Shown: in pieces, positions 1 to 35,966 of the stretch
Position numbering within the stretch: the stretch's first letter is position 1
How the letters are laid out: each line of letters begins with the position of its first letter
Origin: Caldisericum sp. CG2_30_36_11
GTDB taxonomy: Bacteria > Caldisericota > Caldisericia > Caldisericales > Caldisericaceae
Reading direction: 5' to 3'
Length of the DNA: 35,966 nt
Assembly: GCA_001871575.1 (NCBI GenBank)
Contig: MNXV01000007.1
Coordinates: forward strand, 1-35,966
Program-made: the position numbers and the translations under genes
The notes under the pieces: generated by a model
Database searches by the model: none
Told to the model about the DNA's origin: nothing
What the model saw: the letters and a program-made list of their open reading frames with translations, nothing else

Positions 1-182
1 GATTCGTTTAAAGATACCAGTATGGTTTTCTCTTTTGTGAAGTCTAAAATTCTTTTAAAAAGGTGGAACTTTTTTGGAGTTTGAGAGTCTTATATATGAA
101 GAGAGAAAATTTTGGCTAAAGTGCAAAATGGATTTCACTAAAACCGAAAATCTCTTAAAAATGTATTGACACGAGAGAGTAA

Positions 183-218
183 AATCTGCTGAGAAGACGC
201 AGATTACAAAGGATTAAA
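183..218 (+). repeat. Hairpin repeat copy A
   Basis: AATCTGC-TGAGAAGAC-GCAGATT then ACAAAGGATTAAA. Confidence 0.6.
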
Positions 219-400
219 AATATATGTAGAAGCGGGAGCGAAATCTCCCTCGAGAAGGTAGGTGGTGGTATTATGAAAGAGGGCAAGGCTCTGTAGTAAG
301 GAGGAAAACAGAAAGATTTGCAAGAAAAGAGAGTAGATAAAACTAAATTTTGAGAAAAGCAAAATAAAAATAAAAATAAAATTTTAGCTAGGAGGTTAAA

Positions 401-1645
401 ATGAAGAAGATTTTATTAGTAAGTTTGGCTACCTTATTTTTATTAACAACATTTGCATGGACTCCAAAAGGATATTCTAAGAATGCTCTATACATTAAAG
501 ATTCTTCAATAAATACGGCTGTAGTCACAGATGAACTTGCTGATATATTAAAGGCCTGGATCAATAAGAATGAAGCACAGTACTATAAGGACATTTCCGT
601 TGCAATGACTCCTGTTAAGGTAGAAATTAAAGAGGGTAAGGTAGAGGAAACATTCAAGGTAAAAATAAGTGAAATGTTAAAAGCAACAACCCCGGAAGAG
701 TTGCCAGCAATAAGAGGAATGGAAAGATTCAAAGATTTGAAAAACGGAGAATTATCCCCTAACAGCATCAGTGCTGTAAATAAAGAAATAAATAGTTGGA
801 TTGCTGAACTAAAGGGTTACATTGGCAAAACTGAAACTCTTAATATTGATTTTAAAGTTGTAGCAGACCTTTCAGAGAACGGAAATATTCTACCAGAAAC
901 AGTAAACTTCTTTGCAGATAATTCAATGGGTGATTTTTATAGGATATACAGTTTGGTTCTAACTGCAGATGAAATGGAAATGAAAGGTTTCAAGCATGTA
1001 GAAGAAATTGCAAATAAGGCTAAGGATGCTGCTTTTCCTCAAACTTCTCAATATTGTTACAGAGTAGATGAATACCGGAGAAAAGATACAAATTATGATT
1101 ATCCTGGCTATCCTCACTACTATGAGTATGCAGCTGACTATGCAGATCACTATGCTCTAGAGTATAACACGAACCAGTATATGACTTGTACAAATGATTG
1201 CGCAAATTTTGTTTCACAGGCAATGTATGCTGGGGGAGTTCCAATGAGTACCACTTATGATGTAGAGAATTGGTGGTACGATGGCCTTCCTCCAGGTTAT
1301 GCTCCCTGGATATGGACAACACCAGTTCCTGAAAATGGTAATACTGGTTTAAGGAACTATATGTATTACAATGGTTATTGGGAAGACTCGGATTGGTACT
1401 GGGCTAGTGCAGGAAGTGTAATAATGTGGAAAGACACAAGTGATTACCCAGGACATGTTGCAATGGTTGTGGAAAATGATACTATAAACCGTACATTAAG
1501 TCAGTATAATACTGATAGACAACACCATCTTTATAGTGGGGAAGGGTGGGAAAATTCATATTACAATGATAATGACATGAATTTCTATACAGTTCATCAT
1601 TATGTTACATATTGTTATGCTTCACAACCTGGAATACCAAAGTAA
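401..1645 (+). CDS. Secreted protein with C-terminal putative amidase domain (Amidase_6-like)
   Basis: ORF with SD aggagg; N-terminal signal peptide MKKILLVSLATLFLLTTFA; Cys motif TNDCANFVSQAMYAGG and His motif PGHVAMVVEN typical of Amidase_6/CHAP-like domains. Confidence 0.75.
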   Translation: MKKILLVSLATLFLLTTFAWTPKGYSKNALYIKDSSINTAVVTDELADILKAWINKNEAQYYKDISVAMTPVKVEIKEGKVEETFKVKISEMLKATTPEELPAIRGMERFKDLKNGELSPNSISAVNKEINSWIAELKGYIGKTETLNIDFKVVADLSENGNILPETVNFFADNSMGDFYRIYSLVLTADEMEMKGFKHVEEIANKAKDAAFPQTSQYCYRVDEYRRKDTNYDYPGYPHYYEYAADYADHYALEYNTNQYMTCTNDCANFVSQAMYAGGVPMSTTYDVENWWYDGLPPGYAPWIWTTPVPENGNTGLRNYMYYNGYWEDSDWYWASAGSVIMWKDTSDYPGHVAMVVENDTINRTLSQYNTDRQHHLYSGEGWENSYYNDNDMNFYTVHHYVTYCYASQPGIPK

Positions 1646-1656
1646 ATGAAAAAATT

Positions 1657-3426
1657 ATGCTAAGAAAAAAGTTAATAGCATCAATATTTGTTATACTTAT
1701 TTTATCAGTTTATGCTGGATGCAGGAGGACAGAAGGAATCTTGCCACAAAATAATCCTCAGAGCGAAATACCAAATCAGGAAGTTGAAATTGGGAATAGT
1801 AAAGAAGGCGAATTTGTGCCCTGGGAGACTTCTCACTGGGAAAAAATTAAGGATGGCTCTATTACCGCTTTTGCAATAGAGCCAAAAGATACCAACATCA
1901 TATATACAGCTGTTTATCCAGAAGAAATAATGGACCAATTCGGTCTAGTTCGCCGGACAGAAAATGCTTCTACTATCTGGAAGTCCGAAGATAGAGGGAA
2001 GCATTGGAGCATCCTCCTATCTATAAAAAATGAAGCTAATGCACCTGAGACAATTGATGCGATTTGTATTGACCCAGAATGTTCTAAAAATATTTGGATA
2101 TCAGAACATGGTGCTGGAGTGTTATTTTCTTCTGATGGTGGTATCACCTGGGAAAAAGACCTTCAAAAAAGTGAAAACGACATTTTAAAGATGTATAATG
2201 ATAGCTTTAATAATAAGGATCTACCAGTTGTTTATATGTATCGAATTCCTGAAGTTAATAGTGATATTGGTGCTCTGTTCTCATCGCTTGATTCTGGAAA
2301 AACATGGAAACGAACTACTTTGCCTCCGTTAACTGGTATAGTATCAAATCTATCAAAACCTTTAGCTGTTGATAAAAAAAATCCAAATATCGTATACGCC
2401 TTTGGCAATAATGGCCTTTTTAAAGCAGTGGAGGGAAGAGGAAACTATGAATACTATCCTGTTGAAGACAGTGTAAATACTTCTTACATATATATTGACC
2501 ATCAAAATCCAAACCTCCTGTACATTGTCTCTTACAGTTACCAAACTTATAATTCTTTTACTACCTTCAAGTCATCCGATTGCGGTAAAACATGGGAAAA
2601 GATGGGTGACTTCTATTTTAATCCTCTTTATCCTGATCTCCTTATAAAGGGTGTGACGACAAAAGAAACCCCTCCTATTTTGTTTTTGAAGAAACTTTAT
2701 GTATCGTTGGACAACGGGAAAAACTGGAAATTAACAGATCTTGACCTTAACGAAAGCAATCTTTATAACATCTCAGTGGGAGTAAAAGGTATAATTTATG
2801 CAGAGACTTATAAGGGGCTTTTTAAATCCGAGGATAAAGGGTTGCATTGGTTTCAAATTCCAAACTTCAAGGAAAACTATTGGAGTGCAATATCTGCGCA
2901 TAGTTGCTTTAATAGTAGAATTCTTGTTGACTCTAACAATCCAAATATAATTTATTGGGCAAGTGGACTTTCGAAATCTACCGACGGCGGAAAAACATGG
3001 CAAGAGATAAATATTCAATATTCCAAACACGTTCATGGTTCTACAATTATGATTGACCCGCATAACCATAATATTGTTTATCTTGGAGTAACAGGAATAA
3101 ACGACGTTGAACCACTTTCTTATGAAGAGTTTACCACACAGGGCATCTATAAAAGTATTGATAGTGGAAAAACATGGGAAAAGATAGGCTTAACTGGATA
3201 TAGTGTAAGTGCTATAGCAGTGAGCCCTGTAATAGGCATCATATATGCAGGAACATACCATGATGGCTTATTTATGTCTAAGGATTCTGGAAAAACATGG
3301 GAAAAAATCCCTCTTGATGGTGATTTCCATATTTCTGTTTCCTCTCTTGCAACTGATTCTAAAAATGGCATTGTTTATATAGGTGTTTTTGGAGGAGGTA
3401 TCTTTAAGATAGAAGATAAAAATTAA
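1657..3426 (+). CDS. Lipoprotein with multiple BNR/Asp-box (sortilin-like beta-propeller) repeats
   Basis: Internal ATG at 1657 gives MLRKKLIASIFVILILSVYAGC, a lipoprotein signal with lipobox; about nine SxDxGxxW motifs (e.g. KSIDSGKTWEKI, MSKDSGKTWEKI). The ORF track start at 1612 overlaps the upstream gene and is less likely. Confidence 0.8.
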   Translation: MLRKKLIASIFVILILSVYAGCRRTEGILPQNNPQSEIPNQEVEIGNSKEGEFVPWETSHWEKIKDGSITAFAIEPKDTNIIYTAVYPEEIMDQFGLVRRTENASTIWKSEDRGKHWSILLSIKNEANAPETIDAICIDPECSKNIWISEHGAGVLFSSDGGITWEKDLQKSENDILKMYNDSFNNKDLPVVYMYRIPEVNSDIGALFSSLDSGKTWKRTTLPPLTGIVSNLSKPLAVDKKNPNIVYAFGNNGLFKAVEGRGNYEYYPVEDSVNTSYIYIDHQNPNLLYIVSYSYQTYNSFTTFKSSDCGKTWEKMGDFYFNPLYPDLLIKGVTTKETPPILFLKKLYVSLDNGKNWKLTDLDLNESNLYNISVGVKGIIYAETYKGLFKSEDKGLHWFQIPNFKENYWSAISAHSCFNSRILVDSNNPNIIYWASGLSKSTDGGKTWQEINIQYSKHVHGSTIMIDPHNHNIVYLGVTGINDVEPLSYEEFTTQGIYKSIDSGKTWEKIGLTGYSVSAIAVSPVIGIIYAGTYHDGLFMSKDSGKTWEKIPLDGDFHISVSSLATDSKNGIVYIGVFGGGIFKIEDKN

Positions 3427-3472
3427 GCAGATATATTTGCTATGTGCTAAGTGATTCTCATACAACTTAATA

Positions 3473-3510
3473 GGCGGGAGTAAAGGGATCTCCCGCTTTG
3501 TGTGTTTTAA
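3473..3510 (+). terminator. Rho-independent terminator after the lipoprotein gene
   Basis: GCGGGAG (3474-3480) / CTCCCGC (3490-3496) hairpin followed by TTTGTGTGTTTT. Confidence 0.7.
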
Positions 3511-3606
3511 ATGTTCTTACGCAAACGTTATAGGTCAACAGAATTTATTAAAAAAAGCTGCAATTCAATTTAATAGGAGAGCGCTGTTTTTTATAACCCG
3601 CTAATA

Positions 3607-3644
3607 AATCCACTGAAAAAGAGCGTGGATTACAAAGGATTAAA
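3607..3644 (+). repeat. Hairpin repeat copy B
   Basis: AATCCAC-TGAAAAAGAGC-GTGGATT then ACAAAGGATTAAA; different stem from copy A, same tail. Confidence 0.65.
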
Positions 3645-3751
3645 GAGTGCAGGTTACAGAAGAATAAACATGGAAAAAGTGAAGTTATAACAAGATATAC
3701 TCCAAAAACTTGCAATTTTTTTCAGAAAGACTAAAATTTTTCAGAGTGATA

Positions 3752-3788
3752 AACCTGCTGAAAAGAGCACAGGTTACAGAGGAGGATT
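3752..3788 (+). repeat. Hairpin repeat copy C
   Basis: AACCTG-CTGAAAAGAGCA-CAGGTT then ACAGAGGAGGATT. Confidence 0.6.
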
Positions 3789-3822
3789 CGCAGGAAAGGA
3801 GTAGCGAATACAAAAGAATAAA
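3786..3822 (+). repeat. Hairpin repeat copy D
   Basis: ATTCGC-AGGAAAGGAGTA-GCGAAT then ACAAAAGAATAAA; directly follows copy C. Confidence 0.55.
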
Positions 3823-3904
3823 AAAATTGCTCAATTTGGGATATAATTAATTTTGATTTAGCAATTCTTGCTTTTGGCAAGGAAAGGATCGAAGGAGAAA
3901 AAAA

Positions 3905-4327
3905 ATGATTATAAAAGAAGGCAATAGCACTCTTGCAATCAGGATACAAAAAGGGGAAGATCTTATAGAGTCATTAAAAATTGCTTGTAAGAATTACGGA
4001 ATTGAATCAGCAGTAATATCAAGCGGCATAGGGATGTTTGAAAAAACTGAGCTTGCGAACTTTGATGGAGAGCAATATATTTCAAAAATATTTGATAAAA
4101 TTGCAGAGGTTATCTCTTTGCAAGGAAATATCTCTAGTAATGAAAATGATGGTGAAGCAGTTATACATCTTCATGGCTCAATAGGAAGCGAGGATTATCA
4201 GGTTTTTGGTGGCCATATAATGAACGCAACTGTTTTTAATTGCGAGATTTTTATTGAGAAACTTCATAATATTACTTTACTGAGAAAGAAAGAGCCAGGT
4301 GGCTTAAATGGTCTTTTCCCCACATAA
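3905..4327 (+). CDS. PPC domain (DUF296-type) protein
   Basis: Compact 140 aa ORF; AVISSGIGMFEKTELANFDG, VIHLHGSIG, GGHIMNATVFNCEIFIEKL match the PPC/DUF296 pattern; SD gaaggag. Confidence 0.75.
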   Translation: MIIKEGNSTLAIRIQKGEDLIESLKIACKNYGIESAVISSGIGMFEKTELANFDGEQYISKIFDKIAEVISLQGNISSNENDGEAVIHLHGSIGSEDYQVFGGHIMNATVFNCEIFIEKLHNITLLRKKEPGGLNGLFPT

Positions 4328-4342
4328 AAGGATAGACAAAAA

Positions 4343-6982
4343 ATGGAAAAGGGATACGAACATAAAGGCATAGAAGATTCTATATATAGTTTTTGGGAAG
4401 AAAATAATTTTTTTTACTCAGAGTCTGATTATTCTAAAAAGAAGTTCGTGATAATGATGCCACCTGCGAATGTCACTGGGAGACTCCATATTGGTCATGC
4501 TTTAACTTATACACTCCAGGATATTTTTGTACGTTTTCATAGAATGTTAGGAGAAGAAACCCTGTGGCTTCCAGGTATGGACCATGCAGGTATTGCTACT
4601 CAGAATGTTGTGGAAAGAGAGCTTCTTTCAAAAGGCATAAAAAGAGAAGATATAGGTCGTGAAAAGTTCGTAGAAGAAGTTTGGAAATGGAAAGAGCAGT
4701 ACGGGAATACAATTTTAAATCAGCTAAAAAAATTAGGAGTGTCGCCGGATTGGAAAAGATTACGCTTCACTTTAGATAGCAGTTATGCAGATGCTGTATT
4801 GGAAGCTTTTGTCAAATACTATAAAGATGGATTACTTTATCGTGGTGAAAGGACAATAAATTGGTGCCCTCGCTGCCATACAGCTATTTCAGATATAGAA
4901 GTCGAGTATGTGACGACAAAAAATAAACTTTATTATATAAAGTATCCCCTAAAGGAAAACATTGGTGAATTTATAATAGTTGCAACTACAAGACCTGAAA
5001 CTATGCTTGGCGACACCGCTGTTGCTGTTAATCCTGACGATGTTCGTTACAAGGATTTTATAGGAAAGGTTGCTATTCTTCCAATAGTTGGAAGAGAGAT
5101 TCCGATAATTACTGATAGTGTTGTCGATGTACATTTTGGCACAGGGGCAGTTAAAGTTACACCGGCACATTCTGCTGTTGATTTTGAGATTGCCGAAAGA
5201 CATGACCTTGATGTTATTAGCGTTATAAATGATAGGTCCCAAATGATTAATGTCCCTCAAAAATATACTGGACTTACTACAGAACAGTGCAGGGAAGAAT
5301 TGGTAAAGGATTTGAAAGAAGCCAGGTTAATTCTAAAAGAAGAAGATTATGAAAACTCTGTTGGGCATTGCCAGAGATGTGGTACGATTGTTGAATCTAT
5401 AATTTCAAAACAGTGGTTTTTAAAAATGGAACCTTTGGCTAAAATGGGTATTGCTTCAGTTGAAAACGGTGATATCAAAATTACTCCAGAGAAATGGGTA
5501 AAAGTTTACTTTGACTGGCTTAAAAATATAAGGGACTGGTGTGTTAGCAGGCAATTATGGTGGGGACACAGGATTCCGGCATATTATTGCGATGACTGTG
5601 GTGAAACAGTAGTTTCAAAAGAGCCTCCAGATAAATGTCCAAAATGTGGAAGTAAGAATATAAGGCAAGATGAGGATGTTCTTGATACCTGGTTTTCTTC
5701 TGCATTATGGCCATTTGCTACTCTTGGTTGGCCCCAAAAGACTAAAGAATTGGAATACTATTACCCAACAAGTCTTCTTATCACCGGGTATGATATTATC
5801 TTTTTTTGGGTGGCAAGAATGATCATGAGTGGTCTTTATTTTATGGGTGTTAAGCCTTTTGAAACGGTTATGTTACATGGTTTAGTAAGAGATGAAAACG
5901 GATGTAAGATGAGTAAGTCTCTTAAAAATATTGTTGACCCGCTAAGCCTGATAGATGAATATGGAGCAGATGCCTTGCGCTTCACTCTTTCATATCTTTC
6001 TACTGTAGGGGGGCAGGATGTTAATCTTTCTAAAGAGAAACTCAGGGCTTCAAGAAATTTTGTTAATAAAGTATGGAATGCTTCAAGATTTGTAATAATG
6101 AACCTGCAAGACTTTAAACCCTCTCAATTCGACGAAAAAGAGCTTTTGCTTGAGATCGAAGATAAGTGGATTTTAAGCCGACTGAATAAAACGATAATTA
6201 GAGAAATTGGACTTCTAAATGAATATGATCCAGGACAGACTTCGAGGGAGCTTTATGATTTTGTATGGAGTGAATTTTGTGACTGGTATATTGAGTTTGC
6301 AAAAGTCCGTTTGTATGGAAGTGATCAGAATAAAAGAAAAACAGTTCAATATATCCTTTGGGATTCTTTAACAAAAATTCTTAAACTTCTTCACCCCTTT
6401 ATTCCATTTGTGACTGAGAAAATTTATGCAAATTTTCCCGATAGTGAAGGCGTGCTAATCAATGCTGAATTCCCTAAATATAATGAAAGTTTGATAAGTG
6501 AACCGATAGAAAAGGAAGCTGATTTTATTTTTTCAATTATAAGATCTCTGAGGAGTCTTAAGGCTGAATTTAATATTTCGATAATTCAAGAGGTTGATTG
6601 CTTTTATTTTACATCGGATAATTCTGAAAAAGAACTTATCGAGAGAGAAAGCTCCAAAATTTGTAAGATTGCAGGTCTATCTTCTTTGATGTACCCTGAA
6701 AAGAGACCTGAAAGAAGTGTAAAGGCTATTGTTTCGGGTGTAACTTTGTATTTAAAGTTACCCTTTGAAATTGAAGTGTCAAAAGAAATCGAAAAATTCA
6801 CAAATAAACTTGTTGATTTAGATAGAGACATTTCGAAAATTTTGATGAGACTGAATAACCGGAATTATCTTAAAAAAGCTTCGGAAGAGGTAATTAAAAA
6901 AGACAGAGAAGAACTTAAAGATTTAGAAAAGCTTAAAAATACTATTTTAAGCCATCTCGAAGACCTCAAAAAGGATGGATAA
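4343..6982 (+). CDS. valS: Valyl-tRNA synthetase
   Basis: PPANVTGRLHIGHAL (HIGH), GCKMSKSLKNIVDP (KMSKS), zinc-binding Cys motifs, C-terminal coiled coil; 879 aa. Confidence 0.97.
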   Translation: MEKGYEHKGIEDSIYSFWEENNFFYSESDYSKKKFVIMMPPANVTGRLHIGHALTYTLQDIFVRFHRMLGEETLWLPGMDHAGIATQNVVERELLSKGIKREDIGREKFVEEVWKWKEQYGNTILNQLKKLGVSPDWKRLRFTLDSSYADAVLEAFVKYYKDGLLYRGERTINWCPRCHTAISDIEVEYVTTKNKLYYIKYPLKENIGEFIIVATTRPETMLGDTAVAVNPDDVRYKDFIGKVAILPIVGREIPIITDSVVDVHFGTGAVKVTPAHSAVDFEIAERHDLDVISVINDRSQMINVPQKYTGLTTEQCREELVKDLKEARLILKEEDYENSVGHCQRCGTIVESIISKQWFLKMEPLAKMGIASVENGDIKITPEKWVKVYFDWLKNIRDWCVSRQLWWGHRIPAYYCDDCGETVVSKEPPDKCPKCGSKNIRQDEDVLDTWFSSALWPFATLGWPQKTKELEYYYPTSLLITGYDIIFFWVARMIMSGLYFMGVKPFETVMLHGLVRDENGCKMSKSLKNIVDPLSLIDEYGADALRFTLSYLSTVGGQDVNLSKEKLRASRNFVNKVWNASRFVIMNLQDFKPSQFDEKELLLEIEDKWILSRLNKTIIREIGLLNEYDPGQTSRELYDFVWSEFCDWYIEFAKVRLYGSDQNKRKTVQYILWDSLTKILKLLHPFIPFVTEKIYANFPDSEGVLINAEFPKYNESLISEPIEKEADFIFSIIRSLRSLKAEFNISIIQEVDCFYFTSDNSEKELIERESSKICKIAGLSSLMYPEKRPERSVKAIVSGVTLYLKLPFEIEVSKEIEKFTNKLVDLDRDISKILMRLNNRNYLKKASEEVIKKDREELKDLEKLKNTILSHLEDLKKDG

Positions 6983-8309
6983 TTATTCCGATGCAATTGA
7001 TTTTGTTTACAGTTTAGGTGAGAACATTTCTATCTCATCAACTTTTGGTTTAGAAAAAATAACTAATTTTCTTGCAACCATCGGAAACCCAGAGGATTCC
7101 GTGAGGTCAGTTCACATAACAGGAACAAAAGGCAAGGGTTCTACGGCAATATTTTTGAATTCAATATTGAAAAATGCTCTCAAATCTGCGGGCTTGTATA
7201 TTTCGCCTTCTATCAGCAATGTTTCGGAGAGGATTTCTATTAATGGTTGTTTAATTTCCCCTGTTGATTTTTTACACTATGCTAATAAATTAAAAAGTCT
7301 TTATAAGAATATTCCGCATGATTCAATTCCTTCTATTTTTGAAACCTTTACTATCATTGCTTTTATGTATTTCAGGGATAAAGGGGTTGATATCTCAATT
7401 GTTGAAGTTGGTTTAGGAGGGCGTCTTGATGCTACGAATGTAATAAAGAACCCTCTTGTTTCAGTAATTACTGAAATTAGTTTCGACCACCAGAAAATAC
7501 TCGGGAACACTTTATCTAAGATAGCCTTTGAGAAAGCTGGAATAATAAAAAAAGGATCACCCGTTGTTGTAGGAGTAGAAGACGAAGAAGCACTCGAAAA
7601 AATTCATGAAGTTGCAAAAACGTTAAATTCTCGACTTCTTGTTTTAGGTAAAGATTTTGAAGTAAAAAATGTTAAGGTTTATAAGGATTTTTCTATATTT
7701 GATTTTATTTCTCAAGCTTCTTTAAAAACATTCAAAGAAATTAAAGTAAAAATAATTGGTCCTCACCAGATTAGAAATGCAGCAGTAGCAATTCAGGCCT
7801 CAATTATATTGAAAGAGGCAGGCATTAAAATTCCCCGGAATAATATATACGATGGTGTTTCAAAAGCTTTTTGGCCTGGTAGATTTGAAATTATAAGTTA
7901 TGACCCTCTGGTTATTCTCGATGGAGCACACAACGATGCTTCTGCAGCAGCTCTTGGAAGCACGCTAAAACTTTTTAATAGAAAGAATGTTTTTCTTTTT
8001 TCCATGCTCGGCGATAAAAATTTGGATAAGGTTTTATCGTCACTTTCAGAAAATGCTGAAAGATTCTATGTTACAGAAGTACCTTTTTCGTTCTCAAGGA
8101 GACTAAACGCATATTACGTTGCAGATGAACTTAAAAAATACATTAGCTATGGAAAAATAGAAGTTGTGAAAGATCCGAGAAAAGCATTTTATTTAGCTAA
8201 GGAAAGCCTGTCTAAAAATGAACTCCTTTGTATAACTGGCTCTCTTTATCTTGTTGGTTTTGTGCGAGAATTGAATAAAATTTTTACTTTTTCGCAAGAT
8301 ATGCTATAA
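6975..8309 (+). CDS. folC: Bifunctional folylpolyglutamate synthase/dihydrofolate synthase
   Basis: HITGTKGKGSTA P-loop, SPSISNVSERI, EVGLGGRLDATN, LDGAHN; overlaps the end of valS. Confidence 0.93.
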   Translation: MDNYSDAIDFVYSLGENISISSTFGLEKITNFLATIGNPEDSVRSVHITGTKGKGSTAIFLNSILKNALKSAGLYISPSISNVSERISINGCLISPVDFLHYANKLKSLYKNIPHDSIPSIFETFTIIAFMYFRDKGVDISIVEVGLGGRLDATNVIKNPLVSVITEISFDHQKILGNTLSKIAFEKAGIIKKGSPVVVGVEDEEALEKIHEVAKTLNSRLLVLGKDFEVKNVKVYKDFSIFDFISQASLKTFKEIKVKIIGPHQIRNAAVAIQASIILKEAGIKIPRNNIYDGVSKAFWPGRFEIISYDPLVILDGAHNDASAAALGSTLKLFNRKNVFLFSMLGDKNLDKVLSSLSENAERFYVTEVPFSFSRRLNAYYVADELKKYISYGKIEVVKDPRKAFYLAKESLSKNELLCITGSLYLVGFVRELNKIFTFSQDML

Positions 8310-8310
8310 T
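8283..8310 (+). promoter_or_regulatory. Candidate sigma70-type promoter inside the 3' end of folC for the zinc-ribbon/rnf operon
   Basis: TTTACT - 16 nt - TATAAT (8305-8310), ending about 9 nt before the ATG at 8320. Confidence 0.5.
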
Positions 8311-8319
8311 TTTTTTGTT

Positions 8320-8805
8320 ATGAATAGCATTATACTAAATTTGGAAAATCTTTTTCCATGGATCACCCCACTTGATTTATTTGTATTTTTACTTGCGTTT
8401 ATAATTGTTTTATTAGCTTTTGCTCTTTATGTTTACAGGGATAGCAAATTAAGGGGGGGCAATAGTACTTCCTGGTTCATATGGACCTTGATTCTAGGGG
8501 GCCTTATTCCTTTCATATTTTATATTATGGTTCGTTCACCCATGACAAAAGACGACATCAAAGAAATCGAAGAGAAAAAGGAGGTGATAGAACTTCAGAA
8601 AAAATACTACGAATTAATGATATCAAAAGAAATTTTAAAATGTCCTGTTTGTGGAGAAGAAGTTAAAAGTGATTATCTTTTCTGCCAGCATTGCTTTACC
8701 CAGCTTAAAAAACGATGCGAAAATTGTGGTCATTTAGTAGACAAAGATTCAAAAATATGCCCTTACTGCGGTCATATTTTTGATGAGAAAGGAGAAAATA
8801 AATGA
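8320..8805 (+). CDS. Membrane protein with C-terminal double zinc ribbon
   Basis: Two N-terminal hydrophobic segments; CPVCGEEVKSDYLFCQHC and CENCGHLVDKDSKICPYCG; overlaps rnfC start by 4 nt. Confidence 0.8.
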   Translation: MNSIILNLENLFPWITPLDLFVFLLAFIIVLLAFALYVYRDSKLRGGNSTSWFIWTLILGGLIPFIFYIMVRSPMTKDDIKEIEEKKEVIELQKKYYELMISKEILKCPVCGEEVKSDYLFCQHCFTQLKKRCENCGHLVDKDSKICPYCGHIFDEKGENK

Positions 8806-10211
8806 AGTTATTCACGTATTCCCCTGGTGGTACGGAAATTGAAGAAGAAAAATGGACAAAGGATAAACCTTTTGTTAAGTTACCACCTCCCTCTATTGCA
8901 GTAATTCCTCTTTCACAGCATACAGGTGCCCCTAATGTCCCTGCTGTCAAAATTGGTGATCATGTAAAAATTGGAATGGTAATAGGCTCAACGAGTGCTC
9001 CCGTATCTGCACCAGTCCATGCCTCAGTGTCTGGAGATGTTATTGCAATAGAAGATAGACTTTGTCCTGCAGGAAATAAGATTCAAAGTATTATCATTAA
9101 GAACGATTTTAAAGAAGAAGAAGCTGAGTTCGAGCACGTGGACTCTATCGAAAATTTTACCCCAGAAGAGCTCATAAAGAAAATAAGAGATGCAGGAATT
9201 GTTGGGTTAGGTGGAGCTGCGTTTCCTACTTCCATTAAACTTTCTCCGCCAAAAAATAAAGTAATTGAAACGGTTATAGGAAATGGTGCTGAATGTGAAG
9301 CTTATCTTACCACTGATTATCGAGTAATGATTGAATCCCCAGACGAAATTATAAACGGTATTTTAATAGAGCTAAAAATATTAAATGCAAAAAGAGGAAT
9401 CATAGCAGTCGAGGACAATAAAATAGATGCTGCCGACTTGCTAGCTAAAAAAATAGCAGAAAGAAATTTAGAGGATAAGATCGAGGTTGTTTTGCTTAAA
9501 ACTAAGTATCCTCAAGGTGGCGAAAAACAACTTATAAAAGCTGTTTTAGGAAGAGAGGTTCCGTCTGGAGGATTGCCACTCGATGTTGGGACAGTAGTAC
9601 AAAATGTAGGAACCCTGAAGGCAATAAGCGAAGCAATTTTCTACGGAAAGCCGCTTATAGAAAGAGGTATCACAATATCTGGTACTGCAATTAAGAACCC
9701 TGGGAATTATATAGTAAGAATAGGTACACAGGTTAGTGAGATTATTGATAAAGTCGGTGGATTGAACAAAAAACTTAGAAAACTTGTCTTCGGCGGTCCA
9801 ATGACTGGTGTTGCCCAATCTTCTTTAGAAGTACCTGTCTTGAAAGGCACCTCGGGAATCTTGTTTTTTGGTGAAGAATCTTTAGAAATGGCGCCAGAAG
9901 AAGAATCACCATGTATTAGATGTGCAAGTTGTGTTGATTCCTGCCCAATTGGTCTTCTTCCGGTTTTTTTAGATCATGCTTATAGAAGAAATGATATGAA
10001 ACTAGCAGAATCTCTCTATGCGGTAGACTGTATTGAATGCGGTGCGTGCTCATTTGTTTGTCCTGCAAAAAGACACCTTACAGAAAATATAAAAAAAGCG
10101 AAACAATCAATTCTTAAGCAGAGGAAAATTGAAGCTGCAAAACAAGCTGCATTTGAAAAGCTTAAACAAAAAAGATTACAGGAAGCTAAGGAAAAGGAGG
10201 CAAAGAAATGA
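8802..10211 (+). CDS. rnfC: Electron transport complex subunit RnfC
   Basis: GLGGAAFPTSIKL, NGAECEAYLTTDYR, two 4Fe-4S motifs CIRCASCVDSCP and CIECGACSFVCP; operon context. Confidence 0.93.
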   Translation: MKLFTYSPGGTEIEEEKWTKDKPFVKLPPPSIAVIPLSQHTGAPNVPAVKIGDHVKIGMVIGSTSAPVSAPVHASVSGDVIAIEDRLCPAGNKIQSIIIKNDFKEEEAEFEHVDSIENFTPEELIKKIRDAGIVGLGGAAFPTSIKLSPPKNKVIETVIGNGAECEAYLTTDYRVMIESPDEIINGILIELKILNAKRGIIAVEDNKIDAADLLAKKIAERNLEDKIEVVLLKTKYPQGGEKQLIKAVLGREVPSGGLPLDVGTVVQNVGTLKAISEAIFYGKPLIERGITISGTAIKNPGNYIVRIGTQVSEIIDKVGGLNKKLRKLVFGGPMTGVAQSSLEVPVLKGTSGILFFGEESLEMAPEEESPCIRCASCVDSCPIGLLPVFLDHAYRRNDMKLAESLYAVDCIECGACSFVCPAKRHLTENIKKAKQSILKQRKIEAAKQAAFEKLKQKRLQEAKEKEAKK

Positions 10212-11206
10212 CTGAAGATATGGTAGATCTCGTTGTAACTTCAGCGCCTCACGTAAGAAAAAAAATAAAGACTTCTCAAATAATGAGAGATGTTCTAATT
10301 GCTTTGGTACCTGCAACAGTCGGCGGCTTATACTTTTTTGGCACAGGGCATACTTTAGGAGTCATTATTGTTGCAGTACTTTCTACTATTCTGGCAGAAT
10401 ATTTGGGAAACCTTATATTTAGAAAGAAAAGCACTTTATGGGATTTTTCCTCTGGTGTTACAGGACTTCTGCTTGCGCTTGTCCTTCCTCCAGGCTCACC
10501 TTATTGGATGGTGGTCGTAGGTGCATTTTCTGCAATTTTTATTGGCAAGATTATTTTTGGTGGTATCGGTTCTAACCCGTTTAATCCAGCTCTTGTTGGG
10601 AGAGCAGTTTTGATGGTCTCGTGGCCTACTTTTATGACGATGTGGTTAAAACCTTTTTATTGGAAAATTGGCAGTCAATCTCTTGATGCTATTACCTCTG
10701 CAACTCCGCTTAATATTGTAAAATTGCAAAGCTACTCTGCTTTGATCCAGCAGTTTGGTTCTAAAATAGCACTATATAAGGTGCTCTTTATAGGAAATGT
10801 TGGTGGTTGTATCGGAGAGACCTCAGCTTTATTGCTTTTGATAGGTGGCATTTACCTTTTAGTAAAGAAAGTTATAGATTGGAGAATTCCATTTACTTAT
10901 ATAATTTCTGTATTTGTTTTCTCTTTTATTTTTGGCAGAGACCCTTTGTTTTCGATTCTTGCAGGAGGTCTTTTCCTTGGAGCATTTTTTATGGCGACTG
11001 ATTATAGTTCCTCACCTGTAATGCCAAAAGGAAAGATTATTTTTGGAATTTTCGTTGGTTTTCTTACTGTAATAATAAGGCAATTTAGTCCATACCCTGA
11101 GGGGGTAATGTTCTCGATCCTTCTTGGTAATGCCTTTGTCCCTTATTTTGACAAACTACGACCTCATGTTTATGGCGTTTTTGCAAAAAGGGGAGGCAAA
11201 GCATGA
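10208..11206 (+). CDS. rnfD: Electron transport complex subunit RnfD
   Basis: Multi-TM; flavinylation-type motif SATPL in DAITSATPLNIVKL; GSNPFNPALVGRA. Confidence 0.93.
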   Translation: MTEDMVDLVVTSAPHVRKKIKTSQIMRDVLIALVPATVGGLYFFGTGHTLGVIIVAVLSTILAEYLGNLIFRKKSTLWDFSSGVTGLLLALVLPPGSPYWMVVVGAFSAIFIGKIIFGGIGSNPFNPALVGRAVLMVSWPTFMTMWLKPFYWKIGSQSLDAITSATPLNIVKLQSYSALIQQFGSKIALYKVLFIGNVGGCIGETSALLLLIGGIYLLVKKVIDWRIPFTYIISVFVFSFIFGRDPLFSILAGGLFLGAFFMATDYSSSPVMPKGKIIFGIFVGFLTVIIRQFSPYPEGVMFSILLGNAFVPYFDKLRPHVYGVFAKRGGKA

Positions 11207-11796
11207 AATCACTGGTAAAATTTACAATAACACTTGGAGCCTTAGGTGTTATTGTTGGCCTTTTGCTTGTAATGGTGTATAGAATAACTCTTCCAGTTAT
11301 AAATTCACAGGATCTTAAAGCTTTAAATGAAGGTCTTGCAGGTGTTTTCCCTGGAGATAATACTTTTGAAAAACTAAATGAAACACTTAAGTCTTCAGAT
11401 CAAACAATAACTATTGGTGACTGTTATGAAGTTAAAAATGGCGGGAATATAGTAGGACTTGTTGTGACCGTAAGCTCGCCAGGTAGTCAGGCTCCAATTA
11501 AAATGCTTGTTGGAGTAAAGAAAGATGGAACTATAAGTGGAGTAAAAATTCTTTCTATGTCTGAAACACCTGGTCTTGGAGCCAATGCAGATAATCCTAC
11601 TTATTTTGTTAATAGGGATAAGAAAATAACATTTCTTGATCAATTTACTGGTAAAAATGCTTTGAAAGATCCGCTTGTTCCAAAACAGGATATCATTGCA
11701 TTAACTGGAGCGACTATTACATCAAATGCTGTTTCTAAAGGAGTGAAAATTGCAGGTGAAGTTGGCTACAATTATTTGAAGGGGGTGGCACCGTGA
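11203..11796 (+). CDS. rnfG: Electron transport complex subunit RnfG (FMN-binding)
   Basis: FMN-binding motif TGATITSNAV, SETPGLGA; single N-terminal TM. Confidence 0.92.
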   Translation: MKSLVKFTITLGALGVIVGLLLVMVYRITLPVINSQDLKALNEGLAGVFPGDNTFEKLNETLKSSDQTITIGDCYEVKNGGNIVGLVVTVSSPGSQAPIKMLVGVKKDGTISGVKILSMSETPGLGANADNPTYFVNRDKKITFLDQFTGKNALKDPLVPKQDIIALTGATITSNAVSKGVKIAGEVGYNYLKGVAP

Positions 11797-12398
11797 AAAA
11801 GTACTTAAAGATTATTTGGGATGGCATTAGCCCTGCAAATCCTGTTCTCATAATAGCAATTGGACTTTGCTCTGTAATTGCTGTTTCTAACTCTGTAAAA
11901 AGTGCTCTACTCATGACCTTTTCTTTTGGTCTGGTTTTGATACCATCAGAAATAATCATTTCTACAATTCGCAAACTTATCCCGGATGAAATAAGAGTTC
12001 CAATGTTTGTGGTTGTAATTGCTGCATTTACAACTATGTCAGTACTTCTTTCGAGGGCGTATTTTACCACGATATACGATGTAATTAAACTTTATATTTT
12101 ACTTATAGTTGTTAACTGCATTATTATTGGAAGAGCGGAGGCTTTTGCTTACGTTCATCCAGTAGTTGAGTCTCTTTTTGATGGAATTGGAATGACAATA
12201 GGCTATGGATGGGTGCTTACTGCAATTGCAGTGGTTAGAGAATTGCTCGGCAAAGGTACATTGGCAGGAATTCAAGTTTTACCTCAGAGCTTCCAACCTG
12301 CATTGATTATGATTCTTCCTCCTGCTGGTTTTTTGATGATCGGGATACTTGTTGGAGCTCTTGAAACATATCTAAGAAAGAAGGGAGATAAAAAATGA
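11793..12398 (+). CDS. rnfE: Electron transport complex subunit RnfE
   Basis: NPVLIIAIGLCSVIAVSNSVKSAL; multi-TM; operon position. Confidence 0.9.
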   Translation: MKKYLKIIWDGISPANPVLIIAIGLCSVIAVSNSVKSALLMTFSFGLVLIPSEIIISTIRKLIPDEIRVPMFVVVIAAFTTMSVLLSRAYFTTIYDVIKLYILLIVVNCIIIGRAEAFAYVHPVVESLFDGIGMTIGYGWVLTAIAVVRELLGKGTLAGIQVLPQSFQPALIMILPPAGFLMIGILVGALETYLRKKGDKK

Positions 12399-12994
12399 GC
12401 TTCTCACATTATCTTGTCGATTTAGCAAAGATTTTTGTTTCATCTTCAATTATTAATAATATTATCTTGATCCAATTTCTTGGATTGTGCTCTTATATAG
12501 GTCTTACAGATAATATGAGTTCTTCTATTGGTATGAGCTTCGCAGTTATTTTTGTTACCGTTTCGTCTTCGATATTAACCTGGGTTATTGACCACTGGAT
12601 TTTGATTCCGTCTCACTTGCAGCCAGTTCTTCAAATTACTTCTTTTATTCTTGTTATCGGCTCTTTTGTAGGACTTGTGCAAATATACCTGAAAAAGGCT
12701 TCTCCTAATTTGTATAAAGCAATGGGTATTTACCTTCCTCTTATTGCAACAAACTGTATAATTCTTGGTGTTACCTTTATTAATTCAATGAATAATTACG
12801 ATTTCATTCAATCAATCGTCGAGGCAATAGGAATTTCTCTTGGTTATACATTAGCGATGATAATGCTTGCTGGCATTAGAGAAAGATTGCGCAATTCTGA
12901 TGTTCCCCAGTTTTTTAAGGGCAAGGCAATTGCGTTTATGGTATCTGGCATTTTAGCACTTGCATTTTTAGGCTTTCAAGGTATGATTAAATAA
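12395..12994 (+). CDS. rnfA: Electron transport complex subunit RnfA
   Basis: NNIILIQFLGLCSYIGLTDNMSSSIGM; GIRERL; multi-TM; operon position. Confidence 0.9.
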   Translation: MSFSHYLVDLAKIFVSSSIINNIILIQFLGLCSYIGLTDNMSSSIGMSFAVIFVTVSSSILTWVIDHWILIPSHLQPVLQITSFILVIGSFVGLVQIYLKKASPNLYKAMGIYLPLIATNCIILGVTFINSMNNYDFIQSIVEAIGISLGYTLAMIMLAGIRERLRNSDVPQFFKGKAIAFMVSGILALAFLGFQGMIK

Positions 12995-13007
12995 GAGAGG
13001 TTTTCAA

Positions 13008-13319
13008 ATGAAAGATATTATTATATCTGTTGCAACACTTGGTGGATTTGGAGCACTTTTTGGAGTATTGCTTGGGGTTTTTAATGAGAGGTTTAAAGTA
13101 GAGGAAAATCCTTTATCAAAAGCAATATACGATGCCCTTCCTCATGGAGAGTGTGGCGCCTGTGGTTTTCCGGGTTGCTTTCCCTGTGCAGAGGCTATTG
13201 CTGAGAACAGAGCAGTCCTTGATGCCTGTACTGTTGGAGGCCAGGAAACAGCAAAAAAAGTTAAGGAAGTATTAGAAAATTTTAAGAAAGAAAATAATAA
13301 GCAATTTTCGAATTTTTGA
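13008..13319 (+). CDS. rnfB: Short RnfB: TM helix plus Fe-S domain only
   Basis: CGACGFPGCFPCAEAIAENRAVLDACTVGG matches the RnfB 4Fe-4S domain, but only 103 aa with no downstream ferredoxin motifs. Confidence 0.85.
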   Translation: MKDIIISVATLGGFGALFGVLLGVFNERFKVEENPLSKAIYDALPHGECGACGFPGCFPCAEAIAENRAVLDACTVGGQETAKKVKEVLENFKKENNKQFSNF

Positions 13320-13358
13320 TTTTTTTATAAATTTATAATAATATTTAAAGGGGGCAAG

Positions 13359-16067
13359 ATGGTTAGGATAAAGTTGTTGTTTTTACTAATTTTTGTATTA
13401 GTTTTCACATGGATTTCTGTTCCTGTTGTAATGTCCTATAGTGAAATTTCAGTAGAAATTTCCAATAACCTATCTTTCCCTTTAGAAAAATCAGTTCAAT
13501 TCTCAGTTGAACTCCCCGGATTTAAGGTATCTAATAATATTTCAGTAAATGATGGACCCGCTAAGCTTCCTGTTGAAATCGTTAAAGTGGAAAATAATAT
13601 AGTTACTTTGAAATCTTTATTGGAATTCAAGGCTTCTGAGAAAAAACGGCTAATGGTACGATACGGAGACGATATAAGTAAGGAATACACTAAGATTTTT
13701 AAACCAGATTTTATAGGAAATTATTTTATTGGATTTGGAAGCGACAATCTTTATATAGTTTCAATGGCTACTCAAAATTCCGTGAAAATTAGCGATTCTA
13801 AAGGAAAAGTTCTTCTTGATAAAACTCTTGGTTTAAACGAAACTGCTGGTCTAATTCTTGGAAAGGACCAAACTTTCGAAATCAGGAGTGATAAGCCTGT
13901 TTTTGCTGAACTAAGTTCCCTCAAGCTAGATTATGTCAGCAATAGCTCTGATGATACTACCTCGGTTTATGGTAGTTATTTTACTATATTTATACCTAAA
14001 GAAATTTTTGTTTCTGCTTACAAAAATACTCATATCAAGATACAAAACCTTAAAGGTGAAGTTGTTTTTGATGGAGATTTACCCGAAAGAGGGGTTTATA
14101 GCAATTTATCTTTAAAACCTGATTTTTATACAATTGAAACAGATGTTCCCGTAAGTATACAATTTGGTTATTCAGACGATAACATTTACACAATTTTTTA
14201 TGGGAATTTAAACTCTTTTAAGGGAGTCTCTTTTGGAGACATTATTTATTCATCACTTTATCCTGATACTACTGTGACGTTTAAAACAAAAGATAAGATC
14301 TATGACTCTGAAAATTTAAAAACCCCGGGTGATTATTCATTGAAGGAAGTGGTAAAAGAATTTAGTGAGGAAACTACTGAATATGAATTTGTTTACATAA
14401 AATTCTCCGCCCCGGTATTTATTTATTCAAATTCTAGCTCGGGCAATACAGGAGGAGAGCAAATACCCTCCATTGATGGCTCAGGGAAGACTTTTGTGTT
14501 TAGAACGGGAAAGATTTATAATTTTGAGAGTATAAACCATAAAAGAAAAGTTGTGGTTGTTGCAGAAAACGATAATACTAATGTTAGTTTTAATGGAAAA
14601 AATTTAATTTTAAATTCTTTAGAAAGTTATAGTGAAAATCTTGCAAATAGTTTTTCTCTTGTTAAAATAGAAAGTGATAAACCTATTGCTGTGTTTGAAA
14701 CAGGAATTGATAGTGACCTTGAATGTTTATCGGTTCTTCTTCCAATTCTTGATGAATACTCTATCTCACCAGTCACGATAGTAAAGAGCAGCGGCAATGA
14801 ATCAGTTCAAACTGAATTGCCCGCCCTTATGAAAAAGATTAAGGAATTTTTCGGAAAAATGGGACAAGGAATAATTTCTTTAAAATTTTATGATGGATTA
14901 AAGAATTTTTGGCAGAAAATTCTTTCATTATTGATGCCTGTTTCTCAAAGCTTAAAACCCTATCTTTCTAATTATTTTCCATCATTAACAGTAGAGATGC
15001 TCTCAGTTATAATCTTTTACATTATTTTGTTTATTGTAATTATCATACTTCTTTTTGCTTTTAAACCGAGAAAGAGAAAAACTGTGCCAAAAGTTACAAT
15101 TGAAGAAATAAGCGGGAGACCTGTCTCTTTCAATATAGATACTTTAGAGGAAAAAGAGGCTATCTTGGTAGAGGAAGAAAAGCCAAGAATAATGAAACTA
15201 TCCGAAACAGAAAAACAAGCTCCCGTGAAGACTGATAAAGGAGTAAGCGCTCTTAAAGAACAGGAGAAGCAAAAACCCGAAGAAATAACAATTACCGAGA
15301 AACAATTTGGCAGAAAATTTGCACGATTTAGATCTAAAGAAGTAAAAAAAATTTCACTTCCAGAAGGGCTTACAAAAACTCCTGGACAGGTAGAGGAAAT
15401 ACCACAAAAAATTGAAGAAAAAGCTGAAAAGCCTTTAAAAGAAAAAAGAATTGAAAAAGAAAAACCAGTTACAGAGGAATTAAAGCCGATTGAATCGGTT
15501 GAACAAAAAGCAGAACAGGTTCCTGCTATTAGCGAAGAGGAAAAGAAGAAAGCTGAAGAAATGGAAAAGGAAAAAGTAGAAGAACCCTTGTCTTCTATAG
15601 AGATTCTTTTAGGGAAGCTTAAAAAAGAAGAGAAACCTGAAGAAAAGTTAGAACAAGCACCTGAGAAACCAGTCTCTGCACCTCAAGAAATTAAACCTGT
15701 TCTGAAAAAAACTTTTGAACACACTTTTGTAGCAGATGCAGAATCGCTTAACAGGATTTTTGAAGCCATTGCTAATGATGAAAATACAAAAAAGCTTGTA
15801 ATAAGCAAGGTTTTTATATCTGCTACTGAACGAGAAAAAATAAATTTCGATATTAACGATAAGTATAGATTAGGTTTAATAGCACTCACGCCTATAGAAT
15901 TAAGGATTGCTGAGGATATCGGCAAGAGGATTAATGCTAAGGCTGGTACAGGAGAAGCAATTCTAATTGCACGTAAGATTAGAGCACTCGATGTTGTAGT
16001 TTCTGATAGACCTGCGCTTACAAATTACCAAGGTATATTAATTAATAAAATAGAAGACATTGTATAA
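13359..16067 (+). CDS. Large exported/membrane protein: N-terminal extracellular beta-rich region, TM, charged linker, C-terminal PIN-like domain
   Basis: N-terminal hydrophobic signal, TM LSVIIFYIILFIVIIILLFAF followed by KPRKRK, a Glu/Lys-rich linker, and a C-terminal PIN-like pattern FVADAESL...GTGEAILIARKI...VVVSDRPALTN. Confidence 0.65.
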   Translation: MVRIKLLFLLIFVLVFTWISVPVVMSYSEISVEISNNLSFPLEKSVQFSVELPGFKVSNNISVNDGPAKLPVEIVKVENNIVTLKSLLEFKASEKKRLMVRYGDDISKEYTKIFKPDFIGNYFIGFGSDNLYIVSMATQNSVKISDSKGKVLLDKTLGLNETAGLILGKDQTFEIRSDKPVFAELSSLKLDYVSNSSDDTTSVYGSYFTIFIPKEIFVSAYKNTHIKIQNLKGEVVFDGDLPERGVYSNLSLKPDFYTIETDVPVSIQFGYSDDNIYTIFYGNLNSFKGVSFGDIIYSSLYPDTTVTFKTKDKIYDSENLKTPGDYSLKEVVKEFSEETTEYEFVYIKFSAPVFIYSNSSSGNTGGEQIPSIDGSGKTFVFRTGKIYNFESINHKRKVVVVAENDNTNVSFNGKNLILNSLESYSENLANSFSLVKIESDKPIAVFETGIDSDLECLSVLLPILDEYSISPVTIVKSSGNESVQTELPALMKKIKEFFGKMGQGIISLKFYDGLKNFWQKILSLLMPVSQSLKPYLSNYFPSLTVEMLSVIIFYIILFIVIIILLFAFKPRKRKTVPKVTIEEISGRPVSFNIDTLEEKEAILVEEEKPRIMKLSETEKQAPVKTDKGVSALKEQEKQKPEEITITEKQFGRKFARFRSKEVKKISLPEGLTKTPGQVEEIPQKIEEKAEKPLKEKRIEKEKPVTEELKPIESVEQKAEQVPAISEEEKKKAEEMEKEKVEEPLSSIEILLGKLKKEEKPEEKLEQAPEKPVSAPQEIKPVLKKTFEHTFVADAESLNRIFEAIANDENTKKLVISKVFISATEREKINFDINDKYRLGLIALTPIELRIAEDIGKRINAKAGTGEAILIARKIRALDVVVSDRPALTNYQGILINKIEDIV

Positions 16068-16130
16068 TCTTAGTAGACTTGTTTTCTAAAAAATGAGTTG
16101 AGTATCAGTGTTGATATTATATTTATACCT

Positions 16131-16203
16131 AACCTGAGCGATTCTCCAAACTTTCCTCTATTTCTTTAAAATTGCAAAGATTGCAGGTTACAAAAGAGTA
16201 AAT
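16131..16203 (+). repeat. Hairpin repeat-like copy F with a long loop
   Basis: AACCTG (16131-16136) / CAGGTT (16185-16190) followed by ACAAAAGAGTAAA. Confidence 0.4.
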
Positions 16204-16219
16204 CGTCGCTTTTGCGATT

Positions 16220-16327
16220 CTATTTTTCTTGGATAAAACATAGATTTGATATATACTTCTCACGTAAAAGATTATCAAAGACATAGCTATCAAAGAAATT
16301 GACATTTTTGTTCTGTTTTCCTATCAT
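16220..16327 (-). pseudogene. 35-aa minus-strand ORF, possible N-terminal remnant of a transposase
   Basis: rc: SD ggaggtag, spacer, ATG; MIGKQNKNVNFFDSYVFDNLLREKYISNLCFIQEK*. N-terminus resembles IS1182-like transposase starts from memory only. Confidence 0.35.
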
Positions 16328-16482
16328 TCTCTACCTCCAACAGTTTGTTTATTCCTATCATAATTTTATCATAAATGCCAGAAAAATTAATACAAATGCT
16401 TCTTTTATTGGGATTTTTTGAAAGATTTTACTTGATCAAAACAACCGAAAGAGAGGTTTTTCAGAGACCTCTGTACATATAT

Positions 16483-16510
16483 TTGACTTTCGCTTGCGTT
16501 TTGTTATAAT
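16483..16510 (+). promoter_or_regulatory. Promoter of the formate dehydrogenase operon
   Basis: TTGACT (16483-16488) - 16 nt - TATAAT (16505-16510), 58 nt before the first ORF. Confidence 0.65.
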
Positions 16511-16567
16511 TTCAAAAGTGAAATTATTTACACGGATGTTGAAATTCTTTACGTTTAAGGAGGTAAA

Positions 16568-16774
16568 ATGGCTGAATCGAAATATCCACAAGTAGACTGC
16601 GAGATTAGACGTTGGGGTACAAGTCCCGAGTCTCTCATTCAGGTGCTTCACGGAAGCCAGGAACGTATTGGCTATTTACCGAAAGAGGCATTGCAATATA
16701 TCGCAGAAAATTTGAACGTTCCTCTTTCTAAGGTTTATGGAGTTGTCACTTTTTACAACTATTCTATGGCTTGA
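16568..16774 (+). CDS. Short NuoE-like N-terminal helical domain protein
   Basis: 68 aa; HGSQERIGYLPKEALQYIAENLNVPLSKVYGVVTFYNYS matches the NuoE/HndA N-terminal half; lacks the 2Fe-2S thioredoxin-like half; SD aaggaggt. Confidence 0.75.
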   Translation: MAESKYPQVDCEIRRWGTSPESLIQVLHGSQERIGYLPKEALQYIAENLNVPLSKVYGVVTFYNYSMA

Positions 16775-16798
16775 ATATATTATACAAGGAGGTAAAAA

Positions 16799-18637
16799 AT
16801 GAAAGGAAAGTCACTAACAGACGCTTTGCATGACATTCAGAGTGGAAACAAAGAAAACTATATTCCGGAAAAAGATACGTTAACTATTTCCGAAAAGAGC
16901 AAGGTTTCACTATCAAAGGTTTACGGATTTGCAACTTTTTATTCAATGTTTTCAGTAAAGCCTCGAGGTAAACATATTATAAGGGTATGCAAAAGCCTTT
17001 CCTGTCATATGGGAAAGGCAGAAGAGGTAATTGAAAAACTCGAAGAAGTACTTGGCGTTGAAATTGGAGAAACAACAGAGGATGGTGAATTTACCCTTGA
17101 AGAAAGTAGCTGTCTTGGAATGTGCTCTGTCTCCCCTGCAATGATGATTGATAAAATTCCATTTGGCAACCTCACTGTGGATCAGATCCCAGAAATTATA
17201 AAGAAAGTGAAGAGTGAAGGAAGTCAAGAGAAGATTTACACAGAGCAGATCCTTCCGGCCCAAGGGAGAGTAGTATTGAAGAGTGTTGGAGTAATTAATC
17301 CTGAAAGTATTGATGAATACATTGCTTCTCGTGGATATCTTGCTCTTAAAAAGGCAATTGAAAATGGACCTCAATGGGTTATTAACGAATTGAAAAAATC
17401 AGAGCTCAGGGGAAGAGGGGGGGCAGGATTTCCGACAGGTAGAAAGTGGGAATTCACTGCTAAGGCTCCAGGACCTCAAAAATATTTGATTTGCAATGCC
17501 GATGAAGGTGAGCCTGGCACATTCAAAGATAGGGTAATAATGGAAGGGGACCCTCACTCTATTATTGAAGGAATGATTATTGCAGCGTTTGCAACGGGTT
17601 GCAATAACGGTTACATCTATATAAGAGGCGAATATGACCTATCCATAAGAAGAATTGAAAAGGCAATTGGGGATGCAAGAAGCCACGGTTTCCTTGGTAG
17701 AAATATTCTTGGAAGTGGTTTTCCATTTGATATTGAGATTCATAAGGGAGCGGGTTCCTATGTCGTTGGAGAAGAAACAACTCTTATGGAATCAATTGAA
17801 GGGCATAGAGGAGAGCCAAGGAAAAAGCCACCATATCCTCCAACCTTTGGGTTATTGGGCAAGCCTACAGTTATCAATAATGTTGAAACACTTGCTAATG
17901 TACCGCCAATCATCACGAACGGGGCAGATTGGTATAGGACAATTGGAGTCCCGGAGTCTTATGGAACAAAACTTTTCAGCTTATCGGGTGATGTGAACTG
18001 GAAGGGTGTCATTGAGGCTCCTTTCGGTACACGACTTTCGTATATTGTAAACGAGCTTGGTGGTGGGGTAAGGAATGGCAAAAAACTTAGAGGTGTTATC
18101 TTTGGAGGGGTATCTGGGACTCTTCTCACTCCTGACCAATTTGATATCCCTGTTGATTTTAATTCACTCGTAACTATAGAGGCTGGCCCTGGCTCAGGTT
18201 CAATAATTGTTATGGATGAGACAAGGTCTATAGTTAATATTGCTAAAAATATTGCTTATTTCTTCAAGTATGAAAGTTGTGGAAAGTGTACACCTTGCAG
18301 AATTGGCACCGAGCAACTTATGAATATAATTGATAGGATTTTAGAAGGCTCTGGTAAAGAAAGTGACCTTGAAGTTATTGAAAGATTAGGGCAGGATATG
18401 AGGTTAACATCTTTTTGTCCTCTCGGACAAACTGCCCCAAATATTATTGTTCAATCAATCCAAAAGTTCAGGAGCAAGTGGCTTGAACACATGAAATATA
18501 ACTCTCCCCAAAAACTGGACAGGGGAATAAGGTGCATGTTAGGTTGCCAGAAACAAGGAGGAGGAAAGAGATGGCAAGCAACATGCGGAAGAATCACGAT
18601 ACAGCTTTTAAGGCCAGGGTGGCCCTGGAGGCCCTGA
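16799..18637 (+). CDS. NuoE-NuoF fusion, NAD(H)/FMN-binding diaphorase subunit; C-terminus altered by IS insertion
   Basis: NuoE part: LSKVYGFATFYSMF, CKSLSCHMGK, CLGMCS; NuoF part: RGRGGAGFPTGRKWEF, NADEGEPGTFKDR, GAGSYVVGEETTLMESIEG, SCGKCTPCRIGT. From about 18503 the frame reads into the IS. Confidence 0.88.
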   Translation: MKGKSLTDALHDIQSGNKENYIPEKDTLTISEKSKVSLSKVYGFATFYSMFSVKPRGKHIIRVCKSLSCHMGKAEEVIEKLEEVLGVEIGETTEDGEFTLEESSCLGMCSVSPAMMIDKIPFGNLTVDQIPEIIKKVKSEGSQEKIYTEQILPAQGRVVLKSVGVINPESIDEYIASRGYLALKKAIENGPQWVINELKKSELRGRGGAGFPTGRKWEFTAKAPGPQKYLICNADEGEPGTFKDRVIMEGDPHSIIEGMIIAAFATGCNNGYIYIRGEYDLSIRRIEKAIGDARSHGFLGRNILGSGFPFDIEIHKGAGSYVVGEETTLMESIEGHRGEPRKKPPYPPTFGLLGKPTVINNVETLANVPPIITNGADWYRTIGVPESYGTKLFSLSGDVNWKGVIEAPFGTRLSYIVNELGGGVRNGKKLRGVIFGGVSGTLLTPDQFDIPVDFNSLVTIEAGPGSGSIIVMDETRSIVNIAKNIAYFFKYESCGKCTPCRIGTEQLMNIIDRILEGSGKESDLEVIERLGQDMRLTSFCPLGQTAPNIIVQSIQKFRSKWLEHMKYNSPQKLDRGIRCMLGCQKQGGGKRWQATCGRITIQLLRPGWPWRP

Positions 18638-18882
18638 AGGAGGAGAAGACTATGGCCCAGATCTCCAGCGAGTATGGGGCGCATCCGAATCAAATCCGTC
18701 AATGGAGACAGAAACTTCTTGATGAACTGCCCGGTGTGTTTTCCGATCGTCGGCAAAAAAAGGATAAAGAAACCGAAGAAGCGACGTCTGAGCTTTACCG
18801 TCAAATTGGTCAGCTCAAGGTGGAGCTGGACTGGCTTAAAAAAAAATCCCAGCAGCTTCTGTTGAGGAGAAGCGGGCGATGA
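18571..18882 (+). CDS. IS3-family transposase OrfA (HTH)
   Basis: MASNMRKNHDTAFKARVALEALKEEKTMAQISSEYGAHPNQIRQWRQKLL; SD ggaggag; A9 run at 18838-18846 suits -1 frameshifting into orfB. Confidence 0.88.
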   Translation: MASNMRKNHDTAFKARVALEALKEEKTMAQISSEYGAHPNQIRQWRQKLLDELPGVFSDRRQKKDKETEEATSELYRQIGQLKVELDWLKKKSQQLLLRRSGR

Positions 18883-19716
18883 TCGAGCCAGGACATAAAA
18901 AGATAACCATAGGACGTCAATGTGATTTGATAGGGATTCCCAGGGCTTCATATTATTATGAATCGAATCGTGATGACAGCTACAACGATCTTATTATGAA
19001 ACTTATCGACGAGCAGTTTACGAAGACGCCCTTTTACGGAGTTCCCAGGAAACGGCATCTTTGCGGATCAAGGGTCATGAAGTAAATCATAAGCGAATCC
19101 GCAGGCTGATGCGCAAGATGGGACTGGAGGCGATTTATCCAAAGAAGAAGTTGAGCAAGGCCCATCAGGAACATAAGAAGTATCCGTATCTGCTGAGGGA
19201 TGTGGTTATTGATCATCCTGATCAGGCCTGGTGCGTTGATATAACCTACATTCGTATGCGCAGCATGGTTTTGTCTATCTTGTTGCGATCATGGATTGGC
19301 ACAGCCGCTATGTCCTGGCTTGGGATATCTCCACCACCATGGATGTAGCCTTTTGCACCAGGACGCTGGAGAAGGCACTGAAGATTTCTAAGCCGGAGAT
19401 ATTCAACTCCGATCAGGGATCTCAGTTTACCAGCGACGATTTCACGGGAATTCTTAAAAGAGAAGGCATCAGCATCAGTATGGATGGCCGGGGCCGGGTG
19501 TCTGACAACATCTTCGTGGAGCGCCTCTGGAGAACAGTCAAATATGAAGAGGTTTACCTTCACCAGTACATGACTGTCTCCGAAGCTCGTAGAAGTCTCA
19601 ATAAATACTTTCTTTTCTACAACATGGAGAGGATTCATGAATCCCTGGGTTATAAAACCCCTTATGAAATCTATTTCAAAGAACCTTTAAACCAGCAAAC
19701 AAAACAGGCGGCTTGA
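18879..19716 (+). pseudogene. IS3-family transposase OrfB (rve/DDE), disrupted by two apparent 1-nt deletions
   Basis: Pieces in three frames join to one OrfB: IGIPRASYYYES, KRIRRLMRKMGLEAIYPKKKLSK, DQAWCVDITYIRM, FVYLVAIMDWHSRYVLAW, IFNSDQGSQFTS, ISISMDGRGRVSDNIFVERLWRTVKYEEVYL. Breaks near 19050 and 19263. Confidence 0.85.
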
Positions 19717-19747
19717 CTATGCACCAAATACAACCCAATTTTTTGTC

Positions 19748-19777
19748 TTGACAATGGGGAGACCTTTAAAAGATAAG
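19748..19777 (+). promoter_or_regulatory. Possible hybrid promoter: outward -35 in IS right end, -10 in flanking DNA
   Basis: TTGACA (19748-19753) in the IS terminal repeat, 18 nt, GATAAG (19772-19777). Confidence 0.35.
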
Positions 19778-19799
19778 AAACTTGAAGGAGGAGGTAGCT

Positions 19800-22520
19800 A
19801 TGAGCGATAAACTTATAAATGTGAAAATTGATGGCAAAGACTATCAGTTCCCTTCAGGCATTAAAATCCTAGATGCTTGCAAGCGAGTTGGTATTGAAAT
19901 TCCAACGCTCTGTTACCTTGAGGGAGTTTCCGAGGAAGGCTCCTGCGGAATGTGTGTTGTTGAGGTAAAAGGCTCGAAAACCTTACAGAGAACCTGTATT
20001 ACAGAAATTGCTGAAGGTATGGAGATTACAACGAACTCGCCTATTGTTTATGATGCACGTAAGATGAATCTTGAGCTTGCACTTGCTCATCATCCGCTTG
20101 ATTGTATGACCTGTGATGCAGATGGTGATTGTGAGTTGCAAGATCTTGCGTATCAATTCGGAATCAAGAAGAGTGAGTTCCTTGATGAGAAAGAGGCGTT
20201 TGAGTATCTAAAAGAAACTCCGTGGGATTCAAATCCTTTCATTCAGTTTGATCCGCAGAAGTGTATTCTCTGTAGAAGATGTGTTAATGCTTGTGAAAAC
20301 CAGGCGATTGTTGAAGCGATTGGAATTGCTCTGAGAGGCTATAAATCGACTGTATCAACCCCCTTTAATTTGCCTCTTGAAGAGACTGATTGCCAGTTCT
20401 GCGCTGCTTGTGTTCAGGCTTGTCCTGTTGGAGCACTTGTTGAGAAACCAAGAGTGGGGAAAGGGAAAATCTTCCAGCTTGAGGAAACTGATACCGTTTG
20501 TGCATACTGTGGAACTGGTTGTGAGGTTACCCTTTACAGGGATAAGAAGAATGACCTTGTAATGACAAGAGGGATTGAAGATTCGATTGTTAATAAGGGA
20601 AGCCTTTGTGTAAAGGGACGTTATGGTTATGAATATGTAAATAGTAAAGACAGGCTTACGAAACCTCTTATCAAGGAAAACGGTAAATTTAGGGAAACTA
20701 CTTGGGAGGAAGCTCTCGAATACACTGTAAAGAGACTCAAGGAGATAAAAGAGAAATATGGGCCAGATGCAATTGGAGTGCTTGGTTCCTCAAGATGCAC
20801 AAACGAGGATAATTATATCGTTCAAAAGTTTGCCCGCGCTGTTATTGGAACAAACAATGTTGATAACTGCGCACGATTGTGCCATGCCTCAACAATTGCA
20901 GGTCTTGGGAAGGCGCTTGGTGCGGCAGCTGCAACTAATCCAATTGAGGATATAAAGAATGCCGATGTAATGTTTGTAATTGGTTCTAATATGACTGAGA
21001 CGCATCCTGTAATTTCGCAGTTTGTTAAGGAAAATCAGAAGAAAAGGGGTGCAAAACTTATTGTTTGTGACCCAAGGAAAACTGATCTTGCAAAAGTTTC
21101 TGATATTTATATTCAGCACTATCCTGGCACAGATGTCGCACTTCTCAATGGTATTATGAAAATAATAATTGATAAAGGCCTTGTTAATAAAGAGTTCGTA
21201 GAGGCTCATACGGAAGGATACGAGGATTTTGTGAAGGTAATTTCAAAATACAACCTTAATACAGTCTCAAAAATAACAGGAGTGGATAGAGTACTCATTG
21301 AGAAAACTGCCGAGTGGTATGCCAAAGCTCCCAATGCAACAATATTCTATACAATGGGCATTACGCAGCATTCGGTTGGAACAGATAATGTGCTTAGTAT
21401 TGCAAACCTTGCTCTTGTAACAGGACACATCGGAAGTGAGGGAAATGGTATCGATCCTTTGAGAGGTCAGGCAAATGTTCAGGGAGCCTGTGATATGGGA
21501 GCTCTTCCTGATGTATATACAGGTTATCAGAAAGTGATTGATCCTGTTGCAAGGGAGAAATTCGAGAAGGCATGGAGAGTAAAGCTTCCCGAGAAACCAG
21601 GCCTTGCTGTCTCCGAGTTTGGTGACGCTGCACTCTCCGGTGAACTAAAGGCGATTTTTGCAATGGGTGAAAACCCGCTTATGACAGAGCCTGATATTAA
21701 CCATGTAAGAGAAGGTTTTGAGAAACTTGAATTCTTAGCTGTTCAGGAGATATTCCTTTCTGAAACTGCAGAACTTGCAGATGTTGTTTTCCCGGCAGCT
21801 GCGGCATATGAGAAGGAAGGAACATTCACAAATACTGAAAGAAGAGTTCAACTTCTTAGACCTGCCCGAGAAAAACCCGTTGGGACAAAATTTGACTGGG
21901 AGATTATTTCTCACGTTGCAACGAAATTGGGTTATCATATGAAATATAAGAATGCTGCAGAAATTATGGATGAGATAGCAACCCTTACACCATCTTATGC
22001 AGGTATTCATCACTATCGTCTTGAAAAAGGTGGGATCCAGTGGCCCTGTCCTAAGGATGATCATGCAGGGACAAAAATTCTCCACTATGATGGAACCTTC
22101 AAAAGACCAAATGGAAAGGCACTTATCAGCCCTGTTGAGTACATCGAGGCAAAGGAGCTTCCGGATAAGGAATATCCTATAATACTTACTACTGGAAGAA
22201 TCCTTTTCCACTATCACTCAGGAAATGAAACAAGAAGAGTTAAAGTACTTGATGCATTTGTTCCAAGAAACTATGTTGAGATAAACAAGGAAGATGCAGA
22301 GAAGCTCAATATAAATCATAAAGATATGGTGAGGGTTTCGACAAGGAGAGGAAGCATTGAACTTGAGGCACGAATTTCTGAAAAGCCAAAGAAAGGAGTA
22401 GTGTTTATTAGCTTTCATTTCCGTGAGGCAAGTGCAAATGTTCTAACAAATGCAGCCCTTGACCCTATTGCAAAGATTCCTGAATATAAAGTTGCAGCAT
22501 GTAAAATTGAAAAAATTTAA
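19800..22520 (+). CDS. Formate dehydrogenase alpha subunit (Mo/W-bisPGD, cysteine type) with NuoG-like N-terminal Fe-S domains
   Basis: ATG at 19800 after SD ggaggaggt; plant-type 2Fe-2S (CKRVGIEIPTLCYLEG..CGMCVVEV), HHPLDCMTCDADGDC, two 4Fe-4S, CAYCGTGCEVTLY, NCARLCHASTIAGL (Cys at the Sec/Cys site). Confidence 0.9.
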   Translation: MSDKLINVKIDGKDYQFPSGIKILDACKRVGIEIPTLCYLEGVSEEGSCGMCVVEVKGSKTLQRTCITEIAEGMEITTNSPIVYDARKMNLELALAHHPLDCMTCDADGDCELQDLAYQFGIKKSEFLDEKEAFEYLKETPWDSNPFIQFDPQKCILCRRCVNACENQAIVEAIGIALRGYKSTVSTPFNLPLEETDCQFCAACVQACPVGALVEKPRVGKGKIFQLEETDTVCAYCGTGCEVTLYRDKKNDLVMTRGIEDSIVNKGSLCVKGRYGYEYVNSKDRLTKPLIKENGKFRETTWEEALEYTVKRLKEIKEKYGPDAIGVLGSSRCTNEDNYIVQKFARAVIGTNNVDNCARLCHASTIAGLGKALGAAAATNPIEDIKNADVMFVIGSNMTETHPVISQFVKENQKKRGAKLIVCDPRKTDLAKVSDIYIQHYPGTDVALLNGIMKIIIDKGLVNKEFVEAHTEGYEDFVKVISKYNLNTVSKITGVDRVLIEKTAEWYAKAPNATIFYTMGITQHSVGTDNVLSIANLALVTGHIGSEGNGIDPLRGQANVQGACDMGALPDVYTGYQKVIDPVAREKFEKAWRVKLPEKPGLAVSEFGDAALSGELKAIFAMGENPLMTEPDINHVREGFEKLEFLAVQEIFLSETAELADVVFPAAAAYEKEGTFTNTERRVQLLRPAREKPVGTKFDWEIISHVATKLGYHMKYKNAAEIMDEIATLTPSYAGIHHYRLEKGGIQWPCPKDDHAGTKILHYDGTFKRPNGKALISPVEYIEAKELPDKEYPIILTTGRILFHYHSGNETRRVKVLDAFVPRNYVEINKEDAEKLNINHKDMVRVSTRRGSIELEARISEKPKKGVVFISFHFREASANVLTNAALDPIAKIPEYKVAACKIEKI

Positions 22521-22537
22521 ATAAAAGGAGGAAAGAA

Positions 22538-23380
22538 ATGAATGAACTAAACTTGTTTCCACCACCTCAAATTGCCGAGAAGATGCGAGATGTTGGTATT
22601 GGGAAGTGCAAAATTCCTATGAAGAAGTTTTTTGTTCTTGCAATTCTTGCAGGTGCTTTTATTGCATTTGGTGCACAACTTTCGATCCTTGTTGGAAGTG
22701 ATGTAACATTGGGGTTTGGCTTTACCAAGTTTATTGCAGCAAGCGTATTCACAGTTGGACTTATGCTTGTTGTTGTAGCAGGGGCTGAACTTTTTACGGG
22801 AGACAACCTTATCGTAATTTCAGCACTTGAAAAGAAAGTAAAGTGGGGGGAGCTTTTGAAAGCCTGGATCGCTGTTTATATTGGTAATTTTATCGGCTCG
22901 ATCCTTATCGCACTTTTCCTTTTCTGGGGAGGCCTCTGGGGATTAAATGGTAATGCTGTTGGTGCCTCTGCCTTAAAGATTGCAAGTTCAAAAGTTAGTC
23001 TTACATTTGTTCAAGGGCTTTTCAGGGGTATTCTCTGTAACTGGCTTGTTTGCCTTGCAGTGTGGATGGCAACTTCATCAAAAGATGTTATTGGAAAACT
23101 ATTTGCAATTTATTTTCCCATTATGGCTTTTGTCGCTTCAGGTTTTGAACACTCTGTTGCAAATATGTTCTTTATTCCATACGGCATTTTACTTAAAACA
23201 GTACCAAAGGTAGTTGAGGCAACAGGCAAAACACTTCAGGATTTTGCTGGACTGAACTGGGGAACACTTTTCACAAGGAACCTTATTTCAGTAACAATTG
23301 GGAACATCGTAGGTGGTGCATTTTTTGTAGGAACAATTTACTGGTATGTTTATTTAAAGGAAGGTTCACTTAAGAAGTGA
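22538..23380 (+). CDS. focA: Formate/nitrite transporter family protein (FocA/FdhC-like)
   Basis: FIAFGAQLSILVGSD, GAELFTGDNLIV, NWLVCLAVWMA; six-TM pattern; in FDH operon. Confidence 0.88.
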   Translation: MNELNLFPPPQIAEKMRDVGIGKCKIPMKKFFVLAILAGAFIAFGAQLSILVGSDVTLGFGFTKFIAASVFTVGLMLVVVAGAELFTGDNLIVISALEKKVKWGELLKAWIAVYIGNFIGSILIALFLFWGGLWGLNGNAVGASALKIASSKVSLTFVQGLFRGILCNWLVCLAVWMATSSKDVIGKLFAIYFPIMAFVASGFEHSVANMFFIPYGILLKTVPKVVEATGKTLQDFAGLNWGTLFTRNLISVTIGNIVGGAFFVGTIYWYVYLKEGSLKK

Positions 23381-23970
23381 GTGTGGTAATACTTGCTGGA
23401 GGAAAAGGAAGAAGGTTCGGAAGCAAAAAGCAATTTTTTACGATAGATGGGGAAAGTCTTGTTGAGAGATGTGTAAGGAGGTTTTCCCCTCTTTTCAGTG
23501 ATGTTGTTGTTGCAACAGATAATGCTTCAGAGTTAATTCCCCTAAAAGAAAAGTACAGAGTAAAAATTGTGGAAGACGAAATGAAGAATTTAGGAGCCAT
23601 AGTTGGAATATACACAGGATTAAAGAATATTGTTGAAGAAAAAGCCTTCGTTTGTGGTGTGGACATGCCATTTATTAATTTTAATTTGGTGAAGTATTTG
23701 ATGTCCAAAGATGGAAAAATTGTTGTTCCATTTGTAAGGGGATTTCCTGAAGCGCTTCACTCAGTTTACTCAAAGGATATTATACCACAAATTCAGGAGC
23801 TTCTTAACGAAGGAATCTATAAAATTAGCGAACTATTCAATTTTGTTGAAACAGTTTATATTGACGAGCGCGAGGTCAGGCAAGTTGATAAAAACCTTAC
23901 GTCTTTTTTTAACCTGAACACCAAAAAAGACCTTGAAATTTTGGAGGGAGTGATTGGAAAAAACATTTAA
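23377..23970 (+). CDS. mobA: Molybdenum cofactor guanylyltransferase
   Basis: VVILAGGKGRRFGSKKQF, CGVDMPFINFNLV; GTG start overlapping upstream stop; FDH operon context. Confidence 0.85.
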   Translation: MSVVILAGGKGRRFGSKKQFFTIDGESLVERCVRRFSPLFSDVVVATDNASELIPLKEKYRVKIVEDEMKNLGAIVGIYTGLKNIVEEKAFVCGVDMPFINFNLVKYLMSKDGKIVVPFVRGFPEALHSVYSKDIIPQIQELLNEGIYKISELFNFVETVYIDEREVRQVDKNLTSFFNLNTKKDLEILEGVIGKNI

Positions 23971-24697
23971 AGTGCAAATTAAGAAAGTTTTTCCCGACCA
24001 TTTTGAAGACACAGAGGACATGGTTGTAAATGAGTCCCCCTTATTTATTTTTTTAAATAATACAAAAGTAGGAACTGTTTTTCGAATGCCCGGAGAAGAT
24101 ACCGCACTTTCCTATGGCTTTCTTTTTTCAAATTTTTTGATCAAACCCTCTGAAATAAAAACTTTTAATTTGAAAGAAAACGAAACTTATTTTACGACAG
24201 ATAGAATTTTTAAAAATATTGAGCCAATTGTAATTTATTCTTCTTGTTTTGATGAAAAAGGAAGCAATGCTATAAATCCAATTGAGTCCAGCCTTACAAT
24301 TGGGAGAGAAGAGGTCGATAAAGCAAAAGAAGCCTTTAAAGATGTAAATACTGTTTTTAGTGAAACGGGAAGCACTCACTATGCAGCCCTTTTTGAGGGT
24401 AGCCATCTTCTATACTTCTATGAAGATGTTGGAAGGCACAACGCAGTTATGAAGGTCATAGGTAAGATGATTTTAGATTCAAAGATTGGAGACGATAAGT
24501 TTCTTCTTTTATCTGGAAGAGTATCATCTGAAATTGTAAGAATCGCCGTTATATCTCGCATTCCAATGATTATTTCAAAGGGCGCGCCGACATCTCTCTC
24601 CATCGCTTTGGCTAAAGAATATAAAATTTCAATTATTGGCTTTTTAAGAGGAGAAAGGTTTAATATATACACTTTTCCAGAAAGAATTAAACTTTAA
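23954..24697 (+). CDS. fdhD: Formate dehydrogenase accessory sulfurtransferase FdhD
   Basis: TGSTHYAALF, EDVGRHNAVMKVIGKM, SGRVSSEIVRIA; TTG start as tracked; CxxC loop replaced by SSCFDEKG. Confidence 0.85.
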   Translation: MEKTFKVQIKKVFPDHFEDTEDMVVNESPLFIFLNNTKVGTVFRMPGEDTALSYGFLFSNFLIKPSEIKTFNLKENETYFTTDRIFKNIEPIVIYSSCFDEKGSNAINPIESSLTIGREEVDKAKEAFKDVNTVFSETGSTHYAALFEGSHLLYFYEDVGRHNAVMKVIGKMILDSKIGDDKFLLLSGRVSSEIVRIAVISRIPMIISKGAPTSLSIALAKEYKISIIGFLRGERFNIYTFPERIKL

Positions 24698-24855
24698 GGA
24701 TTATTGCTTGTTTTTGAAGAAAATACAGTCGTTAATGTTGCTTCCTTCTTTGCTACATCTTCTGAAAATGCTCTAGTTATCTTTACACTATCAAGAAGGT
24801 TTTCTCCTGACAGCACTTTCCCTTTTATTAATTCTGCTAACTTTTTGGCAGTCAT
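24694..24855 (-). CDS. Short DRTGG-domain-like ORF (53 aa), possibly truncated
   Basis: rc SD gaggaggt before ATG at 24855; MTAKKLAELIKGKVLSGENLLDSVKITRAFSEDVAKKEA resembles a DRTGG N-terminus; stop overlaps the fdhD stop on the opposite strand. Confidence 0.45.
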   Translation of the reverse strand: MTAKKLAELIKGKVLSGENLLDSVKITRAFSEDVAKKEATLTTVFSSKTSNNP

Positions 24856-25145
24856 ACCTCCTCCTCTCGTTATATAGTTCACAAAATTTAAACTTCTTGA
24901 ATAATTTCTTTTTATATTTTAAAAGTTTTTGAAAATTAAAAACTCTCTCAATTAGGATTATTGTAATATTTTAAAAATAACTTCTTCAATTATTGATGTT
25001 CTTTTCAATTTAAAAGGATTGAAAGCAACATTTGCACCTGCTTATACACTAAGTATTTTTAATTCTCTGTATTTATATATAATTTACGACCTCTCTGCAA
25101 GAACGCTCCTTATTTTAAATGAGAAGATGAAAGCAGGTAAAATTC

Positions 25146-25173
25146 TTGACAGTTAGTAGATCTATTGTATAAT
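25146..25173 (+). promoter_or_regulatory. Strong promoter for tnpB
   Basis: TTGACA (25146-25151) - 16 nt - TATAAT (25168-25173). Confidence 0.7.
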
Positions 25174-25179
25174 AGAGTT

Positions 25180-26505
25180 ATGAACAAGAGTGAACTAATC
25201 AAATCTTCTCTCAAGGAAACAAAAGAGCGGAGAAAGACTCAAACGCCTACGGTGTATCAATTGAAGCTTCAGAACCTCAACCAAAGAGATGTTGAATTGT
25301 TGGACAGACTGTTCCTTGAAGCAAAATGGCTCACTAACTATGTTGTATCTGATATACAAAACAGATTAACTCCTGATACATGGAAGTTAAAAGAAGTTGA
25401 AGTGAAAGTAAAAGACAACTTTGAGAAAAGAGAAATAACTCATCTTGGCTCGCAGATAAAGCAGTCTATAGTTGAAAGAATAAAGGATAACTTGGAAGGG
25501 CTGAGCGAATCAAAGAAAAAAGGCTACAAAGTCGGCAAGTTGCATTTTAAGTCAGAGGTAAACTCTCTTGTTTTGAAGCAGTATGGCAACACATATACAA
25601 TTGACTTCAAAACTAACAAAGTTCACATACAAGGCATAAAAAAGGAATTCAGAGTGTTAGGATTGCATCAGATACCAGACAACGCAGAGGTAACAAAAGG
25701 AGAGCTCATCAAAAAGCCTTCAGGATATTATCTCTATGTGACAACATTTCTTAACGCAGAGCCTGACAAAATAAAAACAAGAAAAGGCAAAGTTAAAGAG
25801 AGATATGTTGAACGCTTTGATAAGCCTATTGGTATAGACTTCGGGATAAAAGACCAGTTAACTCTTTCTAATAGCATGAAGATAAACTATGAAGTAAAAG
25901 AAAGCAAGAGGCTTAAGAGACTTCAAAAACAACTTGCAAGAAAAAAAGGATATAGGAAAGGTGAAGTAAAAAGCAAGAACTTCTTTAAAAGTCTAAATAA
26001 GAGTAAAAGAGAATATGGAAAACTCTCTAACATAAAGAAGGATATTGAGAATAGAGTATTTGCTTTTATTAAATCTTATGAGAAAGTATACATGCAGGAT
26101 GAGAATATCAAAGGTTGGAAGAGTGGATTATTTGGACGTAATATCCAGCATACAAGTATAGGAGGAATAACCTCAAGGTTAAAGAATAACCTTGAAACTC
26201 TTCTGCTTCTAGATAGATTTCTTCCTACCACTCAAACCTGCTCTAACTGCGGACACAAGCAAAAGATATCTCTATCTGATAGAGTATTTAAATGCGAATT
26301 ATGTGGTTTTGAGATTGATAGAGATTGGAATTCTGCAAGAGATATGGTACTATTCGGAGAGAAAACTCCATTAAAAAACCTACCAGAGGACTTCTGGGAA
26401 GCAACGCCTGTGGAGAGGGAAGCCACTGCACGGATATTGGAGAGTAACCCATATATCCGTGTAAGCTATATTTCTGTGAAGCAGGAAGCTCTCAGTTTAA
26501 ACTGA
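25180..26505 (+). CDS. tnpB: IS200/IS605-type TnpB (RNA-guided nuclease family)
   Basis: RuvC-I GIDFGIKDQ, RuvC-II-like YMQDENIKGW, zinc finger CSNCGHKQ..CELCG, RuvC-III DRDWNSARD. ATG at 25180 preferred over the tracked TTG at 25165, which lies at the -10 element. Confidence 0.92.
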   Translation: MNKSELIKSSLKETKERRKTQTPTVYQLKLQNLNQRDVELLDRLFLEAKWLTNYVVSDIQNRLTPDTWKLKEVEVKVKDNFEKREITHLGSQIKQSIVERIKDNLEGLSESKKKGYKVGKLHFKSEVNSLVLKQYGNTYTIDFKTNKVHIQGIKKEFRVLGLHQIPDNAEVTKGELIKKPSGYYLYVTTFLNAEPDKIKTRKGKVKERYVERFDKPIGIDFGIKDQLTLSNSMKINYEVKESKRLKRLQKQLARKKGYRKGEVKSKNFFKSLNKSKREYGKLSNIKKDIENRVFAFIKSYEKVYMQDENIKGWKSGLFGRNIQHTSIGGITSRLKNNLETLLLLDRFLPTTQTCSNCGHKQKISLSDRVFKCELCGFEIDRDWNSARDMVLFGEKTPLKNLPEDFWEATPVEREATARILESNPYIRVSYISVKQEALSLN

Positions 26506-26518
26506 GAGAGGAAGTCAC
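26400..26518 (+). ncRNA. Candidate omegaRNA scaffold / right end of the tnpB element
   Basis: tnpB 3' end overlaps a perfect 20-bp palindrome CTCTCAGTTTAAACTGAGAG (26489-26508), followed by GAGGAAGTCAC, like IS605-type right ends. The 5' limit is approximate. Confidence 0.5.
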
Positions 26519-26521
26519 ACG

Positions 26522-27397
26522 ATGGAATTTATTCATATTCCGGTTTTAATTGATGAAGCACTCGAATACCTTTGTATTAAAAAGGGTGAAATAATATTTG
26601 ATTGCACAGTTGGCGAAGGGGGGCACGGCATAGAGTTTTTAAAAAGAATAGGGTCAGAGGGTTACTTAGTTGGTATAGATCTTGATTCAAGTGTGCTCAA
26701 AAAAGCCGAAGAGAGGTTGTCTACTGTCAGTACTAACTTTAAATTATTTCGCGGTAATTTTAAGGATATATCCAATATTATTATTGAAATTGGTCTTGGC
26801 AAGGTAGACAAAGTTTTTGCTGATTTAGGAATGTCTTCTTTTCAATTAAGCGAGGGAGATTTCGGATTTAGTTTCAAAGAGGATGGCCCTCTTGATATGA
26901 GAATGGATAAGTATGTCAAACTTACAGCAGAAGACGTTATTAATAAGTTTTCTGAAAAAGAAATTGCTTCCATCCTATGGGAGTATGGTGAAGAGCGTTT
27001 TTCAAAGTTAATTGCAAAGAAAATTGTGGAAATTAGGAAGGTAAGAAAAATTAATACTACTTTTGAACTTGCAGACATTATTGTAAGAATATATCCCGTG
27101 CACCACAGGAAAATACATCCGGCAACCAAAACTTTCCAGGCTCTGCGAATTTATGTGAACGATGAATTAAATAATTTAAAATTAATGTTGGATAAAGCAC
27201 CTGAAATTCTTAAGATTGGTGGAAGGATTGCGGTTATTTCTTACCATTCTCTTGAGGACAGAATTATTAAAAATGCATTTAAGAGTGACCAAAGGCTTAG
27301 AGTCATTAATAAAAAAGTAGTGAAACCAGGACCCGTGGAATTAAAAGCAAATAGAAGGGCAAGGAGTGCAAAGATGAGAGTTGCGGAGCTGGTATGA
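26522..27397 (+). CDS. rsmH: 16S rRNA (cytosine(1402)-N(4))-methyltransferase
   Basis: FIHIPVLIDEALEYL, DCTVGEGGHG, DLGMSSFQL, GPLDMRMD, FQALRIYVNDEL, VISYHSLEDRIIK. Confidence 0.96.
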   Translation: MEFIHIPVLIDEALEYLCIKKGEIIFDCTVGEGGHGIEFLKRIGSEGYLVGIDLDSSVLKKAEERLSTVSTNFKLFRGNFKDISNIIIEIGLGKVDKVFADLGMSSFQLSEGDFGFSFKEDGPLDMRMDKYVKLTAEDVINKFSEKEIASILWEYGEERFSKLIAKKIVEIRKVRKINTTFELADIIVRIYPVHHRKIHPATKTFQALRIYVNDELNNLKLMLDKAPEILKIGGRIAVISYHSLEDRIIKNAFKSDQRLRVINKKVVKPGPVELKANRRARSAKMRVAELV

Positions 27398-27660
27398 TAA
27401 AAAAGAATTATATTTTAATTGCAGTTATATTTATAATTATTTTGTTATATGGGTTGTTTTATGTTGCAAACCTGAGACTTGAAGATAGTATTAGCAACCT
27501 TAGAAGTGAATATAATTTAGTTAAAATAGACAACGAAGTGCTTAGCAATCGCTTATTGTATTATAAGTCGCCTGCCTGTGTCGAAATTATTGCTAAGAGC
27601 AAATATAAAATGATAGTTCCAGAAGATTTTTATATTATTGCCATTAAAAATGAAGAATAA
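27394..27660 (+). CDS. FtsL-like small bitopic division protein
   Basis: 88 aa, one TM, coiled coil, located between rsmH and ftsI. Confidence 0.55.
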   Translation: MIKKNYILIAVIFIIILLYGLFYVANLRLEDSISNLRSEYNLVKIDNEVLSNRLLYYKSPACVEIIAKSKYKMIVPEDFYIIAIKNEE

Positions 27661-29335
27661 AGAAGAGATTTTCATAAAAAGAGTTACTGTTATTTTTCTC
27701 ATATTTATACTTTTATTTGTTTCTATTTTCTTAAGGCTCGTATTCTTACAAGTTGTTAAAAGAGAAAGTTTGATTTCGGAATTAAATCCCCAGTTTGATT
27801 TCGGCTATAAAGTAGTTGAGGGAAAGAGAGGCGAAATACTTGATTGCAACAATGTTCCCCTTGCTCTTGATCAGGTCACATTTCAACTTGATGTAAACCC
27901 AATAAAATTGAATAGCAGAGACAAAGAAAAAATAGTTAAAAATCTTGCAAAAATTGTTGGTATTTCTCAAAAAGAAGTTGATAGCATTCTTAAAGCTACT
28001 CAATATGAAATGGTAAGCGCATCTTTAAGCTTAGAGCAAAAGAAAGAGATTGATGAACTTGAAATAAGCGATGGCGTAACCCTCACTCAAACATATAAAA
28101 GAAATTATCCTCTTTCTAATTTATTAGCACCCGTGGTTGGGTTTGTGGGTGTTGACAATACTGGACTTTCTGGAATTGAATATGGCTTTAACTCTAATCT
28201 TCTGGGAAACAAAGGCAGGGTTTTTTATAATATTAATACGGAAAAACCGATGACACCAGGAGAGCCGTCCTACAAAGTTGATCCCATAAATGGTAATTCA
28301 GTAGTTCTAACTCTTGACTCTAATATTCAGTTTACAGTAGAAAAACTTTTGGAAAATACTGTAAGGAGCAAAGGTGCGAAAGGCGGTCTTGTAATAGTTA
28401 TAAAACCGAAAACAGGCGAAATACTTGCACTTGTAAACTATACAAATCCTGATGTAAATGAAACGAATTCGATAAACCCGTATTTTGATAGAGCTGTTCA
28501 ATGGAACTACGAACCAGGCTCTGTAATTAAACCCATTATTGCTGCTGCAGCACTTGAAGAAGGTAGTCTTCAGGTAGACGATGAGTTTTATTGTCCCGGT
28601 CACCTTGAGGTGGGGGACAGAGTCCTATCCTGTTGGCAAAAACATGGAGAAGAGAAAGGCCTTAACGAAATTATGAAAGATTCTTGTGATGTTAGTTTTA
28701 TGAAAATTGGTTTGAAGCTCGGTAAGGATAATCTTCTTAAATTTTTTAATAGTTTTGGTTTTGGTAGACCTACTGGAGTTGAGTTACCAGGTGAGGAATC
28801 CGGGATCCTTCCAGATAGCAGTAAAGTTGGCGATGTTGAACTTGCAACGATGTCTTTTGGGCAGGGTATCGCTGTTACCCCGTTGCAACTTATTTCGGCT
28901 TTATCCGCTATTGCAAACGGTGGCATTCAGATGAAGCCAAATATAATCAAAGAAATTATAAATTCCGAAGGTGAAATTGTTTATCAATCGGAGCCGATAG
29001 TCAAACAAATCGTGATCTCACAAGAAGTAGCAAGTAAAGTAATGGATGCGATGAAGGCAGTTGTTTCTAAAGATGGCGTCCCACAGGCAATGATAGATGG
29101 GTATTCAGTTGCTGGCAAAACTGGCACTGCCCAAAAATTACTTCCTCAAGGTACTTATTCAAGCAGTAAACTTGTTTACAGCTTCTTTGGTGTAATTCCT
29201 TCAGATAATCCAGAGGTATCAGTGCTTGTAGTTGTGGATGAAACTTCTACCCCAACTTATTCCTTAAATATAACGGCTCCTTTATTTAAACAGATAGGGC
29301 TTTTTTTAATAAAATACTTAAGGATTGAACCATGA
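27650..29335 (+). CDS. ftsI: Peptidoglycan transpeptidase FtsI/PBP2-type
   Basis: GKRGEILDCNNVPLA, EPGSVIKP (SxxK), KTGTAQK (KTG), N-terminal TM; ATG at 27650. Confidence 0.9.
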   Translation: MKNKEEIFIKRVTVIFLIFILLFVSIFLRLVFLQVVKRESLISELNPQFDFGYKVVEGKRGEILDCNNVPLALDQVTFQLDVNPIKLNSRDKEKIVKNLAKIVGISQKEVDSILKATQYEMVSASLSLEQKKEIDELEISDGVTLTQTYKRNYPLSNLLAPVVGFVGVDNTGLSGIEYGFNSNLLGNKGRVFYNINTEKPMTPGEPSYKVDPINGNSVVLTLDSNIQFTVEKLLENTVRSKGAKGGLVIVIKPKTGEILALVNYTNPDVNETNSINPYFDRAVQWNYEPGSVIKPIIAAAALEEGSLQVDDEFYCPGHLEVGDRVLSCWQKHGEEKGLNEIMKDSCDVSFMKIGLKLGKDNLLKFFNSFGFGRPTGVELPGEESGILPDSSKVGDVELATMSFGQGIAVTPLQLISALSAIANGGIQMKPNIIKEIINSEGEIVYQSEPIVKQIVISQEVASKVMDAMKAVVSKDGVPQAMIDGYSVAGKTGTAQKLLPQGTYSSSKLVYSFFGVIPSDNPEVSVLVVVDETSTPTYSLNITAPLFKQIGLFLIKYLRIEP

Positions 29336-30771
29336 ATGCTTCTCAAATAAAGATATTTTATCCTGAGTTGAATATTTCAGGTGATACTAATGTAGAGGTT
29401 TCAGGTATTGAAATAGATTCAAGAAAAGTTAAAGCAGGCAATATATTCGTTGCAATCAAGGGAGAAAATTTTGACTCCCATACTAAGATTGATGAAGCGC
29501 TGAATAATGGTGCAATTGGTGTTGTTACTGAAAGGGATGTGTCAATACCTGGAGGTAATTTAAAAATATTAACCGACGATAGCAGATGGGTTTATGCTCT
29601 GCTTTCGTCATTATTTTTTGATTTTCCTTCAAATAAATTTAAACTCGTCGGTATCACAGGCACGAGTGGCAAAACAACAACTGGATTTTTACTTTATAGA
29701 TTTTTTAATGCAATTGGTATAAAAGCAGGCTTTATTGGTACGATCGGGATAGGTCATGCTGATTTATTCAATAGAAGTGAGACCTTTCCGTTGACGACGC
29801 CGGATGCTTTTCCATTAAACAGAGTTTTATCTGAAATGGCAAGGGAGGATATTAAATATGTATTTATAGAGGTCTCTTCGCATGCAATTAAACTTAAGCG
29901 TATTGCTGGGTTAAAATTCTATAAAAAAATCCTTACAACTATCGGGGAAGATCATCTTGATCTTCATAATACTTTTGAAGATTATTTGAATACAAAAATC
30001 TCTTTTTTCAGAAATGGAGAAAGCGCTATATTAAATGCAGACTCTCTTTATATTGAAAGATTTAAAAACATTGCAAAGAAACATACTCTTTATGGGATAG
30101 AAAGACCCGCTGACGTTCGCGGGGTAATTATATCAGAGGAGTTGGAAAATGTTAATTTTGTTATTAAATACAAAGGAAACGAGGACATTATAAATCTACA
30201 TATGAGTGGAACGTTTAATGTTTATAACTTCCTTGCAACGTCTACTTTTATATTTGAAGAAGGTTATGAAATTGGTTATATTGAGCAATTTGCAAAAAAT
30301 ATTCCAGTAGTCCCCGGGAGAGCAAACCTATTGCAAAGAGGTGGAAAAAAGGTTTTTGTTGATTTTGCGCATAATCCATTGGAAATTGAAAATGTTTTAA
30401 AATATTTAAGAAGATTTACCGACGGAAAACTTATTACAGTTTTGGGAGCAGTCGGCTTTTCTACCGAGAAAAAGAAAACCGAGATGGGCAAGGCCGCCTC
30501 TATTTACAGCGATTTTGTTATCGTAACAACCGATGATCCTCGAGGTGATGATCCAGTAGAAATTGCGAAAGGTATTTTAAAAGGCGTTAAAGGTAATGGT
30601 AAGATTGTTTTGGATAGGAGAAACGCTATAAAAGAAGGAATTTCTATGTTGAACAAAGGCGATACTATAGCTATACTTGGCAGGGGGGACGAAGTCGAGG
30701 CTCATTATAAAGATAAAACTGTTTATTTTAAAGATTTAGATGCTGCCAAAGAGGAATTAAGTGAAATTTAA
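29332..30771 (+). CDS. murE: UDP-MurNAc-tripeptide synthetase
   Basis: GITGTSGKTTTGFLLY, EVSSHAIKLKRI, DFAHNPLEIENVL, TTDDPRGDDP. Confidence 0.93.
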   Translation: MNASQIKIFYPELNISGDTNVEVSGIEIDSRKVKAGNIFVAIKGENFDSHTKIDEALNNGAIGVVTERDVSIPGGNLKILTDDSRWVYALLSSLFFDFPSNKFKLVGITGTSGKTTTGFLLYRFFNAIGIKAGFIGTIGIGHADLFNRSETFPLTTPDAFPLNRVLSEMAREDIKYVFIEVSSHAIKLKRIAGLKFYKKILTTIGEDHLDLHNTFEDYLNTKISFFRNGESAILNADSLYIERFKNIAKKHTLYGIERPADVRGVIISEELENVNFVIKYKGNEDIINLHMSGTFNVYNFLATSTFIFEEGYEIGYIEQFAKNIPVVPGRANLLQRGGKKVFVDFAHNPLEIENVLKYLRRFTDGKLITVLGAVGFSTEKKKTEMGKAASIYSDFVIVTTDDPRGDDPVEIAKGILKGVKGNGKIVLDRRNAIKEGISMLNKGDTIAILGRGDEVEAHYKDKTVYFKDLDAAKEELSEI

Positions 30772-32134
30772 TTTAAACGACTTAGTTTTAAAAATTCCAG
30801 GCCGTTTGAAAGGAAAACTTCCTGTAGAATTTAATTCTTTCAAAGTAGATAGCAGAGAAATTATAAAAGGGGATATTTTCATTGCCATTAGAGGGAGTAA
30901 TTTTGATGGGCATGATTTTGCAAAAGATGCAATTAAAAATGGTGCCGTAGGCATAGTTGTAGAAAAAGAAGTAAGAGTACCGTCACATTTATTTCAGTAT
31001 CTCGTGCCCGTAACGAGTGATTTTCTTATTGCTCTTGGAGAATATGCTCGCAAAATTAATGATGCTAAATTTATTGGGATTACAGGTAGTTCAGGGAAAA
31101 CAACTACAAAAGAAATGGCCTCTTTAATATTACAAGAGAAGTATAATATTTTTAAAACTCCTGGCAACCTTAATACCGATTTATCCCTCCCTATTTTTAT
31201 GGTAGATGCTTTAAAAGAAAAAGCAGATTTTGTAATAGTGGAGATGGGAATACAAAAAGAAGGGGATATGGATAAACTCGTAAGAATAGTTGAACCCCAG
31301 ATTTCTGTTATTCTTAACATTGGAGAATCTCACGTTGAATTTCTTAAAGATAGAAATGGAGTAGCTAAAGAGAAGTTTAAAATTATGAGCAAATCTGAGC
31401 TTTCGATTTTAAATTTAGATGATGATTTGATAAGTAAATTGAGCAAAAATTATAATATAAAGAAATTCTTTTTTAGTGCAAAAGAAAGAGCTAACTTAAC
31501 TGGTAAAATAATCAGCTTTAGTGAAAATAATATGGAAGTGGAAGTTTCTTATCTTGGTAAAAAATATAAAAAAATATTTTCATTTTCAGGCTTCACGTTT
31601 TTTTATGATATGCTGGGAGCTCTTTCAATTGGCGTTAATTTAGGATTAGAGCTCGATGAATCACTTGATCTTGTGTCGAATTTTTCTCCTATAAAGGGCA
31701 GGGGCGAAATCGTAATGCTTCCCAAAAACATAAGGATTATCGACGAAACTTACAATTCAAATCCTTTCTCCTTAAAGCAATCTATAAAGAAAATGGAAAG
31801 GCATAAAGATTTCCTTATTGTCATTGTAGGTGATATGCTAGAACTTGGGGAAAATTCACCAAAAATTCATGAAGAGGCTGGACGAACTATTTCTTCTGTG
31901 AAACCTGATGTTTTGATTGCATTTGGAAAATATGCAGAATTTTTAAAAAAAGGAGCTGCAGTTAGTGGATTGAAAAATATTTTTGATTTTAGTGATAAAA
32001 CGGATGTTATAAATTTTTTAAAAACAATTGCAATACCTGAAAATTCTATTATATTTATCAAAGGTTCACGAGGAATGAAAATGGAAGAGTTTGTAGAAAA
32101 CATTAAAGAAAGATTTGAAAATGGAAAAGGTTAA
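30761..32134 (+). CDS. murF: UDP-MurNAc-tripeptide-D-Ala-D-Ala ligase
   Basis: GITGSSGKTTTKEMA, PGNLNTDLSLP, EMGIQKEGDM, IDETYNSNPFSLKQSI. Confidence 0.93.
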   Translation: MKFNLNDLVLKIPGRLKGKLPVEFNSFKVDSREIIKGDIFIAIRGSNFDGHDFAKDAIKNGAVGIVVEKEVRVPSHLFQYLVPVTSDFLIALGEYARKINDAKFIGITGSSGKTTTKEMASLILQEKYNIFKTPGNLNTDLSLPIFMVDALKEKADFVIVEMGIQKEGDMDKLVRIVEPQISVILNIGESHVEFLKDRNGVAKEKFKIMSKSELSILNLDDDLISKLSKNYNIKKFFFSAKERANLTGKIISFSENNMEVEVSYLGKKYKKIFSFSGFTFFYDMLGALSIGVNLGLELDESLDLVSNFSPIKGRGEIVMLPKNIRIIDETYNSNPFSLKQSIKKMERHKDFLIVIVGDMLELGENSPKIHEEAGRTISSVKPDVLIAFGKYAEFLKKGAAVSGLKNIFDFSDKTDVINFLKTIAIPENSIIFIKGSRGMKMEEFVENIKERFENGKG

Positions 32135-33053
32135 GTATATTATTTTTTTAATTGCCTTCATTTTATCAGTATTCTTGGTTAAATTTTTAATTCCTCACTT
32201 AAGAAACATAGGCATAGTACAGTTTGAAAGAGACGAAGGACCAGGCTCTCACAAAGTTAAGGAAGGAACGCCTCGTGGGGGCGGTCTGGTTTTTTTAATA
32301 GCACCTCTTTTTCTTTTACTTTTTTACAGAGATCGTGAGTTTTTATTTCTTTACCTTGCTCTTGCTTTAAATGGACTGATTGGATTAGTAGATGATTTAT
32401 TGACCGCAACAAAGAAACATTCTACTGGTTTAACGATAAAGTGGAAGATGATTTTGATTACAGGTATTGCTTTATTTTTATACTTTTTTGCGAGAAGCTT
32501 TTTATCTTCACAATTAAGCATTGGGAATATTTCTTTTCAAATAGGTAATGTACTTTATTTAATACTTTTTCTTGCAATTTTTGTTGCTACTCCTAACGCT
32601 TTTAACCTTACCGATGGAGTTGACGGGCTGCTTGGTATTATTTCTATACCAGTACTTGTAACGATTGCTATTTTTAGCAATGGCCTCACAAGGGATTTTT
32701 CATTCATTATGATTTCGTCGGTAATAGCATTTTTATGGTTTAATAGCCCTAAGGCTTCTATATTTATGGGTGATGCTGGAGCAAGTGCTTTGGGTGGCGC
32801 AATTGCTGCTATGAGCGTTCTTGGTAAATTCGAACTTTTGCTACCTTTAATTGCTATTATCCCTGTTTTAGAGTCTCTTTCTGTTTTTATACAGGTAGGA
32901 TATTTTAAGTTAAGCAAAGGCAAGAGAGTATTCAAAATGGCACCAATTCACCATCATTTTGAACTTTCAAATTGGAGTGAATCACAGATTGATTTTAGAT
33001 TTTTTATAGTAACTGTGCTGTTTTGTATTTTAGCGTTATATCTCACGAGGTGA
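32115..33053 (+). CDS. mraY: Phospho-MurNAc-pentapeptide transferase
   Basis: GTPRGGGLVFL, GLVDDLL, NAFNLTDGVDGLLG, MGDAGASALGGA, APIHHHFEL; multi-TM. Confidence 0.95.
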   Translation: MKMEKVKYIIFLIAFILSVFLVKFLIPHLRNIGIVQFERDEGPGSHKVKEGTPRGGGLVFLIAPLFLLLFYRDREFLFLYLALALNGLIGLVDDLLTATKKHSTGLTIKWKMILITGIALFLYFFARSFLSSQLSIGNISFQIGNVLYLILFLAIFVATPNAFNLTDGVDGLLGIISIPVLVTIAIFSNGLTRDFSFIMISSVIAFLWFNSPKASIFMGDAGASALGGAIAAMSVLGKFELLLPLIAIIPVLESLSVFIQVGYFKLSKGKRVFKMAPIHHHFELSNWSESQIDFRFFIVTVLFCILALYLTR

Positions 33054-33056
33054 AAT

Positions 33057-34394
33057 GTGAAGATTATTGTTGTGGGTGGAAGAAAAAGTGGTGTTTATGC
33101 GGCCCTACTTGCTAAAAGGAATGGAAATGAAGTTTTTCTGACCGAAAATTCAAAAACTCCAGAAGTAATAGAAATGCTACCATTACTCGATAAAAATAAT
33201 ATACCTTATGAAATTGGTGGCCACTCCTTTAAAAATCTTGATAGGTTTGAACGTGCTATACTTTCACCTGGCGTTACTTTGAATTCACCTATTGTAAGGG
33301 AAATGAGAACACGGAGTATAGATATTGTTGGAGAAACAGAGTTTGCCTACAGTCAGTCACCTTCTACAAAAATAATTGCAATAACGGGGACAAATGGAAA
33401 AAGCACTACAACAGCTTTAGTAGGCCATATCTTAAAAAATGCAGGTTTTCATGTAGTAACCGGAGGGAATTTGGGGACTCCCTATTCGCAACTGCTTGTC
33501 GAAAATCCAAATCCTGAGTATGCAGTCCTTGAAACAAGCTGTTTTCAGTTAGAAACTATTAAGTATTTTCATCCACACATTGCAGCTTTTTTAAATTTTA
33601 CTGAAGACCACCTTGATAGATATGCAAATGTGGAAGAGTACTTGTTTAATAAAAAGCGAGTTTTTGAAAACCAAACGCAATCGGACTTCGCAATTTTAAA
33701 TTTTGATGACTCTGTCGTTAGGAAAATTGCAAGAACTGTAATATCAAAGGTATTTTATTTTAGCATTTTAAGTTCTTTAGAAAAAGGGGCTTTTTTGAAA
33801 AGCGGTGAAATTTTATTTTCTGACAGCAAAGTTGAGAAAATTATAGACAAGAACAAAATTCCACTTTTAGGACTTCACAATGTTCAAAATGTTCTTGTTG
33901 CAGTTATAGTTGGCAAGATATTGAATCTTGAGAACGAGAAAATAGAAGAGGGAGTTGTGAGTTTCGAAGGTTTACCTCACAGGCTCGAACCGGTAAGAAA
34001 AATCAACGGTGTACTTTATGTGAATGACTCTAAATCAACTACTCCTGATTCTACCATTAAAGCACTTGAAGCATTTGAAGAAAAAATTGTTCTCATAGCA
34101 GGTGGTAGCAGTAAAAATAATGATTTTGGTGAACTCGTAAAATTATTTCCTAATAAACTAAGAAAATTAATTCTTATAGGAAAAACTGCGAATGAAATAG
34201 CTGAGGCATCTACTAATGCTGGGTTTACCAATTTTGTTTTCTCTAGGAAACTTGAGGATGTGGTTAAAACGGCAAAGCTCGAAGCTCAACCCGGAGACAT
34301 AATCCTCCTTTCTCCGGCATGTGCAAGTTTTGATATGTTTAGAGACTTTGAAGATAGAGGAGATCAGTTTAAGGGAATAGTTAAAAATCTATGA
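33057..34394 (+). CDS. murD: UDP-MurNAc-L-alanine-D-glutamate ligase
   Basis: GRKSGVYAALLAKRNG, AITGTNGKSTTTALVGH, GGNLGTPY, VNDSKSTTPDSTIKAL; GTG start. Confidence 0.94.
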   Translation: MKIIVVGGRKSGVYAALLAKRNGNEVFLTENSKTPEVIEMLPLLDKNNIPYEIGGHSFKNLDRFERAILSPGVTLNSPIVREMRTRSIDIVGETEFAYSQSPSTKIIAITGTNGKSTTTALVGHILKNAGFHVVTGGNLGTPYSQLLVENPNPEYAVLETSCFQLETIKYFHPHIAAFLNFTEDHLDRYANVEEYLFNKKRVFENQTQSDFAILNFDDSVVRKIARTVISKVFYFSILSSLEKGAFLKSGEILFSDSKVEKIIDKNKIPLLGLHNVQNVLVAVIVGKILNLENEKIEEGVVSFEGLPHRLEPVRKINGVLYVNDSKSTTPDSTIKALEAFEEKIVLIAGGSSKNNDFGELVKLFPNKLRKLILIGKTANEIAEASTNAGFTNFVFSRKLEDVVKTAKLEAQPGDIILLSPACASFDMFRDFEDRGDQFKGIVKNL

Positions 34395-35470
34395 ACAGAG
34401 ATAAAAGACGATTTATAATTCTTCTTATTGCTCTTGTCTACTCCCTTGTACTTTTTGGTCTTCTTATGAACTTTAGTATTGGCCCTGCTGAATATGAATC
34501 AGCTCCGTTCAGCTTGTTTTTTAAGCAGCTTTTTAATGTAGGAGTTGGAACAGTGGCACTTATTTTCTTTTCTTTTTTTAACCATAAGCATTTAATGAAA
34601 GTCTCAAAAATTTTACTAATTTTGCTCATTTTCTCTCTTATTATTGTTGACGGATCTCTATCCAGAAGATGGATTTATCTTGGTAATATTCCACTTGCAC
34701 TTCAGCCATCTCAATATGCACCAATTATATTAACTATTTTTATTGCGAGAATTTTTTCTTATCCCATTAATGATAAGTCCTCAAAGAAATTGTATCTTAT
34801 AATATTTGGAATTATAATCTTTTTAACCGTTTTAATAAGCCTTGAGCCAGACTTTGGCAGCGGAATAATAGCTTTTGGTTCTTCAATGTTTCTTTTGTTT
34901 TTAACAGGTATATCAATATCTGAATTTTTATCTTTCTTATCATTTTCCTTGTTAGGAGGAGCTTTGTTTCTTACCATAAACAACGAATGGATGAATAGAA
35001 TTCGAGCTTTCTTTCATCCGTATTTATATTCTACAAGCGATGCACTTCAATCCTTACAAGCCTTTAGAGCACTTGCACGAGGAGGAATTGCCGGGGTAGG
35101 TTTTATGAGGAGTGTATTGAAGTTCCCAGGGCACCTTCCGGAAAGATCTTCTGATTTTATTTTTGCAATAATTGGAGAGGAAACGGGCCTTATCGGCTGC
35201 TCAGTTTTAATAGCCATTTTCTTGATTATTTCTTATATTGGTTTAAGAATTGCAAGAGGATCTCAATCTACATTTTCAAGACTTGTTGCTGCTGGTATAG
35301 TGATTGATATTTTGTTGTGGGCTATTCTTAATATGCTTGTTAATGTTGGATTGATGCCTGTTACTGGTATTCCTCTTTCTTTTGTAAGCTTCGGCGGTAA
35401 TAATATGCTTGCGAATTTTATAGGGGTAGGTATTTTAATAAACATTATTAGAAAAGAGGTAGCTTGGTGA
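34391..35470 (+). CDS. ftsW: FtsW/RodA/SpoVE family glycosyltransferase
   Basis: Multi-TM; SRRWIYLGNIPLALQPSQYA, EPDFGSGIIAF, HLPERSSDFIFAIIGEETGLIG, PLSFVSFGGNNM. Confidence 0.93.
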   Translation: MNRDKRRFIILLIALVYSLVLFGLLMNFSIGPAEYESAPFSLFFKQLFNVGVGTVALIFFSFFNHKHLMKVSKILLILLIFSLIIVDGSLSRRWIYLGNIPLALQPSQYAPIILTIFIARIFSYPINDKSSKKLYLIIFGIIIFLTVLISLEPDFGSGIIAFGSSMFLLFLTGISISEFLSFLSFSLLGGALFLTINNEWMNRIRAFFHPYLYSTSDALQSLQAFRALARGGIAGVGFMRSVLKFPGHLPERSSDFIFAIIGEETGLIGCSVLIAIFLIISYIGLRIARGSQSTFSRLVAAGIVIDILLWAILNMLVNVGLMPVTGIPLSFVSFGGNNMLANFIGVGILINIIRKEVAW

Positions 35471-35966
35471 AAATTATTATTGCAGCAGGTGGAACTGGTG
35501 GCCATGTTTACCCTGCAATTTCGATAGGTGAAGTTTTTAGATCAAATGGAGATGAGGTCATTTTTGTTGGAAGGGCCGGAAGTTTTGAAGAAACTAAGTT
35601 TAAGGAATATGGCTTCAAGGTTATAAATATAAAATCTTCAATGTTTCAATTCAATAATTTCTTTAAATTCTTTTTTGATAACCTTAAGGGGTTTTTACAA
35701 TCTCTTTCACTAATCTCTAAGGAGAGACCGGATGTTGTAGTCGGAGGCGGTAGCTATATTTCTTTTCCTGTAATTGTCTCCTCGCTCTTTCGGGGCGTAC
35801 CTTATTTTCTTTATGAGCAAAATATTATTCCAGGAAGAGCAAACCAGATTTTAAAATGGAGAAGCAAAAAAGTTTTTATTGGATTTCCAGATATTTATGG
35901 ATATTTCAAAAATAAGGGTATTTTTTCTGGAAATCCAATAAGATTTAATATAGACAACGTTGACAA
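35467..35966 (+). CDS. murG: MurG, 5' part only (runs off window)
   Basis: GTG at 35467 overlapping ftsW stop; MKIIIAAGGTGGHVYPAISIGEVF, VVVGGGSYISFPVI, EQNIIPGRANQIL. Confidence 0.92.
   Translation, partial: MKIIIAAGGTGGHVYPAISIGEVFRSNGDEVIFVGRAGSFEETKFKEYGFKVINIKSSMFQFNNFFKFFFDNLKGFLQSLSLISKERPDVVVGGGSYISFPVIVSSLFRGVPYFLYEQNIIPGRANQILKWRSKKVFIGFPDIYGYFKNKGIFSGNPIRFNIDNVD

Follow-up and report, generated by a model that had tools for sequence, protein, structure and literature searches.

Intergenic DNA of Caldisericum sp. CG2_30_36_11 contains a cluster of short hairpins whose stems differ in sequence yet remain complementary, and the question is whether such elements act as RNA or are copies of a mobile DNA. 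We examined them in a window of 35,966 nt, the whole stretch of contig MNXV01000007.1 that was analysed. A preliminary description had reported three hairpins (B, C, and D) and, between B and C, a 3′-half copy, all of which are present at the coordinates listed in Table 1. The half copy lacks a pairing 5′ arm and is the remnant of a tandem copy. A near-identical copy of D lies elsewhere in the source genome (G000:C28:4653–4692), with the downstream flank common to both and, again, another unit before it, so that C and D form a recurrent dimer; the flank of the unit at 181–218 was likewise found again, at G000:C45 and G000:C38. Allowing up to two mismatches, we counted 12 occurrences of the tail motif in the window, compared with 5.0 ± 2.1 in shuffled sequence (0 of 100 shuffles reached 12).

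Table 1. Hairpin units and partial units in the window, with matches to the covariance model (R1)
Feature	Position (strand)	Stem arms	Loop, tail, and surroundings	Model match
Unit upstream of Amidase_6 gene	181..218 (+)	AATCTGC/GCAGATT		54.8 bits, strong
Element B	3605..3644 (+); 36-nt unit 3607–3642	AATCCAC/GTGGATT, 3607–3613/3625–3631	loop TGAAAAAGAGC; tail ACAAAGGATTA, reaching 3644; TAAA-like flanks	59.0 bits, E = 7.1e-11 genome-wide
3′-half of second unit	3645..3668 (+)		GAGTGCAGG-TT-ACAGAAGAATAAA; adjoins B	exact tail match
Element C	3752..3783 (+)	AACCTG/CAGGTT, 3752–3757/3770–3775	loop CTGAAAAGAGCA; truncated tail ACAGAGG continuing into D	40.4 bits
Element D	3785..3822 (+); unit 3785–3820	ATTCGC/GCGAAT, 3786–3791/3804–3809	AGG-type loop; tail ACAAAAGAATA, reaching 3822	seed member
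Weak or partial unit	16167..16202 (+)		tail GGTTACAAAAGAGTAAA	29.7 bits, E = 8.8e-4

The surroundings of these units hold several features of their own. Units at 181–218 and 3605–3822 flank a gene pair (401–3426) composed of an Amidase_6 gene followed by a gene for a BNR/Vps10-like repeat protein. In the related genome G007, a gene pair for secreted proteins that looks similar, and for which a Pfam search gave no match, sits on a 5-kb segment that is duplicated at 99.7% identity (L221:5208–10495; L222:7271–12407); the segment carries 240-bp direct repeats and has units near its ends. A promoter-like leader of ~80 bp, including TTGACA, precedes a unit in the window (100–180), at L078:2350–2430, and at L082:90–170; two of these three places are near contig starts or ends, which suggests assembly broken at repeats and a multi-copy leader. 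Further along the window, a fused NuoE/NuoF-like gene directly meets an IS3-type element (16799–19716; HTH_Tnp_1 and integrase-like ORFs) at its 3′ end, and its final residues seem to have been altered by the insertion.

Across genomic copies, the unit measures ~36 nt and comprises a 7-nt arm starting with AAT or AAC, a purine-rich loop (TGARAAGAG), a complementary arm ending in ATT or GTT, and the tail ACARARGANTA, which is also carried by units with AGG-type loops (as in element D) or short CAAARNCG-type loops. The tail usually starts with ACA on the purine-loop strand and with CCA on the pyrimidine-loop strand, the latter giving rise to longer imperfect palindromes. Units sit in either orientation at mostly A+T-rich, TA(A/G)A-like insertion sites, and they also occur as tandem arrays with a period of 34–36 (for example, L210) and as composites—at L082, a reverse 36-nt unit (TATTCC...GCGAATT) separates the stem of another unit from its tail. 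Usually four of the six reading frames of a unit are open (mean 3.50 versus 2.98 ± 0.09 in shuffles).

The idea that the hairpins belong to one repeated family was borne out by genome-wide searches. In the 1.22-Mb source genome, the tail motif has 26 exact matches, most with a hairpin directly upstream, and 338 matches at up to two mismatches, versus 186 for the reversed pattern. A calibrated covariance model, built from a seed of 28 aligned genomic copies that included B, C, and D, recovered at least 97 copies in this genome at E ≤ 0.01 and at least 114 at E ≤ 1. The search of relatives that the preliminary description had proposed yielded many more: 12 of 31 genomes, the source included, have model matches, and one of the 12, with a single match, lies outside the source's own family. 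The richest is Caldisericum sp. GA_180221_E-1-2-MAG-37_73 (hereafter G002), with 135 copies in 304 kb, from which we extrapolate an estimate of ~260 for the whole genome. The same 304 kb contain 133 occurrences of the tail motif, 73 with a hairpin directly upstream, compared with 6–11 occurrences of permuted motifs, none with a hairpin in that place. The exact tail pattern was found 159 times in G002 and 47 times in G000, where the reversed motif gave 0 and 1 matches, respectively; other genomes of the family have the pattern at most 10 times.

The repeat family is confined to Caldisericota, with few or no copies in other family members and essentially none outside the family. In a pattern scan of 84,980 species genomes, 20 of the 21 stretches recovered came from Caldisericota (18 from G002 and one each from CSMAG_3039 and UBA646), and the remaining one, from Aquimarina, we take as a chance match. 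A two-protein tree places G002, with weak support, near G000 and G003, the last of which has only 11–12 copies; G007, assembled as a single contig of 1,558,103 bp, has 14–18. Viral, phage, and plasmid collections, including IMG/VR, gave no match to the pattern, and carriage of the repeats by phages or plasmids was rejected on that ground. Searches of the open-access literature yielded no account of repeats like these in Caldisericota.

The stems of this family covary. Among the 28 aligned copies, five pairs of the 7-bp stem have changed on both sides, amounting to 30 both-sided cells versus 9.1 ± 2.1 after shuffling, and in G002, held out as an independent genome, the corresponding figures are 172 versus 54.9 ± 6.4. 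The earlier proposal that stem changes go beyond plain copying therefore holds. Covariation of this kind may be maintained at the level of RNA or of DNA. In an RNA hairpin, G·U should be much better tolerated than A·C, whereas a DNA-level palindrome should hardly tell the two apart, given that a T·G on one strand corresponds to a C·A on its complement. Over the six outer stem pairs of model-aligned copies, we counted 48 G·U and 38 A·C mismatches (p = 0.33), and since the model scores pairing, any recovery bias would favour G·U. The mismatches are thus strand-symmetric, and nothing in them favours RNA over DNA.

Comparison of sites with and without units shows that sequence is gained in steps of 36 nt. 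Repeated intergenic host sequence was found in both states: one site measures 67 versus 31 nt (+36), and another 58 versus 22 nt (+36) and 91 versus 19 nt (+72). Genes show the same increments. Aligned with 16 relatives, PheT of the source genome is longer by exactly 12 aa at the unit; in G002, each aligned with 12 relatives, ArgS shows two expansions, of exactly 12 aa and of about 32 aa, and GcvPB one of 36 aa (genomic translations). Within the 304 kb of G002, 49 of 135 copies (36%) lie inside predicted ORFs, many of them in-frame in conserved housekeeping enzymes, most of whose names were assigned by eye. A unit length of exactly 36 nt is more frequent inside genes (23 of 28) than between them (58 of 122; p = 7e-4), an excess that fits selection for frame. 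An insertion in MetRS was set aside as proof of a 36-nt gain, as it falls in a length-variable linker. Many copies have TA at both ends; a TA target-site duplication fits DegV, TnpB, and MetRS but not PheT and is accordingly not claimed here, and no clean target-site duplication was seen. Among other genic copies, one unit lies in-frame inside a TnpB-like gene and one at the 3′ end of another (L016:1501–1540, reverse strand; L083:1962–2001), and several more are found within a 900-aa anaerobic ribonucleotide-reductase-like protein with an apparent intein-like segment (L205:621–3323, G002:C119).

These observations bear on what the hairpins are. The preliminary description had offered a small RNA, a protein-binding RNA site, or a structured mobile repeat, with loop and tail motifs that could mimic a Shine-Dalgarno sequence; filled and empty sites differing by exact multiples of 36 nt uphold the mobile repeat and speak against the RNA options. 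A cis-acting RNA whose hairpin and purine tail bind a regulator (CsrA-like or other) or mimic a Shine-Dalgarno sequence, and so control downstream genes, would account for strong stem covariation, for the conserved loop and tail, and for those copies that lie on the same strand just upstream of start codons. The orientation bias of G002, where gene-strand copies are in excess (62:30) and orientation correlates with GC skew (85:50; p = 0.003), could likewise come from an RNA role; it may otherwise reflect lagging-strand insertion or the purine bias of coding strands. Copies nevertheless occur in both orientations relative to genes, also between convergent or divergent genes and within ORFs of either strand; they are present or absent in exact multiples of 36 nt, lack a significant G·U excess, and match no Rfam family at the gathering threshold (a permissive search gave chance matches only). 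Taken together, these points leave a cis-acting RNA very improbable. Covariation might instead stem from arm-to-arm (quasipalindrome) correction at replication rather than from selection on the hairpin, the units being passive repeats, a reading with which the scarcity of one-sided intermediates and the strand symmetry of mismatches agree. Against such correction, the stem is degraded in the G008 orthologue (L063) of a copy whose stem is kept in the source genome (C38:2835), which suggests decay after insertion, not constant correction. We consider this route unlikely; it concerns the cause of covariation and is compatible with a mobile repeat.

If the units are mobile, they might be true REP or Rickettsia palindromic elements (RPEs), in which case a RAYT/Y1 HUH transposase would recognise their folded form and move them. 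Their size, hairpin, alternative complementary stems, dimers, and intragenic copies agree with published descriptions (PMC3733652, PMC8266576, PMC10969869), and the source genome has one Y1 gene (C38:11525), the single match to Y1_Tnp (PF01797; RAYT/IS200) in G000. However, no model matches surround that gene—the nearest copy among the matches listed is 8 kb away—and G002, the highest-copy genome at 99% completeness, has no PF01797 match. The sequence tags of those families are also rare or missing: among 216 copies, GTAG stands near either end in 8 and a terminal CGTC in none. We therefore regard this possibility, too, as rather improbable. Searches for IS630-type DDE_3 gave no match in either high-copy genome or in any family genome searched, and those for reverse transcriptase none in either high-copy genome. 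With no match in G002, Y1/RAYT, IS630, and reverse transcriptase were rejected as movers; the mover may lie outside these groups or have been lost.

Very probably, then, the hairpins represent a palindromic DNA repeat that is mobile but non-autonomous and resembles REPs or RPEs in kind. A unit would insert in either orientation, each event adding 36 nt, and insertion beside or inside existing units would generate tandem and nested inverted arrays. Because unit length is divisible by three and four of the six frames usually have no stop, genic insertions would often survive as 12-residue additions. Mobility may act on folded single-stranded (or cruciform) DNA, with a putative trans-acting enzyme that reads the loop and tail; the stem would need only to pair, and its sequence could drift while pairing was kept. 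More tentatively, these may be a distinct type of mobile DNA, in which a folded 36-nt hairpin spreads in exact quanta by a recombinase or replication-linked route outside the Y1, IS630-type, and reverse-transcriptase systems, and in which unit length lets 12-residue insertions colonise essential genes—a proposal we think somewhat doubtful at present.

In-frame, gene-invading palindromic repeats have their best-documented examples in Rickettsia and Wolbachia, for which no mover is yet known. The Caldisericota repeats are an independent case from a thermophilic phylum, and their shorter unit, exact 36-nt steps, and empty and filled sites make the mechanism testable. They also advise caution, in that covarying, multi-copy intergenic hairpins in metagenome-assembled genomes can pass for a new non-coding RNA family while being mobile DNA, and an extra 12 aa in a Caldisericota protein can be of repeat origin.

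Among known systems, MITEs are likewise short, non-autonomous, and dispersed, with an inverted-repeat structure. The Caldisericota unit is shorter, however, and its stems covary rather than match fixed terminal repeats; we found neither a parental insertion sequence with matching ends nor a clear target-site duplication. As regards a MITE of an IS630/Tc1-mariner-type element in particular, many copies have TA at both ends, the PheT copy does not, and a DDE_3 transposase gave no match in the family genomes searched. The RPEs of Rickettsia and their Wolbachia counterparts (WPEs) resemble the Caldisericota repeats as small palindromic elements that lie between and inside genes, in-frame, with several open frames and no known mover (PMC10969869, PMC3767692, PMC3733652), and Rickettsia elements do insert in-frame into genes (PMC10969869, PMC3767692). 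They differ in length (about 100–150 bp versus 36 nt), in the CGTC ends of R. conorii RPEs, and in phylum, and the Caldisericota unit has its own purine tail and builds up in 36-nt multiples; this comparison is by description. A REP is defined by its GTAG or CGTC tag; alternative complementary stems are known from REP subfamilies, as are intragenic copies, and CGTC repeats have no known transposase (PMC3733652). REP, BIME, and REPtron systems share with the Caldisericota family hairpins of 20–50 nt in more than 100 copies, alternative complementary stems, dimers, clusters, and some intragenic members (PMC3733652, PMC8266576), but the Caldisericota unit has a long conserved purine loop and an 11-nt conserved tail in place of a GTAG or CGTC tag, and its highest-copy genome is without a Y1/RAYT. 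The Caldisericota repeats are therefore GTAG-REP-like in being high-copy palindromes with alternative stems, though not in tag or cognate transposase, and CGTC-REP- or RPE-like in their in-frame genic insertion, though not in tag or length. They are best read as a lineage-specific variant with a conserved purine loop and tail and a 36-nt unit occurring in tandem and nested multiples and, given the outcome of the tag tests, are placed among small palindromic mobile repeats as a variant of their own rather than as REP or RPE.
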